A stretch of DNA of 64,000 nucleotides from a virus. Every line of letters starts with the position of its first letter. Position 1 is the stretch's first letter. The translations under genes were made by a program, and so were the position numbers. Of this stretch, positions 1 to 64,000 are shown piece by piece. Below the pieces are notes generated by a model. The model made no database searches. It had not been told where the DNA came from and was given only the letters and a program-made list of their open reading frames with translations. The stretch spans positions 124,001 through 188,000 of the IMG/VR virus record IMGVR_UViG_3300015265_000001, one strand, 5' to 3'.

Positions 1-2
1 AC

Positions 3-1025
3 AGCATCATTGCGTGTATGCAAGACATCCATGCGCTGATCCTCAAGAATGACCCCGCCACGCCAGAGTTTGGGCTGTGGTTCAACAAGTATTGCCGTGT
101 TCCCTTTACCACGATCAGTAACGTGGCGGGTAAGAACAAACGCCTGGTAGTGCCTCAGCGGCTGGACTACATTGGCATTCAGTTCTCTGATGCTGAAATC
201 CAACGGGCACGTCGTGGTAGTTCCAGTAAGTTTGAAGCCGAGTTTAAATACTCCTTCTACTTCAACGAATTCACCAATTGGGAGTTCTTCTACCCACTGG
301 ACGTTTATCAGGATGAGATCCCAGAGAAATGGATCCCTATTCCTAATGAACAGTTCACTCGTCCTTTCAACGTACGGACGGCTCCAGAAGTAGCGTGGGG
401 GTTGTCTAACCAAACCACTCGCCAAACGGAAGCCCCCTACTTCCTGAAGTTACCCAAGCACGATCCTTGGGTTATGGCACGCATGCCTTTCGTGCAGCCG
501 ATCATTCAGGCACGTCTTGCAGTAGAAGACGTTGAGGGTCAGGAGCTGGTTAACATCTTCGACATCCCTGGCTTTAAATGGAGCGAACAGGTTAAAGCGT
601 ACATGCTGCGTCGTCACAAAGTGGCGTTTACCCAGTATGCCACGCCGTTCCTGATCTGGGTGTACAGTAATGACCTGCGCATTCTCCCTACTCAACTGAG
701 TATGGATGAGACAGGCTCTGTAACGCTCTCTCGCAAGCCTACGATGAAAAACGTGCACCACATCGTGGTAACGCTTGATTATTCGATACGCGACTACACA
801 GACGACTTCTGGGACGATCTGAGCAAGAACCCCCAGGACCTCAATCTGTTGCCCGCTATCTTCCCATGGTACCACTGGAATAAACTTCCGCAACCATGGC
901 TGAATCACATCAACCAAATCCGCAAGGACATCGACAAAGGCTTAGGCCTGCCGGGGGATAATCCTACCCGGTACATGATGAACCTCGGGCTTAACAGTTA
1001 TGTATTGGTAGAGGACAAACGTTAA
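3..1025 (+). CDS. Virion-type protein of unknown function (5' end probably cut off)
   Basis: The reading frame is open to the left edge. The first ATG, at 18, has no Shine-Dalgarno sequence before it, so the true start probably lies upstream of the window. At least 335 residues are visible, rich in aromatics and proline (W, Y, F, P spread throughout), with no signal peptide, membrane segment or catalytic motif. Its stop overlaps the next start (TAATG at 1023), so it is translationally coupled to the following genes. The position just before the capsid block suggests a virion or baseplate component; this is inference from context only. Confidence 0.75.
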   Translation, partial: SIIACMQDIHALILKNDPATPEFGLWFNKYCRVPFTTISNVAGKNKRLVVPQRLDYIGIQFSDAEIQRARRGSSSKFEAEFKYSFYFNEFTNWEFFYPLDVYQDEIPEKWIPIPNEQFTRPFNVRTAPEVAWGLSNQTTRQTEAPYFLKLPKHDPWVMARMPFVQPIIQARLAVEDVEGQELVNIFDIPGFKWSEQVKAYMLRRHKVAFTQYATPFLIWVYSNDLRILPTQLSMDETGSVTLSRKPTMKNVHHIVVTLDYSIRDYTDDFWDDLSKNPQDLNLLPAIFPWYHWNKLPQPWLNHINQIRKDIDKGLGLPGDNPTRYMMNLGLNSYVLVEDKR

Positions 1026-2314
1026 TGGGACTCAAGGCCACGCCGCTGGGGTCGGTCATTCCGCCAGAACCGGAACGCCCCAAGATTTACAGTAACACGT
1101 ATAAACACTCCATCGTAGACTCGGCCTATACACCTGAGACCAGTCTGCTGTCGATGGTGGACGGTACTCCGCGATTGATGGAGTACTACCGGCGCAAGCT
1201 GATGCCAGATGAAGAACTCAGCCAGTTCCAACCGGATAACGCTGCTGTTTACCAAAGCTACACCCGCATCAAGAATTTGGTCGGTAAACAGGACGGTGCA
1301 GGGGCTTACGCATTTGACCCTACCAAGGGTGAAAGTGCGACAACCTTTGAAATGTGGCTTGCGTTCGATCTCAATCCCCTTCAGTGGGATGTGGCGATCA
1401 TGGATGCGGGCGAGGGTCGAGCTGGGCTCTACCAGATCAAAGAGCAACCAGAAATCCGCAACGATACTTCAAACAAGGTTTACCTCTGCACCTTTGAGAA
1501 ACTCGGTATCCTTACCGAAGACATCATGGCACAGCTGGAGATCCGTGTTGTTGAAGAACTGGTCTACTCGAAAGACTCGGCACTGCATGGTGGGATCTCC
1601 ATCATTACTCAGCCGGAGTTCAACACGGCCAAGGAACTGTTCAACTGGCGGTTGACGATTGCCAACTACATCATGAACGAGTTCTACTGGAACCCTGAGC
1701 GCACCATTGCCTGGGAAGACAAGAACGGTCGGAAGATCTACGACCAGTACCTGGTTAAGTTCCTGGCAGGACAAATGCCAGCGGACCTACGTACGTCTTA
1801 TCCACCGATCAACCTGTTCTCTACCCAATACGGTGGACGGGAGTACGGTGGTTTCGGTGACATCAATATCTGGGAAGTTCTGATGCGTGGGGATTTCAAT
1901 CTCCTGCCAGTTGCCAAGAACTCCACGATAACGATCGTGTCGACCAACCGCCTGATCAATACCCGTCAATACGGTAACTTGCGTTCCAGCAAGTTTGATT
2001 GGGTGGTAGTGGCTGACCCAGAACGTTATCAGATTCAACGGGCGTACTTCAACATGGATGGCTTCCCACTGTTAGCCTCCAGTCCGCAGTACACAACTAC
2101 CTACTTGTTCACCCCTGAGTTCTACGAGGGCCAACCACAGACTGATTTCGAACGTCTGGTGGTGGATGCCCTGAAGAACCATCTGGTTGATCGGGAGAAA
2201 CTCCTGAACTACTGCAAGGGGTTCTTTGAACTGGACAAGTGGCAACAACTTTACCACGGCGCGATCCTGTTGCTGTTGATTCAGGTGAGCCGTAAGTTCG
2301 GACCTCCTCTATGA
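1025..2314 (+). CDS. Virion-type protein of unknown function, 429 aa
   Basis: This is a 429-residue soluble protein in a coupled run: its ATG overlaps the upstream stop and its TGA overlaps the downstream ATG (ATGA at 2311). The C-terminal ~30 residues are hydrophobic (LYHGAILLLLIQVSRKF), which could be a packing helix or a weak membrane segment. I recognise no family. The tight coupling with genes on both sides suggests these products are made in fixed ratio and act together, as in a baseplate or head-vertex assembly. Confidence 0.8.
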   Translation: MGLKATPLGSVIPPEPERPKIYSNTYKHSIVDSAYTPETSLLSMVDGTPRLMEYYRRKLMPDEELSQFQPDNAAVYQSYTRIKNLVGKQDGAGAYAFDPTKGESATTFEMWLAFDLNPLQWDVAIMDAGEGRAGLYQIKEQPEIRNDTSNKVYLCTFEKLGILTEDIMAQLEIRVVEELVYSKDSALHGGISIITQPEFNTAKELFNWRLTIANYIMNEFYWNPERTIAWEDKNGRKIYDQYLVKFLAGQMPADLRTSYPPINLFSTQYGGREYGGFGDINIWEVLMRGDFNLLPVAKNSTITIVSTNRLINTRQYGNLRSSKFDWVVVADPERYQIQRAYFNMDGFPLLASSPQYTTTYLFTPEFYEGQPQTDFERLVVDALKNHLVDREKLLNYCKGFFELDKWQQLYHGAILLLLIQVSRKFGPPL

Positions 2315-3051
2315 AAATGCTCTATCCTCGTTACGGAGCCGTACGGTCTCGGTTGATCGAACTGTACGGTGTTTTGAATAACCGCGTCTACGGGGTCTGG
2401 GTGGCCCCGAAGAGTTTGATGACCATTGAAGACCTCCGTGGGCGGTACCACAACAACCAAGCGGGGTTTGCCAACGATCACAACTACTACGACGAACCTC
2501 AGCTTCGTCAAATGAAGGTGCCCCAGATCTTGGGGTTCCTCCCTAACGTCTTGTCTCCGGATGAACTGGGGTTTAACAAAGCCAACGAAACAGTGCCGGG
2601 TATTTACGAAAGCATTCAAGAGTACCTGGCGTTGTGGTGCGAGATGATCAGAACAGTTCCAGAGTTCAAATCACCACCTCGTGAAGAACTGCGCTTGCTG
2701 GAACATTTGGCGTACATGCTGTTTCCGGCTTACAAGAAGATTAAGCCGTTTGTAACCAACCAGGCTATTCGTGATGCCGCTAAGGACAGCAGGCAGCAAG
2801 AAGGTATGGGTCTGGCATCTCTTGGTATGCTGCTTACCATGAGCCCTATGCTCCACAAGGGCACGGGTAACGATATCAGCTTTGTGAGTCACCTGGATGA
2901 CTTGGACGGTCATGAGAAAGCGCAGTTTGCTATCGACAACGGTCCGGTAAACCCAGGTAACTTCTTCCCATCGATCAAGATCTCTTCTGACAGTCTGACT
3001 CGCGTGGATGTTTCACAAGACAACAATGACTGGATTTTCAGAGGAGATTAA
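2311..3051 (+). CDS. Virion-type protein of unknown function, 246 aa
   Basis: The gene starts in an ATGA overlap with the preceding gene and ends three bases before the next ATG. The middle (about residues 160-190) contains a Gly/Met/Leu-rich stretch (GMGLASLGMLLTMSPM) that may be a buried helix. No enzymatic motif is visible. It is the third member of the four-gene coupled unit that ends at the terminator at 4508. Confidence 0.78.
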   Translation: MKMLYPRYGAVRSRLIELYGVLNNRVYGVWVAPKSLMTIEDLRGRYHNNQAGFANDHNYYDEPQLRQMKVPQILGFLPNVLSPDELGFNKANETVPGIYESIQEYLALWCEMIRTVPEFKSPPREELRLLEHLAYMLFPAYKKIKPFVTNQAIRDAAKDSRQQEGMGLASLGMLLTMSPMLHKGTGNDISFVSHLDDLDGHEKAQFAIDNGPVNPGNFFPSIKISSDSLTRVDVSQDNNDWIFRGD

Positions 3052-3054
3052 GTC

Positions 3055-4413
3055 ATGGAAATGCCAAAGCCGATAGCCAACATCATTGCGCACGCAAATG
3101 CCATTGATGCAGTTGGTTATGAGAAGATTTTTACCGTTGACGCGACGATCATTACCCCGACTGAGCAGATCCCGTTGTTGATCCCTAACGGGTTTGCTTG
3201 TTTGGCGTTGTTTGGTCCTGCTCATGGGGGTGGCGTCTCTCACAGCGATAACGCTCGTATCAAGGCCCAGATCCAGCCGGGTGTTTACATGCGTAAGGTA
3301 CTGCCCAATAAAGACAACCTCTTTATCGAGGTGGTTGAACGGGTAGGTATCACGCAGATCATGCGTCGTTGGCGTGCAGTTCCTTTGGGAGATGCAGACC
3401 CGGAGATGCAGGGTGGTAACTCCGCTCTGGCAGACCTGACAACCAAAGATGCAACCAACATGATTACCGTGACCTTTCAGTTGTTTGAAACGGGCTATGC
3501 CCTGCTCAAGAACGAACTGGTTGCAGACACCCTGTTGATGGCGACTCTTAAGGATGTGCTGCACGGGATCCTGACGGAGTACGGTCAGCAATTGACGTTG
3601 ACGGGGGCTGATGCTTTCAAAGGGGTCAATATTGAAGAGCCGGTAGACAACACTCGGGTCTTCAGTCATGTGGCTATTCCTGCTGCGGTTCCACTGCCTA
3701 AGCTGGCTATGTGGGTACAGGAACATGACGAGTTTGGTTTCTACAGTACGGGGTTGGGTTGCTACTACCGGAAGGGTATGTGGTGGATCTACCCTCTGTA
3801 CCGCACAGGGCGTTACGAGAAGGCTCCAAAGGTGCTGAACGTATACCGAGTGCCAGAAGACGTTATCCCTACTCTGAAGCGCTCGTATTACGTTGAAGGG
3901 AAGGTGGTGACGGTCCTGTCGACTGGTGGCGGGGCTACCAAGGATGGTAGTGACATCAAGAAACAAAACGTGGGTACTGGTAAGCGGGTAATCACGTCTG
4001 ATGCAGCCATGGCAGAAACCGGTGTGTATTACAACAAAGGTCAAGCCATGACCACCCGTGCTGACTCTCTGTCGGAGTACCAGACGTCTAAGCGTGCCAG
4101 TGGCGAGGAAGTGATGGGTTACCATTCGGAACCTACCAACAACCTCTGCAAGCTGTTAACTGAGAACGCCAAGAACGACGGTAACCTCGTACAGGTAGCC
4201 TGGCACAACTCTGATGCTTCCTTGATCGATCCGGCTATGCCGGTGCGTTACTACTACATGAGCGGCAGTAATAACCTGGTGTATCGGGAAGGCACTGTTC
4301 ATGTGATCAAGACCGAGTGGCAGATGGATACCCAAAGCGCAGGGCAACCTACCTTCAGAGAGATTTCTCTCTTAGGGCTGTTCATTTCCGATGAAGAGAT
4401 TCCTGCGGAATAA
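3055..4413 (+). CDS. Virion-type protein of unknown function, 452 aa
   Basis: A 452-residue protein and last gene of the opening unit. The composition is mixed alpha/beta with many valines and glycines, including Gly-rich turns (FGPAHGGGVSHSD near residue 50 and STGGGATKDGSD near residue 290). There is no signal peptide. The C-terminal third has beta-rich character (VRYYYMSGSNNLVYREGTVH). It is followed by a possible structured RNA and a hairpin terminator. A tail or baseplate role is plausible from context but not shown by any motif. Confidence 0.8.
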   Translation: MEMPKPIANIIAHANAIDAVGYEKIFTVDATIITPTEQIPLLIPNGFACLALFGPAHGGGVSHSDNARIKAQIQPGVYMRKVLPNKDNLFIEVVERVGITQIMRRWRAVPLGDADPEMQGGNSALADLTTKDATNMITVTFQLFETGYALLKNELVADTLLMATLKDVLHGILTEYGQQLTLTGADAFKGVNIEEPVDNTRVFSHVAIPAAVPLPKLAMWVQEHDEFGFYSTGLGCYYRKGMWWIYPLYRTGRYEKAPKVLNVYRVPEDVIPTLKRSYYVEGKVVTVLSTGGGATKDGSDIKKQNVGTGKRVITSDAAMAETGVYYNKGQAMTTRADSLSEYQTSKRASGEEVMGYHSEPTNNLCKLLTENAKNDGNLVQVAWHNSDASLIDPAMPVRYYYMSGSNNLVYREGTVHVIKTEWQMDTQSAGQPTFREISLLGLFISDEEIPAE

Positions 4414-4419
4414 ATCTTC

Positions 4420-4493
4420 AGCCGACTCCCTATGCCTATGCTCGAAAGAGTAAACTCTTGGGAAACCAGGGGGGCCCAGAGGGCGAGTTGGCT
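4420..4493 (+). other. Possible structured RNA element
   Basis: A 9-bp closing stem (AGCCGACTC at 4420-4428 with GAGTTGGCT at 4485-4493, one G-U pair) encloses about 56 bases. Inside are two competing hairpins: AAGAG/CTCTT at 4446-4459, and CTCTTGGG/CCCAGAG at 4455-4481 with one bulge. It lies between the stop at 4413 and the terminator at 4508, so it would be in the 3' untranslated end of the upstream message. It does not fit a tRNA because it has no T-arm or anticodon arm. Confidence 0.35.
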
Positions 4494-4507
4494 GATATAA
4501 ACTAAGC

Positions 4508-4534
4508 CCCTTACCGTAGGTAAGGGTTTCCTTG
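4508..4534 (+). terminator. Intrinsic terminator after the opening gene unit
   Basis: An 8-bp perfect stem CCCTTACC/GGTAAGGG (4508-4515 and 4519-4526) with a 3-base loop is followed by a T-rich tail. It ends the 3-4413 transcription unit. Confidence 0.65.
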
Positions 4535-4561
4535 TTCTGTTCTTAAGGGGAATTAGCAATT

Positions 4562-4705
4562 ATGTTAAACGACCTTACCAAGAAAAAGATCAAGTTTTCT
4601 GATTTGATCTTCCCAAAGCCCTCCAAAAAGCAAGAAGAGGCTCGCGCGGCCTTGGCCAAGCCAGAACACGACAAACTGATTGAAAACGCTCTGCGCGTCT
4701 TGTAG
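4562..4705 (+). CDS. Small charged protein, 47 aa
   Basis: A 47-codon ORF starts with ATG at 4562, about 11 bases after an AAGGGG Shine-Dalgarno sequence, and ends with TAG just before a bidirectional hairpin. The product is lysine/glutamate-rich (MLNDLTKKKIKFSD start) with a probable helix in its second half (KKQEEARAALAKPEHDKLI). The ribosome site and its isolation between two terminators argue that it is real. Function is unknown. Confidence 0.6.
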   Translation: MLNDLTKKKIKFSDLIFPKPSKKQEEARAALAKPEHDKLIENALRVL

Positions 4706-4723
4706 GCTGTTATAGCGGCTATA

Positions 4724-4763
4724 TTAATACCCTATCCGCTCCTATGAGCGGATAGGGTATTAA
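4724..4763. terminator. Bidirectional terminator hairpin
   Basis: An 18-bp perfect inverted repeat (4724-4741 with 4746-4763) with a 4-base CTAT loop lies between two genes that face each other, the small ORF ending at 4705 and the helicase ending at 4780. The symmetric stem with A/T ends can serve both directions. Confidence 0.75.
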
Positions 4764-4779
4764 GCTCCATTAGAGTTCT

Positions 4780-6327
4780 TTATGCTGCTACATCAAAGTG
4801 ATCGAAATCATTTTCAAGGTCGCCATTGGCGTTGAGTCGTTGAGTCAAGCTGCGTCGGAATGCTGGTTTCTTGCCAATATCGTGTTCCAAACCTTTCTCG
4901 GGATGCAGGTCGTAGATGCCGAACCGTTCTTCTGGCAAACAACCCTCGCCCCGTTGTTTACCCACACACCAAGTGAAGTAAACCTTAAAGGTTGTTTTAG
5001 CCACATGGATGGTAATAACCACATCCACTTCGTTGGTGATCTTGGTCGAGGTTTCAGTAAGCGACTTACCGGAAACTTCTCGAGCGAAGTACACCTCGGA
5101 TTCTTCGTCCGATTCCTGTAGCTTCATCTTCGCCGCTGGCGAGAGTTGATGAGGGGTCAGGAAGCAGATACCGCGAGCAATGATGAAACCCCTGATCTTC
5201 CGGAAGTGCAATTGCAGCTTGTCGGACTTTGTTTCACCAGGGATCTTGTCGATGTTTTGCAGACCGCAGTAGTCGTAGGCCCAGAAGATGATCTCGTGGC
5301 CTTTGAGTTCCAGTTGACGGCAACGGGCGAACATGGTGTTGGCCGAGTCTTTACTGGAATCAATTTGGTTGATGATGAGATACCAACCATTTTCTTTAAA
5401 GCAGCTAACGATGGCATCAACGATGTCCATGTTCTCAGCAGACTGGAAGTCAGCAGCAATGCCGTGACGGGCTGAGAGCGCCAGCTTATACATGCGCATG
5501 ATGATCAGGTCCATGGTGTCTTCGGCAGACTCCAGGAGGATCGTAGGGATCTTGGCTTTATCCCGCAGCATCGGTTTGTTGTACAGACCAATACTGGCAA
5601 CCATATGACTTGTAGCGAGAGACTTACCCCGGTTAGTCAATGCTTCAATCATGTACATCTTGCCACGACGGAAACCGCCGTCAGGATTCAGAGACTGGTT
5701 CAAACCATGAAGACCTGACTTCATGATACCTTCGAGGCTGTTCTCGCGTTTGGCCATATCAATAATGGCATTAAACGAGTCAGGTGTTTCAGAAGTAACC
5801 TGTGCAACAATTTCAGACTGACGTTCTTCCAGACCTTGGTTGACGCCAGCTTGTACCAAGTCGATTAGGTTAGCCCAATCGTCTTTCCCCATGTCGCTGA
5901 TATCTTTGAAGTAAAAGTCCTTGATGGCCTTCTTGAACTTCTTGGAGAACTCTTCACCTTCCGAGTTCAAACGGATCTCAGAGATATGCTGGTAGATAAC
6001 CTTTCGCGTCTGTTCATCAGACGGATAGTCTTCCAGACCGTGGGTGATTGCTTCCTTGAGGCTCTCATCATTTTTGACAAACATGCTGACACGTTGCAAT
6101 AACGATGATTTTATGACCAGTACATCTTCTTCGGGCTGTTCCAACAGCCAGCGGATAGTTGCGCGAATGCTATCCCGGATGCCTTTGTCTTGAGTAAAGA
6201 CATCGGAGTTAGGGACAGGCAAATCGTTTAACGTATCTACCAGTTCCGTGATTAAGTTGGTGTCCTTCAGCTTCTTAGCCTGATATAGCGCAGACAACAA
6301 CTTAACCAGTACCAATAAATCGTTCAT
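4780..6327 (-). CDS. DnaB-like replicative helicase
   Basis: This 515-residue protein is predicted to unwind DNA at the phage replication fork. Residues 1-195 are a helical N-terminal region. A RecA-type core follows with a Walker A motif ALTNRGKS (A229 to S236), a Walker B-like strand IIFWAYDY near residue 335, and a PHQLS motif resembling the glutamine/histidine sensor of DnaB helicases. The C-terminus is acidic (DLENDFDHFD). It is a single-gene minus-strand unit bounded by the hairpin at 4724. Its Shine-Dalgarno sequence lies in a palindrome shared with the divergent gene at 6351. A RadA/KaiC-like ATPase is the alternative, but length and layout fit DnaB better. Confidence 0.8.
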   Translation of the reverse strand: MNDLLVLVKLLSALYQAKKLKDTNLITELVDTLNDLPVPNSDVFTQDKGIRDSIRATIRWLLEQPEEDVLVIKSSLLQRVSMFVKNDESLKEAITHGLEDYPSDEQTRKVIYQHISEIRLNSEGEEFSKKFKKAIKDFYFKDISDMGKDDWANLIDLVQAGVNQGLEERQSEIVAQVTSETPDSFNAIIDMAKRENSLEGIMKSGLHGLNQSLNPDGGFRRGKMYMIEALTNRGKSLATSHMVASIGLYNKPMLRDKAKIPTILLESAEDTMDLIIMRMYKLALSARHGIAADFQSAENMDIVDAIVSCFKENGWYLIINQIDSSKDSANTMFARCRQLELKGHEIIFWAYDYCGLQNIDKIPGETKSDKLQLHFRKIRGFIIARGICFLTPHQLSPAAKMKLQESDEESEVYFAREVSGKSLTETSTKITNEVDVVITIHVAKTTFKVYFTWCVGKQRGEGCLPEERFGIYDLHPEKGLEHDIGKKPAFRRSLTQRLNANGDLENDFDHFDVAA

Positions 6328-6334
6328 TAGGAAA

Positions 6335-6344
6335 CTCCTAGGAG
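6335..6344. promoter_or_regulatory. Palindromic Shine-Dalgarno site shared by two divergent genes
   Basis: CTCCTAGGAG is a perfect 10-base palindrome that gives AGGAG on both strands. On the minus strand it sits 7 bases before the helicase ATG (6327) and on the plus strand 6 bases before the ATG at 6351. The 23-base gap leaves no room for promoters, so both transcripts must begin inside the neighbouring genes. Confidence 0.7.
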
Positions 6345-6350
6345 CTGAAA

Positions 6351-6899
6351 ATGATTCTTAAGACCCCACAAGGGAAGTCAGTCCGTATTTTTTACCTGAC
6401 CAGCGATATGCAACGTTTGCTGGCCAGTCAATCGATTCCTTACAGCGATCTTGCAAAGCTGTCAACATATCATCAGAAGTTGACCTTCGGTGAAATTGCA
6501 AGCATCCTGAAATTCCAGTATTTGGTGGCTCAACGTCTCGGCGTACTCATGCTCGATCCCAAACATGTGTTTGGTGAGGGCTACAACGCCGGCATGGTTG
6601 AAGCTGCATTTAATAGCCTGGACGGTGAAAGCTTATCCGGCGTTATTCAGGAAAGCACCTCATTCAGTTGCATCGATGCTGGCATGAATACCATCATCTT
6701 TCTATTTAATGGGGAGAACACTCCTAAGGCTCCTGGCTTCGACACGCTGGAGTGTGCCACTTTCTCCAGCGCTTTGCTGGAAACGATCTTTGCTAAAGTG
6801 GGGTACATGGAATCCCACAATGGCAAAATCCCAAAACCTAACCAGGGTGAGTTTACCTTGGCTGAGGTTTACAAACTGGTTAGTATCCAAAACCCGTAA
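6351..6899 (+). CDS. Unknown protein, 182 aa, divergent from the helicase
   Basis: A 182-residue soluble protein with an AGGAG six bases before its ATG. It has no signal peptide or membrane span, and no catalytic motif that I recognise. It contains a phenylalanine-rich middle (STSFSCIDAGMNTIIFLFN). It is transcribed away from the helicase with overlapping 5' ends, which suggests coordinated expression, and it sits immediately upstream of the capsid gene's leader. Confidence 0.72.
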   Translation: MILKTPQGKSVRIFYLTSDMQRLLASQSIPYSDLAKLSTYHQKLTFGEIASILKFQYLVAQRLGVLMLDPKHVFGEGYNAGMVEAAFNSLDGESLSGVIQESTSFSCIDAGMNTIIFLFNGENTPKAPGFDTLECATFSSALLETIFAKVGYMESHNGKIPKPNQGEFTLAEVYKLVSIQNP

Positions 6900-6910
6900 C
6901 TTCACTGTAT

Positions 6911-6950
6911 TTTATGTGTAGCGCTAATACACAGACAAATATATATTTGC
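6911..6950 (+). promoter_or_regulatory. Candidate late promoter/leader of the capsid gene
   Basis: The 78-base gap before the capsid gene holds a TATG (6913-6916), the motif reported for phiKZ late promoters. A TGTGTA/TACACA hairpin follows it (about 6915-6933), then a perfect 14-base AT-rich palindrome CAAATATATATTTG (6936-6949), and then AAAGGA eight bases before the ATG. The promoter call is inference; the symmetric elements are directly visible. Confidence 0.4.
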
Positions 6951-6977
6951 AATCATCCTCAGTAAAGGATTCGAGTC

Positions 6978-9170
6978 ATGGCCTTTAAACAAATCAACGC
7001 GTCTCTGAAGAATACCGGAAACCTCTTCAGCGCCGTTCGCAGCGCCCTGGGCAACCAATCGCTCAACTCCGTCATCGGGGCTGAGAGCTTCCAAACGTTT
7101 GAAGAGGGTATCGGCAAGATCGACGGCGTTGAAAGCCATCAGCTGATGACCCTGTTCAAGTCCGTCACTCCGAAGTCGTACGACGCCGTCGCAGGCTCGC
7201 TGAATCGTTCCGGCGTTCCTGGCACCGAAATGGCGATCATGAACGAAGCCGCCAAGGCTCTGGCCGAAGTTACTGGTATCGAGGGTTTCTCGCTCCAGAA
7301 CTTCAAAGGCAGCGAGATGGACATCAAGGCTGCGAACCTGACGCTGAATGCTCAGTCGCACCTGCAAACCCCTGGCGCTGAAGCGCTGTTCTCCACCATC
7401 ACCGTTCGTTACGAAGACGAAGGCGCCAACCTGGTAGTCCGCGCCGCGGGTATCGGTTCGTACGCCTACGGCAACAGCGCCTGGCAGTCGGCTTCCGAAC
7501 TGCGTCCGATCTTCGGTCTGCTGCGTACCGGCGACATGTTCAAGGACGAAGTCCTGGCCGTGCACCCGGTGTTCCCAGAAGACAGCGCTGACGACAACCG
7601 TGACTTCTTCGTCGACGAAGCCATCGTTGCTCGTACCACTGCGACCTACCCGGAAGCAGACGCCTACAACCGTAGCTCCCACGCTACTCAGTACCTGAAA
7701 GTTCCGAACACCATTCCGAACCTTCTGGCTCTGACCCAGGTTCCAGGCCAGCGTCCATGGACCAGCACTGACGAACTCGAGTCGAACAGCCTCGTGGTCA
7801 AAGAAGTCATCGTCGGCGCCAAGCTGGGCGCTAACGCTGTCAACTTCTTCATCAACACCTTCTCGATCTCGAACAACACCTTCGGCCCTACCAGCCAAGG
7901 CCAAGGTTCCGACGACCGTGAAGTCAACCTGCACCTGCGCGCTCTGCCAGGTTTCAGCGTTCTGGACAAAACCGGCGCTACCGTCGGCGAAACCCTGTTC
8001 GCTACCTTCAAAACTGCCGGTTACGAGCCTCTGCTGAACATCAGCATGAACGGCAACTACCAGCGCCAGACCAACGAACTGCGTCTGAACGCAGGTCAGG
8101 TCACTGTTCACGGTCTGCGCGACCTGACCAATGGCAACGTGATCACCATGCACAAAGCCGACGCTACTCAGAAGGGTCTGATCAAGTCCCTGACGAACGG
8201 CGCCGTGGTCGGTATCGACCTGGGTGGTAACGTTTCGAACACCTCGCGCGGTAACTTCGGCTACCGTATCGAAGTATTCGATGCTGACAAGCGTCTGTCC
8301 GTACGCCGCAACAGCCCGGTATCGGTGAAATACCCAGTATCGGCCGACGACGTCAACCAGGGTTCCCTGGACTTCGCGATTCAGCAGATGTCGATCGCGA
8401 TCAACAACCAGTGCTCGAAGAAAGCGTTCGATGTGGCTCAGGAACACCTGAAGTACATCACCTCGATCGACGGCTCTCCAGTTGTTGGTAACCAGCAGGG
8501 CTCCAACGTTCTGCCAGGTCAGCACTACGTATCGGCTGCGGCCGTTAACCGTTCGTTCAAGATCAAGGACCGTGTATCGTCCCTGGACTCGATCGACGTG
8601 TTCGACAACGTTGCTTCTGTGTTCCTGAACGAAATCAGCGACATCACCGCTGCGCTGAACACCAAGTCCGGCCTGGCTGCGATCGCTGAATACGGCGGCA
8701 CCGACAAGATCGAATGGACCGTTGTGGTTCACCAGAACTTGGCGCGCTTCCTGATGCGTTCGGGCGACGCTCGTTCCCTGGGTCCAGTGACCCCGATGCA
8801 AATCGTTGAGACCAACTTCGACAGCCAAATCGGCCAACTGCTGATCGTTCCGAAGAACACCTCCACCAACGACTTCATCAACCCGCTGGGCGGCATCGGC
8901 GTGAACATCTCGAAAGAGAACATCGTCGTGCAGGGTAACGTGACTCGTGACCAACAGGACTTCGGTGTGGTCATGACCATGCCTACCTACCGTCACTGGC
9001 CGCTGAACGTCATCATCGGCTCGCTGATCATCGAAGATGCTCACGAGTTCCTGGGTGACGATGGCCTGCTGACCAAGCTGGCTAAACAGATCGTTCAAGT
9101 CGAAGGTCTGACCGACGGCATCAACGCTCTGGTTACCGCTACCGAAGGTAACGCACCAGTAAACCCGTAA
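6978..9170 (+). CDS. Major capsid protein
   Basis: The 730-residue product matches the unusual size of phiKZ-type major capsid proteins (phiKZ gp120 is about 750 residues) and should build the icosahedral shell. The N-terminal ~135 residues look like a scaffold-type prodomain. In this family the prohead protease cuts after a glutamate, and GAE at residue 135 is a candidate site, unproven. Codon use is strikingly C-ending and GC-rich compared with neighbours, as expected for the most abundant virion protein. The gene stands alone between the leader at 6911 and a strong terminator at 9261. A long antisense frame over it is a codon-bias artefact. Confidence 0.88.
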   Translation: MAFKQINASLKNTGNLFSAVRSALGNQSLNSVIGAESFQTFEEGIGKIDGVESHQLMTLFKSVTPKSYDAVAGSLNRSGVPGTEMAIMNEAAKALAEVTGIEGFSLQNFKGSEMDIKAANLTLNAQSHLQTPGAEALFSTITVRYEDEGANLVVRAAGIGSYAYGNSAWQSASELRPIFGLLRTGDMFKDEVLAVHPVFPEDSADDNRDFFVDEAIVARTTATYPEADAYNRSSHATQYLKVPNTIPNLLALTQVPGQRPWTSTDELESNSLVVKEVIVGAKLGANAVNFFINTFSISNNTFGPTSQGQGSDDREVNLHLRALPGFSVLDKTGATVGETLFATFKTAGYEPLLNISMNGNYQRQTNELRLNAGQVTVHGLRDLTNGNVITMHKADATQKGLIKSLTNGAVVGIDLGGNVSNTSRGNFGYRIEVFDADKRLSVRRNSPVSVKYPVSADDVNQGSLDFAIQQMSIAINNQCSKKAFDVAQEHLKYITSIDGSPVVGNQQGSNVLPGQHYVSAAAVNRSFKIKDRVSSLDSIDVFDNVASVFLNEISDITAALNTKSGLAAIAEYGGTDKIEWTVVVHQNLARFLMRSGDARSLGPVTPMQIVETNFDSQIGQLLIVPKNTSTNDFINPLGGIGVNISKENIVVQGNVTRDQQDFGVVMTMPTYRHWPLNVIIGSLIIEDAHEFLGDDGLLTKLAKQIVQVEGLTDGINALVTATEGNAPVNP

Positions 9171-9260
9171 TAAGGGTTGCGGCAGCCTACTACGGGGTTC
9201 TTGATCCTGAGTAGGCTCCGTGGTGTTGTAAGGCTGCGGTAACCCCTGTAAAGGGAATGA

Positions 9261-9313
9261 ACATACCCTCCTCCTCTGCCTTCGGGTGGGGGAGGGGGTT
9301 ATGTCTCTTTTTT
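9261..9313 (+). terminator. Terminator of the capsid gene
   Basis: A GC-rich stem (ACATACCCTCCTCC at 9261-9274 against GGGGGAGGGGGTTATGT at 9288-9304, with wobble pairs and small mismatches) is followed by CTCTTTTTT. It is the strongest T-tract terminator after the capsid gene, preceded by further foldable sequence at 9174-9245. Confidence 0.75.
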
Positions 9314-9332
9314 GCATTTTGTCTTTTCATTA

Positions 9333-9357
9333 TAATTTTTGAAACCTACATTATTAG
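9333..9357 (+). promoter_or_regulatory. phiKZ-type early promoter
   Basis: The core TACATTAT lies at 9347-9354 behind a T-run and GAAACC. The whole 25-base block is identical to the one at 52535-52559. It is located just after the capsid terminator and about 55 bases before the gene at 9412. The core resembles the TATATTAC early consensus read by the phiKZ virion RNA polymerase. Confidence 0.65.
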
Positions 9358-9411
9358 AGCAGACTACGTATTACAAATAGGCTTTTAAGGAAGTCGAAAG
9401 AGGTTCTCGCC

Positions 9412-10548
9412 ATGGCTACTGAATTGAATAGCTTCCAGCTCAAATACCGGGTTACCAATATCTCTAACAAAGAGATCATTGTGAAAGTCAAAGGTGGTTT
9501 GAGTTATATCGTGCAACGTGGTCAAGAAGCCACTTATATCAGTGAACAACAAATCCATGTGGTCATCGAGAACGTCTATCTGGACAATCTGATGATTGAC
9601 GTGAATGCCGCCCTGACCAAGCTCGATAAATCCATATTAGCGGAAATGAGTAAGGAACAGGAGCGCCTGCGTAAATCGAATAGCGATTACCACATTCGCA
9701 TGCCAGTGACGTTGCAGGTTCAATTGGATCTGCACCAGGGTATGGTGGAACGCAACAATGCGATTCACAGCGAACTGTTGGGCATTACGCTGTACCTGGG
9801 TAGTTCGAACATGGACCAACCATGTCTGAACACTCCGGCCTTTACCATGCAGGAACTCTTCGAGAATCCTGGTGATGAGTCGATCCAGGGCAAAGCTGCT
9901 TTGCACTACTTTGTGTACATCAACGACCCAAATCGGGTCAGTAAACCACTCTATACGAACATCATGGGTAAATCGACTGAGGTCCCGATTGACTATGATG
10001 CAAACAAACAACCCGGATTGTATGTTGGTATTTCTCGCGGTATTGAACCACGGGGGACCCAATATTACGCCTTCGGTGAATTGGACGATCAGAAATTAAC
10101 GCATCTGGGTCTGTTCAAAACAAAAGCCGAGTGTGACGCAGGAGGAAATACGGAACGGTTCTTGACGGCAGAGAGCAAGAACCGAGAGCTGAACAAAGAC
10201 ATCAACAGCATGCGTACCCAGATTGAAAACCTGTCTGAGACATTGGCTAAATCTGAATCCAATGTCTTTCGCCTGACGAATGACATGACAAAATTGAAAG
10301 ACGAACACAAAATCGAGCTGAACACCATTAAACTGGAACATCGCATTGAGGCTAACACCTTGAAGCATTCCGGCAAGATGGCTTCGGACCTGTTCAAGTT
10401 CGAGACGCGTATCAAGGACACAGTGAACAAGGCGAACACTGAGCTTGTAAAACAGAAGGGCGCGCAGAACTCCTGGGGGGATTTTGCGAAGGCCGTAGGC
10501 ACCTTGGCAGGTGTGGCAATCACGGGGTATAAGCTGCTAACAGCATAA
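9412..10548 (+). CDS. Coiled-coil protein with hydrophobic C-terminus, 378 aa
   Basis: Residues 1-245 form a mixed alpha/beta globular region. Residues about 247-350 are strongly heptad-like and charged (ESKNRELNKDINSMRTQIEN onward), a long coiled coil. The last ~20 residues are hydrophobic (VGTLAGVAITGYKLLTA), a possible tail anchor. The start has GAAAGAGG upstream. It is the first gene behind the early promoter at 9347 and is followed within 10 bases by the RNA polymerase fragment. The family is not recognised; a membrane-tethered or oligomeric early protein is inferred. Confidence 0.78.
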   Translation: MATELNSFQLKYRVTNISNKEIIVKVKGGLSYIVQRGQEATYISEQQIHVVIENVYLDNLMIDVNAALTKLDKSILAEMSKEQERLRKSNSDYHIRMPVTLQVQLDLHQGMVERNNAIHSELLGITLYLGSSNMDQPCLNTPAFTMQELFENPGDESIQGKAALHYFVYINDPNRVSKPLYTNIMGKSTEVPIDYDANKQPGLYVGISRGIEPRGTQYYAFGELDDQKLTHLGLFKTKAECDAGGNTERFLTAESKNRELNKDINSMRTQIENLSETLAKSESNVFRLTNDMTKLKDEHKIELNTIKLEHRIEANTLKHSGKMASDLFKFETRIKDTVNKANTELVKQKGAQNSWGDFAKAVGTLAGVAITGYKLLTA

Positions 10549-10558
10549 CGGAGCATCC

Positions 10559-12220
10559 ATGTCATCCAAATTAGCCAGAGCCATTGATAACTCAATGCCA
10601 CGGTTTAACACAACGATAACCGAGGGGTTTCATCAGAACGAGTTCGAGGGTGCTGTTTACTATTATGAGAATGCTCTGAAGATGATCTTCAAGAGTATCG
10701 AAAAACGCGGTGTCTTCTTTATTGGTGTGGACGAAGTTGATCCAGACGAATATATCAGCCACCTGATTCAAAGCAGTACGAAGTTGTTTGACATCCACAA
10801 GGAAACACTGTACCCGGTTAAGTTGAAGTTTGAATACGTCAACCGAGCTGGTGAGATCATCGAGATGCAGCAGTACACCATGCTGCCGTATACCGATATC
10901 TACGGAGACCTGTGGTTGCGTGGTACGCAGTACAGCTTGCAGTTTGTGTTGGCTGAGCGTGGGCTGCCGGTAACAAAAGAAAACGCCTTGTTCGTTAAGG
11001 TGTTGGGCTTCAAGTTCAAGATTGGTACCGAACACTTCAAGTTCTCCCAAGTCCTCACCGATACGGGTAACCTGACGTACAAGACTACCGAGTTGAACCT
11101 GGCAGCCAACCGTTTCTACAGCCCCACTGAGTCACGCAAGATCACAGACACCAAAACACCTATGCCGCTGTTGGCATGGTATACCTTTGCTGACATGGGG
11201 TTCAGCAAGGCGATCGATCTCTTTGGCGAATGCGACTATGAGATCGCGCCGGTAGACGTACTGGTGTCTGAATGCCGTCCGGAAGACCGCTGGGAGATCT
11301 TTACCCGCGCCAGCCGTTCTGGTAATGCCAAGTACTTGGGGGAGTTTGTTCCTCATGACTACGGCATCGCAATACGCAACAAATCAAGCAAACGGAAAGA
11401 ACTCAGTGCAATGGGCTTGCAGTATGCCAGTGCTCTGTTGTTTGTAGTCGATTGCCTTTCGTCGTACTTCGATATTGACAACATCGATAACCCGAACTAC
11501 TGGAAGTTGATCATTGGTCGTTGCTCGGTTAAAGCCGGTGACAGTAATGATTACATCATGCGCTTGATGAATGAGCACTTTGATTCCATTAACGAGTACC
11601 TCGACGAAGACTCGATTAAGAAGTTTGCCAGTCAGTCGATCGTAGTGAGCAACATGTTTGAGTTGTTTAACTACATCATCGCCAACCGTAGTGAGATTGT
11701 ACAAACCACGGATCGGGCTGACATGTTCCACAAGGAACTGGCGAGTTTGGAGTTTACGTTGGACAAGCTGATTACAGCCGCCAACAAGTTCAAGCACGAA
11801 ATCAAAAACAACTCCGAGCTTAACCAGAAAAAGGTAGCTCGTTTCCTGACTAACAACTTTCACATTAAGGAGATTGACAATTCGCGCACAACCAATCTCA
11901 TTCAGGAAGCGACGCCAACCGATTGCCCGTATGTGGACTATGTGTTGGGTTGTATGCCTCAACATCGTGTTTACACGAATTCGACCAAAGCGAAGAAGCG
12001 TGGTGAGTTTGATACCACAGACAGTGCAGGCAGCGCACACGCGAGCATTGCATTTGTAAACAGCTTCCTTCGGGTAACTGGACCCTACCCGGACGGTCGA
12101 GGCTATCTCAACCCATGCGTCTATCTCGTTCAAGGCAAGACAACGGCGCTGGATCCTTCGCTGAAGTGGCTGTATCTGAAAACGGATAAACGCCTACGCC
12201 ACCGTGAACCCTTTGCTTAA
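10559..12220 (+). CDS. Phage multisubunit RNA polymerase, beta subunit N-terminal part (phiKZ gp123-like)
   Basis: This 553-residue protein carries two hallmarks of RpoB in the right order. Residues 110-135 (LPYTDIYGDLWLRGTQYSLQ) reproduce the spacing of the bacterial IPLMTENGTFIINGTE block: P110, G116, G122 and a following R-G. Residues about 492-525 (ASIAFVNSFLRVTGPYPDG, then GYLNPCVYLV) match the rifampicin-region pattern [20 protein letters not shown]. The protein ends shortly after it, so the catalytic C-terminal half must be a separate gene elsewhere. In phiKZ the non-virion polymerase is split this way, and its gp123 lies just behind capsid gp120, the same order as here. Confidence 0.78.
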   Translation: MSSKLARAIDNSMPRFNTTITEGFHQNEFEGAVYYYENALKMIFKSIEKRGVFFIGVDEVDPDEYISHLIQSSTKLFDIHKETLYPVKLKFEYVNRAGEIIEMQQYTMLPYTDIYGDLWLRGTQYSLQFVLAERGLPVTKENALFVKVLGFKFKIGTEHFKFSQVLTDTGNLTYKTTELNLAANRFYSPTESRKITDTKTPMPLLAWYTFADMGFSKAIDLFGECDYEIAPVDVLVSECRPEDRWEIFTRASRSGNAKYLGEFVPHDYGIAIRNKSSKRKELSAMGLQYASALLFVVDCLSSYFDIDNIDNPNYWKLIIGRCSVKAGDSNDYIMRLMNEHFDSINEYLDEDSIKKFASQSIVVSNMFELFNYIIANRSEIVQTTDRADMFHKELASLEFTLDKLITAANKFKHEIKNNSELNQKKVARFLTNNFHIKEIDNSRTTNLIQEATPTDCPYVDYVLGCMPQHRVYTNSTKAKKRGEFDTTDSAGSAHASIAFVNSFLRVTGPYPDGRGYLNPCVYLVQGKTTALDPSLKWLYLKTDKRLRHREPFA

Positions 12221-12244
12221 GACAGGGGGTGTTAGGAGTGTGTA

Positions 12245-14566
12245 ATGATTAAACCAACAAACCCAGCTGCTGTGCAGATACCAGATGGGAACAACATGGG
12301 GATGAACAATCCCATGAACCCAATGAATCGCACAGGTTACAACACCCCGGGAGCGCAACAATCCAACCTTTCCCCCGGGGATGTCATCCGCAACATCATG
12401 TCGCAAAACCTGAACAGTAACAATGGTACTGGCGGTGGTTTTAACTGGGGTAACGTTGGTGGTGGTCTCTATGAAGACGAGGCACTCCGCTCGCTGCGCA
12501 CCAGTCAGGAAAGCGACCCAACCAGCAACGCCTATCTGATCGATCGGGTAGCTGGTGCAATGCAAATGTTTCTGCAACAAGTTTACCACCGTGCAGGTCC
12601 TTTCTTCGAAGAGTACCGCAAAGCCCGTGAAGACTTCCGTCTGAACGAGATGCAGCAGGTTGACGAAATCCGTAATGCCTATATTGAAGACGTGTGTAAA
12701 CAACACGAATTCACCCGCATCATTGCAATCAATGCCATGCCGTTCTTTGGTAAGGGTCTGATTGAATTGCTGCGGAATGGTAACCGGGATCAGCTGCAAC
12801 AGGCGGAGTACCTGAACACGGCGTTTATTGCTTGTCGCAACATTTTGTTCTTTGAAATGATCAACTGGCTGATGAAGTCGCCAAACGGCCGACGCTACAC
12901 CAATCGGCTGACTAAAGCTATTCAGGTGAAAATCAGTAACCTGGAAAACTTTAAGGAAGCGGCTGCTGCTGTATACGACCTCTTTAACCAGACGTCGCCA
13001 TACAACAACCTGGAGTTCAAACGTCCTGAGTCGACCCGTACCGATTACAACATGCTTTACGGTCCGGCGTCTGAATATGTACAGCGTTCGTTTGAGCCGC
13101 AGGTGGTTCCATCGGCAGCGTATCAAGATGAAGCCATGCGCGACATCTATCAGATGATCAATAATAACGCAAACACCCGGGGCCAGTTCCACCGACCGAC
13201 CCAGGACAAATCACTTGTGATTGGAGGTGAGATTATGAAGAGTTGGGATGAGGTACGAGGTGACTTCAACAACCTGACCCCAGACAACCGTAGCGAGTTC
13301 CGACTCAGCCGGTTCTTTTACAACATCGGTAAACCAAATCACTACTTCATCGCGGAGAGTGACTGGAAGAAGATCCAACACGCCTATCGGCGCCATGAAG
13401 AACAGAAGGCAGAAGAAACGGTCCTCCAGGGCTGCTTCCGTATTGTCATTATCGATCTCGACGGCGACGGTGGCTGGTTCAGTACTATCGTTCGCAAAGA
13501 GGGCCTCGATATGCAAACTGTCCTCACGGACCCAGCTAAATTGCTACCCCTGCTGGAAAACCCTGACGAGTTGGATGACTCCTGGGTTGTTAAGCCGTTC
13601 CCGCTGGAAGACGTTGTGGTCGAGAAGACCATGGACATTCCAATCGAAACCGTCGAGAAGATGGAAAAAGCCGTTCCGCTCATCGCAGTTGCAGAGCCGA
13701 TCGTCAGCAACTCCAGTCGTCAACTGGAAAGCACCATCGACACCGTCAACGGTCGTCTTGCATCCCACTTCACCAAAGTCAACGCCGTGGGCTTCCACGC
13801 TGTTAACTGGGACACGTACATCTGCAAGAGCAAGGAAGAAAAAGACACGCTGTACGGTGATCTGACGTTCCTGTTCAAGGACAACGACACTCGTGCAAGC
13901 TTCGTCAATGCTGTAGCAGCGGTTAATCGTTATGGCGAGCAGAAACGTGTAAGCGGTGAACTGATCAAGTTCATCGGTGATCATCTGACGCAAGTCATCA
14001 ACAACTGGCTCATTAACTGCGCGGGCTACAACCCGAACAAGAACGGCCACGGTCATCTGTCGGTTAACAACATCCTGACTGATTACCGTCCGCTGATCGA
14101 CTGGCTGAAAGAGCGTGATCCAGAAACTGCTCTGCACCTGCTGGAAGTAGATCGTGCAAACTACCTCAACGAGGCGGTGCGCATGTTCGACTACAACAAC
14201 CCGTACGTGCTGGCAGAAGGTCAAGAGCCGTCGGCAATTGATCTGCTCAAGACCGAACTGGAACTGACTGTTGGTCGTCACATGTATGTCAATGTGATCA
14301 ACAAGCGGACGGGTCCAGCGTACGTTGAAGCTAACGTACCGGTGCGCATCAAACGCAGCAAGTGGCCGGAATACTTCAAGATGATTGAAGACGGTTTCGA
14401 TGAAACCATGACGGAAGATGATGACGTCGCCGTGACTGACAAACTGCTGCGCTTCTCTGAAAGCGGCGGTATGTGGCTGTTCAGTTATTCCACGATCGAT
14501 CGTAACGTTGCAACTCTGCGTTTCGTATCGCGTGAAAAGCCGCTCTGCTTGTTGTCGCTGAGTTAA
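12245..14566 (+). CDS. Large virion-type protein of unknown function, 773 aa
   Basis: The first ~75 residues are low-complexity, rich in Asn, Pro, Gly and Met (MGMNNPMNPMNRTGYN, later NNGTGGGFNWGNVGGG). The rest (residues 80-773) is globular and helix-rich with no catalytic motif that I recognise. An acidic loop precedes the C-terminus (ETMTEDDDVAVTD). AGGAG lies 6 bases before the ATG. Codon use becomes more C-ending in the second half, suggesting high expression. The stop codon lies within a 24-base palindrome and a strong terminator follows. Confidence 0.8.
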   Translation: MIKPTNPAAVQIPDGNNMGMNNPMNPMNRTGYNTPGAQQSNLSPGDVIRNIMSQNLNSNNGTGGGFNWGNVGGGLYEDEALRSLRTSQESDPTSNAYLIDRVAGAMQMFLQQVYHRAGPFFEEYRKAREDFRLNEMQQVDEIRNAYIEDVCKQHEFTRIIAINAMPFFGKGLIELLRNGNRDQLQQAEYLNTAFIACRNILFFEMINWLMKSPNGRRYTNRLTKAIQVKISNLENFKEAAAAVYDLFNQTSPYNNLEFKRPESTRTDYNMLYGPASEYVQRSFEPQVVPSAAYQDEAMRDIYQMINNNANTRGQFHRPTQDKSLVIGGEIMKSWDEVRGDFNNLTPDNRSEFRLSRFFYNIGKPNHYFIAESDWKKIQHAYRRHEEQKAEETVLQGCFRIVIIDLDGDGGWFSTIVRKEGLDMQTVLTDPAKLLPLLENPDELDDSWVVKPFPLEDVVVEKTMDIPIETVEKMEKAVPLIAVAEPIVSNSSRQLESTIDTVNGRLASHFTKVNAVGFHAVNWDTYICKSKEEKDTLYGDLTFLFKDNDTRASFVNAVAAVNRYGEQKRVSGELIKFIGDHLTQVINNWLINCAGYNPNKNGHGHLSVNNILTDYRPLIDWLKERDPETALHLLEVDRANYLNEAVRMFDYNNPYVLAEGQEPSAIDLLKTELELTVGRHMYVNVINKRTGPAYVEANVPVRIKRSKWPEYFKMIEDGFDETMTEDDDVAVTDKLLRFSESGGMWLFSYSTIDRNVATLRFVSREKPLCLLSLS

Positions 14567-14586
14567 ATATCTGCGCAGATATTTAA
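14563..14586. promoter_or_regulatory. 24-base perfect palindrome over a stop codon
   Basis: The two 12-base halves (TTAAATATCTGC and its complement) meet at the centre with no spacer, and the TAA stop of the upstream gene lies in the left half. Such spacerless symmetry suits a dimeric DNA-binding protein better than an RNA hairpin; its role is unknown. Confidence 0.5.
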
Positions 14587-14591
14587 GGCAA

Positions 14592-14640
14592 GTAACCTAC
14601 CGGGGATTTACCCGGTAGGTTACGCCTATTTCTTTTTTTT
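14592..14640 (+). terminator. Strong intrinsic terminator
   Basis: A perfect 13-bp stem GTAACCTACCGGG/CCCGGTAGGTTAC (14592-14604 and 14611-14623) with a 6-base loop is followed by TATTTC and an 8-base T run. It ends the 9412-14566 unit. Confidence 0.85.
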
Positions 14641-14650
14641 TGATTTTTTA

Positions 14651-14679
14651 AGATACAGAGTTTCTCACGTCTATATTAC
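14651..14679 (+). promoter_or_regulatory. phiKZ-type early promoter
   Basis: The core TATATTAC is at 14672-14679, with AGATACAG exactly 21 bases upstream (14651) and TGGGTGATTA downstream. The same arrangement and spacing occurs at 50621-50649. It lies behind the terminator at 14592 and before the gene at 14736. Confidence 0.68.
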
Positions 14680-14735
14680 TTGGGTGATTAAGACAATTAA
14701 GTCTTTCATACTTAACCCCAATGGGAGTAACAAAC

Positions 14736-15068
14736 ATGACTTCTTTCAATGCTGCTGAACGCGCCGCCGCTGCACAATCTTTCCGTGGTGTGCGTGACGA
14801 TGGTGTACGTATCGGTCAAATCGCTGGTGTTGCTGGTGCACTCCTCGGCGCAGCAGCTTGCGTTAATCAGGGCAGTTCTCTGGCTAGCGGTCTGGTAGGT
14901 GGCTTGGCAGGCAGTGTTGCCGGCTACGCTGTGGGTACCCTCTGGGGTGTGGCCGAAGTTAACGCCACTGGCAAGATCATCTCTGGCACCATGTCCGGCC
15001 TGTTCGGCGTGGGTGTAGCCAGCACGGTCTGCTCTATCGTGGACTGCTTCGTAAACGAGCCCAAGTAA
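14736..15068 (+). CDS. Small glycine-rich membrane protein, 110 aa
   Basis: The start at 14736 is chosen because GGGAG lies eight bases before it; an ATG at 14721 has no ribosome site. Residues about 25-97 are Gly/Ala-rich hydrophobic segments (IAGVAGALLGAAACV, LASGLVGGLAGSVAGYAVGT, MSGLFGVGVAS) with glycine-zipper spacing, typical of small proteins that oligomerise in membranes. It is the only gene behind the early promoter at 14672 before the terminator at 15086. Its architecture echoes the C-terminal half of the product of 50720. The family is not recognised; an early inner-membrane effector is inferred. Confidence 0.75.
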   Translation: MTSFNAAERAAAAQSFRGVRDDGVRIGQIAGVAGALLGAAACVNQGSSLASGLVGGLAGSVAGYAVGTLWGVAEVNATGKIISGTMSGLFGVGVASTVCSIVDCFVNEPK

Positions 15069-15085
15069 TAGGGGTTCGATGAATG

Positions 15086-15117
15086 AATAAAGGGAGCCTC
15101 GGTTCCCTTTATTTTTT
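15086..15117 (+). terminator. Intrinsic terminator
   Basis: The stem AATAAAGGGA/TCCCTTTATT (15086-15095 and 15104-15113) around a short GC loop is followed by TTTT. It separates the membrane protein gene from the next unit. Confidence 0.75.
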
Positions 15118-15138
15118 GTCCTTTGCGAGGATATAAAC

Positions 15139-15504
15139 ATGTTACTCAAACTTCATCCGCAGTCAGTAATGGGCATACCTGCGATTGATCAGATCATTGA
15201 TTACTTCCAGGGTTTAATAGTTACAGGGGCCTGGCCTGCTGACATTCGTTGCACGCGGGATATTATCACTGAACTGGACATTGTAGTAAGTGAGAGCGAT
15301 TTCGCCAACACACTGAATACCCACCACGCGTTCCTCTATGTAGGAACTCCTCAGGCGCTCCCCAGGACGTTTGCAAGCTTCTATAGACACCAACCCTTCA
15401 AGGACTGGGTGATCCTCCTTAAACCCAAGGATAATCACCTTGCTGATCCGGTGTATATTTTCTCTAAAGATAGTACACCACCTTCTCACCCTACGCTTCA
15501 TTAG
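15139..15504 (+). CDS. Unknown protein, 121 aa
   Basis: A 121-residue soluble protein with a GAGGA ribosome site before ATG 15139. No domain is recognised; the C-terminus is Pro/Ser/His-rich (STPPSHPTLH) and probably disordered. The next gene follows after 9 bases, so the two form a pair between the terminators at 15086 and 16106. Confidence 0.65.
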   Translation: MLLKLHPQSVMGIPAIDQIIDYFQGLIVTGAWPADIRCTRDIITELDIVVSESDFANTLNTHHAFLYVGTPQALPRTFASFYRHQPFKDWVILLKPKDNHLADPVYIFSKDSTPPSHPTLH

Positions 15505-15513
15505 GAGAATTGC

Positions 15514-16098
15514 ATGACTGATTTACCAGAAAAGAACTACAAGCATTTGACCGATGAAGACCTGGGTATTCTCCTGGGCGGTTATCGCGTCATTAAGTTC
15601 AAGGACGACCCCAAAGAACTTAAAGGTGTAGATGTACCTACCGGTCTGGAACTGGTCTACGAGATTCAACGTCGGTTAAAGAAGTCGGGACCTAACCTCA
15701 GCTGGGATCAAGCGGTAGAACGTCGTCAATCCCCTACGCCAGATTTGTTGGAGTTCGCACTCCCGCAGATCATGCCGTTTCCGGATAAGGTTCTTCAAAC
15801 TACGCCTGAACAAATGCGCCGGACATTTGAAACGATGTATGAAAAATTGGTGGTCAGTAATAACCTCCCGGATTACTGGCCTTCCCTTGGTGAGGCGTCG
15901 CATATGTTCTCCGTCTTCCTTATGGCTGGTATCGACACGTTAGCGAGAACTGGACTGCTCCCTAGCGATTGTTGCGTTGTCTTTAGTAAAGAAACCAACC
16001 CAGTTCTTATGGAAATCAATAAGGAGCGGGCGTTAAAGTGTCTTAAACCTATCTTCTGCTTCTTGGCGAAGAAAGGTGAATTGAAGGAAGTTATTTGA
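15514..16098 (+). CDS. Unknown protein, 194 aa
   Basis: An AGGAG sits before ATG 15514. The protein starts with a charged helical region (residues 1-75) and has a hydrophobic helix near residues 130-150 (MFSVFLMAGIDTLARTGLL). It contains three cysteines in the last third, too scattered for a zinc site. It is co-transcribed with the gene at 15139. Function is unknown. Confidence 0.7.
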   Translation: MTDLPEKNYKHLTDEDLGILLGGYRVIKFKDDPKELKGVDVPTGLELVYEIQRRLKKSGPNLSWDQAVERRQSPTPDLLEFALPQIMPFPDKVLQTTPEQMRRTFETMYEKLVVSNNLPDYWPSLGEASHMFSVFLMAGIDTLARTGLLPSDCCVVFSKETNPVLMEINKERALKCLKPIFCFLAKKGELKEVI

Positions 16099-16105
16099 TA
16101 CATCT

Positions 16106-16143
16106 GTGCCGGGTTACCGGCACGGTAAACCTTCTTTATTTTT
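16106..16143 (+). terminator. Weak intrinsic terminator
   Basis: The GTGCCGG/CCGGCAC stem (16106-16112 and 16117-16123) has a GTTA loop; a T-rich stretch follows about 10 bases later. The separation makes it a weaker candidate than its neighbours. Confidence 0.5.
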
Positions 16144-16198
16144 TGCCCTCGTTAACATCCTTTGTAGAAACCCACCTGTAACCAAAGAGAGATAATCG

Positions 16199-16831
16199 AT
16201 GTCTACTAACTACCCGCATCTCACCAATGGTGACGTCGCCAACCTGTTGTCCGACCACCGTCTCACGCAAGTTCATCCACGCTCTCAGCGTTACGCCAAC
16301 GATCCGTGCCCTACTGGCGACGGTCTGATTGCTCTGGCCAAAGAACGTCTGATCGCTGTCGCCGACAAGCCTGGCGCTGAAGCAGCGCCAGAAGCTGCCC
16401 GCATGACCCCTGAAGCGGCCATGAACAACGTTGCCACGGTCACTGACCTTGACACCCTGACCGCGCACTTCGCCGATCTGCTGATCGAAGCAGCGCCACT
16501 GGCGGCCGGTAATGAACTCTCCAGCGCGCTGGGTGATTTGAAGTCTCGCGTACTGACGGCTGTTGCCGCCACCATCGAACCTGTCGAGAAAGAAGTACGG
16601 GTTGAAGTACCCGCTGCCGGTCCAACCGACGCCGACCTGGTTGCCCGTTACGACGGCATCAACAGCCTCGAACAACTCGAAGAAGTTCTGAGCGCCGGTC
16701 ATGGCGAAGAAGTTCTGCTGGCACTCGTGGGCATGGCCGATCGCATCCGTGCTTCCGTCATTGCTGCTCAGGCGCCAGTTGAAAAGACGGCTGAAGAACC
16801 TGCACCAGAACAAGCCGCTGAACAACAGTAA
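16199..16831 (+). CDS. Alanine-rich acidic protein, 210 aa
   Basis: The composition is dominated by Ala, Glu, Val and Leu with GC-rich, C-ending codons, unlike the AT-richer genes just before it, which suggests strong expression. Residues 55-85 and 185-210 are low-complexity (GAEAAPEAARMTPEAAM; KTAEEPAPEQAAEQQ). The middle is helical. There is no membrane segment. It is bounded by a terminator on each side. It might be a scaffold or abundant virion-associated protein given its place next to the portal; this is inference. Confidence 0.72.
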   Translation: MSTNYPHLTNGDVANLLSDHRLTQVHPRSQRYANDPCPTGDGLIALAKERLIAVADKPGAEAAPEAARMTPEAAMNNVATVTDLDTLTAHFADLLIEAAPLAAGNELSSALGDLKSRVLTAVAATIEPVEKEVRVEVPAAGPTDADLVARYDGINSLEQLEEVLSAGHGEEVLLALVGMADRIRASVIAAQAPVEKTAEEPAPEQAAEQQ

Positions 16832-16843
16832 GCAGCCATAAGG

Positions 16844-16879
16844 CTAACCCTCCTCTCCTTTACGGGAGAGGAGGGTTAG
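16844..16879. terminator. Bidirectional terminator
   Basis: A perfect 15-bp inverted repeat CTAACCCTCCTCTCC/GGAGAGGAGGGTTAG (16844-16858 and 16865-16879) is followed by a T-rich tail. It stands between the plus-strand gene ending at 16831 and the minus-strand portal gene ending at 16904. Confidence 0.8.
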
Positions 16880-16903
16880 TTACGGTTATTTCTTTTTTGC
16901 TAC

Positions 16904-19900
16904 TTAGCTTTTATCTTTGCCATCCCACGGGTTGTAGTTCTTACCACCCGGTTCGTCATCTGCCGGAGGCGTGTCATCGTCGTTTGAAGTATCATCTTCA
17001 ACAGGCGATGTGTCATCGTCAACAACAGGAGCGTCAGTATCGCTGTTATCCCCGAGAGGATTATCAACGTCTTGATCACCGGTACCCGGACCCGCGCCCA
17101 GATCATCATCAGGAGATCCAGTAAGCGAGCTATCATCAGCAGGCAACCCACCATTTTCACCCCCTTCCAGGCCTTCTGGTTCTTCAGGCGCAAGTTTCTT
17201 GGCCAGCTTTTCTTCGTACTGCTTCTTAAGCTTCTTGTTGGAGTCAACCACTCCGTTAATGAGCTCTGCTGCGAAGGCCGCGGTGTTGATACGCTGATGC
17301 AGCATTTTCTGCACAAGCGATGCGATACCGCCACCTTTACCCTCGTTAACAATCTCATCAAACGGCATCGGCAAGTTAAACCGACGGAAAGCTTCAGTGG
17401 TCAGAGCAGACTTCACCATAGCCTTGATCTCGGTGTCAGAGAAATCTTCGGAGTTGATGTTGAGCGTCTTCAAGATCTGAGGCAGTACACCGTTATTACC
17501 CGCAGCCTCTTCCCAAGCCTGCACCAGCGCAGTTACCGCGTCCAAGCTATCCTTCAGCTTGTTGGTCGATTCAGTGCTGGTAGGAACTGGTAGGTAGACG
17601 TAGATCGAGGTAAAGAAGTCCGCCAAGATAACCTTGACTTTATCCTCATCGCTGCCTTCCAAAGGTTCCTTGCTATCAGGTTTCCACAGGTTCTTGTTGT
17701 CCAGAATACACTGAACAAGGTCTTGCATCAGAGGACCGTTGACTCGGGTATGCTTACGCATGAAGTCAATCAAGAAGTCACAAATGGTTTCCTGCCAGCT
17801 GATGGCCTGGTTAAACACCATCTCGTATTCAGTAACCGCTTCAATCTTGAAGTTGTTCTGATCGTCCGACACGTCCAGCCATGCACGGGGCAGGTTGAAG
17901 TAGTTGGAGATGGAGTTCATTACCGCGTCACGACTGGCCTGGTCAACAGGCTGGAAGTTATCCTTCGGTTTACCCTGGGTGCTAATATCCGGTGTAGGCA
18001 AGTGAACGTTGTCACCCGCATTCACCTTAACCGACAGAGACGCTTCCCGCAGCGCATCCACTACCTGAGGAACCGACAGTTGAGCCGTCGACAGGATAGA
18101 GTGCAACTTAGGGTTGGTGTCAAAGAAGGTAGCCCGTGCAACCGCAATGGTTTGTTCTGGGTCAGCATCCTCCTTCTCGATGTTAATAACCATCTCGGTA
18201 TGAGGTTGCGCTGCTTCCAGGTTAGCCAGTGCGTCAGCCAGGTCATAGGCCGCCAGACGAGCAATGTGCATCTTCGCCGCTTGGGTCAAGGACTGACCAA
18301 TCCCCAGACGGTTGTACTTGATGGCGCCGTAAGAAACGGCTTCACCCGGTACGTACAGGCAACGAACGCCCTGCTTCTTGAAGATACGCGACAGGAAGAT
18401 CTTGTTGACCTCCTCATCAAGGGTAATGCTGATGCTGCTACCTTTGTCGCTATAAACAGCAGAGATGAACTGACGAACAAGGCTTTTCTCGGCCATGTCG
18501 GCAAACTCAGACATGTCGAAGTCACAAGGATTACCCGACTGCACATTGCGCAAGCTGGAGATCAGCGAGTTATCGCTACCCATCTTGTTCTTGTTAGTGA
18601 TGCCTTCCTTATTCTTCTTCAGCGACTGGTAGAACTCTGGGTCGTCAGTGTTCTTGAGGAACGCACCAGTTTCTGGATCGAGCAGGATGATGTAGTCATC
18701 GATCTTGCCGTTACTGCCGTTGAAGTGGATCGGGAAGATCGCTTCAGACGGAATGTGCCAGCTCAGACCACGGCCGTAAGGCGCAACACTCAACGAATCG
18801 TTCGACTTGATGAACTGCAACGACTGTGAACGAATATTGCGAGAACGGAACACCGAAGCATTCAACGAGTTCAGTTGCTCTTCGTTGAGGTTTTGGGTGG
18901 TCGCCAACTCAGGCTTGGACTTGGAGGACTTAGGTTCCTTCTTGTCTTTACCGCCTTTCTTGTCCGCTTCTTCCTGAGCTTTAGCTGCTTCGTCGTCCCG
19001 CTGCTTTTGAGACTTCATTGCAGAGGAGATGATGTTATCAAAACTCTCTGCACCCATGACCGACTTGATGTCCTGGTCACGCCGTGACTCCTGGAACTTC
19101 TGGAGGTACAGCACAGCCGGGTTATCGGTAATGGTAATGTTGAACAGGTTATCCGTATCGAACTCGGGGTCGAAGATCGGGAATTCGTTCTCAACGAAGT
19201 CAGAACCGGCAGTAAATAACGCCTCCAGACCGCTCACAGAACTGTTAGTAGCCCCTGGAGTTTTAGCCGCATACGGGTTACGAACAAAACGACCCTTGTT
19301 CTTGACCAGAGTCTTGCCTTTGTCTGTATGAACAAACTCGCGTTCCAGCTCACTTTTAGCTCGGTTGAATTCCTCGTTACCCGTCCGTTTGGAAGGGTCG
19401 AGTTCAGAGCCGTTGATGAGGTAATCCAGGCCAGGACGACTCAAGTTGAAGATCGCGTAGGACCCAGTATTCCACATGATATCGTCGAGCATCTTCTTTA
19501 AAAGCGACTCGATCTTATAGTCATTGGTGTAATAATCGTCCCAGATGGCCAGCAGACTGGTGTGCAAAGCCGCGTTTTTAATTTTGGTGCTCTGGGTGTC
19601 GTAGGTCAACATTTTGTCCTGTTTCCCGTTAGGGTAGAGGATGATCGTGTTCCAGATCAAGTTGGCCTTATCAATCATCGGCGTAATGGCCCGCAGGTCA
19701 TAGGCCGAGTTGATATTGTTACTGATAATGTTACTCAGTCGATTAAGCTTGTATTCGTTGACGGTCTTAGTGCCGCCAGCCTCCTCACGATCAGGAGCAA
19801 CCCCATTTTTAGGTACCGCGTTGCGTAAGGTGGCCGCCACGGCAGGGGGAACGTTTTTGATGTTCTCACGAATCTTGGTGTAGTCGACCGTTGTGTTACC

Positions 19901-19930
19901 ACGGGTCGCAGCGCGCGTTTCGAAACCCAT
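16904..19930 (-). CDS. Portal protein
   Basis: This 1008-residue protein is predicted to form the dodecameric DNA gate at one capsid vertex. The start at 19930 (MGFETRAATRGN) is chosen because GTGAGG precedes it; 17 further upstream codons lack a ribosome site. Supporting signs are the large helical core and a block near residues 690-745 (YFNLPRAWLDVSDDQNNFKI, followed by EYEMVFNQAISWQETICDF) that resembles the wing/stem helix pattern of phage portals. Size and capsid-gene proximity agree with phiKZ gp129. Residues about 925-1008 are an acidic, Asp/Pro/Gly-rich tail. A Lys/Glu-rich insert lies near residues 330-365. It is a minus-strand gene divergent from 19952. Confidence 0.72.
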   Translation of the reverse strand: MGFETRAATRGNTTVDYTKIRENIKNVPPAVAATLRNAVPKNGVAPDREEAGGTKTVNEYKLNRLSNIISNNINSAYDLRAITPMIDKANLIWNTIILYPNGKQDKMLTYDTQSTKIKNAALHTSLLAIWDDYYTNDYKIESLLKKMLDDIMWNTGSYAIFNLSRPGLDYLINGSELDPSKRTGNEEFNRAKSELEREFVHTDKGKTLVKNKGRFVRNPYAAKTPGATNSSVSGLEALFTAGSDFVENEFPIFDPEFDTDNLFNITITDNPAVLYLQKFQESRRDQDIKSVMGAESFDNIISSAMKSQKQRDDEAAKAQEEADKKGGKDKKEPKSSKSKPELATTQNLNEEQLNSLNASVFRSRNIRSQSLQFIKSNDSLSVAPYGRGLSWHIPSEAIFPIHFNGSNGKIDDYIILLDPETGAFLKNTDDPEFYQSLKKNKEGITNKNKMGSDNSLISSLRNVQSGNPCDFDMSEFADMAEKSLVRQFISAVYSDKGSSISITLDEEVNKIFLSRIFKKQGVRCLYVPGEAVSYGAIKYNRLGIGQSLTQAAKMHIARLAAYDLADALANLEAAQPHTEMVINIEKEDADPEQTIAVARATFFDTNPKLHSILSTAQLSVPQVVDALREASLSVKVNAGDNVHLPTPDISTQGKPKDNFQPVDQASRDAVMNSISNYFNLPRAWLDVSDDQNNFKIEAVTEYEMVFNQAISWQETICDFLIDFMRKHTRVNGPLMQDLVQCILDNKNLWKPDSKEPLEGSDEDKVKVILADFFTSIYVYLPVPTSTESTNKLKDSLDAVTALVQAWEEAAGNNGVLPQILKTLNINSEDFSDTEIKAMVKSALTTEAFRRFNLPMPFDEIVNEGKGGGIASLVQKMLHQRINTAAFAAELINGVVDSNKKLKKQYEEKLAKKLAPEEPEGLEGGENGGLPADDSSLTGSPDDDLGAGPGTGDQDVDNPLGDNSDTDAPVVDDDTSPVEDDTSNDDDTPPADDEPGGKNYNPWDGKDKS

Positions 19931-19951
19931 ATAAACCTCACGAGTTAAACT

Positions 19952-22225
19952 ATGAATAGTGTCGATCTGGATAAGTATCACACGGACACTTTCAGCCTAG
20001 TTCGAACCATGGTTATCAAAATCGAGGCCTTGGCCGAACGAGATAACCTGGTGTTAACTAACGCTGGGTATTCCGTGTCTTCGGACAAAACGACATGGCG
20101 TTATTACATGAACCTCAATGGGGATTACCACCCCACTGATGAAGTAATGTGGATCAACTCCATCGATACTGATGAGCGGATTATTTTCAACAAAGATAAT
20201 CTGAAGTTGCACATTGCAACTAATCGAGAGTACAGTAAGGGTGGTTACTGGTTCAACCGTTTGGTTGACGTGTACCCTGGGCAGTCTGCGCTGATTAACG
20301 GCATACTCGCACCGATCCCGTACTCTGAAACCATCGAGGCCAAAGACTATAAGATTCTGCGCTACAATAAGAATCTAGTGAGCTGGAACGAGGAACAGCT
20401 CATCCCGAAATTGCAGCAGTTTATCGATAGCAACGCCAGTCATACGCTAAAGAATGACTACGTCGCTACTGACGACCTGTGGCTGCCCTGGATGATCGAA
20501 GAGAAGTACGCGTTCCTTATTGCGTGCATCAACGCCATTCGTCTGGAAGACTGCTACACGCGGTATACCCACGAGTTCTTCGTGTGGAGTCACATCGACT
20601 CCTTTGGTAACTTCTCGCAGTACAAGGCCAGCTTGACTCGCGAACAAACAATGTGGCTGTTTCGTAACATTGCCTGGATCCGTAATAACCCAGGACAACA
20701 GTACACGTTTGACAAGCTGATGAAGAACCTGTTGACCAAAGCCAATATTCCTTTGGCTCGGTTTGACATGGTTGAGAGCACTGAGAAACAGCTCGAAGAC
20801 CTGACCCCTACACCGCTGTACCGTCGTATGCAAATGAACCTGTCTGAGGTCTACGGACGTACAGCCTCGTTCATTGATACCGAAGCTATGATCGCCAAGC
20901 AACAGATCATGGCCAAGGACAACTACGACCAGACTGATTTCTACCTGGATGACGCCCTGGTTAAAGGTCGGTACAGCCTCCACTCCGAGTTGCCTACCAA
21001 GGCGCTTGAATCGTCCATGATGGACTACACCAACCGACACATCGATACATTGATGAAGGTGGTGTACAACGAGTGGATCTACCTGGCAGGCAACAAGATC
21101 TTCAACGGCAAGGTGATTACGGTAGACCCCAAGAGCGGTAAGCAGTACCGTCTGCCCGTGGGTGACGCCTTCTACATCTGGAAGTACCTGGTGGAATATG
21201 CCAAGGGCCAAAACCCTCTGGTAATCGAACCGGCTTACTACCAGAACGTGCTGAAACTCAAGCCTCCGACTATTGACGAGATCATTGATATCGGCGGTCC
21301 CGATTTCATTCGTCCTTATGTTGCCGCTGATATCCAAAAGCTCTGGTTCCCAGTAGCACCGTTCTTGGCACCGGATTATCTGATCCAGTACGCCACTGAC
21401 GTCTACCGGACCATGTGGAAGCACAAGAAGCTCTACAGCCAGTTCTACGATCTGAACAAACGGGCGCGGGTGAAGAACAGCTGTAAGCTGATGTACGACT
21501 CGGGCATCGTCACCCTGAGTAACTTCACCGATTACGACTCACTGCTGAAAAGCTATGAGTTGGATTTCACCGACTACACCGCTGAAGAGGCACGTAACTT
21601 CTCCTGGGACATCTTTAAACGGATTACCGGGTGGGATACCAACGCTACACCGTCGACACGGGTTAAGCAGAGCGATCTGATTGACATCATGTCTGAGTTG
21701 TCGTCCTACACGATTCACATCGTTAAAGACATCAATGACGGTACGGACCAGACTGAGTTGATCAACGAGACCCTTATTGGTGACTCTCGTTGGGTAGGGG
21801 TAGGTAATGGTAGTTATGGCGATTTCACCAATGTCATGATTACCCAGCATTCCAACATGGACAGTATCCATGCGTTGGAAGCAAACATCCCTATCATCAG
21901 CAACCCTGATCCGGTGTTGGTGGCGGACAGCGAGATGAATATTGATATCATCACGCATGACATCTTCAAGCCAGTTAACCTGAGCAACAACCTCGCGGCC
22001 TATGCGGTTAAGCTGTATGACAACAGCTATTTCCGTGTGTTGCCAGAAGGCGCTCTGGATCCGCTGGTGATTCCGCCTACTTACTACGGTGAGTTGGAAC
22101 CTGAAGAGTACGTCATCCCTGGCACTTACTACGGCACCTTGGCGCCTGAAGAAGATCCAGTGGTGCCGCCTAAAGTTATTCCTCGTACCTACTACGGCGA
22201 TTTGAAGCCTAACGGCGATCTCTGA
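19952..22225 (+). CDS. Large structural protein with C-terminal TYYG repeats, 757 aa
   Basis: This is the first gene of a tight plus-strand structural run (19952-25377), divergent from the portal across 21 bases. Most of the protein is helical and aromatic-rich with no catalytic motif. The last 52 residues (706-757) contain three copies of an I-P-x-T-Y-Y-G-x-L-x-P motif separated by acidic or proline-rich linkers. The repeats could bind a partner. A tail or baseplate role is inferred from neighbours; the start lacks a strong Shine-Dalgarno sequence. Confidence 0.78.
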   Translation: MNSVDLDKYHTDTFSLVRTMVIKIEALAERDNLVLTNAGYSVSSDKTTWRYYMNLNGDYHPTDEVMWINSIDTDERIIFNKDNLKLHIATNREYSKGGYWFNRLVDVYPGQSALINGILAPIPYSETIEAKDYKILRYNKNLVSWNEEQLIPKLQQFIDSNASHTLKNDYVATDDLWLPWMIEEKYAFLIACINAIRLEDCYTRYTHEFFVWSHIDSFGNFSQYKASLTREQTMWLFRNIAWIRNNPGQQYTFDKLMKNLLTKANIPLARFDMVESTEKQLEDLTPTPLYRRMQMNLSEVYGRTASFIDTEAMIAKQQIMAKDNYDQTDFYLDDALVKGRYSLHSELPTKALESSMMDYTNRHIDTLMKVVYNEWIYLAGNKIFNGKVITVDPKSGKQYRLPVGDAFYIWKYLVEYAKGQNPLVIEPAYYQNVLKLKPPTIDEIIDIGGPDFIRPYVAADIQKLWFPVAPFLAPDYLIQYATDVYRTMWKHKKLYSQFYDLNKRARVKNSCKLMYDSGIVTLSNFTDYDSLLKSYELDFTDYTAEEARNFSWDIFKRITGWDTNATPSTRVKQSDLIDIMSELSSYTIHIVKDINDGTDQTELINETLIGDSRWVGVGNGSYGDFTNVMITQHSNMDSIHALEANIPIISNPDPVLVADSEMNIDIITHDIFKPVNLSNNLAAYAVKLYDNSYFRVLPEGALDPLVIPPTYYGELEPEEYVIPGTYYGTLAPEEDPVVPPKVIPRTYYGDLKPNGDL

Positions 22226-22235
22226 GGATCACACC

Positions 22236-22637
22236 TTGAACAGAAAAGTCTTGGCGCTGGTAAAACAGCGCTACTGTGAAGACAAAAGGATTCAGGATCG
22301 CAATTCGGTTAGCCTGTCGTTTACGCAGGTACAGCCCAACGGCGATCCGGTGTTCTATGTCGATGACGGCAAACAAGGTGAGGTGTATGTTTACCATCGC
22401 ACGGACATGAGTGGGTTTACTGCTTTCCGTGCGATGGACATTCCCGCCGACTACCGTCTGCAATTGGAGAGTAACCCCAACAAAGCTTTCATCGCGAATT
22501 GGGTTTACCGTTTTACCGGGCATCGTCTTCTGCCCGAAGATATTCGTTATTTAACTCTGGAAAAAAGCGCAGTCGTGGTGACGTTAGCCCCGGATTCTAT
22601 GCGCTTTAAGAACAGTTTCCGCATAACCCGACTATAG
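22236..22637 (+). CDS. Unknown structural-run protein, 133 aa, TTG start
   Basis: The frame opens with TTG at 22236, nine bases after GAGGATC, and the next in-frame ATG is nearly 60 codons in, so a TTG start is the best reading. The product is basic at both ends and beta-rich in the middle (DPVFYVDDGKQGEVYVYH). It lies 10 bases after the preceding gene and 12 before the next. Confidence 0.68.
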   Translation: MNRKVLALVKQRYCEDKRIQDRNSVSLSFTQVQPNGDPVFYVDDGKQGEVYVYHRTDMSGFTAFRAMDIPADYRLQLESNPNKAFIANWVYRFTGHRLLPEDIRYLTLEKSAVVVTLAPDSMRFKNSFRITRL

Positions 22638-22649
22638 GGATTTTTGATT

Positions 22650-23579
22650 ATGGCTCTTTCTGCAACCGAACTTCAAGACCAGAACCGTTCTGAGGTTCCT
22701 ACTCAGTCGGTGACCAACACAGCCTGGGGTGGGCTGATTGCAAAGTGCTCCAATACCAAACAGAACTTCACTCTGCCGCAGTGGACCACCCTCAACGAAT
22801 TCCACGGCATCCTGGCAGAAGAGTCGATCGGCCTGAAGAACGGTAACGACTTCACGCTGAAGTACTTCGGTATCGGTATCCGCGGTGCTGATGCGATCGG
22901 CAAGACCGGCCTGGGTACTACCCTGTTGAAGGTCAACCAGCACCAGCCGAAAGACGGTAACCTGTTCGTACCGATTCCTTTCGCCTGCCGTCCGGTTGAT
23001 AGCGACTTCAACACCGTTAACCGTGCCAAGTACCGTATGCGTACTGTTGAAGACATCAACGGCGTTGCCTACGCGTTCTACTGGCTCAAGGTGATCAACT
23101 TCGCCAGTTACAACCCTCAAGTGGTTGTGATCACTCGCGATGATGACAACAACGAAACACCTGTGCCGTACATTCCGGTGAAGGACGATCTGTTCAATCC
23201 ACAGCCTGTGGACTTCACCAGTACCGGTTCGGTGCCGATCAGCAACCAGTACATGAACAACTCGGCTATCCTGGACTGCTCGTTGGATCAAACCGACCTG
23301 CGCGAAATGGAAAATGCCTGCCGGGTTAAATACGGCGACGCCAGTCTGGCTGCTCCAAACGAAGTGGGCGTGGCCTACGGCATCGACACCAAGACCGACG
23401 GTTCTATCGGCCAGGGTGCAACCATCCGTTACGACGAAGTACTGAGCGCGGTCTATGCTCACTACATCACCGAGCGTGATGCCCGTGCTGCACTGAACAA
23501 CGTGCGCATCCAGTACGCTTTCGACCACGGCGCCAGCGAACCAATGCTGCTGCACACCAACGCCACCACCGGGGCATAA
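22650..23579 (+). CDS. Probable abundant virion protein, 309 aa
   Basis: ATG 22650 is preceded by AGGGA and is preferred over the TTG two codons earlier. Codon use is markedly C-ending compared with flanking genes, a sign of high expression. The sequence is beta-rich with an acidic DDDNNE loop near residue 165. Its length is close to that of phiKZ-type tail tube proteins, but no tube signature could be confirmed and no sheath gene is adjacent, so only a structural role is claimed. Confidence 0.72.
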   Translation: MALSATELQDQNRSEVPTQSVTNTAWGGLIAKCSNTKQNFTLPQWTTLNEFHGILAEESIGLKNGNDFTLKYFGIGIRGADAIGKTGLGTTLLKVNQHQPKDGNLFVPIPFACRPVDSDFNTVNRAKYRMRTVEDINGVAYAFYWLKVINFASYNPQVVVITRDDDNNETPVPYIPVKDDLFNPQPVDFTSTGSVPISNQYMNNSAILDCSLDQTDLREMENACRVKYGDASLAAPNEVGVAYGIDTKTDGSIGQGATIRYDEVLSAVYAHYITERDARAALNNVRIQYAFDHGASEPMLLHTNATTGA

Positions 23580-23588
23580 GGAGGCTTC

Positions 23589-24203
23589 ATGGAGTTTCCT
23601 GAGATTCTTAAAGGGGCCCATGTGCCCCTGACCCCAAGCATGACCAGTGACGAGGCAATTACACTGGCGAACGGATTCTATCAGACGTCGTTGGATCCTT
23701 CTCTGTTCAAGAAGTCGCAAACCTTCTGGAACGCCGAGATGGTTCTACAAATCGATTTGATCGATCCGAAGACCCGTGAAGTCATTGCGAACTTCGTTAA
23801 CAAGTCTTCCAAAGTTACGCCGGTTACAGTGGATGGTCCGCTGGAGCTGGACAACCCTTTGGTCAGCGTAGAGCCTGCTGAATTGATGGGACCTGTCATT
23901 GCCCTCAGTTCAGCAGTGGAGCTGGAGTTTCTGGATGCGGTAGGTTCGGGTAACACCTACCCTACCACCGGCACTGACAACAACGTAGCCTTTGACCTGA
24001 AGAACCTGCTCAATGCTTATCAATTCATCGGTGGCTGGGTTTCCGGCACTCTGGGTGAACGAGCAGTGGGGGGTTTCCGACTGGTCTATAAAGGTTCAAG
24101 TGAAAACGCGCCAGCAGAGTTCCCGATGGACCCATCTCCAATGGTGGCAATCATCGAGATCCTGCACGGCGAACAAAAAGGATTCATATGCCTGAGGACG
24201 TAA
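23589..24203 (+). CDS. Structural-run protein of unknown function, 204 aa
   Basis: AAGGAGG lies six bases before the ATG, an unusually strong ribosome site. The protein is beta-rich and acidic with a Gly-rich loop (AVGSGNTYPTTGTDNN near residue 120). Its last 16 bases overlap the next gene, so translation is coupled. A tail or baseplate assembly role is inferred from context. Confidence 0.72.
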   Translation: MEFPEILKGAHVPLTPSMTSDEAITLANGFYQTSLDPSLFKKSQTFWNAEMVLQIDLIDPKTREVIANFVNKSSKVTPVTVDGPLELDNPLVSVEPAELMGPVIALSSAVELEFLDAVGSGNTYPTTGTDNNVAFDLKNLLNAYQFIGGWVSGTLGERAVGGFRLVYKGSSENAPAEFPMDPSPMVAIIEILHGEQKGFICLRT

Positions 24204-24775
24204 AGTCCCCCGATGCGGTACGGGTCCAAGGAAACGACCCGTCCACTACGAACATGGGGGCGTTTATCGTAGATGTCAATATCGCCGAGCCTGCCCCTTT
24301 TAAACTGGTGTATGCGAACACGATTTACGGCGACAAGTGTATCTACGATATTCCCGTGCAATACGACGACACTGCGGGTACAAGTGTCTTGGCGCGCAGC
24401 TATGGATTGGCGCGCGCTAACAACACCCTGATCGATATCTATGAACCTGATACTGGGATTGTAGAAGATAACTTCCTGGGGATGTCGGCATTAACCTTCA
24501 AACAACTGATTCAGTTTGTGGGCTTGTTGACCGGTGGCTATATTGAGCGGGGCATTCATGTGAGTATGGTGCTTCCCAATCTGGCGAAAGGCGTTGTGGG
24601 TGCCAACTTCAAAGGCACTCAAAAGGAAGATGTCCGCAAAGGGTTGTTGGAATTCCCTTTGCTGGACTGGAATGGCATCGATCTCACTTTAGCGGATGAG
24701 CACACCATTGACGCTGGTGCAGTTACCCTCTACCGTGCTATCCAGATCGCCAAGAATTATGGAGTATGGAAATGA
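24188..24775 (+). CDS. Structural-run protein of unknown function, 195 aa
   Basis: ATG 24188 lies inside the end of the upstream gene and has AAGGA five bases before it. The protein is mixed alpha/beta with hydrophobic segments (LTFKQLIQFVGLLTGGYI near residue 105) that look buried rather than transmembrane. Its stop forms an ATGA overlap with the holin-like gene. Confidence 0.72.
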   Translation: MPEDVKSPDAVRVQGNDPSTTNMGAFIVDVNIAEPAPFKLVYANTIYGDKCIYDIPVQYDDTAGTSVLARSYGLARANNTLIDIYEPDTGIVEDNFLGMSALTFKQLIQFVGLLTGGYIERGIHVSMVLPNLAKGVVGANFKGTQKEDVRKGLLEFPLLDWNGIDLTLADEHTIDAGAVTLYRAIQIAKNYGVWK

Positions 24776-25377
24776 GCACCCAAGAACCTGTAAAACCAGG
24801 GGAGGAGGTCGTAGATCCGCTGCGTGCTCCGGGAACGGTTGTAAAGACTGTGGTCGAAGAGATCCCAGTCGTCCTGGAAGCGCCTGTAAGCCCTGCTGAA
24901 GAACCAGTTGAACCAACCCCAGCCTTTGCTGAACAACCAGCCGCTGTAGTGACCGTAGAGCCCGCTACGGTTAAGAAGATTACACAGACGGTCGCTCCTG
25001 TTGGTATTGAGCGAGAAGTCTTTGGTATGTGGTCGGTGATGTTGCGTAATGCCGGTGGTATCCTGGCGGCTGTAACTACGTGCATCATCGCCATCGTAAA
25101 CGCTTACACTACCTACAAATCCGTAACCGGTGGAAACGGGTGGCCTTCCGAGACCATCATGTTCATCGCCAACGTCGGTCCTATTGTGGTGGCGTGGACG
25201 TTCATGAACTCCAGCAAGACCATTTCCACCATCATGCAAGTGCGTGGTGTGCAAGATCGTTTGAAGAACGCCATGTCGGGGTTTGTGGCTAACCCGAATG
25301 ATACCAATCAACAAAGACGCTCGACGGATCGACCAGAGACGCCACCTCCAGGTCCTCCGACTCCACCGCAATACTGA
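24772..25377 (+). CDS. Two-TM membrane protein, holin candidate
   Basis: The 201-residue product starts in an ATGA overlap at 24772 with GGAG seven bases earlier. Residues 1-85 are acidic and proline-rich, residues 94-113 and 127-146 are two membrane helices joined by a short loop, and the C-terminus is basic then proline-rich (TPPPGPPTPPQY). Two helices with both ends inside is a class II holin topology, and the next genes encode a spanin pair on the other strand. No sequence family is recognised; a structural membrane protein is the alternative. Confidence 0.55.
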   Translation: MSTQEPVKPGEEVVDPLRAPGTVVKTVVEEIPVVLEAPVSPAEEPVEPTPAFAEQPAAVVTVEPATVKKITQTVAPVGIEREVFGMWSVMLRNAGGILAAVTTCIIAIVNAYTTYKSVTGGNGWPSETIMFIANVGPIVVAWTFMNSSKTISTIMQVRGVQDRLKNAMSGFVANPNDTNQQRRSTDRPETPPPGPPTPPQY

Positions 25378-25392
25378 TCAACCGTACATATA

Positions 25393-25426
25393 CCTAACCA
25401 GGAGCCCCTAAAGGCTCCTGGTTAGG
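25393..25426. terminator. Bidirectional terminator hairpin
   Basis: A perfect 14-bp stem CCTAACCAGGAGCC/GGCTCCTGGTTAGG (25393-25406 and 25413-25426) lies between convergent genes ending at 25377 and 25476. The following bases contain several ATTAC repeats but no long T run. Confidence 0.65.
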
Positions 25427-25475
25427 CTATTACGCATTACATCCCATTATTACCCATTACTTCCTAGTTGCTGCG

Positions 25476-26066
25476 TTACTGCGGTTGTTTATCCTGGACG
25501 GTCGTCTGGATAGGAGGGGGAGTTGATGGCACAATCGCTTTCTGAATAGCTGCCTTTACCCCATCGGGCTTCAGGGAGTCACTCTTTTTCTCCAACCCGG
25601 AGATGATAAAGTTGATATTCGATACCAACTGTGCAATCGTTTGTTTGGCAGCCCAGTTCTCCAGGTTCTGTTGGTCCAGCTTTTGTGTCGTCAAGATCAG
25701 CTGGGTTACAGTTAACTGGTAACAATATTTCTTGTCGGTTGCCTTGAGGCAATCGTTGTCGTCAAGAAAGGCTGTCAGAGGCGCGGTAAGACTAATGGGG
25801 GGATTCGGTTCCACCTTTTGGAGCTGGGGCATCACCGCTGTCAGATCCGCTCGAGTTCTTTCCAGCTGCATGCGGTAGCTGTCGATCTCGACCTGGATTG
25901 CCTGAGCTTGCAGGTACGTCTGAGCTTCGTTTACTGTCGTCTGGTGGGAGCACCCCGACATTAATGATAGTAGAAGGAGGAGAATTACCTGCGTAACCTT
26001 TCCCTTTGACTTCCATTTTGGCGGGATCCAACCCATAGCGCCGCATAATTTCATCGTAAACATCAT
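25476..26066 (-). CDS. Outer-membrane lipoprotein, o-spanin candidate
   Basis: The start at 26066 is favoured by AAGGTGA just upstream; an ATG at 26036 would give a more typical signal length. The N-terminus has basic residues, a leucine-rich core (VILLLLLSL) and MSGC, a lipobox-like cleavage site, followed by a helical periplasmic region with a Pro-rich end. The frame overlaps the i-spanin gene by about 275 bases in another phase, the classic Rz/Rz1-type arrangement. It should link the outer membrane to the inner spanin during the last step of lysis. Confidence 0.65.
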   Translation of the reverse strand: MMFTMKLCGAMGWIPPKWKSKGKVTQVILLLLLSLMSGCSHQTTVNEAQTYLQAQAIQVEIDSYRMQLERTRADLTAVMPQLQKVEPNPPISLTAPLTAFLDDNDCLKATDKKYCYQLTVTQLILTTQKLDQQNLENWAAKQTIAQLVSNINFIISGLEKKSDSLKPDGVKAAIQKAIVPSTPPPIQTTVQDKQPQ

Positions 26067-26340
26067 CACGATCACCTTTTTGCAGGTCATACGTTCGGCT
26101 TAAGGTTTCCCTGAGTTGGACCGATTCGTTTGCCTGGCGTTCAAAATTGTCAGCAGCGTTCTTGAGCTGCTTGCTGACTTCCTGGAGAGTGGACAGCGAC
26201 TTCTCATCGAGATTGCTGGAGGTCTGGCGAGGGAAAGCCCAGGTGAGTCCAACCAGCGCGATGAGTATCAGCATAAACAGCGTGCTGACAATACTTCTCA
26301 GCTTATCCGTGAAGAACATGTCTTTGATCTCCGCACCCAT
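25792..26340 (-). CDS. Inner-membrane spanin (i-spanin) candidate
   Basis: A 182-residue protein with AGAGGA before its ATG, five bases after the upstream stop. Residues about 16-36 are one membrane helix with a short N-terminal inside segment. Residues 40-85 form a charged coiled coil (LSTLQEVSKQLKNAADNFER) and the C-terminal third is Gly/Ser/Pro/Asp-rich and likely unfolded. This single N-terminal anchor plus periplasmic coiled coil is the i-spanin plan. The overlapping lipoprotein frame strengthens the call. Confidence 0.65.
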   Translation of the reverse strand: MGAEIKDMFFTDKLRSIVSTLFMLILIALVGLTWAFPRQTSSNLDEKSLSTLQEVSKQLKNAADNFERQANESVQLRETLSRTYDLQKGDRDDVYDEIMRRYGLDPAKMEVKGKGYAGNSPPSTIINVGVLPPDDSKRSSDVPASSGNPGRDRQLPHAAGKNSSGSDSGDAPAPKGGTESPH

Positions 26341-26345
26341 GTGGT

Positions 26346-27584
26346 TTAGTCCTCTTGAATCAGACCACGTATGTAAAGAAAATACCCTGTGTGAAGAGCA
26401 CTCGGTTTGTACCGGTTTGTATACCCGTGGAAGAGATGACCTTCGTTATAGGGCCCGGTTGTTTCGTTGACGTATTTCCGTTGAGTACCAATGTCTAGGT
26501 CAAGCAGTCTCCTGTTGATGATCTTGCGCGTGAAGTACTTAGGGATAAGCCCACCGCCTGTAAGGAACGGAAGCGGTCGGGTTTCTCCGGTGTGGTACGT
26601 GAAGGGATACTGGTAAACAACCAGCGGTTTAACCTCTGTGTAGAGATGAGGGTTGTCCAACACAATCAAGAAGCTTGAAGGGTCGGTTAGAAGCTTGGTG
26701 AAGAACTCTTCAGTACTGAAGAAATCGTCAGATACAACTTGACGTTCTTTATCGATAATTGAGGACAGATCGATAAAGTCTTTCGAATCAAAGATCCGCG
26801 AGAACCAATCCACCATTTCAGTGTTGATTGCCGCAGAGTTCTCACCGCGTACCTGCAAGATATCGTTGAGGTACAGACGACCGCCAATCGATGCCCATAC
26901 TGTCTTGCCTTTAAAGGACACCGGCGAGGTAATGTGCAGGAAGCGATAGGTATCGTGGCCTTCGTACTGGATCATCTCTTTGGTGATCGGGTAGCAGGTC
27001 AGTTCAGACACGGTGTTGAAGTTGATGTTGCCAACGTGAATGTTGTCGCTGACGTTGAAGTGCTTACCGGCGTTCAGCAAGTAGACGCACTCGTTACCTT
27101 CAACTGCTCGCACCAGGTGGTTGTTAACGGTCCACAGGGTACGGTTAACGAGCTTCTTGTAATCCACCGCAGAGCCATCGGTTTTAGTTACCCGGATGTC
27201 TTTGGCGTTATGAACGGTCAGGTGTTCTTGATGGTCGTCACCGCGGTTGGCATCACCTGGCAGCAGAGAAAACCATTTGTACTGGATGTCGTGATAGGTC
27301 GCGAAACGGTACTCGGAACCTGGAAGATCGTTGGAAGTAATCAGTGGGACGCTGGCGTTAGCAGTCAACCAATCCTGAATCACTCCAGTGAAGGAAGTGA
27401 GTTGATTCTGATAGTAAGAAGCATCCAGAGCTACATCCTGAAAAGCCAACTCATCATGAATCACGATGATCAGTTTATCAAACTGGGTGAAAAGGTCCTT
27501 TGTTTGAACCGCACTGATATCTAAAAGCTCTTCTCCTCTTGGGACCGACCGGCTGATACCGACCGCCCTTTTATACGTATACAT
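26346..27584 (-). CDS. Virion-type protein of unknown function, 412 aa
   Basis: This is the lead gene of a three-gene minus-strand unit that continues into the spanin pair. AAGGAG lies nine bases before its ATG. The protein is soluble and rich in aromatics and Asp, with no catalytic motif recognised. It diverges from the fibre operon, with an intervening 121-base region containing inverted repeats (27586-27684). A tail or fibre-attachment role is suggested by position only. Confidence 0.74.
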   Translation of the reverse strand: MYTYKRAVGISRSVPRGEELLDISAVQTKDLFTQFDKLIIVIHDELAFQDVALDASYYQNQLTSFTGVIQDWLTANASVPLITSNDLPGSEYRFATYHDIQYKWFSLLPGDANRGDDHQEHLTVHNAKDIRVTKTDGSAVDYKKLVNRTLWTVNNHLVRAVEGNECVYLLNAGKHFNVSDNIHVGNINFNTVSELTCYPITKEMIQYEGHDTYRFLHITSPVSFKGKTVWASIGGRLYLNDILQVRGENSAAINTEMVDWFSRIFDSKDFIDLSSIIDKERQVVSDDFFSTEEFFTKLLTDPSSFLIVLDNPHLYTEVKPLVVYQYPFTYHTGETRPLPFLTGGGLIPKYFTRKIINRRLLDLDIGTQRKYVNETTGPYNEGHLFHGYTNRYKPSALHTGYFLYIRGLIQED

Positions 27585-27585
27585 T

Positions 27586-27684
27586 GGGCTAGACTCCTTG
27601 CGATTCTATGAAAAAACTAGCCCCTACAGGCTACTGTAGAGGCCGGTATCACTATGTGGGGCAGGTCATAAGATGCCCTTTTTT
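27586..27684 (+). promoter_or_regulatory. Attenuator-like leader of the fibre operon
   Basis: Four segments can pair in the order of a classical attenuator. GGGCTAG (27586-27592) pairs with CTAGCCC (27617-27623). GCCCC (27620-27624) can instead pair with GGGGC (27658-27662). GGGCA (27659-27663) pairs with TGCCC (27674-27678), which is followed by six T. A further hairpin (27620-27643, one mismatch) sits in the middle. The 3:4 hairpin is a terminator directly before the ribosome site of the 27706 gene. Confidence 0.45.
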
Positions 27685-27705
27685 ATTGCGCCTAGGAGCT
27701 TTGAA

Positions 27706-28488
27706 ATGGCCAACATTGTTTATGATTGGAACCCCTTCCAGCAAAACATCAACAACCGCATCACCGACGAAGTCATCAAGACCGGTGACTTTGCTGCTGG
27801 ACGGGCGGAATTTGTACCACGTGCAGCTCCTTTCTTCAGCCGTAACTTCCAACTGTTTCGTCAGGGCAGCAATACACCACTGATCCTGGGTTACGACTAC
27901 TGCTTCGCCCACTCCTTCGACAAGTTCATCGGCGGGTACGTTCAACAGAACGGTGCGGCAGTACCGGGCTATAACCGTAACGTCTTCGGCTCCATTATCA
28001 TGCTGCGTCCGCAGGCTGGTGATGTGCTGCTACCGAAGTACGACACCATCGGCGGACCGTTTACACTGAACGAAGTGGCGTTTGCAGAGCTGGTGGCCAA
28101 CATCGTTAACTCGCCTCGTGTGGCGGACTGGGCGGACCTCGATCCGGTTACTATTCCGGTGGACTTCCCGCCTGATCCACATGACCACCCTGTCGATCAG
28201 ACTTATGACTACTACGAGATGATGACTCAGATAAAGAGTCTCATCCTGGCGGTCACTGACAACAGCCAAAGTGTCACCCTGAAGTCGCTGTTGGAAGAAC
28301 ATATCGAGCTGCCGCTGATCGAAGCTCACTTGGCCCAGAAATCCGACATCGGGCTTCCGTTGACCCCGAACATGGCCGCTGCTGAGAAGACAGATCTCAA
28401 CGGCAACAGTGCCAACCTTATCGTTACCGTCGATGTCCTGAAAGAGGCATTCCGCCAACTGGCGAACGGTACCCTGAACCTTAACTAA
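27706..28488 (+). CDS. Small fibre-associated protein, 260 aa
   Basis: ATG 27706 is chosen because AGGAG lies seven bases before it; an upstream in-frame ATG at 27673 overlaps the terminator T run. The middle contains PPDPHDH (residues 155-161), a motif shared by the next two fibre proteins (PPHLHSH and PPEYHTH), followed in all three by a Tyr/Trp-Asp helix. It appears to be a short relative or adaptor of the fibres, probably connecting them to the baseplate; the role is inferred. Confidence 0.72.
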   Translation: MANIVYDWNPFQQNINNRITDEVIKTGDFAAGRAEFVPRAAPFFSRNFQLFRQGSNTPLILGYDYCFAHSFDKFIGGYVQQNGAAVPGYNRNVFGSIIMLRPQAGDVLLPKYDTIGGPFTLNEVAFAELVANIVNSPRVADWADLDPVTIPVDFPPDPHDHPVDQTYDYYEMMTQIKSLILAVTDNSQSVTLKSLLEEHIELPLIEAHLAQKSDIGLPLTPNMAAAEKTDLNGNSANLIVTVDVLKEAFRQLANGTLNLN

Positions 28489-28498
28489 GGAACTGGAT

Positions 28499-31400
28499 AT
28501 GCAATTCCCTATTGTCCGTGAATATCAAGAGGACCTTGAAGGGCTTAATCCGGAAAACAAAATCCTGGATGAGCCCAAGTCCACACCAGCAGGTATTTGG
28601 TCTCGGATCATTGTTCCTGACCACGCACCGTTCTTTGTCGACTCGTTGGCAGTTAAAGCACCCAATGGCCAACCTCTGGACATGGGCGTGCATTACCAGA
28701 TCTTCAGCATCATGCCGCGCCTGACTGATCTGGCCGGTCAATCCGTAGCCTGCTTCATTGAGCTGCTGGATCCGGACCTCACCGACGTGCTGCTTGATTA
28801 TCACGTCGTTGGGGAATACTCGTTAATTGACAACCGCCTGCTGCAAATGATTTTCTCGGCTGTTAATGACGATCGTCCAGTGTTCTGGGAGAACCTCAAG
28901 AACAAACCTGTGGTGTTCCCACCGCACCTGCACAGCCATAGCCTGATCCGTACGGTTGTGTGCTGGCAGGATACGCTGGAAGTCATGGACCTTTACCTGG
29001 CCATGAAAGCAGCGAACGGTCGCGAACCAACGCAGATCCGTATCGACCACTTCTACGACCTGCTGACTCACTACATCACCGTCTACAGTGATATGCTGAC
29101 CGAGTTCTTGACCCGTCACATGCGGACCAACAACGAACACGGTTTGACGGCTTTGCAAGTTGGACTGGAAAAGGTTGACAACTACGAAACCGCCACCAGC
29201 GGTAACGTGTTGCAGGCGCGCAGCGATATGCACCTGACCCCTCAAGGGTTGGAAACCATTATCGAGACCTTTGGTTTCGATAGCTCGCAATACCTGAAGA
29301 CCGGTCTGTTGCCTATCTCTCGTTTTGGTAACACCAACTTCATTCCCGCCAACATCGACGGCTCGTTTGAAGGCTTCGGTGGGTTCAGTGAAACGGCTGG
29401 GATCACGCTGGAGTCGGACGGCTCGATGGCTTTTCTGTGGAACCGTTTCGACGGACGCACCACAGGCTTGTACTACTCGGTCCTGACAGATTCCGATGGT
29501 CCCAATGGCCAACTGCTGTACACCGGCTACAAGTACAACCATGCCCGTATCAACATCGACGGTGCTAGCGTGAACTTGATTGCACAGGGTAGTGGTGAAG
29601 ACGTTATCCTGGTGGGCGACAACGTTAAAGAACTGTACTACATCGGGGTAACCAACGGCTCCTTGGATCCGGCGAAACACGTGTACTCTCCGATTGACCT
29701 GAGACCGCTGGTTAACGCCATTTCCAGCAACCCAGGTTCGTTGAAGGTTAGCCAGCTCTTCCCGTTTATTAGCATCGCATTAATCGGGCAGTGGATCTAC
29801 GTCTTCCACAGTGCGTCTACGGGAACACCCGTTGCGAGTCCTAACCTCACCTTTGACATGCGGTTCAAGTTCTTCTACCGCGTTCCTTTGGCCAGCGTTA
29901 AGGCACAGACCCCAGTAACTGCGACTCGTCAGAACGTGACATTCCAGGATGCTGAAGGCGTACAGTGGAACAACTCACCATACTTCCGCTGGTGCGACAA
30001 GATTCTGGACGGTAACGGTAACGTGGCTAAATGCCTCTTCCCGTTTGTTCAGGGATCTAACGGCATGATCGGTTTCTATCGTTCGGCCATTACTCTGGTG
30101 GCGGAGAACCCATCGGTACCAGGTCAGTTTGCAATGAAGTTCGTGTCGGCGTTCTACGCCGCGCTAACCGGGGCAACGCTCAACACCCAGTTCAGTTATG
30201 TGCCGGAGTTGAATTATAACTTCGACCCTAATACGGGCGTGATGAGTCTGACGTCCAAGACAGCCATTTTCCCGGTTGACTTCTCTAAACCTTCTCCGGC
30301 AGTAGGTTACGAGCAAAACCAGTTCATGTACAACTCGGTATTCCTGTACGCCGGGCAAGGTGGTAACGTGCTCGCGGATGGTCGCTATGCGGCCTCAGGT
30401 TCTCCAGGTTATGCAGGGTTCCCGCGGTTAGGGTTGGTAGGTGTTCCACCGGGTTCTCACAACCGACACACCACAATCTCTAGACTGTGGGGGGTGGCTA
30501 AAGATTTCACTCAGAAATCCTGGAACGAGGTTCTTACCAGCCCGTTGGCATCGTCGACAAACCCACGGGCTCAAGCCTATGTTCCAACGGGTGAGTTCTA
30601 CGTTGCCGGTGGTCGCAACCAGCAGATCTATTCGAAGCTGTTCTTCAAAACCATCGCGGGTCGTTTTGCAGTGCGACCGGAGGTTACCAACCTCATTGTG
30701 GGGCAGGTAGTTTCTCGTCCTCTGACCGGTGATATCCGGCCGGTGAACGCACTGCCAGGCATGGGGATGGCGACGGTAGTGTTCGCTACACCTTATCTGA
30801 CGCAGTATGGGGTGGATGTGGGGGATGGTGCGTTCTGCATGAACTCTCAGACCAAGCACTTAGACAGAACGCGAGTGGGAACCGCTTGGCCTGCTAACAC
30901 GGCTAACCCAAATGACGTTCTCTTGGTTGCCAACCACAACAACCGCATTGAAGCAGATGGGACGGTAACCATTGTTCCTACTCTCGAGATCCTCTACCAA
31001 GAGAACATCGTCAATGCACTGCTGGGTCAGATCCAATTCACCGGGATGGCTACACGGTTCAAGTTCATTTCGATCTGTGATCCGACCTATTCCTCGATGT
31101 CGGCTCGAGCCGGTTGGCTGCCGGTCTGTGTGTCGGTTCAGTACGCACCTACGGGCGGCGCTGATATCAACACACTGTACTCGACGTTCATGACCATCCA
31201 GCCTACCTATGCTGCTGTTAACGGGCGTTGGCAGGTTACCGGATTTACCGTGCTCGATATCGTTCATGGCATTGGTCCCGGTCAGGCGGTTTATGAAAGT
31301 CAGCGTATCTATGGTTCCACCTACGACTATGAGACAGCATCGTCGATGCACTGCCCAATGCGTTGCCGGTATTATCTGAACGGCAATGCGTTGCAGGTCT

Positions 31401-32044
31401 ACATGGGTTCCGGGATAATGTCGTTTACGGCGGGCGATCAGTTTGTTCTTGACTGGATTTTTACCTACAACGATCGAAACACTCGGCGTTGGAGTAGTAA
31501 CACCAGACAGGAAACGAGCACCTCCACACCGTCGGTCTGCATTACTCCGGATAACGGCATCAGTCGTTCCTTTGGCTGGGCTGAATCCACAGGTGGGGCC
31601 GCGCTGATTCAGGCAGGTCCGGTTAACAACGCGGTGGTGGGTTCGGTTTATCCACAAACAGGTTGGATCATCTTCTTCAAAACCGCTATCAACGTGATCT
31701 TCAATGGTCGGCCATTTGTAATCCCGGCCGGCTCCATTGACTTGCGTGACATCGATTCTGCTCCGCAGAACAAAACGTTTTACATTTATGCGTTCCTCAG
31801 GGACGGTGTGGCGCAGTATGAGGTCACTACTCTGAAGCGGTTGGAAAGTCAGTACCAACTGTGGGTCGGCAAGGTCACCACGAACGCCAGTCAGATTCTC
31901 ACCATTGACCGGTACAACGTGATTGCCATGAACGGCCATCGCATCAGTGAGCTGAAACGCGGTAACTCCATTCCAGCGTCGTCTGGTTTGGTCGTCGAGG
32001 AAGGACAAATCCCTTGGTTCTACCAGAGTGAAATCCTTCCTTAA
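28499..32044 (+). CDS. Tail fibre protein, 1181 aa (paralogue 1)
   Basis: The long beta-rich protein should form a trimeric fibre for host contact. Residues 141-147 are PPHLHSH. A block near residue 217 (EHGLTALQVGL then DNYETAT) recurs in both following genes. SFEG-x-G, a glycine-isoleucine-leucine-glutamate patch and DGRT-x-GLYYSV (near residues 285-330) recur in paralogue 2. The C-terminal domain carries IDLRDID-x-APQNKTFYIYA (near residue 1080), also shared with paralogue 2. AAGGA lies seven bases before the ATG. Confidence 0.8.
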   Translation: MQFPIVREYQEDLEGLNPENKILDEPKSTPAGIWSRIIVPDHAPFFVDSLAVKAPNGQPLDMGVHYQIFSIMPRLTDLAGQSVACFIELLDPDLTDVLLDYHVVGEYSLIDNRLLQMIFSAVNDDRPVFWENLKNKPVVFPPHLHSHSLIRTVVCWQDTLEVMDLYLAMKAANGREPTQIRIDHFYDLLTHYITVYSDMLTEFLTRHMRTNNEHGLTALQVGLEKVDNYETATSGNVLQARSDMHLTPQGLETIIETFGFDSSQYLKTGLLPISRFGNTNFIPANIDGSFEGFGGFSETAGITLESDGSMAFLWNRFDGRTTGLYYSVLTDSDGPNGQLLYTGYKYNHARINIDGASVNLIAQGSGEDVILVGDNVKELYYIGVTNGSLDPAKHVYSPIDLRPLVNAISSNPGSLKVSQLFPFISIALIGQWIYVFHSASTGTPVASPNLTFDMRFKFFYRVPLASVKAQTPVTATRQNVTFQDAEGVQWNNSPYFRWCDKILDGNGNVAKCLFPFVQGSNGMIGFYRSAITLVAENPSVPGQFAMKFVSAFYAALTGATLNTQFSYVPELNYNFDPNTGVMSLTSKTAIFPVDFSKPSPAVGYEQNQFMYNSVFLYAGQGGNVLADGRYAASGSPGYAGFPRLGLVGVPPGSHNRHTTISRLWGVAKDFTQKSWNEVLTSPLASSTNPRAQAYVPTGEFYVAGGRNQQIYSKLFFKTIAGRFAVRPEVTNLIVGQVVSRPLTGDIRPVNALPGMGMATVVFATPYLTQYGVDVGDGAFCMNSQTKHLDRTRVGTAWPANTANPNDVLLVANHNNRIEADGTVTIVPTLEILYQENIVNALLGQIQFTGMATRFKFISICDPTYSSMSARAGWLPVCVSVQYAPTGGADINTLYSTFMTIQPTYAAVNGRWQVTGFTVLDIVHGIGPGQAVYESQRIYGSTYDYETASSMHCPMRCRYYLNGNALQVYMGSGIMSFTAGDQFVLDWIFTYNDRNTRRWSSNTRQETSTSTPSVCITPDNGISRSFGWAESTGGAALIQAGPVNNAVVGSVYPQTGWIIFFKTAINVIFNGRPFVIPAGSIDLRDIDSAPQNKTFYIYAFLRDGVAQYEVTTLKRLESQYQLWVGKVTTNASQILTIDRYNVIAMNGHRISELKRGNSIPASSGLVVEEGQIPWFYQSEILP

Positions 32045-32060
32045 AACTTAGGTCCGGATA

Positions 32061-32095
32061 GCCGGGGAGTATTCCTCCCTGGCGTCCTCTCTTTT
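32061..32095 (+). terminator. Intergenic terminator between fibre genes
   Basis: The 9-bp stem GCCGGGGAG/CTCCCTGGC (32061-32069 and 32075-32083, one G-U pair) is followed by GTCCTCTCTTTT. It probably attenuates rather than ends transcription between the paralogous fibre genes. Confidence 0.6.
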
Positions 32096-32111
32096 GAATA
32101 AGGTTAAAGTG

Positions 32112-35100
32112 ATGGATTCCATTCCGCTCTTAGTGTTCGACATCCGTGGTGAAAATCCTGTCAACACCATTCCCGGTGAGAAGATCCCACTCAAGGATAA
32201 AACCTTGAACTGGACCATTCCTAACGGGTCCCCTTTCTTTAACGAACCTGGCTTGCTCGTGGTTCGTAACCAAGCGGGTGGTATTCTCACCCGTGATCGT
32301 GACTACTACGTAGAAGGTGAGTTCGTTCCTTTCTGCGAGATCACCGGTCGTTCTATTTGTTCCTTTATCCGTGTCTCTGACGCTATCCTGGCCGGCAACG
32401 ACTTCATCACCGTTGACTACCAGAGTATCGGGGCCTGGTTCGTACCCCGTAACGATCTGCAAGACTGGCTGGACCAGATGCACAAGGGTAAAACTCCGAT
32501 CCCTTGGAGCAAGGTGTTCTACGTACCACCTACCCTGCCACCAGAGTACCACACGCACAACATCAAAACTGAAATCATGGATTGGTATGATTTCACGTAC
32601 TTCTTCGCTGAGCTGGAGGGCATCCGCAGTACTCGGGATCCTGACTTCGATGACAAGTTGACTGCTGCGGTAGAAGACGCCTACAACAAGTTGTATGCTG
32701 CACGTGATCAACAACTGATCAGGCTGCAAGCGCATGACAAGAACTACAACAACCCGCACGGGGCTGACGCGTTCGACATTGACATGGGTAACCATGACAA
32801 CTACCACACTGCCACCCTTGCAGAGGACCTGGCAGGTGTCAGGAGCGACGTTCTCAGTACACCCCATGGCGTGGTAGCCCTGGCGAAGAGCTACGTCCCA
32901 GACACCGATAAGGCGATGCTGGCGGGTATCTTCCCGATCAGCTCGTATAGTGGCGAATCTTTCCTGCCTCCAAACATCAGTGGTTCGTTTGAAGGGATGG
33001 GTCAGCAAACTGAATGTTCGGGTATCTGCCTGGAACCAAGCGGCCTGATGATGGTGTTGTCTAACCACAACGACGGCCGGACTAAGGGTTTGTATTTTTC
33101 AGTGGTTGAGGATTACAACAAGGACAGCATCCGGGTCACCTACAGTAACTACAAGTATCGTCCACCAGCGCTCACTGCATTGGGGATCGATGTTGACCGC
33201 ATTATTGCGGGTAGTGGCAACAAGGTGATCATGACGGGTGTAGCGGGAACCAACGACTGGTTTATCTGCTTAACCAACGGTTCGTTTGATCCGGGTGGCC
33301 ACGCTTACGTCCGTTGCGACATGAGTGCTGTCAACGCATACTTCGGTTCGCCCTACGGTAATGCTACCGTGTTTGGCCACAACGACCAAGCCACCATTCA
33401 CCACATGGGTACTTACCTGGTGTTGGTGCAGGCGTACGTGGCAGAGGGTGGTGTGCCTAAAAGTCGCTTCTACCGTGTGAGAACAGCGGATGTTGTCAAT
33501 GGATTGGGGGTGGCATGGGAAGCTATTCCACTGACCTACCAGGACTGGGACGGTACTCAATACAACGGTGTGCTGGACTATCAAGCGCAACAAGTCTTCA
33601 AAGACGGTAACGGGCAGATTGTTAGATTCGGTCGCTTCACGATGCAACAGCCTATTACCTGGCTGTCGATTCTGCGTCGAGACTTGAACCTGTCGTGGCC
33701 GCAAACCGGTGGGGGTGGTAACTACTACTTCCACACACTTCAGTACTTCCACATGGTCTATTATGACCGTCCGGTAGATCCGTTGTTTGTTCAGATCCTA
33801 CCGGGAATTACTGAGATGTTCTATCTCTTCAATCCTGCCACAGGAGTAATGTCCAGACAGGGTAAGAGTCCAGCAATCTCGCTTAACTTCTCAGTGAGTG
33901 ACGGCGAAGCATACATCCGTCAATATCGACACCTCTACAACCAGTTGGTTGCTTATCAACAGCCATCAACTGTAATGTTGGCAACAGGTGAAATGGTGTC
34001 GACGTGTGTATTTGAGGGTGCGGCTGAGTTCCCATGCCGACTGAACATCGTCAAAATGAAGGGTATTACTAGCGCCGAACAATGGATGTCTCGACTGTTG
34101 GACAGCGATACCACTCAGGTTGAGCGTAATGTGCTCCACACCCCTTCGGTGCAGCCAGCGACCAAGAATGGTGTTTACACGACGGCCATGACGTTTGAAG
34201 CTGATGGCGAAGTATTCTGCGCGGCGGATATGTCAACACCAGATCTGATCCGTAAGGTGTTCTTCCGCAAGGTAAGTGGTGGCTACGCAGTCAGAGACGG
34301 CGTCAACAACTTGACCTTAGGTGCAAACATCTACTCACGTCCCCTTACCACCGAGATTTACTCAACCAACCTGACGCGTGTTGACGGCATGTTGGGGATT
34401 ACTGGTAGTGGTGCTGAATTGGCCGCAGCTGGTGTGGATCAGGGCAGTGGGTCGGCAAGCTTCTGCGCCTACTCAAGTCTGTATCCGGCAAGTCAGCATC
34501 TGCCGCAATGCCCAGAACTGCGAGCGCCAGCGAGTGGTAACGTGCTGGTTTCATTCCCACGGACGTACACCAAAGCACTGGACACGATCAACAAGGTAGC
34601 GACCTACTCGGCAACCAGTTTCTATGGTTTCCGGCAGAACGTTATTGATCAGATCAGAGCGTTGACCGGGAATGCCAGTAAATGGGCATTCACGATTAAC
34701 CATTTGGGTGCCGAGAACGGCGGGATGTTCCGTGGGTTGAATCACTCGGTAGTCATGGTCAACTGGATTGTAGAAGGCACGGCTCGTTTCCGGTCTCGGT
34801 TGTTGATCGGTGTTCCTGTTGTGGAAGCCCCGAATGCTAACCACCCTGGTGTGTACCTCATCACCAGCTTTAACTGGGCGTCTGCTCCGGCTGATGTTTC
34901 TACGTGTCCATGGGCAGTACTACAAGGATACGAGCAGTGGCAGAAGCTAGACACTATCTACGTTGCTAAGCCATTACTGTCGGGTTATCGGGATGGTAAC
35001 AACCTGAAGATCTCGATGGTGTCTGGACATGAGCACGTGGTGGCCACTTCTCGTCAAGTTCCTATTGCTATTTTCGACCTGAACCTGGGCAACAGCCAGA

Positions 35101-35708
35101 TCGAGAACATGGCAATCGGGTCTCTTGCTCGTGATCGGGGTGACGTTGCCGTGATGTGGCCGGGTGTTGGGATGACAGATGTCAGTATCACTAACCAGGA
35201 CGGTTTTGACGGTAAGTTAATTACCCAAACCCTGTTCCCGTATCAGTTCACGGGTGGTGGTGCTGCGATTCATGCGAGGTCTGGGGTCGGTTATATCGTC
35301 CCTACGTCGGTATATCCGGAGATTGGTTGGTTGTTGTTTATCCAAGACAACATTCGGATGATGATCAACGGAACGGCTTACTCGATTCAGGGTGGGACGA
35401 TCGACCTTCGGGATATTGACCCTGCTCCGCAGAACAAAACGTTTTACATGTACGCAACAATCGAGGATGAAACACCTAAGTATCTGTTGTCGGCAGTACC
35501 GCTTCGCAAGAGCGGCTCCATGTTGCGGGTAGCGACCATCGTTACCAACGATAAACAGATCTTGACCATCACTCGCGAACAACCGTTTATGGTGGGCGAT
35601 CTGCTGCTGAGCTATACCCGTGAAGGTGGGACCATCCCTATGTCCACGGGCTACCCTCAAGACGAAGGCTTGTTTGTATTCCTTCGTCAGGGCGAGCTGT
35701 TGCCTTAA
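32112..35708 (+). CDS. Tail fibre protein, 1198 aa (paralogue 2)
   Basis: ATG 32112 with AAGG eight bases upstream is preferred to TTG 32094. The organisation mirrors paralogue 1. PPEYHTH is at residues 143-149, followed by a PHG...DNYHTAT block near residue 217. Next come SFEGMGQ, then DGRT-x-GLYFSV, and a C-terminal domain with IDLRDIDPAPQNKTFYMYA. The intervening receptor-binding region differs strongly, as expected when fibre tips diverge. The products probably form distinct fibres or a heteromeric fibre bundle. Confidence 0.8.
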   Translation: MDSIPLLVFDIRGENPVNTIPGEKIPLKDKTLNWTIPNGSPFFNEPGLLVVRNQAGGILTRDRDYYVEGEFVPFCEITGRSICSFIRVSDAILAGNDFITVDYQSIGAWFVPRNDLQDWLDQMHKGKTPIPWSKVFYVPPTLPPEYHTHNIKTEIMDWYDFTYFFAELEGIRSTRDPDFDDKLTAAVEDAYNKLYAARDQQLIRLQAHDKNYNNPHGADAFDIDMGNHDNYHTATLAEDLAGVRSDVLSTPHGVVALAKSYVPDTDKAMLAGIFPISSYSGESFLPPNISGSFEGMGQQTECSGICLEPSGLMMVLSNHNDGRTKGLYFSVVEDYNKDSIRVTYSNYKYRPPALTALGIDVDRIIAGSGNKVIMTGVAGTNDWFICLTNGSFDPGGHAYVRCDMSAVNAYFGSPYGNATVFGHNDQATIHHMGTYLVLVQAYVAEGGVPKSRFYRVRTADVVNGLGVAWEAIPLTYQDWDGTQYNGVLDYQAQQVFKDGNGQIVRFGRFTMQQPITWLSILRRDLNLSWPQTGGGGNYYFHTLQYFHMVYYDRPVDPLFVQILPGITEMFYLFNPATGVMSRQGKSPAISLNFSVSDGEAYIRQYRHLYNQLVAYQQPSTVMLATGEMVSTCVFEGAAEFPCRLNIVKMKGITSAEQWMSRLLDSDTTQVERNVLHTPSVQPATKNGVYTTAMTFEADGEVFCAADMSTPDLIRKVFFRKVSGGYAVRDGVNNLTLGANIYSRPLTTEIYSTNLTRVDGMLGITGSGAELAAAGVDQGSGSASFCAYSSLYPASQHLPQCPELRAPASGNVLVSFPRTYTKALDTINKVATYSATSFYGFRQNVIDQIRALTGNASKWAFTINHLGAENGGMFRGLNHSVVMVNWIVEGTARFRSRLLIGVPVVEAPNANHPGVYLITSFNWASAPADVSTCPWAVLQGYEQWQKLDTIYVAKPLLSGYRDGNNLKISMVSGHEHVVATSRQVPIAIFDLNLGNSQIENMAIGSLARDRGDVAVMWPGVGMTDVSITNQDGFDGKLITQTLFPYQFTGGGAAIHARSGVGYIVPTSVYPEIGWLLFIQDNIRMMINGTAYSIQGGTIDLRDIDPAPQNKTFYMYATIEDETPKYLLSAVPLRKSGSMLRVATIVTNDKQILTITREQPFMVGDLLLSYTREGGTIPMSTGYPQDEGLFVFLRQGELLP

Positions 35709-35715
35709 CACATCC

Positions 35716-35735
35716 GGGGGGACTTCGGTCCCCCT
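35716..35735 (+). terminator. UUCG hairpin between fibre genes
   Basis: GGGGGAC-TTCG-GTCCCCC is a 7-bp stem with the very stable UUCG tetraloop. Only a short TATTTC follows, so it may slow or process the transcript rather than end it. Confidence 0.55.
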
Positions 35736-35754
35736 ATTTCAACGGAGAGTGGCT

Positions 35755-38637
35755 ATGATTATTTTGGGTGGGGAACCGCCATTCATCGAAAACCCCGCAC
35801 CTCGGTTTGGTGAGGTGATCAAGAAGTTCAATCAGCTCACTTACGCCATTCGAGTGGCCACGGAAGAATTCAACCGCAACAACGCAGAAAAGCTGGAAGC
35901 CATTGGAGATGGTGTCGATGTGTTCGTTAACACGGTCTCCATCCCAATCGACGCACACTTGGCTTCCCGTGGCGCACAACACGGCGAGACCAAGAAGTCG
36001 ATTGGCCTGAGCAAGAAGGATAACTTCCGGACGGCTACCAAGCAAGAACAGATCGACCTGGCACCAGTACAAGCCTTTGTAACCCCAGAGGGTGCCAAAG
36101 CTTCCCTGGTGGCTAACAACGCGTCGTTTGTATTGTCGGACTACCAGCTGAACGACCTGTATCAGTTTGCGTCGTTCTTTTATCCCGATCAATACCCTAT
36201 TCCTACGCCTACTCGGGTGGAGCCGGTTCGCTACTTTGGTGCCAGCAAGAAAGCAGGTATGTTGTTGAACACAGACCGACTGATCTTCTCGCCGTACTCT
36301 GATCCTGCTCAGTATCAGAATCAGTCGATCTTTACCAGTATGCCGCTGGGTGGTTCCAAAGGTTCTAAGCTGGGTGAGATCACGGGACTCAGTACCAACT
36401 TCCTGACGTCCTCCTGGAACACGGTAGGGTGTAGCGCCGCTGATGGCTCTGCGGTCTTCTTTAAGCCATTGGCTGACAGGCAGATCTACCAGTACAAGAA
36501 CTCGCTGGGCATGGCGGGGGGTAATTTCAACTACCTGCTGTTCAACCTCTTTGCGGCTACAGTCTATAAAGGCTTAGCAGTATCGAGTTCGTATGCAGGT
36601 ACTGTGCTGACGTTGAACCACAAGTTCTTCTACGTGGCCAACTCCACCACGGACCCGACACTGGTCGACCTGGTTAACTCCAGCTACCAGGCGTTGTTCG
36701 ATCGCATGGATACAGCCGCTTACAACGCCCCAGCCAACGGCAGTCAATCCATTGATTTGGCGAAGTACGTGAATCTACCCGCTGGTGCAGTGATGACTCT
36801 GGCCGGTGGCAGTCATGGTGTGGTCACCACTCTGTTCTGGAACGTGGTCAATGCTGAGATCTACATGCACGTGGCCGTGTCGGTGCAGGTAACCTTGGGT
36901 GCGGTTTCTCGTAACCTGGTGTTCAGCTTTATCGAGTCTGTGATTCCTGGCAGTCTTGGCGCTGGCGGCACCGCAACCTTCCGTCAATTGGGAACTCGTA
37001 CCAAGGACACCTTGGGCGCTGACCTGCTGCCGGTAGGTCAGTCCAACTGGTTTAAAGACGGCAACCGTTACGACTTGTTGAACTTGGTGCAATACCCAGG
37101 CGCAATGTTGGCTTCTGGTGAGATGGTTAAAGCTTGCTCCACCAAGAACGGCATGCGGGTTAAACGCTTCGCTACTGCTTACAAAGGTATCAAGGACTTC
37201 CTGCTGGCTAACCGCCCTACGGTCGACCCTAAGCTGGCAGTGCCGGAGATCTATGCTCCTAGCCGTCATGCAGCCTTTGGTTTGCTGCCTGAGCGTATCG
37301 TGCCGTTTACCAACGGTGGCGGTCAGTCGTCTTTCCTGGTATACGGAGCGAATGCTAAAACAGGTCGTTTCGGTTGGCAGGAGTTTGGCTGGGTATCTGA
37401 CAGCATTGTCAGTACACAGAGCGGGGATGGCACCTTTGGGATCCGTTTGCCAGACTCGATTGACGACAACGAAAACATGGCAGACATGCCAGCCAGTATG
37501 TCGGTGTATGTGAATCAGTCGGGTGCCGGCGTTGCTGCTTCTGCGCTGGTGTTTAACGAGAACAACCACTTTGTCGGTCGGAGTTCTTTCCAGTTCTCTA
37601 ACCACATCCTGACTGTGGGTGCGCCTGTAGCTCTGGCCATTGGTAGCGTCATGGCGATCAAGGCAGCGAGTGGTAGTGTTATGCCACGTGCAGCCATTGC
37701 CAACCCACTGCAAGACCCAGCATTGCGTTCGCCACAGATCCAGGTCTTTGGTCTGACGCCTGGTCGTGCGCTACTGGTGATCAGTGATGGTCTCTGCTAT
37801 GCGGAAGCGGCAGTAGTAGGTCTGGCTGTGTCGGGTTCTACGGCTACCCTGGACTTTACCGCTACAGGCGGTCTGAAGCTGTATCAGGTAACCCCGGGCA
37901 ATCAACCGGCAATGACGGGTAACCGTTCTTCCGCTTCGGGTGACGACGTCTGGCTAACCTACTCGGACCTCCTGGCTGTGCAGGTTAACACCAACACCTT
38001 CCAGGTAGTGGTGACACGTGCTTTCGGTAATGTCTACGGCGATCTGAGCTTCACCGTCAATGGCTTTACCACGTCGACCCCATCGTTTGTTAATGGGACT
38101 GTCAACAAGGCGCGTCTGTATCAGCGTACGGATGCTTTCGACACGGTTGATGAGATCTATCCCCCACTGCTCTTGGCGGGTAAAGGTGTTTACCAGCATC
38201 TGCCGGGCAACAGTCGTTTTGCTACATTGATGACTGAAGTAGGCGGCGGTCCAGGAAAGGTCGATCCTTTCAACGTTAACGAAACCGGTTGGGTGCGTTT
38301 ACCAGCTGGTGCTCGTGTGGTGTTGAACGGCCGTACCACGATCTTGGATCGCGACTATGCGGTTAAGGTAGGGACCACTGGTACTTACTACTGCTACCTG
38401 CAACGCCTCGGCACTACGCTGATTGCGATCGCTTCCACGGTGGTTCGTCAGCCAGCTAACAACGAGGTGATGTTTGGTATTGCAACCAACGGTATCCTGG
38501 TGCTGCAAAAGAACTACATCGTGATGGACAGTAAATCCATCAGCGCGACACGACATGGTTCCGCGATTCCTTACTTTGCCGATAACGGCGGACAGGGTGT
38601 CAACCAGTTCTTTACTCGACGCGACGTGAAGACGTAA
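35755..38637 (+). CDS. Tail fibre protein, 960 aa (paralogue 3)
   Basis: ATG 35755 has GGAG seven bases earlier. The protein lacks the PPxxHxH motif but keeps the N-terminal block QHGETKKSIGL then DNFRTAT (near residue 82), so it is a shorter member of the same family. The remainder is beta-rich and Gly/Ser/Thr-rich. The C-terminus ends in FFTRRDVKT and contains an ALNGRT-like beta domain reminiscent of the other two. It closes the fibre operon at the terminator at 38645. Confidence 0.76.
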   Translation: MIILGGEPPFIENPAPRFGEVIKKFNQLTYAIRVATEEFNRNNAEKLEAIGDGVDVFVNTVSIPIDAHLASRGAQHGETKKSIGLSKKDNFRTATKQEQIDLAPVQAFVTPEGAKASLVANNASFVLSDYQLNDLYQFASFFYPDQYPIPTPTRVEPVRYFGASKKAGMLLNTDRLIFSPYSDPAQYQNQSIFTSMPLGGSKGSKLGEITGLSTNFLTSSWNTVGCSAADGSAVFFKPLADRQIYQYKNSLGMAGGNFNYLLFNLFAATVYKGLAVSSSYAGTVLTLNHKFFYVANSTTDPTLVDLVNSSYQALFDRMDTAAYNAPANGSQSIDLAKYVNLPAGAVMTLAGGSHGVVTTLFWNVVNAEIYMHVAVSVQVTLGAVSRNLVFSFIESVIPGSLGAGGTATFRQLGTRTKDTLGADLLPVGQSNWFKDGNRYDLLNLVQYPGAMLASGEMVKACSTKNGMRVKRFATAYKGIKDFLLANRPTVDPKLAVPEIYAPSRHAAFGLLPERIVPFTNGGGQSSFLVYGANAKTGRFGWQEFGWVSDSIVSTQSGDGTFGIRLPDSIDDNENMADMPASMSVYVNQSGAGVAASALVFNENNHFVGRSSFQFSNHILTVGAPVALAIGSVMAIKAASGSVMPRAAIANPLQDPALRSPQIQVFGLTPGRALLVISDGLCYAEAAVVGLAVSGSTATLDFTATGGLKLYQVTPGNQPAMTGNRSSASGDDVWLTYSDLLAVQVNTNTFQVVVTRAFGNVYGDLSFTVNGFTTSTPSFVNGTVNKARLYQRTDAFDTVDEIYPPLLLAGKGVYQHLPGNSRFATLMTEVGGGPGKVDPFNVNETGWVRLPAGARVVLNGRTTILDRDYAVKVGTTGTYYCYLQRLGTTLIAIASTVVRQPANNEVMFGIATNGILVLQKNYIVMDSKSISATRHGSAIPYFADNGGQGVNQFFTRRDVKT

Positions 38638-38644
38638 ATAACCC

Positions 38645-38678
38645 CTACCCCTACAGCCCCGCAAGGCTGTAGGGGTAG
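38645..38678. terminator. Bidirectional terminator
   Basis: A 14-bp perfect stem CTACCCCTACAGCC/GGCTGTAGGGGTAG (38645-38658 and 38665-38678) lies between the fibre operon and the convergent spike gene ending at 38687. Confidence 0.75.
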
Positions 38679-38686
38679 TAAGGTTG

Positions 38687-39688
38687 TTAACCCCCACCAA
38701 CTGGTGCGCCAGAAGTACCGTCGCCACTTTCCACACCAATATGTGTGTGGAGGTTCAGGCTGACAGTTGCGGTCTGAACATCGGTGAGACCTTTGACAAG
38801 ACCCGTGCTGGTGGAGTTACCAGTACGGTTAGTATCACCCGTTTGATCGTAATCACCCTGTTGAGTGAAATCACCTTCCTGATCGTAGTTGCCCGTTTGG
38901 GTTGTATTACCCGTGTGTTCCCAATCGCCTTTCCAGCGTGTCAGTTTTACATCAGCGTCAATCTGATCAGCTTGCAACTGAAGCAGCTTGGTCTTGATGT
39001 TGATACCTTCCGTTGCAAACAGTTGGAGCAACAGAGGCATGAACACCGTCATGGTCTTCTTGTCAATCTTGAAGACCGCACCATCGGCATTGGAATAAGT
39101 GAAGGTGTGATTCAACTCATCCCAGACGATATACCCCTGTTCGCTACCCCCGAAGGTCATCACCCCATCCATCGCATTGATCTGGATGTCAAAGGCTACC
39201 TTCTCACCATTGGCTTGGGACGTCCGCAAAGCCATCAACCCTTCGTGGGTTGAGATCTTCATCTGGTAGGTGTTGTTGATGTCGTTAGGGGTGTTCTCGC
39301 TAACCTCTGGCGATGCACTCCAATTGTAGAACACCGTCTCCAGTCGCATGGTCTCGGTGTTAACACCGTCCAGCGTCCAGTACAGCTTGTTCTGACCGGG
39401 TACCTGGTAGATAGCTACCTTACTGCCTTCCCGTACGTCAGGAGAGCTGGTACGGTTGCTGTCGGTCATGTTCTTCCAAGTGGCGGGAAGAACGTTACTG
39501 TGCATCAGGTTACTCTTAACCTGCTCCCCTTGAGCGTTGAGGCTCGTTCTTTCTTTCTGCTGAGGGTTAGCGCTGATACGACCATCAGCGTTGGGAAACA
39601 GACTTGGGAGGTAAACGAAGATCTGATCGGTATTGGTATCTTTGGTCGCTGCGACCACACCAATACCAATGCAGTGCATTATGTTCAT
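38687..39688 (-). CDS. Baseplate central spike protein
   Basis: The start at 39688 (MNIMHCIGIGVVAATKD) has AGGA eight bases before it. The C-terminal ~75 residues form a short repeated pattern (GNTTQTGNYDQEGDFTQQGD) typical of a trimeric triple-stranded beta-helix. The tail LNLHTHIGVESGDGTSG ends the protein, with H314-x-H316. The same H-x-H tip binds an iron ion in P2 gpV and phi92-type spikes, which pierce the outer membrane. The N-terminal ~200 residues would be the OB-like and connector domain. It is divergent from the Rad50-like gene. Confidence 0.78.
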   Translation of the reverse strand: MNIMHCIGIGVVAATKDTNTDQIFVYLPSLFPNADGRISANPQQKERTSLNAQGEQVKSNLMHSNVLPATWKNMTDSNRTSSPDVREGSKVAIYQVPGQNKLYWTLDGVNTETMRLETVFYNWSASPEVSENTPNDINNTYQMKISTHEGLMALRTSQANGEKVAFDIQINAMDGVMTFGGSEQGYIVWDELNHTFTYSNADGAVFKIDKKTMTVFMPLLLQLFATEGINIKTKLLQLQADQIDADVKLTRWKGDWEHTGNTTQTGNYDQEGDFTQQGDYDQTGDTNRTGNSTSTGLVKGLTDVQTATVSLNLHTHIGVESGDGTSGAPVGGG

Positions 39689-39741
39689 ACTTGACGTCCT
39701 ATTCTGTAGACCCTTCAAATTTTCTTAAAAAAGAATTCGTT

Positions 39742-42207
39742 ATGCTACTTAAATTAATTCTAGAGAACTATGTTCCGCTCTTGAGTAGCAATATTCATAA
39801 AGTGGAACTTGACACCGAACATATGATCAACCTCTTTATCTCCCTGAACGGGGTGGGTAAAAGTTCGATCCTTAAGGAAATGAATCCGCTGCCACCTGAG
39901 AACGGCAATTACGAGAACGGACGCAAGTTTGTTCAGTGGAAGGTAGGTAGCAAGGTCTACACGATGGATTCGTACACCGGCATCGGGAACGGCCACAGTT
40001 TCAAGATAGATGACGGGGAAGAACTTAACAAGAACGGTACTTACAGCTCGCAGAAAGAACTGTGTGAAAACCACTTCGGTTTAGACAACGGCCTGGTCAA
40101 GGTGATTAGCGGTATCCGTATTGCGGATCGTCTATCTGCCATGTCGGCAAGTCGCCGTAAAGATATCCTGATGCAGATCTATCCGAACAACACGGATTAT
40201 GCACTGGGTGTTTATAACCGACTGAAGTCTGCACGTAACGAACTGAAGGCGGCGATCAAGAATCAGATCGGGCGTTACACCGAGGAGAACCGTAAGCTCT
40301 CCTACATCAACGAGTGCGGTGTAGAAGAACTCGAACGCCGTGTTAAGGGTGTGGAAGAAGAACTGAAGCAGTCCTTGTTGCTGCGCGGTAGTTTGGAGTC
40401 TGTTAAGCTTAATCCAGAGACCGCTCGTAAGAAACTGGAACTCGACCAACTGACCGATCAGTTGCTTGCGAATAAGCTGAGTGGTGTATGGCAGAGCAAG
40501 CGAGAGTACATCGACGCGATCGACACGTCTCGTCGTATTCTGGAAGGCTATCGGGATAAAGCCAACGTGCTGCAAGGTGTGATCAGCGAACACGCTGGTA
40601 TGCTGGAAGGATTGGAAGAGTTCCTCAAAGATCCGGATGCGTTTAAAGCACAGACCAAGCACGTTAAGGGTGATATCGCTGAGACCTTGATCAAGCTGGA
40701 AGTGATCGAGCAGAGTCTCAAGCAATACCCGGTCTTTAACGACCCTGAGAACCCGCTGGACGGGTTAGCGCAGATCATCCCTGCACTGATGCCTTTCCTG
40801 GATCGCGTGACACCTGCGAGCACTCAGGAGCTTACAGGTAACCAGTACAAGGATTATCAGAAACGCATGGAAGTAGTCGGGACTGAGTTAAAGAGCTTTA
40901 CCAACGACCTCGCCAACATGAAGCACCAGTTGGAGCATTATGAACAGGCGGAAACCGTTGAGTGTCCAGACTGCACGCATGAGTTCAAGTTGGGGATGAC
41001 ACCTCAGAAACTGGCGAACCTGAAATCCAACATTGAGTACTCGATCAAGAAGATTGAGAAGTTGGAAAAGGAACGGGACGAACTCAAAGAGAAATTGGAT
41101 AACGACGCGGAATGGTTTATTTCGATGAACCAGTTGTTTACCTTTATCCGTGAGAACAACCACGTCAGGATTCTACCAGAACTGATCAAACAGTTTGAAG
41201 TAGGCCGTCATGCCAGTCCTCGGTTGCAGAACGCTCTGGAGCTTGTTAGCCGCAAAGCTGAACTCCTAGGCTACCGCAACACCCTGGCGGAAGAAGAAAA
41301 GCTTCTGGACGCACGGATAGCCCTCCTGGACCGTAATAAGGTATTGGACGTTGCCATTTACGTCAGTACCACAGAAAAAGAGCTCGTGGATGTTAACAAC
41401 AAAATCCTCTTCTACCGAGCCAAGATTGATGCCCTCAGTAATACCTTGCGGGGCATTCAAACCTATGGGGAGGATTTAAGGCGGTTAGAGCAATTGCGGT
41501 TCGAGATCCTGCAAGGTTTAGAGTGCGAGGGTAAGGTAAATCTGCGTGCAGCTGTGGATCAGCGCATCAGTGAACTGACCACGGACAAAGAACACTACAT
41601 GACCTCGATCATCAAGAGCAAGTCCCTGACAGCGGTGGTTCAATCCATTTCAGCTGACATCGACCGCTTGAAACGCCGGTTAACCATTGTCGAAGTGCTC
41701 ATGGATGGTCTCTGCCCTAACAAGGGTTTGATCGGTAAGTTGATGAGTGATTTCATCAGTGCCATCTGTGGCAACATGAATGCCGTGGTTAACAAGATCT
41801 GGAATACCCCGCTGTATATCAAACCGTGCAGCAAAGAGAACGGTGATCTGACATATCGCTTTCCTGTGGTCAAGGGTGAGAAAAACCCTACACCGGACGT
41901 GGCAGATTGCAGCGGCGGCGAACAGGACATTTTGGATTGGGCATTTCGCTTTGTGTTACTGGGGTACCTCGGGTTTCCACTCCCCTTAATCATGGATGAA
42001 GTGGGTCCGTTTCTGGACGAAATCAAACGCGGCAGGTTCTTTAACTTTGTGGAGGAATACACACAGAGTAACGACGCCCGCCAACTGTTCTTGGTGTCCC
42101 ATTACTTCAATCAACTCGGGGTCTTCCGTGACCCTAACATCATCGCCTTGCGGTACGAAGGTCTTACCCTCCCGGGTGAGGTCAACCAGCACTCAATAGT
42201 AATTTAA
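39742..42207 (+). CDS. Rad50/SbcC-type repair ATPase
   Basis: The 821-residue protein starts MLLKLILENYVP at 39742; the 46 extra upstream codons lie over the divergent spike start. It has a Walker A motif SLNGVGKSS (residues 34-42), long coiled coils (about 180-400 and 430-640), and a central C408-P-D-C411 zinc hook. The ABC signature SGGEQD lies near 724, Walker B LPLIMDEVG near 752, and an H-loop VSHYFNQ near 785. With an SbcD/Mre11 nuclease, such ATPases process DNA ends in recombination and repair (compare T4 gp46). The nuclease partner is not in this window. Confidence 0.85.
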   Translation: MLLKLILENYVPLLSSNIHKVELDTEHMINLFISLNGVGKSSILKEMNPLPPENGNYENGRKFVQWKVGSKVYTMDSYTGIGNGHSFKIDDGEELNKNGTYSSQKELCENHFGLDNGLVKVISGIRIADRLSAMSASRRKDILMQIYPNNTDYALGVYNRLKSARNELKAAIKNQIGRYTEENRKLSYINECGVEELERRVKGVEEELKQSLLLRGSLESVKLNPETARKKLELDQLTDQLLANKLSGVWQSKREYIDAIDTSRRILEGYRDKANVLQGVISEHAGMLEGLEEFLKDPDAFKAQTKHVKGDIAETLIKLEVIEQSLKQYPVFNDPENPLDGLAQIIPALMPFLDRVTPASTQELTGNQYKDYQKRMEVVGTELKSFTNDLANMKHQLEHYEQAETVECPDCTHEFKLGMTPQKLANLKSNIEYSIKKIEKLEKERDELKEKLDNDAEWFISMNQLFTFIRENNHVRILPELIKQFEVGRHASPRLQNALELVSRKAELLGYRNTLAEEEKLLDARIALLDRNKVLDVAIYVSTTEKELVDVNNKILFYRAKIDALSNTLRGIQTYGEDLRRLEQLRFEILQGLECEGKVNLRAAVDQRISELTTDKEHYMTSIIKSKSLTAVVQSISADIDRLKRRLTIVEVLMDGLCPNKGLIGKLMSDFISAICGNMNAVVNKIWNTPLYIKPCSKENGDLTYRFPVVKGEKNPTPDVADCSGGEQDILDWAFRFVLLGYLGFPLPLIMDEVGPFLDEIKRGRFFNFVEEYTQSNDARQLFLVSHYFNQLGVFRDPNIIALRYEGLTLPGEVNQHSIVI

Positions 42208-42210
42208 ACC

Positions 42211-42218
42211 TATATTAC
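42211..42218 (+). promoter_or_regulatory. phiKZ-type early promoter
   Basis: A perfect TATATTAC is located 3 bases after the Rad50-like stop and about 100 bases before the gene at 42320. It has AAACC just upstream as in the promoters at 9347 and 52549. Confidence 0.65.
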
Positions 42219-42226
42219 TAAGTGGT

Positions 42227-42315
42227 AGAGATAACGCTTGTTGTTATCTCTTTTAGGTGTATTCGTACTGCAAGCCTCTGTTTATGACAGCTTACATACT
42301 TCTGGAAGAGATAAC
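42227..42315 (+). promoter_or_regulatory. Leader with mutually exclusive hairpins over the ribosome site
   Basis: AGAGATAAC (42227-42235) pairs with GTTATCTCT (42243-42251), followed by TTT, as a terminator-like hairpin at the 5' end of the early transcript. The same arm, GTTATCTCTT (42243-42252), is also perfectly complementary over 10 bases to AAGAGATAAC (42306-42315), which covers the Shine-Dalgarno region of the gene at 42320. The two pairings exclude each other. Confidence 0.5.
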
Positions 42316-42319
42316 GATC

Positions 42320-42601
42320 ATGCAAAGCGCACAGATCCCAATCATGCAAAACCTCGACGGGTCTTACTCGCCTAACAACCTCGGTCTTGGGGTTGCGGTG
42401 GTGACCTACAACTACGACATCAGCGGCAAAACCGCTATCATCAACTTCGATGGCATGAACCAGGCTGTTCTGACCTTCGACGCTACTGGCACTACTGTGG
42501 TGTCCTACCACATGCTGAACCTGATGGCCTCCGCTCAGGACATGGCCACCGTTGAAAACATCGCCCGTTACCTGGCGAATGCACAAGCTACCCTGCATTG
42601 A
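42320..42601 (+). CDS. Small early protein, 93 aa
   Basis: ATG 42320 follows GGAAGAG by nine bases; in-frame ATGs upstream have no ribosome site. Codons are C-ending. The product (MQSAQIPIMQNLDGSYSP start) is beta-rich in the first half with a C-terminal helix (MATVENIARYLANAQATL). It is the first gene behind the early promoter at 42211, with an unusual foldable leader. No family recognised; likely an abundant early protein. Confidence 0.72.
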   Translation: MQSAQIPIMQNLDGSYSPNNLGLGVAVVTYNYDISGKTAIINFDGMNQAVLTFDATGTTVVSYHMLNLMASAQDMATVENIARYLANAQATLH

Positions 42602-42608
42602 GAGCAAT

Positions 42609-43079
42609 ATGAATGTACTAAGGTTCTTTAGCAAAGATCCTGATCAGTTCACCGAACCTTTTGAACCAGTGATGGCGCACTTCGCGTTGGCTGGACAAAA
42701 GGTTCAGGTCGAGCTGGGTCTTGTTAAGGATAATAACAGGCTGTATTTCTTGATCGGGAAACGGTTCTCCAGCGACGGACCGCTGATAATTCTAGATCGG
42801 AGGCCCGTATCCTCCGTATCTCAACAGACGTTTATGGCGCGTCCTAAACGCTGGAGCGAAAATGCTCTATATGGGCGTGAGTTTCTCCGCCATGCTTTTG
42901 AAGACTTTGTTTTGAAATCGCCATTCTCTGGCTTTATAAGAAAGAACGTGAATCCACTGGATATCACGCAGTTGTTTGCCAATCTGCGGAACTTAAGTTC
43001 CAACTTAATTAACTTCCAATCGGGTATAGGTCATGAAAAAGGACGACGTGATTGTGCAGTACAGAGCGTTGGTTCGTGA
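42609..43079 (+). CDS. Unknown protein, 156 aa
   Basis: ATG 42609 (MNVLRFFSKDPDQF) lies 8 bases after the preceding stop. The protein is basic and aromatic-rich with no membrane span or known motif. Its last 47 bases overlap the following nucleotidyltransferase-like gene in another frame, so the C-terminal tail may be dispensable or the coupling deliberate. Confidence 0.6.
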   Translation: MNVLRFFSKDPDQFTEPFEPVMAHFALAGQKVQVELGLVKDNNRLYFLIGKRFSSDGPLIILDRRPVSSVSQQTFMARPKRWSENALYGREFLRHAFEDFVLKSPFSGFIRKNVNPLDITQLFANLRNLSSNLINFQSGIGHEKGRRDCAVQSVGS

Positions 43080-43473
43080 GCTGGGAGAGAACGCACACAA
43101 CGTAGTACTGAGCGCTGGAGCCGCTGCTGTAATGATGGGCATCCGCGATGAAACCAACGACCTCGACGTTGACGTGCTGCCAGGTGTATTCAAATGGGCA
43201 GCAACCACCAAAACCGTCATCGAAGAAGAAGGTTTCAATGCGCGGGTTGTTTACGCTGAGCATATCGATCTGCACGTATTGGATGAAGACCGTGGGAAAG
43301 TCTGCATCGAAGGCGTATGGACGTACAGTCCCCGTGAGTTGATTAATCAACGACGTGAACTGATTAAAACACCAGGTCGTGATGTCGGTAAGTTGGTACG
43401 CGATCAAGTCGAAGTGTCGTTGCTTGAAGGCATCGCACGTATGGGCAATAAATTCACCGCTAAAGCTGTTTAG
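43033..43473 (+). CDS. Nucleotidyltransferase-fold protein, 146 aa
   Basis: The signature AGAAAVMMGIRDETNDLDVDV (residues 29-49, split here as AGAAAVM and NDLDVDV) matches the small nucleotidyltransferase pattern of a small-residue loop followed by D-x-D, with D43, D45 and D47 as candidate metal ligands. The rest resembles the AbiEii/MNT-like single-domain type. It would transfer a nucleotide to protein or RNA; the substrate is unknown. It is followed 9 bases later by a paralogue that lacks these acids. Confidence 0.62.
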   Translation: MKKDDVIVQYRALVRELGENAHNVVLSAGAAAVMMGIRDETNDLDVDVLPGVFKWAATTKTVIEEEGFNARVVYAEHIDLHVLDEDRGKVCIEGVWTYSPRELINQRRELIKTPGRDVGKLVRDQVEVSLLEGIARMGNKFTAKAV

Positions 43474-43482
43474 GAAAGCATC

Positions 43483-43950
43483 ATGTTTAAACTTGAAGTA
43501 GACGTATGGCAGGCTGCCAATGACCGCATCGTGCAACAACTGGCCGTCCTGACCGACCAATACAAAATCCCCCTCGACAGCATCTGCGTTGGCGGTAGTG
43601 CGGCAATGGTTCTGATGAAGATCCGTAATGAAGCGCGTGCTATTAACGTGTGGGTCGATTCGCCGTACTTTGATCGTCTGGCCGAAGATCAAAAAGTACT
43701 GATACACCCGCTGCGCGATGTGGTGGTACAAATCCCGGACACTCCCATCTACGTCCGTCTCCGCAATCGCTACTTCGAAAGTCGTACCCTGGAAAACGGC
43801 GTAGAAGTATTCGGTGAACTGGCGCTGCTGCTACAGAAGCGCACCAGTTACATCGATCCAGCTCGGCCACCGAAACAGAAGTTGAAAGACTTCCGCGATA
43901 TCCAGATCCTGAACGACATCATGGCTACGCGTAACAAGGTTGCATCCTGA
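43483..43950 (+). CDS. Degenerate nucleotidyltransferase paralogue, 155 aa
   Basis: VGGSAAMVLMKIRNEARAIN (residues 37-55) aligns with the catalytic loop of the upstream protein, but the three acids are replaced: D43 by A53, D45 by N55 and D47 by W57. The glycine loop and following strands are kept, so the fold is probably intact while activity is lost. This suggests a regulatory or substrate-binding partner for the protein encoded just before it. AGGAAAG precedes the ATG and a terminator follows. Confidence 0.6.
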   Translation: MFKLEVDVWQAANDRIVQQLAVLTDQYKIPLDSICVGGSAAMVLMKIRNEARAINVWVDSPYFDRLAEDQKVLIHPLRDVVVQIPDTPIYVRLRNRYFESRTLENGVEVFGELALLLQKRTSYIDPARPPKQKLKDFRDIQILNDIMATRNKVAS

Positions 43951-43952
43951 CT

Positions 43953-43989
43953 GATTAGGCATTGGTGGGTAACTCCCCAGTGCCTAATC
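43953..43989 (+). terminator. Intrinsic terminator
   Basis: A 13-bp stem (GATTAGGCATTGG at 43953 with CCAGTGCCTAATC ending at 43989, one G-U pair) is followed by CTTTATAG and, further on, a T-rich stretch. Confidence 0.65.
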
Positions 43990-44023
43990 CTTTATAGCGC
44001 GTTTTGGTTTTTAGGTAACAGCA

Positions 44024-44314
44024 ATGACCGCTATTATTCCAACACTATTGGGTATCTTCTGTTTTTTGTTTTTGCTTGAAATGATGACCGGTCCGTGGAA
44101 ATGGGTGGATCGGTTACTGGGTTGGGATGACCACCCAAATGAGAAAGAGATCACTCAGATCCGGCTCAGCATATTGCTGGAGCAAGAGGATCTCAGCGTT
44201 AAGAACGACAGAGTCATCTGTAATGAATGCCAGCGGGAGAGTTGCGGCTTCTGCAACAATGGTCGCGTTATTCACCAGGCTCAAGAACTGCTGGACAAGA
44301 GGAATGAACTATGA
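44024..44314 (+). CDS. Membrane-anchored zinc-ribbon protein, 96 aa
   Basis: Residues 4-22 form one hydrophobic membrane helix (IIPTLLGIFCFLFLLEMM), followed by a Trp-rich amphipathic stretch and a C66-x2-C69-x4-C74-x2-C77 zinc site near the C-terminus. Its TGA overlaps the ligase ATG (ATGA at 44311), so the two are translated together. A zinc site tied to the membrane and coupled to a DNA ligase is unusual; function is unknown. Confidence 0.72.
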   Translation: MTAIIPTLLGIFCFLFLLEMMTGPWKWVDRLLGWDDHPNEKEITQIRLSILLEQEDLSVKNDRVICNECQRESCGFCNNGRVIHQAQELLDKRNEL

Positions 44315-46245
44315 ATGCCTATGAGGAGATGAAAGCGCTCCATGACGAGATTGCTCGTCTCAACACTGAGTTCCATATGCAGAACAAGGAACCCATCCCA
44401 AACGCTGAGTTCGACAAGAAGGTATTGCGGTTCGAAGAACTGACAGAGCTCTATCCGGACATTGCTCGTCACTTGGTGGGGGACGAAGCCCCAGTTACCA
44501 TGGCCAACCCCATTACGGCCCTAGAGCTGGTCGAGTTCAAAGAGCCAATGCTCAGTCTGAAAAAGGCATTGAGCATTGAGGCCCTGGATAAATGGCGCGA
44601 CAAACTCCCGCCCGGCACAATCGTTATCTACGAACTGAAGCTGGATGGTTTAGCGTTGGATCTGCTGTATGAGAACCGTAAGCTGTTTCGGATGTGTACA
44701 CGTCGAGATGGGTTGTTCGGTGAGGATGTCACTCACTCGGCCAACCTGTTTAGCAATGTGCCTCTGACGCTTCCTATGCACTTCCCTGAGACGTTTTCTA
44801 TTCGGGGTGAAGCGGTATTGCCATTTGCTGACTTCCTCGCCTATAACGAGGCTGTAGAGAAGCCGATGGTCACTCCGCGTAATGCGGCAAGTGGATGGGT
44901 GCGCACCAGTCGCGGTAACCAGAATCCTGAAACCATTGGTAAGTTGAAGTTCTTTGCTTATGGTTCCAGCGAGCGGTTTGATTGTGAGCTCTACATGGAC
45001 TTACGCACTGTTTGGCGTGAGGCTGGTTTCGATGTGGCTCCTGTGTTGTCCCTGGAAGATCTGAAGAGCGGTGAACGCGATCTATATCTGCCAACAGACG
45101 GGGTGGTTGGTAAGGTCAACAGCTTTGCCGAACAAGACCGCTTGGGGGAGACCAACAAGTACCCTAACTGGGGTATCGCTTACAAGTATCCGGATGAAGA
45201 AGTCGAAGCGGCTTACGACACCACTATCTGGAAGACAGGTAAGACAGGGCGCGTTAACCCAACGATCATCTATCATCCGGTTAAGGTAGGTGGAGTGACC
45301 TGTAGTCGAGCAAGCATTGATAACTATCACCAGTTCATGGCCTTAGGACTGCGTGAGGACTCGACCCTGGCCGTTCGTCGCAATAACGATGTTATCCCCC
45401 GGGTGCATCGTGTCGTTGATCCTGGAGCAGGAGAGCGTGTTAAAGCACCGGATACCTGTCCGAGTTGTGGAACCACTCTGCGACTCAAGACCAGTGATGC
45501 TAGCGCATTCCTTTACTGTGATAACGTAGCGGAATGTCCGAGTCAGTTGCTGAACCGTTGCCTGTCGTTTGTCAGCCGGGGTTGTCTCGATATTGACGGC
45601 CTAGGTCCAGTCTTGTTGTCTGAGCTGATCGAGCGAGAAGACATCGAGTATCCAGCGGATATCCTGTTCTTGGAGCCGACGTATATCCATGCGTCTATCT
45701 GGGACAACATTCGCAAGGTCGACCACATACCCATGCACAAGGCTATCTTCGCGATGGGTTTGCCGGGTATTGAAGTCATCCGCGCCAAGAAACTTGCTAC
45801 GGCCATGAACCAGGCCGGTGTTCGTCCTTTCCCGGAAGAAATCATCCACTGGCTGAGCAATAAGGATAACCTGAAAAAGATCAAAGGGTTTGGTAACAAG
45901 CTCGCTGATCCAATTGCCAGAGCTATGGAGACGGACGCTATTTTGAATAACGCAAACCGGTTATTCAAAAGGGTTTATCCGTTTTACAAGGAGGAAGCAA
46001 CCGAACAAAAGATTTGTATCACCGGCGAAGTGGGCCTTGCTCGTGAAGGCTTGAAGGACTCCCTGGAACTGGTGGGTATCGAGTTGGTGGATAACCTCAC
46101 CAAAGACTGCCAGTTGCTCCTAGTGGGGGAGAAACCAGGAGAGAAGAAACAGTTAAAAGCAACCGCGCTGGGTATCCCTATGGTAACTATTGCCAGGGTT
46201 TCCAGTATTGAAGATTTGGTCGACCAGATCAATAACCGCAAATAA
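44311..46245 (+). CDS. ligA: NAD+-dependent DNA ligase
   Basis: The 644-residue enzyme seals nicks in DNA using NAD+. In order it shows a short Ia region (residues 1-55) and the adenylation domain with K110-L-D-G113, the lysine being the adenylated residue, then RRDGLFGEDVT. An OB domain follows, then a four-cysteine zinc finger beginning C383-P-S-C386, helix-hairpin-helix repeats and a C-terminal BRCT domain (about residues 565-644, KICITGEVG). All essential parts appear intact, slightly shorter than bacterial LigA (about 670). It should act with the RNase H and DHH proteins downstream in Okazaki fragment maturation. Confidence 0.93.
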   Translation: MNAYEEMKALHDEIARLNTEFHMQNKEPIPNAEFDKKVLRFEELTELYPDIARHLVGDEAPVTMANPITALELVEFKEPMLSLKKALSIEALDKWRDKLPPGTIVIYELKLDGLALDLLYENRKLFRMCTRRDGLFGEDVTHSANLFSNVPLTLPMHFPETFSIRGEAVLPFADFLAYNEAVEKPMVTPRNAASGWVRTSRGNQNPETIGKLKFFAYGSSERFDCELYMDLRTVWREAGFDVAPVLSLEDLKSGERDLYLPTDGVVGKVNSFAEQDRLGETNKYPNWGIAYKYPDEEVEAAYDTTIWKTGKTGRVNPTIIYHPVKVGGVTCSRASIDNYHQFMALGLREDSTLAVRRNNDVIPRVHRVVDPGAGERVKAPDTCPSCGTTLRLKTSDASAFLYCDNVAECPSQLLNRCLSFVSRGCLDIDGLGPVLLSELIEREDIEYPADILFLEPTYIHASIWDNIRKVDHIPMHKAIFAMGLPGIEVIRAKKLATAMNQAGVRPFPEEIIHWLSNKDNLKKIKGFGNKLADPIARAMETDAILNNANRLFKRVYPFYKEEATEQKICITGEVGLAREGLKDSLELVGIELVDNLTKDCQLLLVGEKPGEKKQLKATALGIPMVTIARVSSIEDLVDQINNRK

Positions 46246-46257
46246 GGGACGCAACTC

Positions 46258-47679
46258 ATGACCACCGCAACCGAAAAGAAAGCAAATGCACCTGATCTCA
46301 AAGCAGTACCAGCACCCAAGCAAATGGACAAAACGCCTAAGCCGGCTGAAAAAGCTGCCGACAAAGGTAAAGCGGTTCCTGGCGATCAGCCTAAATCTGT
46401 GAAGATCGTTAACTCCAGCGTGTCCGGCAAACCCCTCAAGCAGGTGATGACCGTCGAACAGGCTGTCGACAAGATCAAGTCCGAACTGCCGGCCGTTGCC
46501 AATGAATGGAACCTCGATAAGTTCGGCGGCTCGTTCACGCCCAAGTATCACACCAAAGAAGAGCTGGCCGCTCTGAAGACTCCGTGGGTAATGGTCAAGG
46601 GCGTTCTGATTGAACCGTCCCAGACCGATATCCCCGAATCCTACCGCATCCAGACGAATAGCGGACAGACCTTCTGGCTCCACACCACACCGACGCTGAC
46701 GACCCCCGCCACACCGCGTACGTTCTCGCACTTCCTCGTCGAAATTGACGGGTTTGTTGTGCAGTTCCTGCTCGATGACAAATCGTCGGTTGATATCCAG
46801 AGCTTCGATATTGGCCGCGCTGGCTTTGGTGCTAATGTTCGTCCGTCTCAGGGGTCTAACCAGGTGGTGCTGATCAACTCCGACAGTACCCACGACACCT
46901 TCCTCGGCGACGTAATGCTCGAGAATCAGTCGACACGTGGCTGTGTATTCAGCCAGTCTACGGTCAGCTCTCGTCCTCGTTATACCGACCATAAGGCACC
47001 GTGGCTGGATCGCGACAGCGGGCACCGTCAGAAGCTGAAGTGGTCGCATATCAGCCGGTCTACCGTCTACAATTCGGTGCTGGTTGACTCGCTGTATCTG
47101 CGTGACTGCGCCATCGATAACAGCAACATCAAGACCACCGAAACATTCCGCGCCGATACCTGCACCATCAAGGATTCGACCATCAAGGGCAATGTGGCGG
47201 ATCTGAAGTTCGCTAATCTGGAACGGACCTACATTCCGTCGACGGGTTCGGTACTGATCGTTAATACGCGCATGACCGACGAATCGCTGGGCGAGCGTCC
47301 GGTGTACATTCCAAACAAGTTCAGTACGCTGAAGGTCGATCTGCCGTTCGACCATCTCTTCATGCGTCGTGAAAGTGTGAAGAAGGTCGTTCTCGGCACC
47401 GGCTACCACAAACCAGTCGAACTGGATGTGGATGCAACGCTGGAAGAAACCGATGCCGCCGTACGCGCAGTGTTGCGTGGCTCTTCGTATCACAACCCGC
47501 TCGATCCGGACATGAAGGACCCAGTGGTGTCCAACTTGATCCATTATGTAGTGCAGTCGCTGCGTTCGCGTCTGCGTGTGGTCAAAATGCTCGACAGCAC
47601 CGTGCGTACCGCTCGTGTGGTCACCGGCGAGATTCATCGCGAGGATTACGATGATGACTTTAGACCTCGTCCTTTCTAA
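46258..47679 (+). CDS. Beta-helix protein with disordered N-terminus, 473 aa
   Basis: Residues 1-50 are Lys/Ala/Pro-rich and disordered (KPAEKAADKGKAVPGDQPK). Residues about 260-330 have a short-period repeat of Ser/Asn/Ile/Leu/Asp (SRSTVYNSVLVDSLYLRDCA) like a right-handed beta-helix or pentapeptide-type coil. The C-terminus is basic then acidic. Codons are strongly C-ending, indicating high expression, unlike the ligase gene before it. It may be an abundant structural or DNA-mimic-like protein; no family is recognised. Confidence 0.72.
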   Translation: MTTATEKKANAPDLKAVPAPKQMDKTPKPAEKAADKGKAVPGDQPKSVKIVNSSVSGKPLKQVMTVEQAVDKIKSELPAVANEWNLDKFGGSFTPKYHTKEELAALKTPWVMVKGVLIEPSQTDIPESYRIQTNSGQTFWLHTTPTLTTPATPRTFSHFLVEIDGFVVQFLLDDKSSVDIQSFDIGRAGFGANVRPSQGSNQVVLINSDSTHDTFLGDVMLENQSTRGCVFSQSTVSSRPRYTDHKAPWLDRDSGHRQKLKWSHISRSTVYNSVLVDSLYLRDCAIDNSNIKTTETFRADTCTIKDSTIKGNVADLKFANLERTYIPSTGSVLIVNTRMTDESLGERPVYIPNKFSTLKVDLPFDHLFMRRESVKKVVLGTGYHKPVELDVDATLEETDAAVRAVLRGSSYHNPLDPDMKDPVVSNLIHYVVQSLRSRLRVVKMLDSTVRTARVVTGEIHREDYDDDFRPRPF

Positions 47680-47693
47680 CCCTTAGCTAGTAG

Positions 47694-47718
47694 CCTGCCC
47701 TATTAACAGTAGGGCAGG
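47694..47718 (+). terminator. Intrinsic terminator (weak tail)
   Basis: The 9-bp stem CCTGCCCTA/TAGGGCAGG (47694-47702 and 47710-47718) is followed by only TTTAAG, so some readthrough into the RNase H gene is likely. Confidence 0.5.
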
Positions 47719-47732
47719 TTTAAGAGATTACC

Positions 47733-48215
47733 ATGAGTAAAAAACAACCCCCTATTACCTACAAGGTGCATACGGATGGCAGTGCGCTGGGTAACCCAGG
47801 TCCTGGAGGTTATGGGATTGTAGCGAGATGCGGAGACGAGGTTGTCACACTCTCGAAGGGTTACTACCGCACAACTAACAACCGTATGGAGTTGCTAGCG
47901 GTTATTGTTGCATTGGAGGAGTTCGCCAAGCCAGGTACAGTCTTTGAAGTTACGACCGATTCGATGTACGTGATCAATTCGGCTACTAAGTGGCTGAGTG
48001 GTTGGGCGCGTAGCAATTGGATCGCCTGGAAGACCCAACAGCCTATTAAGAACAAAGACCTCTGGCAACGCATTCAGCCTTTGCTGAAAGCTAACAAGGT
48101 TAAGTTCTTCTGGGTACGTGGGCACACTGGTGTACCAGATAACGAACTGGCGGATAAACTGGCTGTAGCTGCCGCTAATAATCCAACTGAAACTGATGAA
48201 GGTTTCATGGGGTGA
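47733..48215 (+). CDS. rnhA: Ribonuclease HI
   Basis: This 160-residue enzyme cuts RNA in RNA/DNA hybrids, removing primers during replication. All catalytic features are present: D15 in HTDGSALGNPGPGG, E53 in NNRMELLAV, D76 in TTDSMYV, H131 in VRGHTG and D141 in NELADKLA. The basic handle region (WLSGWARSNWIAWKTQQPI) is also kept. The length matches cellular RNase HI. It sits with ligase, DHH phosphoesterase and a small zinc protein in one plus-strand series. Confidence 0.93.
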   Translation: MSKKQPPITYKVHTDGSALGNPGPGGYGIVARCGDEVVTLSKGYYRTTNNRMELLAVIVALEEFAKPGTVFEVTTDSMYVINSATKWLSGWARSNWIAWKTQQPIKNKDLWQRIQPLLKANKVKFFWVRGHTGVPDNELADKLAVAAANNPTETDEGFMG

Positions 48216-48219
48216 TCAA

Positions 48220-48450
48220 ATGAGCGAACAGTGCTACATTTGTAAATTCGTAATGGAAGATAACGCGGGGACGGAGTTTATCCCCTACCAACTTCCAGAG
48301 CTGAGTGATTACCCTGTTATGGTTTGTGCTGTTTGCGAGCGATCTAAAGAGCACCAGGACAACGTGGAAATGACTGACCTCAACCACAGAGCCGAAGCCA
48401 GTCACCAGGAATACATGGCGTCGCTTCACGAAGAAGAAAACAACGATTAA
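48220..48450 (+). CDS. Small zinc-binding protein, 76 aa
   Basis: ATG 48220 has GGGGTGAT upstream and lies 4 bases after the RNase H stop. Two CxxC pairs (CYIC near residues 5-8 and CAVC near 36-39) form a probable zinc ribbon; the C-terminus is acidic and His-rich. Function unknown, but it is placed between RNase H and the DHH enzyme. Confidence 0.7.
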   Translation: MSEQCYICKFVMEDNAGTEFIPYQLPELSDYPVMVCAVCERSKEHQDNVEMTDLNHRAEASHQEYMASLHEEENND

Positions 48451-48472
48451 CTATCATTGGGGGCTAGGGGTA

Positions 48473-49408
48473 ATGGGAACTGATATGGAATTTAAGCCGG
48501 TCTTGTGTATCTACCACAAAGACTGCCTGGATGGCATCGGAGCGGCTTGGGTCGTTTGGCGTCACTTCAAGAACATGGGCATTGAGATCGAACTCGTTGC
48601 CGCGAACTACAAAGACAAGATGCCCGACGTAGATGGCAAGGTGGTTTACGTAGTGGATTTCAGTTATCCTCGCCCTCTCATGGAAGACATGCTGCGTCGT
48701 GCCCATGATGTGGTGGTACTGGATCACCACACGTCGGCGAAGAAAAACCTCGAAGGACTCTTTGTGGTAGACGAGAGCCATTCGGGGGCAATGCTGGCCT
48801 GGAAGTATTTCAACCATACTCCTCCGCCACAAGGTTTGTTGTACGTTGAAGATCGTGACCTGTGGAAGTTCAAATACCCAGAGACCAATAACTGGGTAAC
48901 CGCGGCGTTCTCGTATCCTTTCAACGTCGAGCAGTTCGATGCGTTGATGAATACTGATCCATTGGACCTTATTCATGAAGGCAAAATACTGTTGCGTAAA
49001 CATCAGCAGGATTGTTCGCGAGTAGCCCTGAACACCCGCACGATGAAATGCATGGGCTATGAAGTACCTGTGGTCAACGCTAACATCTTCTTTGCGTCTG
49101 ACCTGGGTCACCTCCTTTCTGCAAACGCCCCGTTCGCGCTGATCTACATGGATCTGCCTGGCGGGCGTAAGTATTCCATTCGTTGTCAGAAAGACACTGA
49201 CTTCGATGTATCGCTTATCGCCGAGTACTTTGGTGGTGGCGGTCATAAAGACGCGTCCGGTTTCACGATCGCTTATGACGACAAGCGCTTTGCTCGCAGC
49301 CATGAGGTGCTTGATTACACCGTCTGGGAGAAGATCAAGGGAACCTGCGGCTACATGATGTACAGCCTCAAAACTGAACTCAAAGCAATTGCTGGGATCT
49401 TCAAATGA
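48473..49408 (+). CDS. DHH-family phosphoesterase
   Basis: The 311-residue protein has H15-K-D17 and D20 (YHKDCLDG), D62 in VVDFSYP, and D84-H85-H86 (VVLDHHTSA), the metal ligands of the DHH domain. It ends with a DHHA1-type GGGGHKDASGF substrate-binding loop near residue 255. Relatives include RecJ, NrnA/NrnB oligoribonucleases and cyclic dinucleotide phosphodiesterases. The short length favours an NrnB-like oligonucleotide or nucleotide phosphodiesterase rather than RecJ. A second ATG at 48485 is a possible start. Its TGA overlaps the next ATG. Confidence 0.85.
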   Translation: MGTDMEFKPVLCIYHKDCLDGIGAAWVVWRHFKNMGIEIELVAANYKDKMPDVDGKVVYVVDFSYPRPLMEDMLRRAHDVVVLDHHTSAKKNLEGLFVVDESHSGAMLAWKYFNHTPPPQGLLYVEDRDLWKFKYPETNNWVTAAFSYPFNVEQFDALMNTDPLDLIHEGKILLRKHQQDCSRVALNTRTMKCMGYEVPVVNANIFFASDLGHLLSANAPFALIYMDLPGGRKYSIRCQKDTDFDVSLIAEYFGGGGHKDASGFTIAYDDKRFARSHEVLDYTVWEKIKGTCGYMMYSLKTELKAIAGIFK

Positions 49409-49698
49409 AAAACAAGGCAGTTAAGTTCTTTCGTTATGCCGGTGTCTGGCGTTATAAGGAAATCGGTAAGGATGTAGCAGACGCAGTTGATACCCGGATG
49501 TTGGAAACCGTTCTGGGTGTTATGGGCGGGCCTTTGGTGTATGTCTGCCGCGATACCGGTAAACCAGAGTTTACCAAACTGCGCATTGAAGTACGTAACG
49601 GCTTTATCATCCGGGCTTCTGTAGCCGAAGACGATAACGTTCCTTTTGCAGAAGGTAAAGAGGTGGAAGAATTCTTCATCCGCCCATTGATGAATTAA
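49405..49698 (+). CDS. Unknown protein, 97 aa
   Basis: It starts in an ATGA overlap with the DHH gene, so translation is coupled. The 97-residue product is basic at the start (MKNKAVKFFRYAGVWRYKE) and mixed alpha/beta after it. No motif recognised. Confidence 0.68.
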   Translation: MKNKAVKFFRYAGVWRYKEIGKDVADAVDTRMLETVLGVMGGPLVYVCRDTGKPEFTKLRIEVRNGFIIRASVAEDDNVPFAEGKEVEEFFIRPLMN

Positions 49699-49709
49699 GG
49701 AAACCAGGT

Positions 49710-49877
49710 ATGGAAAGCGAATATGTGTTTGCTATCTCGGACGAAGGTACCCTGTGTCCAGTCCCAGGCAATGAGGCGCTTTACGAAGCAGTTAAAGACG
49801 CCTGCCATCGTTTGAGGCCACGCGTCGGTTCCGGTAAGACCATGGTACGCGTGGAAGTTAAACGTATCAAGGACTAA
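49710..49877 (+). CDS. Small protein, 55 aa
   Basis: A 55-codon ORF with AAGGAAACCAGGT before ATG 49710 fits exactly between its neighbours (11 and 5 base gaps). The product (MESEYVFAISDEGTLC start) ends in basic residues. Spacing and the ribosome site support it; function unknown. Confidence 0.62.
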   Translation: MESEYVFAISDEGTLCPVPGNEALYEAVKDACHRLRPRVGSGKTMVRVEVKRIKD

Positions 49878-49882
49878 CCACA

Positions 49883-50332
49883 ATGGAACTCGATTACAGT
49901 TATGTGAGCGTGCAGCTTAAACCAGAGCTACAGGCGGACATCATCAACGCTATGGTGTTGGCGGGTGTTTCTCCGGAAGCTAAGCACGAGCTGCACTGCA
50001 CGATGGTTTACGATAAGCGTGACATCGACAAACCGCTGTGCAACCTGATGCCTCCATCTAAGGAATTCAAGGCGAACGTTATCTCCTTGGAAACCCTGGG
50101 TGATGGCATGGTGTTTCATCTTACCAGCACTGATATGCTGGAAGAGTTCCGCCGGTTGAAAGATGAGGGTTACGTGCATTCGTACGGAACACCTTTGTTC
50201 CACATGTCGTTGAAGTATGATTTCGATAAACACGACATCCTCGCCATCAACCATGCGTTCGCTGATTGGGGTGGCCGTACGTTGATCTTCCACAACGAAC
50301 AGTTCGGCATCAAGAAACCCAAGAAGAAGTAA
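49883..50332 (+). CDS. 2H phosphoesterase, Acb1-like anti-CBASS candidate
   Basis: The 149-residue protein has the two H-x-T/S motifs that define 2H phosphoesterases: H38-C-T40 in ELHCTMVYD and H107-M-S109 in LFHMSLKYD, about 68 residues apart. Size, motif context (both followed by a hydrophobic-Tyr-Asp strand) and a basic C-terminus resemble phage Acb1 (T4 gp57B), which cleaves the cyclic nucleotides made by CBASS defence. RNA 2',5' or 2',3'-cyclic phosphodiesterase (LigT-like) is the alternative. It is the last gene of its unit and is followed by a strong terminator. Confidence 0.7.
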   Translation: MELDYSYVSVQLKPELQADIINAMVLAGVSPEAKHELHCTMVYDKRDIDKPLCNLMPPSKEFKANVISLETLGDGMVFHLTSTDMLEEFRRLKDEGYVHSYGTPLFHMSLKYDFDKHDILAINHAFADWGGRTLIFHNEQFGIKKPKKK

Positions 50333-50339
50333 CCCGGTA

Positions 50340-50390
50340 CTACTCCTACTCCCTTTACGGGGAGTAGGAGTAGGCTACCTTTATTTTTTG
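50340..50390 (+). terminator. Strong intrinsic terminator
   Basis: A perfect 14-bp stem (50340-50353 and 50360-50373) is followed by GCTACCTTTATTTTTT. It closes the ligase-to-phosphoesterase series. Confidence 0.85.
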
Positions 50391-50418
50391 CATTTTAACT
50401 TACAGCTTATTTCAAGGC

Positions 50419-50426
50419 TACATTAT
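50419..50426 (+). promoter_or_regulatory. phiKZ-type early promoter
   Basis: TACATTAT follows a T-rich stretch and AAGGC, about 40 bases before the small ORF at 50468 and just behind the terminator at 50340. Confidence 0.58.
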
Positions 50427-50467
50427 TCGTGTGTATAAACAACATACTTCTCTTTGGGAGAAACATA

Positions 50468-50608
50468 ATGAAAGCTGCCTTCGTGCTTGTAGGTCTGATT
50501 TGCGTTGTAGTGTCCTGCGGCCTGATCGCAGTACATCATGAACCTTCCGATGCTGGCAATAGCTCCGAGTACATTACCCGGGGCATTTTGAACGCTACTA
50601 AACACTAA
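50468..50608 (+). CDS. Tiny membrane or lipoprotein peptide, 46 aa
   Basis: ATG 50468 has GGGAGAAA upstream. Residues 4-23 are hydrophobic (AFVLVGLICVVVSCGLIAV) and contain V-V-S-C17, a lipobox-like site, so it is either a single-span peptide or a small lipoprotein. The C-terminal ~25 residues are hydrophilic. It has its own early promoter, suggesting action on the cell envelope soon after infection. Confidence 0.62.
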   Translation: MKAAFVLVGLICVVVSCGLIAVHHEPSDAGNSSEYITRGILNATKH

Positions 50609-50620
50609 CGGGTAAATTTA

Positions 50621-50649
50621 AGATACAGTCGATTTCATGTCTATATTAC
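50621..50649 (+). promoter_or_regulatory. phiKZ-type early promoter
   Basis: TATATTAC at 50642-50649 has AGATACAG exactly 21 bases upstream and TGTGTGATTA downstream, the same extended pattern as at 14651-14679. It drives the gene at 50720. Confidence 0.68.
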
Positions 50650-50719
50650 CTGTGTGATTATTCAATAAAGATTATTCGCAATGACGAATGATCTAACCTC
50701 ACTTGAAAGGAGTACCGCT

Positions 50720-51856
50720 ATGAACACTAAGAACGTACAAGTTGAAAACACCGCATCCATGCTGGTAGCGGTAGTCTCCAACCTTCGTACTGAAAGTGCA
50801 CCGGAGGCCACTCAAATGGCCTATGTGAAATCGGTGATGCTGGACCAATCCCAGGTTCCTACCCGGGATCGTCAAGTGGTGCTGCAACTGGTGAACAACC
50901 AGCTCGGCACCAAATGGACTTTCAACCAGATCAAGAAAGCTGGTGAGTTTGTCCCAGGTGATACCGGCCCGGTCAAAGTTCAAGAACTGAACGGCGTCTC
51001 CCAGGTCAACGTCGGCGGCCAGCCAAATGAAGCTTCCTTCGTGGAGCCCAAGCTGACTGCCGATCACGCTCACCAACAATCGACTTCCCAGTCGACCACC
51101 ACTGCTCCTGACCACAACGGTCAAACCACCTCCAACGCAAACGAACAGGATGACAACACCATGAACGCACAAGCCAACATGAACAACGACACCGCCCAAT
51201 CCGTACAGGGTTTCGAAGTCGCCATGATCGCCGTCGGCCGCACCACCCCAGAACAGCGCGCTGCTGCCTGGATCGCTTACCTGGCTACCTCCCCTGAGCT
51301 GACCGCCAAGTGGGACGCCTTCCTGCTGGCCGCTGACAAAGCCACGTCGTTCGACGAAAACTTCATCACCTTCAGCGACAACCTGGGCGAAGAAGAAGGC
51401 AGCCAAGCTGTTCACGGCTTCATGCGCTGGTGTGCAGCCAACCAGCCGAAAGACGATGCTCACTACGCCGACAAGTCGCGTTTCAGCCTGATGGGTGATC
51501 GTGACGAAGGCGTTCGCACCAGCTGGATTGCAGCCGGTAGCGCAGTGATCGGCGGCGGCATGGAAATGTTCGCTCGCGGTGGTCTGACCGCTGGTTCGGC
51601 AATCGGTACTCTGGCAGGTTCCGTCGGCGCGTTCTTCGCCGGTGAACAAGTCGACGAGCACGTCGAAAGCCAATTCGGTCGTTACGTGGTCGGCGGCATG
51701 ATCGGTCTGGCCCTGGGTGGCGCAGGTTCGGCCCTGGGTCGCAGCCTGCTGCCTGGCAACAGCCTGATCAACATGGGTACCGCTGAAGTGGTTCCTGCTG
51801 CGATCGAAGTTCTGCCTGCCCCACAACAAGGCCAGGTCGGCTTCTTCGGCCTGTAA
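50720..51856 (+). CDS. Early protein with glycine-zipper membrane domain, 378 aa
   Basis: AAGGAG lies seven bases before ATG 50720, which is preferred to an ATG at 50681. Residues 1-100 are globular, 105-160 are a Gln/Thr/Asn-rich linker, and 160-255 are helical and acidic. Two Gly/Ala-rich hydrophobic segments (about 265-305 and 320-345, such as IGTLAGSVGAFFAGEQ and VVGGMIGLALGGAGSALG) follow. Codons become strongly C-ending after residue ~150. It shares extended promoter and membrane-domain style with 14736. An abundant early membrane-acting protein is inferred. Confidence 0.76.
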   Translation: MNTKNVQVENTASMLVAVVSNLRTESAPEATQMAYVKSVMLDQSQVPTRDRQVVLQLVNNQLGTKWTFNQIKKAGEFVPGDTGPVKVQELNGVSQVNVGGQPNEASFVEPKLTADHAHQQSTSQSTTTAPDHNGQTTSNANEQDDNTMNAQANMNNDTAQSVQGFEVAMIAVGRTTPEQRAAAWIAYLATSPELTAKWDAFLLAADKATSFDENFITFSDNLGEEEGSQAVHGFMRWCAANQPKDDAHYADKSRFSLMGDRDEGVRTSWIAAGSAVIGGGMEMFARGGLTAGSAIGTLAGSVGAFFAGEQVDEHVESQFGRYVVGGMIGLALGGAGSALGRSLLPGNSLINMGTAEVVPAAIEVLPAPQQGQVGFFGL

Positions 51857-51870
51857 CCTGCCGTAGCTGT

Positions 51871-51893
51871 AAGGGGGATCTCCGGATCCCCTT
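51871..51893 (+). terminator. Intrinsic terminator
   Basis: GGGGATC-TCCG-GATCCCC, flanked by AAG and CTTATTTCTTATTT, gives a 7-10 bp stem with a T-rich tail. Confidence 0.7.
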
Positions 51894-51956
51894 ATTTCTT
51901 ATTTGCACAAACCCCTTTTGTATAACAACCTAATTAACCTATTTTGAGGGAACAAA

Positions 51957-52274
51957 ATGAACAACGAATTTAAAGTCCGCGATAAAGTTATTGTGGCAAA
52001 CGAAGAAAACCCCAACGCCAACCGCATGGTTGAGCTGGTGGCCTATGTACAACCCGGCAATACCGTGTTCCACTACGACAGCTACTTCACTGCTGGTAAT
52101 GAAGGTGGCTGGATCGTAACTGCTGAAGACCTGGTTCACAAGACCAACTTCCGCGGTGAGATCATCAGCGACTTCGCTCTGGTGAAGCCATCTGAGATCC
52201 GTGAACTGGCTGCCGAGGATCTCGCCTTCCTCCCAAAGCTTAAAGTGAACAACCGCTACATGAACGCAGCCTAA
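51957..52274 (+). CDS. Small beta-barrel-like protein, 105 aa (pair member A)
   Basis: GAGGG precedes the ATG. Residues 1-60 (FKVRDKVIVANEENP ... GGWIVTAEDL) look like an SH3-type small barrel, and the same spacing occurs in the protein at 52814 (LKEGDLCLIVSCDP ... DGWIVSGDDL). The two are probable paralogues. The short C-terminus is charged. No membrane span; function unknown. Confidence 0.7.
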   Translation: MNNEFKVRDKVIVANEENPNANRMVELVAYVQPGNTVFHYDSYFTAGNEGGWIVTAEDLVHKTNFRGEIISDFALVKPSEIRELAAEDLAFLPKLKVNNRYMNAA

Positions 52275-52331
52275 CATTGTTTTACTGCTGCGCTCATCTT
52301 ATCCCTTACCCGCAATAAAAGGATTTTACCC

Positions 52332-52481
52332 GTGGTCGGAAAACGTCGTCATGCCAACCCCCTCCCTGCTAGCATGTACTCCAGCAATGGCAGTGCAGAC
52401 TATCAACGTTACATCAAGGGTGTTGCGCCGCAATCCAAAGGCAACTTACTAAAGGCGATCCTTAATTGGATCTGGGGATAG
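52332..52481 (+). CDS. Small basic protein, 49 aa, GTG start
   Basis: GTG 52332 follows AAGGA by eight bases; the ORF ends at TAG 52481 immediately before a large hairpin. The product is basic (MVGKRRHANPLPASM start) with a C-terminal amphipathic tail ending WIWG. Moderate confidence because of its size. Confidence 0.5.
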   Translation: MVGKRRHANPLPASMYSSNGSADYQRYIKGVAPQSKGNLLKAILNWIWG

Positions 52482-52535
52482 CGGTTACTACTTCCTTGGC
52501 ATGCCAAGGAAGTAGTACCGTTCACACTTCCTTTT
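52482..52535 (+). terminator. Long hairpin terminator
   Basis: An 18-bp stem (52482-52500 with 52503-52520, one bulged T, almost no loop, centred on GGCATGCC) is followed by a T-rich tail. It sits directly before an early promoter. Confidence 0.78.
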
Positions 52536-52559
52536 AATTTTTGAAACCTACATTATTAG
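52535..52559 (+). promoter_or_regulatory. phiKZ-type early promoter
   Basis: This 25-base block is identical to 9333-9357, with core TACATTAT at 52549-52556. The next start codon is at 52568, so any leader would be about ten bases or less after the core. Confidence 0.65.
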
Positions 52560-52567
52560 GATGTAAC

Positions 52568-52804
52568 ATGGGCCAGGTATTGCCGTTTATTAGTAAGAAA
52601 GAGCAGGAACGTATTAAACGTGAATTGTTCCTACTTGACTACCTACAACGGTATGTCAAGGATCACGAGATTGTAAGCATGGCGCGTATGTTGGGTGGTA
52701 CCTACACGTTCAACTATACACGCACGGCAGTAATGGTAACGTTCGGTAAAGAAGAAAAGCAATTGGTACTCGACGAAGTAACTCGTCGCAATCTGACTAT
52801 CTAG
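52568..52804 (+). CDS. Small early protein, 78 aa
   Basis: ATG 52568 (MGQVLPFISKKEQER) has AGGA six bases before it. The product is basic and mostly helical, with no motif recognised. It is the first gene of the longest early unit, driven from the promoter only about 12 bases upstream. Confidence 0.7.
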   Translation: MGQVLPFISKKEQERIKRELFLLDYLQRYVKDHEIVSMARMLGGTYTFNYTRTAVMVTFGKEEKQLVLDEVTRRNLTI

Positions 52805-52813
52805 GAAATAAAC

Positions 52814-53140
52814 ATGGATAAACAGAACCTGAAAGAAGGGGATCTTTGTCTGATTGTAAGTTGTGATCCCAATATTGAAATCAACAATATGGGGCGGTGT
52901 GTAACGCTTGAGAAGTTTGTTCCTGCTGGGTCACCACATCTGTCATACAACGGCAGCCACTACCGCACTATCGCTGAAGATGGGTGGATAGTAAGCGGTG
53001 ACGATCTTTGGTGTTGGACGCTACAGAAAGGTTACTTCAAAAGCACAGAAACTGGTGTTTATGCTCGCCGTCTGAGAAAGATTGGCGACCAAGATGGACT
53101 TGACGTCAAATCAACTGAGAAGGAAAAAGAAAATGCGTGA
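52814..53140 (+). CDS. Small beta-barrel-like protein, 108 aa (pair member B)
   Basis: The N-terminal 65 residues parallel the product of 51957, with the conserved GWIV-x-x-x-DL segment and similar spacing, so a small SH3-like barrel is likely. The C-terminus is lysine/glutamate-rich. The stop overlaps the next start region by 8 bases. Confidence 0.68.
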   Translation: MDKQNLKEGDLCLIVSCDPNIEINNMGRCVTLEKFVPAGSPHLSYNGSHYRTIAEDGWIVSGDDLWCWTLQKGYFKSTETGVYARRLRKIGDQDGLDVKSTEKEKENA

Positions 53141-53822
53141 ATACAACGGCCGTAAAGATTTCGCAATGCTCTCTGATTATGACCTGTCTCAGCAATTGAA
53201 CCAGCTGATCGACTGGGCCAATCTGTCGGAGAACGCCAAACAGATGCTGGCAACGGTGAGCAGACGTATGGAGTTTGCCGACCACAATGCTCCGCTGGTT
53301 CCACAAGCTGATCGCGACCAGAACCTGGTCCTCTGTTTCGAACCGCTCGAAAATCGCTCCTTCATGGATGCTTTGCAACACCACCTGCGCGATGCCTTCT
53401 GCCGAGACCGCACCGAGACCCCACGGGGAGATTTTGCTAACAAAGTTCTGTCCCTGATGGATCAGCTCGCCGTTAACGACTTCCATCACAGTTCGCCGTA
53501 CTACCATAAATACAATCTCCTTATCAAGAACGTGTTCGTGGAGTACAAACCGGATTACAGCGACTGCCGTATTATTTGTTTGGGCAAAATCGAACACGGC
53601 ACTATGTCGGCCATGATGATCCGCCGTGGCGATTGCTATCCGTTCTACATCCGCTTTACCGACGGTGTTCGCGACGTTACCCCAGGCGATTTCCTGTTCT
53701 GGAACTACAACGAAGTTTATCGTGATATCACCATCGATACCGTACATCAAACGGTTGCCACCGAAATCCACATGTACAGTGCCGGCAAAACCTTGCGGTA
53801 TCTGCATGGTAGCCAGGGGTAA
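53133..53822 (+). CDS. Unknown protein, 229 aa
   Basis: ATG 53133 has AAGGA eight bases before it. The protein is mixed alpha/beta with many His, Asp and Tyr in the middle (HHSSPYYHKYNLL). There is no clear catalytic motif or membrane span. It overlaps the end of the upstream gene. Confidence 0.7.
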   Translation: MREYNGRKDFAMLSDYDLSQQLNQLIDWANLSENAKQMLATVSRRMEFADHNAPLVPQADRDQNLVLCFEPLENRSFMDALQHHLRDAFCRDRTETPRGDFANKVLSLMDQLAVNDFHHSSPYYHKYNLLIKNVFVEYKPDYSDCRIICLGKIEHGTMSAMMIRRGDCYPFYIRFTDGVRDVTPGDFLFWNYNEVYRDITIDTVHQTVATEIHMYSAGKTLRYLHGSQG

Positions 53823-53827
53823 GTAAA

Positions 53828-54181
53828 ATGACCGTTGAGCGATCGAGTCTGTTACGTGTCAGGTATCTGATTATCAATGCGATAGTGGGTTCTGACAAGA
53901 AAGTCAACATGCGGCGTCTTGGTCGGTTTGTGTTGCTGGGTTCGAGACCACCTCGGTCAAAAACCACTCCGGCTCGGGAAGCCCTGCTGAAGAACATTAT
54001 CGATTCTGGTGCTGAAGCCAAAATAAATGAGTGGCTGGCGTTGGGGTACCGAATCGATTTCGTAATAGGGCATATGAAAGGTTATGCCTTCCGTAAATCA
54101 TCTCTCCTGGTTCCAGCCATTACTGAACCCTTTGAAGGTGACGGTTGGTTCCTTTATCCATTCTTAGAGACAGGTAAGTAA
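53828..54181 (+). CDS. Basic protein, 117 aa
   Basis: A 117-residue, Arg/Lys-rich protein (KKVNMRRLGRFVLLGSRPPR near residue 25) that could bind nucleic acid. It lies 5 bases after one gene and 1 base before the next. No family recognised. Confidence 0.66.
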   Translation: MTVERSSLLRVRYLIINAIVGSDKKVNMRRLGRFVLLGSRPPRSKTTPAREALLKNIIDSGAEAKINEWLALGYRIDFVIGHMKGYAFRKSSLLVPAITEPFEGDGWFLYPFLETGK

Positions 54182-54182
54182 C

Positions 54183-55025
54183 ATGCTGAAAATCAATCTG
54201 CGTGATCATTGCAATCGACAGGATGCGCGTTTCGATATTGTCGCCATCTGTCATACAGCGTTAACCCACGGTCTCTCTCCAGCGAAAGTGGAAGAGATCA
54301 AAGGCAAGCTGATCTGGGACCTGAGTACTCCGGCACGCGATGGCGACGGTGAATCATCGGCGTTGTTTATTGCCAATCGCCTGAAACGGTCCTGGAACGT
54401 TGATCTGATCTTGGATTACAACGCTGGCGTCGACGGCAAGCTGAGTGATAGCCATCACGGGTATTCCAGCAGCTGGGTCAACAGCGTGTACACCATCGCG
54501 TTCCGGCATCCCATTCATGTTGAATCTGCTGAACTCGCAGGAATGCGTAATCGGCTGGCCGCCTACGAGAAAGTGTTCGGCTGTGCCGGGATGTCGATCG
54601 AGGAGATTCTGAGTCTGGCCAGTGACAAACAGCCGGTTGTCGATGACGGTGCCGGTAATCGTCGTGGCCAAGCGCAGTTCGATGAGCCTGATGAGCCATC
54701 GCTGTTTGTAGAAGGTGATGAAGAACGACTCAACCCGTACTGGGTGCTGTACACCACCAACTACCATCGCGGCCTGCTCACCAAGGAACAAGTCGAGAAC
54801 GTCGGCAACAACATGCTGACCCAACTCCAACAGTGTTCCGCAGAACGTCTGGCGGAAATCGGCCCTCGCGGTATCCCCAAAGTTCTCACCAAATACGGTC
54901 ATGTGTCTATGGCCTGGGTGGTCTACTTCAAGAACACCCAGAAACCTGACCTCAACTTCGCTCAGATTACTCGTCTGGGTCTAACTGTCGCTGAACAAGT
55001 AAAGGAGTACACCCCTCGTGGCTAA
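54183..55025 (+). CDS. Unknown protein, 280 aa
   Basis: A 280-residue soluble protein with a hydrophobic-charged alternating N-terminal half and a helical C-terminus. It overlaps the downstream GTG start by 8 bases, so its translation is linked to the 633-residue protein. No motif recognised. Confidence 0.7.
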   Translation: MLKINLRDHCNRQDARFDIVAICHTALTHGLSPAKVEEIKGKLIWDLSTPARDGDGESSALFIANRLKRSWNVDLILDYNAGVDGKLSDSHHGYSSSWVNSVYTIAFRHPIHVESAELAGMRNRLAAYEKVFGCAGMSIEEILSLASDKQPVVDDGAGNRRGQAQFDEPDEPSLFVEGDEERLNPYWVLYTTNYHRGLLTKEQVENVGNNMLTQLQQCSAERLAEIGPRGIPKVLTKYGHVSMAWVVYFKNTQKPDLNFAQITRLGLTVAEQVKEYTPRG

Positions 55026-56919
55026 TCTTAAAGTAATCGACCTCGTTCCTTACTTCACCGATCCCAAAAAGTGGATTGCTGAAAGCCGCAGGTTCTGGGA
55101 AGATCATCAGGTTTCCGTTGTAGAGGCTCTGGAAGAACTGATGGGTAAAAATCAGTTCCATCTTCAATCCTCACTCACCCTGATCGGTAACGAAATCGTT
55201 AACGCTCACGTTTATGACCGAGAACAGTGCTTTTTGATCCTCGGTCGGGGCAAAGATTTCAACAACTTCAGTTTCGACAACACTGGTGTTCGTGAGGCCT
55301 GTGTTTGTTATCTGAAGGGCAATCCTAAATTCGACCAGTTGTTCCATGTTGCCTACATCCCCAAACAAATCGAACAGGATAAGCAAGCAATGCTGACTTT
55401 TAATCTGAACCGCTTTATCGAGGTCGACGGTAACAACCGAATTGTGTTCAACGTGGAAAAGCTCCACGAGAACTTTCTGAAGCAGTTCGGTGGCGAACAT
55501 GGGCGTGTCATTCGGTCTTTTATTAACGACATTACCTCTAATCCAGAAATCAAGCTCATGGTTGAGGCGTTTGACCCACATAACCGTGCGACTGTAGACC
55601 TGGTCTGGAAAGAGCCGGTTGCTGGCGAAAACTGGACTATGGTCAAATGGAATGAGTACAAGTGGAATAAGTTGTACTCCTATTCCATTCAACGCGTGGA
55701 TTTCCGTGTTGGTGTGAACCCTATCGCCACCATCAAAGAGTATGTCAATATTTCTTTGGTCCCATTCATGAACGCCCATGGGGGTTTCGACATTCCGAAG
55801 ATTGACGCATGCGTCAAAAACAATCCGGCTTACGAGAATTTTAGTGATCGCGAAAAGGATGTCTTCGACGAGTTCAAGGTTGAATACAGCGCGGGGGCTA
55901 ACAACCGCGACGTTGCAGGCATCTTCGGTAACCCTCGACCACCGATGGCGTTTTACCTGGTATTGGGGGATCTGGACCAGGATACTCTCGGTGCGTATCA
56001 ATACTGCTTGGCAGGCAAAGGGTTCCACCTCATCGCCATTGCTGTTAACAAACAAGCTGATCGGCCAGCTGACTCTTTCGGTGCATATGCGGGCGGCCAA
56101 TTCGGTTACTACGGTGGCGCTCAGCTTAACCAGCAGAGCCTGCATCCTCAAGATCAGTGGCTACATGTCAATAGCGACATGCTGATCGAGTTGTTGAACC
56201 ACTATGCGCTGACGCAAGTAGTGCCGTTCCCTGAAAATGCTCCTCGCCACCAACTGCCGCAAGGTATGGATCTGCTCAAGTTGGTCCAGCTGCGTCTGGG
56301 CGCTGATCGCATGCATCGCGGTATTCCGGGTATGCCTGGGTTCAACCACATGTACGACCACATCCACAGCCGTGTTCACAACTATGGTCCGGATATATTC
56401 AACCAGCCGTATGCCTTCCGCAACCCACAAGGGGGTATGTTCAGCCAGGACACGTATTTCCAACCGGCGGTAACGAGCGGGCGCTATGCTCGTCATTCTC
56501 GTACCGGCGCTTGGACGTGGTATCCGAACGTGCCGTTTAACGCTGTCTATACCGTCGACAAATCGAGTATCAGCCCTCGTGACAGAACTCGTGAACTTAT
56601 CGGTCAGATAGCCAACACCTTGGATAAACACCGTCCTGGCAGCGGTCGTGCTATCGACGTCATGATGGAAGAGATCGCCTTTGCGTTGGCTAACCACGAA
56701 GAGCCCAAAGTGCTTGAGTTGTTAGGTCAAGACAAGGTGATTCTATTTGTTGGCGGGCCTCTGGACGTCGATCAGACTTACTTGGCGTCAGCTTATGGCT
56801 CGTTTAGCAACTGGATTCTGCTCCCTTCGGAAATCGATCCTGAGCACCCAAAGGCGGGTATTGCGGGTATTGCTCGTGCCACACACATGCCACAGAAGTT
56901 GCCAGTTGACTTCTACTAA
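55018..56919 (+). CDS. Large early-unit protein, 633 aa, GTG start
   Basis: GTG 55018 is preceded by AAAGGAG ten bases earlier and overlaps the upstream gene. The protein is globular, mixed alpha/beta, with a Gly/Tyr-rich loop near residues 357-375 (FGAYAGGQFGYYGGAQ) and a His/Met/Gly-rich region near 440-460. No catalytic motif is clear. It is the largest and last gene of the early unit that starts at 52568. Its size is close to that of nuclear-shell proteins (chimallins) of phiKZ-type phages, but I cannot confirm any sequence likeness. Confidence 0.75.
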   Translation: MANLKVIDLVPYFTDPKKWIAESRRFWEDHQVSVVEALEELMGKNQFHLQSSLTLIGNEIVNAHVYDREQCFLILGRGKDFNNFSFDNTGVREACVCYLKGNPKFDQLFHVAYIPKQIEQDKQAMLTFNLNRFIEVDGNNRIVFNVEKLHENFLKQFGGEHGRVIRSFINDITSNPEIKLMVEAFDPHNRATVDLVWKEPVAGENWTMVKWNEYKWNKLYSYSIQRVDFRVGVNPIATIKEYVNISLVPFMNAHGGFDIPKIDACVKNNPAYENFSDREKDVFDEFKVEYSAGANNRDVAGIFGNPRPPMAFYLVLGDLDQDTLGAYQYCLAGKGFHLIAIAVNKQADRPADSFGAYAGGQFGYYGGAQLNQQSLHPQDQWLHVNSDMLIELLNHYALTQVVPFPENAPRHQLPQGMDLLKLVQLRLGADRMHRGIPGMPGFNHMYDHIHSRVHNYGPDIFNQPYAFRNPQGGMFSQDTYFQPAVTSGRYARHSRTGAWTWYPNVPFNAVYTVDKSSISPRDRTRELIGQIANTLDKHRPGSGRAIDVMMEEIAFALANHEEPKVLELLGQDKVILFVGGPLDVDQTYLASAYGSFSNWILLPSEIDPEHPKAGIAGIARATHMPQKLPVDFY

Positions 56920-56928
56920 GTAGCAACC

Positions 56929-56964
56929 GGGCTGTAGGGTAATTCCTGCGGCCCCTTTCTTTTT
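56929..56964 (+). terminator. Intrinsic terminator
   Basis: A 10-bp stem (56929-56938 with 56945-56954, two G-U pairs) and a 6-base loop is followed by CTTTCTTTTT. It separates the 52568-56919 unit from the next. Confidence 0.75.
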
Positions 56965-56986
56965 ATTCAGTCAAGGAATAACAATC

Positions 56987-57481
56987 ATGGATCCAATTGA
57001 AATCGAAGCAGCTTTGTCTCCTATCGAGCAAGAAAACCAGGTACTGGAGTATTTCAAAAATAACTTCACTACCAATCCTAAGAAGCTGTGCAAAATGGCG
57101 GTTCGTATTTGGAACGATCAGCCGCCGTTCATCCAGAAGGGTTTGTTGCAGAACATCCTCGACGCTGTTGATCCGGTCAACATGCTGCGGGATTTCTTCA
57201 AAATGATGGACGAGTGGAAACAAGTCGTTCCCGCTCTGATTGCTGATGGTGCGCACGGCATGATCGTCGACAAGAAGAACACCATCTTCGGCGTCGAGAT
57301 CAAAGCCAATGAAAAATGGCTGCGTGCTAATGATCTTTGGAACCCCGACCAGGAAGCTGATATCCAGGACGAGGTTATGAAACAATGGATGGCCGATCAG
57401 GGGTTGAAACACTTCCATGGCAAGATTGTCCTATTTGACAACTTTGGCTTTAGCGGGATGTGCCGCGAAATTTGTCTCTGA
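56987..57481 (+). CDS. Paralogue family member 1, 164 aa
   Basis: AAGGA precedes the ATG. Shared family motifs in order are NPKKLxKM near residue 25, IADGAHGMI near 84, NEKWL near 106 and FGFSG near 152. The same order recurs in the products of 57495 and 61366. The protein is soluble and mainly helical in the first half. Function unknown. Confidence 0.74.
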   Translation: MDPIEIEAALSPIEQENQVLEYFKNNFTTNPKKLCKMAVRIWNDQPPFIQKGLLQNILDAVDPVNMLRDFFKMMDEWKQVVPALIADGAHGMIVDKKNTIFGVEIKANEKWLRANDLWNPDQEADIQDEVMKQWMADQGLKHFHGKIVLFDNFGFSGMCREICL

Positions 57482-57494
57482 GATGGAGGACAGA

Positions 57495-58112
57495 ATGGAT
57501 TACGTATTTGATGAAACACTGTCTCCTTTTAACCAGGAGCTGCATGTACTGGATTGGTTCCAGCGTAACTTTACGACCAATCCCAAGAAACTGAAGAAGA
57601 TGAATGAACGTATTCGTCCTCAGTTGCCAACCTGGATCCAGAAGAGCCTGTGTGACACCCTGGCGCGTTCTGCTGACCCGGTTAAGTTCATGCGTCACGC
57701 TTTCCGTGATCTCGCCGCCTACCCGGCTATCATGGCTCGTCTGATCGCCGAGGGTAACCACGGCATGATCATGATGGGTCCTGAAGTGTTCGGTTTCAGT
57801 CTCGATACCAACGAGAAGTGGCTGAATGCGGATAAGACCGGTAAGTGGACCCAAGACGATGAAAGCGACATCATCGACAAGGCTCTGCAATACTGGATGA
57901 TCAAAGAACGTCGTCGCAAGGTAACCTGCCGTATTACGTTGTTTGCTGACTTCGGGTTCTCCGGTATTCCTTACGAGACCACTCACAAACTCAGCGACCG
58001 GCTGTGGAATGAGTTGTTGCCACACTGGAAGAAAGAGGACGAGGCACGTGACAATCTCGAACTCCAGTATTTGTTGAACCCTGAATTGCGGGAGCAACAG
58101 AATAATGGATGA
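57495..58112 (+). CDS. Paralogue family member 2, 205 aa
   Basis: ATG 57495 has GGAGG five bases before it, better than ATG 57483. Motifs NPKKLKKM, IAEGNHGMI, NEKWL and FGFSG match member 1, and a 40-residue C-terminal extension (SDRLWNELLPHWKKEDEARD) is added. It lies directly behind member 1, so a tandem duplication is likely. Confidence 0.74.
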   Translation: MDYVFDETLSPFNQELHVLDWFQRNFTTNPKKLKKMNERIRPQLPTWIQKSLCDTLARSADPVKFMRHAFRDLAAYPAIMARLIAEGNHGMIMMGPEVFGFSLDTNEKWLNADKTGKWTQDDESDIIDKALQYWMIKERRRKVTCRITLFADFGFSGIPYETTHKLSDRLWNELLPHWKKEDEARDNLELQYLLNPELREQQNNG

Positions 58113-58461
58113 TAAACCTCAGTTTAGTTACGAGGTTGCGGAGATTGTTGGTAAGCGCCTGGAGAAGATGCTTGAGGGGTTGAATAGAGAACATGCGATG
58201 GCTGCTATTGAAGAGTTCATCGACGACTACACGCACAGTTTCTTCGGCATTAGTGTCATTGATACGTTGCGTAAGGTCAAGTTCGCCGATCAGGGTCGTT
58301 CTCAGTGCATCCAGCCGTTGGCTAAAGGTCGTGCTGTGTTGGTGTCGGCTTATGGCTTTAATGTCAAAACTGATACCAAGTGCAAGTGTGGGCGGGCTTT
58401 CATTGTTTTGGATGAAAGAACCCGCGAAGACCGGGATAAAGAAATGGAAAGTATGGGGTAG
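58105..58461 (+). CDS. Unknown protein with CxCG motif, 118 aa
   Basis: The start overlaps the upstream gene by 8 bases. The N-terminal half is helical (EIVGKRLEKMLEGLNREH). The C-terminal half has a CKCG sequence near residue 93, half of a possible zinc site. No family recognised. Confidence 0.66.
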   Translation: MDDKPQFSYEVAEIVGKRLEKMLEGLNREHAMAAIEEFIDDYTHSFFGISVIDTLRKVKFADQGRSQCIQPLAKGRAVLVSAYGFNVKTDTKCKCGRAFIVLDERTREDRDKEMESMG

Positions 58462-58466
58462 TCATT

Positions 58467-58949
58467 ATGTCCGAAGATGAAAAGAAACGTCGCATCCTTC
58501 ATATTGACAGCATTAGCATTACTCGTAGCGGCGGTGATAACGGGTCTACACCGCCTGAGAAGCGTGGGCCGGGTGATCTGGAGTGTGGTCCGCCAGATAA
58601 AGCCGAAACGCCAAACACGTTAGCAGACTTGTTCAAAGCAATGGATTACAGTCATAGCAAACCAGGTCAAGTGTTCGACGATATACGCGCAATGAATCTT
58701 CATCTGCCACCGGCCCATCGTCATGTCTTCCCTGGCGCAGTACTGGATTACTCCAAACTGTCTGCGGAGATGCTTGGCAGGACGTGGCAGGATATCGAGA
58801 TGGAGCGAATCAAAGGACTCATCAGGGATAATCCTGATATGGCCAACGATGAGCTCTATATGCTCGTTATGGGGCTGTCAAGTGGTCCCGCGCTCTATCA
58901 GACGACTAAGTGTCCAAAATGCAACCAGGGCGATTCTGAGAAGGATTAA
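58467..58949 (+). CDS. Unknown protein with C-terminal CPKC, 160 aa
   Basis: A 160-residue protein with a disordered Gly/Pro-rich N-terminal stretch (RSGGDNGSTPPEKRGPG), a helical centre and a single CPKC pair near the C-terminus. It would need a partner cysteine pair to bind zinc, perhaps by dimerising. GGGG lies upstream of the ATG. Confidence 0.66.
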   Translation: MSEDEKKRRILHIDSISITRSGGDNGSTPPEKRGPGDLECGPPDKAETPNTLADLFKAMDYSHSKPGQVFDDIRAMNLHLPPAHRHVFPGAVLDYSKLSAEMLGRTWQDIEMERIKGLIRDNPDMANDELYMLVMGLSSGPALYQTTKCPKCNQGDSEKD

Positions 58950-58970
58950 ACACAACTACCGAGGTGTCCA

Positions 58971-59321
58971 ATGAACAAAGCATTACTAGACCGTATGGCA
59001 AGTAGTATCACCCTCACGCTTGATTCGGGCAAAGAGTATGTCGTTAAGCCCGTACCGGTTGCGTCAGCGGAGGAGTTTGCCACTCTGGGGATTACCGATC
59101 CTGATGATCCTAAACATGGCGTGCTGGCTCTGGTGGAGGTTAATCTGTCTACCCCCACCATCGAAATGCTGATGAACAATTTCGAGCCGTCCGATGTGAA
59201 GTACGACATCAAAAGCAATCGGTTTGTTCATTGGAAGAACCCCCTGGCCGATCGTCCTTTGCGGGAAGAACTCTGGGGTAAACTCGCTGACCATTTGACC
59301 AAGGATTCGAGCAATGAATAA
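58971..59321 (+). CDS. Unknown protein, 116 aa
   Basis: GAGGTGT lies before the ATG. The product starts MNKALLDRMASSITL, is beta-rich at the start and helical later. Its last 8 bases overlap the next gene. No motif recognised. Confidence 0.66.
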   Translation: MNKALLDRMASSITLTLDSGKEYVVKPVPVASAEEFATLGITDPDDPKHGVLALVEVNLSTPTIEMLMNNFEPSDVKYDIKSNRFVHWKNPLADRPLREELWGKLADHLTKDSSNE

Positions 59322-60066
59322 AGATACCCCTTTCTATATTCCGGATGAAGACGAACCCAGCGTGTTCAGTTCTGTGGTCCGTGCTGATAACGAGTACCCT
59401 GGGAGCGGCGGCTTTAACCACCACCTGTGGAGCTGGCCGGATTGGCGTAAGGAAAAACGTTGGAACCGTCATTTCGAACACTGGCGCGCTAAGAATCCGG
59501 ATGCCAACCCTCTGCACTGTCCTCCGTGCTTTGGTTCTGACACTACATCAAGTGAAGGTCTGAAGCTTATTGTTCGACTGCGCGGTGAAATTCAGGATCC
59601 GGATTATCCAGTCTTTGATCCAGCACCCACAATGTTCATTGGCGATACTCGCCAGATCAGCCTGCGCTGGGTGTTGCAGACAGCCAAGACTACTGGTATC
59701 AGTCCAGATGAAGCAGTCCTGATTGCAGAGAAGGAACGCGACTTGGGTGGTCTCACACTGCATGATCAGGGGCAGTGGTGTCATTACTGGTGGAAGAAGA
59801 TCATGGATCTGCCGGGTATCGCTTACCCGATCTGGCGTTACAGGGCAGATAAGGATTATGTAGCTGTACCTTATCTGCTGATGCCGGGTCCTCTGAGCGA
59901 ATCGATCGTTATCGTGCAGGGCCATCAAACTAACCCGAAAATCACTTACAAGCTGGTTACCATCCGACAGCGGGGCGGTGAGGTCGTCGGTGAGTTTACC
60001 GGATATGAGGGGTTCGATCGGGAGCAGCTGGATACCTTGCTCGACACTTTCTGGGCGGGCTTTTAA
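59314..60066 (+). CDS. Tryptophan-rich protein, 250 aa
   Basis: The first 70 residues hold many Trp/His/Arg (FNHHLWSWPDWRKEKRWNRH) followed by a HCPPCF pair. The rest is mixed alpha/beta. The composition is unusual compared with neighbours, but no family is recognised. It overlaps the upstream gene by 8 bases. Confidence 0.68.
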   Translation: MNKDTPFYIPDEDEPSVFSSVVRADNEYPGSGGFNHHLWSWPDWRKEKRWNRHFEHWRAKNPDANPLHCPPCFGSDTTSSEGLKLIVRLRGEIQDPDYPVFDPAPTMFIGDTRQISLRWVLQTAKTTGISPDEAVLIAEKERDLGGLTLHDQGQWCHYWWKKIMDLPGIAYPIWRYRADKDYVAVPYLLMPGPLSESIVIVQGHQTNPKITYKLVTIRQRGGEVVGEFTGYEGFDREQLDTLLDTFWAGF

Positions 60067-60078
60067 TTAGGAGCTGTT

Positions 60079-60264
60079 ATGAAGATCGATATGGAAAAAC
60101 GCTTTGGTCCTGGCGGCTCTGATGAGCAAGTCACGGACATGGTGAAGCGGGTGGCTGAAGAAGTTCGTTTTGGTCACACCGGTCCTACCTTGGATATTCT
60201 CGAAATCACAAAGAAAGGAAAACGTTTTCATGAAAAAGAAAAGAACGTTCGGGGTAAGTCCTAA
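60079..60264 (+). CDS. Small basic protein, 61 aa
   Basis: AGGAG lies five bases before ATG 60079. The 61-residue product ends in a Lys/Arg-rich tail (KKGKRFHEKEKNVRGKS) and overlaps the next gene by 35 bases in another frame. Probably real because of its ribosome site; function unknown. Confidence 0.6.
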   Translation: MKIDMEKRFGPGGSDEQVTDMVKRVAEEVRFGHTGPTLDILEITKKGKRFHEKEKNVRGKS

Positions 60265-61360
60265 AGGCGCGCTCGTTCTTCGTGAACGCGAGGAACAACG
60301 TCGCGCTAATCTCCCACGGGTAGAAGCTATGCGCGATGGGGCGTTGAAACGTGTTGAAGAGAATCCATTGCTCAAACTGATGGCGGAGTTTCCAATGCTG
60401 CCGGTTATTGACCTGGATAAAGTAATTGATCCGTCGGTTAAAGATGCACTGGATATCTCGTTGCTGACAGTACGTGGCGGCGGCCTCGGTAAAATGCCTT
60501 GGGACAAGCATATCACGGGTCGGCATTACAACACTCAGCCGGCTGCTGACGAAGATTTCTTGAAGAAGGTGACTGATCATCTGATCCGACCCTTAAAGGT
60601 CTTCGACCCTGCCTGGGAAGGTAAGGCGATCAATATGCCCAACAACCAGGAGGATATCCATTTCACCTTTGACCCACTCACTTCCTTCAATGATAAGCTG
60701 CAAATCGAGCTTGTCGAGAACGATAACCAGCCAATCAGCAATTGGTTGAACTCCTGGTATCCAGGTGGTGTGTTGGTCGACCCAGCTGAACGTGCCCTGT
60801 CGCCAAACTCTGCTGGGCTTGCGTATCGCATGAAAATGGCGAATGCCCGGGGTGAAGTTGGTCATGATGACAACAACTATCGGGACTTCTTTGATACGAT
60901 CACTTCGTGGTACACCCGTGACGCAACGCCTGTTGAATACCGGCTCTATACCTCCGAAGTGAAGATCTGCGCCGACATGGAAAAGCTGATGAAGTATTTC
61001 AGCGAATTCAAAGAACGGCATGGGGTGCGTCTTAGTGGTCTTGATATCACCCTCGGTTTTGAAGAGGATAACCGCTACAAGCTGATGGTTACGGAAGTCT
61101 TCTACCAAGAGAAGAAAATGCTGTTGTTAGAAGTCGTTACCACCGTTCCCAACATGCGGCAGATGGGTTATGTACGGCTCTTCAAGGACCCTGGTACCGT
61201 CAGGGCTCGTCACGATGGCGAACGCGATATCTCGTATACGTTCAATACGTTCTTCAGCGACTTTAACGTGTTCGGTCGTGATCAACTGTCGCAGTTCCTG
61301 GACATTGTTGTGTACTGCCTCGACAAAGGCGTTCGTGAAGACATTTCGTATTACGGGTAG
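60230..61360 (+). CDS. Unknown protein, 376 aa
   Basis: ATG 60230 (MKKKRTFGVSPKG) has AAAGGA ten bases before it and is preferred over upstream in-frame starts inside the previous gene. Residues 1-50 are basic and helical; the rest is mixed alpha/beta with no recognised active site. It is the largest protein of this late-window cluster. Confidence 0.72.
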   Translation: MKKKRTFGVSPKGALVLREREEQRRANLPRVEAMRDGALKRVEENPLLKLMAEFPMLPVIDLDKVIDPSVKDALDISLLTVRGGGLGKMPWDKHITGRHYNTQPAADEDFLKKVTDHLIRPLKVFDPAWEGKAINMPNNQEDIHFTFDPLTSFNDKLQIELVENDNQPISNWLNSWYPGGVLVDPAERALSPNSAGLAYRMKMANARGEVGHDDNNYRDFFDTITSWYTRDATPVEYRLYTSEVKICADMEKLMKYFSEFKERHGVRLSGLDITLGFEEDNRYKLMVTEVFYQEKKMLLLEVVTTVPNMRQMGYVRLFKDPGTVRARHDGERDISYTFNTFFSDFNVFGRDQLSQFLDIVVYCLDKGVREDISYYG

Positions 61361-61365
61361 GTTAT

Positions 61366-61875
61366 ATGCAACAGATACCTGAGGGGGCGTACGAAGACCC
61401 CTTTGCTGACGAAGCGGTTATTCTTCAGTACTACAAGGACAACTGGCCAAAGAACCTCAAGAAATTGAAGTCGATGGCAGTGCAGTTGTCCAAAGAACCA
61501 GGTCAGAAACGTTACCTGGTTGAAGGTATCCTGAACTCCATCCAACGCTCTTCTCGACCGGATGCATACTTGCGGGAATGCTTTAAGCAGCACGACGATT
61601 ATTCCGTTTTGATTCCTGAGTTTATCGCTGAGGGTCATCACGGTATTCTGTTTGTTAATCGCGTGCTGTATCCCGTTACAGTAGTGGCCAACAAGAAGTG
61701 GTTGCGTAAAAGCGACAAGTGGGACTTCCAGCAGGAACTCGAGATCATGGAGTCCCTGGCTAAGGAATGGATGAAGGAAAACGGCAAAGTACGTTTGGAC
61801 GGTAAGATGCTGTTGTTCCCCGTGTTCGGGTTCAGTGGTCTCTACCGTAAACTAGTGATGGAATTGAAGGGGTAA
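61366..61875 (+). CDS. Paralogue family member 3, 169 aa
   Basis: The family order is kept with more divergence: NLKKLKSM, IAEGHHGIL, NKKWL and FGFSG. It has drifted more than members 1 and 2 and lies about 3 kb away, so it is an older copy or separate acquisition. Function unknown. Confidence 0.72.
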   Translation: MQQIPEGAYEDPFADEAVILQYYKDNWPKNLKKLKSMAVQLSKEPGQKRYLVEGILNSIQRSSRPDAYLRECFKQHDDYSVLIPEFIAEGHHGILFVNRVLYPVTVVANKKWLRKSDKWDFQQELEIMESLAKEWMKENGKVRLDGKMLLFPVFGFSGLYRKLVMELKG

Positions 61876-61880
61876 TAATT

Positions 61881-62825
61881 ATGAGTCTGGCTAATGTAAC
61901 TACCGCTACTCAACTGGAAGAGGAAGCGTCTCGTCTGGCGCGTTTCAAACATCACGAAATGATGGAAACCCTGTTCGACCAGGATCTTCCAAAGATGGTG
62001 GAAGAAGAATGGCTGAAGGTACTCGGCGGTAAGCGAGTCCCTGCGGCATTGATCAGCGACATCAGAACGCTGGTCGAGCGTTTCAACTACATGGCTGTTC
62101 GTCTGAAAGCCTACGAAAATCGCTACAGCCTCCAAGTGTTCGAGAACCCCAAGCTCCTGGAAGTACTCGAGCGCACGCCCCGTAGTGACGAGCCACCGCT
62201 CGATGAAAACCACATGGGCTGGATCCATGATCGCGATCCGCTGACCTGGCGAGAACTGATTCATCCGGACGTCCCCACTGAGGGTATCGCCAACGTCATC
62301 GAAAGCTTTGTCACTCACTCGGCAGAAAAGCTGGGCCTAGACGAACGCGATATCCTTAACCTGCGTGCCGGCGCTGAACGACTGAGCTTCATGCTGCCGC
62401 GTCTGAAGCAGTTCGAGGGTACCCTGGGGCTGGGTGATTTCTCCACCCGTGATATCGAAACTTTCGTCAAGGATAACAAAGATCGCTTCGATGATCTCAA
62501 AGCACAGGTGCAATGCTATCGCGTCGGTGATGGTCCTGAACCAGATGCTTTCGAGGTGCGTAACTTCGGTACCCGTTCCATCCGCATTCTCAGCAAGGCG
62601 TGGCTGGAGTGGTATTCGCGGTCTACCCCGAATCAAACCGTCGATTCCTGCATCAATGCATGTGGTCGTCGCGTGGTGGAGAAACTCTTCCCTAGCGCTG
62701 AAAGTCGTGTTGGGTTGACCTGGTCCATCGGTACTGAAGATCAGTGGCGCAACTACCGTGGTGAGGAGGAACCTCTCTTCCCTATGGAAATCCGCATTAC
62801 CCGTGTAACCAAAACAGTTCTTTAA
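61881..62825 (+). CDS. Helical protein of unknown function, 314 aa
   Basis: The first ~200 residues are charged and helical (LEEEASRLARFKHHEMMETL at the start), the C-terminus more beta-rich. GC-rich codons suggest good expression. No motif recognised. It is separated from neighbours by 5 and 11 bases. Confidence 0.72.
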   Translation: MSLANVTTATQLEEEASRLARFKHHEMMETLFDQDLPKMVEEEWLKVLGGKRVPAALISDIRTLVERFNYMAVRLKAYENRYSLQVFENPKLLEVLERTPRSDEPPLDENHMGWIHDRDPLTWRELIHPDVPTEGIANVIESFVTHSAEKLGLDERDILNLRAGAERLSFMLPRLKQFEGTLGLGDFSTRDIETFVKDNKDRFDDLKAQVQCYRVGDGPEPDAFEVRNFGTRSIRILSKAWLEWYSRSTPNQTVDSCINACGRRVVEKLFPSAESRVGLTWSIGTEDQWRNYRGEEEPLFPMEIRITRVTKTVL

Positions 62826-62836
62826 GGAGCCGGCTC

Positions 62837-63316
62837 ATGCACTTGATGTCTGAAGACGCGTTCCGGCGTCTCAAGGAACGTTGGGATAAATGCGTTGAGC
62901 GTATCAACGATCCCAAAATGGTCGACGTGGAGATTACCCTCTCCATGTTGTTACTCAACAAACTTGACGAACTGGTCACGATCTTCTCCTGCCAGGGTCA
63001 CCCCACTCCTCAAAAGCCACGAGCTGTTGGCTCCATGATGTTTGGGGTGCGAGATCCTAAAGCAGTCTACCGTTTTTACGAACTGCTTAAAGAAACCCTC
63101 GAGACCGAAAAACAGGCGGTTAGTCTGGTACTGCAATATAAGAAAGATATTACATTGCGAGGTACCCCTAACCAACCCTGGTACCCGGTCTGGATTGTAC
63201 GCTGGCAGATTCTTCATGAGACCGCCGCGGAGACGTGGCTTAAAGTCAACAACGCAGCGGTTCAAGTAGCCGCAGAATTCAAAGGGGAAGGTCATGTCAG
63301 CAATCAAGCAGGATAA
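62837..63316 (+). CDS. Unknown protein, 159 aa
   Basis: AAGGAG lies before ATG 62837. The product is helical and basic with a Trp-rich patch (NQPWYPVWIVRWQ near residue 113). Its end overlaps the next small ORF by 23 bases. Confidence 0.68.
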   Translation: MHLMSEDAFRRLKERWDKCVERINDPKMVDVEITLSMLLLNKLDELVTIFSCQGHPTPQKPRAVGSMMFGVRDPKAVYRFYELLKETLETEKQAVSLVLQYKKDITLRGTPNQPWYPVWIVRWQILHETAAETWLKVNNAAVQVAAEFKGEGHVSNQAG

Positions 63317-63455
63317 CACGATTCCAATGCCAACCGATCCGATGTGGTGCCTGGCTCGTAAACCGCCGGGTATCCGCAAGCAGATCCGTCCTCGTCAACC
63401 TGTACCTCTGGCCGACCCTGCTAAGGCTCAGGAAGACAAAGGTCTTTACCTCTAG
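63294..63455 (+). CDS. Small proline-rich basic protein, 53 aa
   Basis: ATG 63294 follows AAAGGGGAAGG. The 53-residue product is Pro/Arg/Lys-rich (MSAIKQDNTIPMPTDP start) and probably unfolded. It ends 9 bases before the next ATG. Confidence 0.6.
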   Translation: MSAIKQDNTIPMPTDPMWCLARKPPGIRKQIRPRQPVPLADPAKAQEDKGLYL

Positions 63456-63464
63456 GAGATAGTC

Positions 63465-63677
63465 ATGAACAAAGAAGTAGAAGAAGTGCTACAGACCGTT
63501 GTCGAGGAGAAAGCTAAGCAAGTGCTCGTCCTTGGCGTTGGTATCGCGGCTGGTGCTATCAGGGCGATGGTTAGCGACGTTAAGCTTCGTGCTATGGCTA
63601 TCGAGGCTAAAGCCACTACCGTCCGCCGGCCCTCCTCTTACGCAAGAAAGGCCAAGAAAGGTCGTAAAAGTACTTAG
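63465..63677 (+). CDS. Small membrane-type protein with basic tail, 70 aa
   Basis: AGGAG precedes ATG 63465. A short hydrophobic segment (VLVLGVGIAAGAIRAMV) is followed by a Lys/Arg-rich tail (SSYARKAKKGRKST). It has the same plan as the next gene product. Confidence 0.65.
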   Translation: MNKEVEEVLQTVVEEKAKQVLVLGVGIAAGAIRAMVSDVKLRAMAIEAKATTVRRPSSYARKAKKGRKST

Positions 63678-63687
63678 GGGAATAATA

Positions 63688-63906
63688 ATGAGTAAAGAAA
63701 TCAGCGAAATCGTTGCATCGATCGGGTCTCAGCAACACGAAGACATGAGCAAGAACATCCTCTTGGTTGGTACTCATCAGGGTGCCAGTATGGTGATGGC
63801 TAACCTGGTTAAAGGTATCAAGGGAACCTTTACCGAAGCAGTTACCAAATTTTCTGCTCGCCCACAACGCTCATATCCACAAAAGAAAAAGAAGGGCCGT
63901 AGTTAA
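63688..63906 (+). CDS. Small protein with basic tail, 72 aa
   Basis: ATG 63688 has AGGGG upstream. The middle is hydrophobic and the C-terminus is basic (RPQRSYPQKKKKGRS), matching the preceding protein's tail. Its TAA overlaps the next ATG (TAATG). Confidence 0.65.
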   Translation: MSKEISEIVASIGSQQHEDMSKNILLVGTHQGASMVMANLVKGIKGTFTEAVTKFSARPQRSYPQKKKKGRS

Positions 63907-64000
63907 TGAAAATTTACGTTATTGGTTTTATCGCTTTTGTCTACGTGTTCTGGTATCACAGACTGTACGTTCCTGCGCATCTCGAATACATGAGAAAGAA
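63906..64000 (+). CDS. Membrane-anchored protein (cut by the window edge)
   Basis: It starts in a TAATG overlap at 63906. The visible 31 codons begin MKIYVIGFIAFVYVF, a strong N-terminal membrane helix followed by basic residues. The frame is open to the end of the window. Confidence 0.55.
   Translation, partial: MKIYVIGFIAFVYVFWYHRLYVPAHLEYMRK

Follow-up and report, generated by a model that had tools for sequence, protein, structure and literature searches.

The window analyzed here, a stretch of 64,000 nucleotides, belongs to a virus record of 226,985 bases (G000). An open reading frame with an ATG start on the plus strand, at 49883..50332, encodes a protein of 149 residues which is a member of the Acb1 family of 2H phosphoesterases (PF23474; phrog_755). 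The original prediction had pointed to two motifs, H38-C-T40 and H107-M-S109, in a single-domain protein at this position, and both were confirmed in the reading frame; the first (49994..50002, plus strand) corresponds to H44-x-T46 of T4 Acb1 and the second (50201..50209, plus strand) to H113-x-T115. Directly 3' of the gene lies a hairpin followed by a T-rich run (50336..50379, plus strand), a probable intrinsic terminator with an MFE of -31.6 kcal/mol and a z of -6.4; no shuffled sequence was equally stable, and the hairpin was unlisted by a simple terminator pattern scan. Since this stable hairpin and T-rich tail follow the acb1 stop codon, the gene is probably the last of its operon.

The operon probably includes RNase H, orf84, a DHH-DHHA1 phosphoesterase, orf97 and orf55 upstream of acb1. 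The RNase HI gene (47733..48215, plus strand; phrog_531, 4e-49) serves as a syntenic marker, as it precedes acb1 in the genomes of EL, RisingSun, Vibrio phage 2 TSL-2019 and Miami and in the close contigs. The DHH-DHHA1 phosphoesterase (48473..49408, plus strand; phrog_4771, 3.4e-83; PF01368 DHH above cut-off) is a conserved neighbor in EL-like phages: L001-L003, EL, L016 and L017 all have it between the RNase H gene and acb1. This enzyme could degrade the linear nucleotide that Acb1 releases, or could serve nucleic-acid metabolism together with RNase H. The small protein encoded by orf97 (49405..49698, plus strand) could be assigned to no family despite its conservation in close relatives (86-91% identity in L001-L003; 37% in L016). 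A relationship of orf97 to JukA was also considered and set aside, the match covering 27 residues with a non-significant E of 0.053 and probably due to chance. Directly upstream of acb1 is the small frame orf55 (49710..49877, plus strand), which has a counterpart at the same position in L001-L003 (47-56% identical). The next gene downstream, orf391 (50681..51856, plus strand), is 71-74% identical in L001-L003, with parts 40-42% identical in EL, L016 and L017. Besides the window, six records (L001-L003, L016, L017 and EL) keep the order RNase H, DHH, acb1, orf391 homologue. The genomic neighbors of acb1 are nucleic-acid enzymes with no recognized counter-defense genes among them, which counts against an anti-CBASS reading.

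With respect to the motifs themselves, an Hx[ST] pair was no better than chance, as 5 of the 33 ATG-started frames of 120-200 residues in the six frames of the window carried two such motifs, with a spacing of 50-95 residues in 3 of the 33. Similar pairs being so frequent by chance, the pair was rejected as proof of 2H identity; it is homology and conservation, not the motif pair, which place the gene far above chance. In an alignment of 24 relatives, the positions of T4 H44, T46 and H113 (here H38, T40 and H107) were invariant, and the fourth catalytic position was always Ser or Thr, so that the catalytic tetrad is conserved in 24/24 rows. At this fourth position, T115 of T4, all jumbo-phage rows have Ser (here S109), with Thr in the T4-like rows and L060 (alignment A3); Ser for Thr in the second motif is an accepted 2H variant. 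Comparison with the three closest relatives (L001-L003) gave dN/dS values of 0.05-0.09, which are rough given a high dS with synonymous sites near saturation, and on these ratios the gene is under strong purifying selection.

The family assignment was obtained by several routes. The sole Pfam match of the protein was PF23474, "Anti-CBASS protein Acb1", which scored 34.9 bits where the curated cut-off is 27, with no match to LigT or 2_5_RNA_ligase2. Its sole PHROG was phrog_755 (3.3e-17), which is labeled "RNA ligase" and into which T4 57B, the founding Acb1 (PMC9117128), also falls. In NCBIfam no model matched even T4 Acb1. A single-sequence search of PDB sequences returned spurious repeat-protein matches only, and the question was resolved with profiles. 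As the initial profile (A1) contained T4 itself, the search was repeated against circularity with ten jumbo-phage relatives and no T4. The three best matches of this T4-free profile among PDB sequences were all Acb1 entries (9q2g, 1.5e-9; 7t26, 3.7e-8; 9q2y, 1.2e-7), and no LigT-type chain was among its matches. Within the T4-free set, Pfam Acb1 was matched by 10/10 members (best 1.8e-17) and 2_5_RNA_ligase2, more weakly, by 7/10 (best 1.1e-5). Relatives were found in jumbo-phage records and not in bacterial genome contigs, with one weak partial match in plasmids, in collections from which records very close to the window may be missing. The Acb1 profile also matched the C-terminal part of the portal protein of phage Pam3 (PDB 8hds, residues about 481-595), where an Hx[TS]-like pair is present, with an E of 5.5e-5 when T4 was in the profile and 0.044 when it was not; this may be a 2H-like domain fused to a structural protein. 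In PHROG 755 and many GenBank records the Acb1 family carries misleading names, such as "RNA ligase", "putative structural protein" or, in BcepSauron, "prohead protease".

The structure of the 149-residue protein was predicted with AlphaFold2 from 24 sequences (the window and fetched loci, T4-like rows included) and no templates, giving one compact single-domain fold with a pLDDT of 90.9 and a pTM of 0.84. The last nine residues had a mean pLDDT of 71, and prediction from the single sequence reached a pLDDT of just 42. The fold is that of a 2H phosphoesterase, as had been proposed: the six model strands (E5-12, E38-44, E62-72, E75-81, E107-112 and E133-144) fit the 2H plan, and the catalytic motifs sit on E38-44 and E107-112. 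The original prediction had also called for a comparison with T4 Acb1 by structure and profile, and this placed Acb1 ahead of LigT. In the Foldseek search against the PDB, the phosphodiesterase/Acb1 of Burkholderia phage BCSR5 (9q2y/9q2g) came first with a TM of 0.72-0.74, FBB1 Acb1 (7t26) was next with a TM of 0.60, and E. coli LigT (5ldm) was found at rank 16 (E 6.7e-3). An Arabidopsis cyclic phosphodiesterase for ADP-ribose 1'',2''-cyclic phosphate (1jh6) was matched with a weaker E-value than FBB1 Acb1 and a TM of 0.68; as this TM exceeds that of FBB1 Acb1, the substrate cannot be read from fold alone. Among viral models the best match was gp120 of Erwinia phage RisingSun (TM 0.88, rmsd 1.4 A, 39% identity). 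RisingSun is likewise a phiKZ-type phage and its gp120 is named "Anti-CBASS protein Acb1" in UniProt; it differs from the window's protein in having no adjoining DHH gene that could be found and in having Gln, not Gly, at the position of T4 E141. While BCSR5 Acb1 is the closest solved fold (profile E 1.5e-9), it is only about 20% identical to the window's protein and is longer (165 residues), with a described lid. Among the closest known relatives is gp126 of Pseudomonas phage EL (YP_418159.1, annotated "RNA ligase"), which is 48% identical, has RNase H and DHH genes upstream and comes from a nucleus-forming phage. The EL genome measures about 211 kb, and it has no near identity to the window at the DNA level.

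The same superfamily and the same chemistry would also suit a LigT-like 2',3'-cyclic phosphodiesterase which heals RNA, clearing the cyclic ends of nuclease-cut tRNA or other RNA for religation. In 2021, ahead of the discovery of Acb1, Iyer et al. predicted such a role for 2H proteins from other groups of jumbo phages and cited Motura QDH83605.1 as their example (PMC7824862). LigT-type enzymes share the 2H fold and Hx[TS] motifs with the window's protein and are present lower in the fold list, and the weak matches of 7/10 relatives to 2_5_RNA_ligase2 point the same way. Against this, LigT had a lower fold score and was not retrieved by the T4-free profile. In addition, the Motura protein (L083:923-1450, from an Achromobacter phage), which is cited as a specialist for RNA 2',3'-cyclic phosphate, proved to be an Acb1-family relative; across a segment of 111 residues it has ~39% identity with BCSR5 Acb1, and it is among the fold matches of the window's protein. 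RNA healing also needs a ligase, and neither the window's phage nor six other nucleus-forming carriers had an Rnl1, Rnl2 or RtcB match above cut-off, in a search for which T4 and Asteriusvirus EJP2 served as positive controls (both positive for Rnl1 and Rnl2). This counts against an RNA-healing role, as does the lack of tRNA genes in the window, and overall we regard such a role as unlikely.

Comparison of the active site with the T4 and FBB1 enzymes (7t26, 7t27) was made at about 15% identity. In addition to PHROG, Pfam family and catalytic tetrad, the window's protein shares with them the two stacking aromatics, Y7 (T4 Y12) and Y101 (T4 F107); the Y12 position is aromatic wherever a row has a letter, and the F107 position in 24/24 rows. 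It differs from them in the Ser of its second motif, in lacking E141 and the W147 lid and, apparently, in lacking W74. T4 E141 contacts adenine N6, which explains the need of Acb1 for adenine (PMC9117128). Here this residue aligns with Gly142, and Gly is found in 7/7 EL-like rows in an alignment which crosses indels at this point; other jumbo phages have Lys, Gln, Asp or Glu, with Glu in the Vibrio jumbo-phage members. Only the T4-like rows and L060 had the lid Trp147, and no Trp occurs within the last 20 residues of the protein, whose C-terminus is Lys-rich. At the T4 W74 position the aligned residue is not aromatic, in a column adjoining an indel. E139, which aligns to T4 E138, was retained throughout the EL-like rows and could stand in for E141. 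The least secure step of the analysis is the alignment of the C-terminal part, where identity is 15-30%. As the Pfam family as a whole tolerates the loss of E141, this loss bears on substrate range, not on homology. Judged from these alignments, the chemistry is expected to be the same as that of T4 Acb1, while the base preference may differ and, because E141 and W147 are not kept, is probably not identical.

These differences bring into view a cyclic-nucleotide degrader whose main target would be something other than an adenine-containing di- or trinucleotide of CBASS, such as a guanine or pyrimidine signal, the type III CRISPR signal cA3, a decoy of Panoptes or a messenger of the host like c-di-GMP. 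Gly in place of E141 in the seven EL-like members, the varied residues elsewhere, the absent lid Trp and the fold match to the Arabidopsis ADP-ribose cyclic phosphodiesterase are all in keeping with such an enzyme. However, all Acb1s assayed across the tree cleave 3'3'-cGAMP and cAAA (PMC9117128), the acidic E139 kept in the EL-like rows could serve instead of E141, and the Vibrio jumbo-phage members have retained Glu at the E141 position. We therefore give this reading a low probability. A related idea, which we advance only tentatively, is that the EL-like branch, having neither adenine reader nor C-terminal lid, cleaves different or a wider range of immune cyclic nucleotides (for example adenine-free ones), with the DHH neighbor possibly finishing the linear product.

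Some 2H folds have lost catalysis, and a catalytically dead protein, acting as a ligand-binding sponge or as a structural component, was also considered. The homologues in RisingSun and CBB are annotated as structural, and a 2H-like domain is matched in the Pam3 portal. Retention of both His and of Thr/Ser in 24/24 relatives, together with the low dN/dS, argues against loss of activity, and this explanation is highly improbable.

The window's phage was identified as phiKZ-type and nucleus-forming, as originally predicted, because it encodes both a PhuZ tubulin (G000:65927-66814, E 1.4e-17) and a nuclear shell protein (G000:74157-76088; phrog_4795, E 7.4e-117). The shell gene was found with the PHROG profile, plain tblastn with phiKZ chimallin having given no match. 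The nearest named relatives of the phage are the EL phages. PF23474 was searched in 15 phiKZ-type records, in 14 of which a shell gene was detectable. It was present in seven (the window's phage, EL, RisingSun, Vibrio 2 TSL-2019, Survivor, Miami and OBP) and absent from eight (phiKZ, 201phi2-1, SPN3US, Goslar, PCH45, Noxifer, RAY and CR5). In the tree, OBP and Survivor grouped with Asteriusvirus-type phages (support 85/86) and the other nucleus-forming carriers with EL (84/89). As the tree does not unite the nucleus-forming carriers, two acquisitions or losses of acb1 among them are possible, with weak support. In Asteriusvirus/Eneladusvirus-type jumbo phages the acb1 homologue adjoins a gene for a Sir2 NAD-dependent deacetylase (L008:1986-3186, L009:1989-3188 and L013:986-2429), and in two of these three a nicotinamide phosphoribosyltransferase is also nearby; these loci are possibly an island directed against both nucleotide and NAD-based defense.

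With these alternatives weighed, the reading we consider likely, in line with the original prediction, is that the gene encodes an Acb1-family cyclic-oligonucleotide phosphodiesterase which shields this EL-like nucleus-forming phage from CBASS. We infer the chemistry and the class of substrate from the Acb1s of T4 and FBB1. Hobbs et al. assayed ten Acb1s from different parts of the tree and reported cleavage of 3'3'-cGAMP and cAAA by every one; T4 without acb1 was impaired >300-fold on CBASS cells (PMC9117128). By analogy, the two HxT/S motifs would bind the scissile phosphate of the substrate, a cyclic di- or trinucleotide whose 2'-OH would attack the 3'-5' bond with one His acting as base and the other as acid, in a reaction predicted to be metal-free. 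The ring would then open through a 2',3'-cyclic phosphate to give a linear product. The putative site of action is the cytoplasm, as the shell around the DNA would give no protection against a diffusing signal, and cleavage of the signal would stop the CBASS effectors from killing the cell. The premise that the shell cannot stop cyclic-nucleotide signaling is sound, since a type III-C CBASS of P. aeruginosa gives >10^5-fold protection against a phiKZ-like nucleus-forming phage (PMC10889362); the shell therefore does not stop CBASS.

The Acb1 family is already known, and the annotation already exists for close relatives in UniProt, as for the RisingSun homologue. New in this analysis are the family member in the window together with its operon setting, the uneven distribution of the family among nucleus-forming phages, and an EL branch that lacks both the adenine reader and the lid Trp. 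In the open-access literature we did not find a paper assaying an Acb1 from a nucleus-forming phage, which is not proof that none exists. A 2026 review describes the Tad1 of phiKZ as the sole anti-defense protein described in jumbo phages and notes that phosphodiesterases could act in this way (PMC13282480). For the annotation of public records, these results mean that the labels "RNA ligase" and "structural protein" are misleading for the Acb1 family. For nucleus-forming phages, an enzyme which most likely destroys the alarm molecules by which infected bacteria trigger their own suicide, carried by 7/15 phiKZ-type genomes searched but not by phiKZ, would be another solution to this problem beside Tad1, destroying the signal where Tad1 soaks it up. 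It also makes testable the question of whether the failure of the nucleus to stop CBASS is what obliges such a phage to carry an enzyme that destroys the signal.
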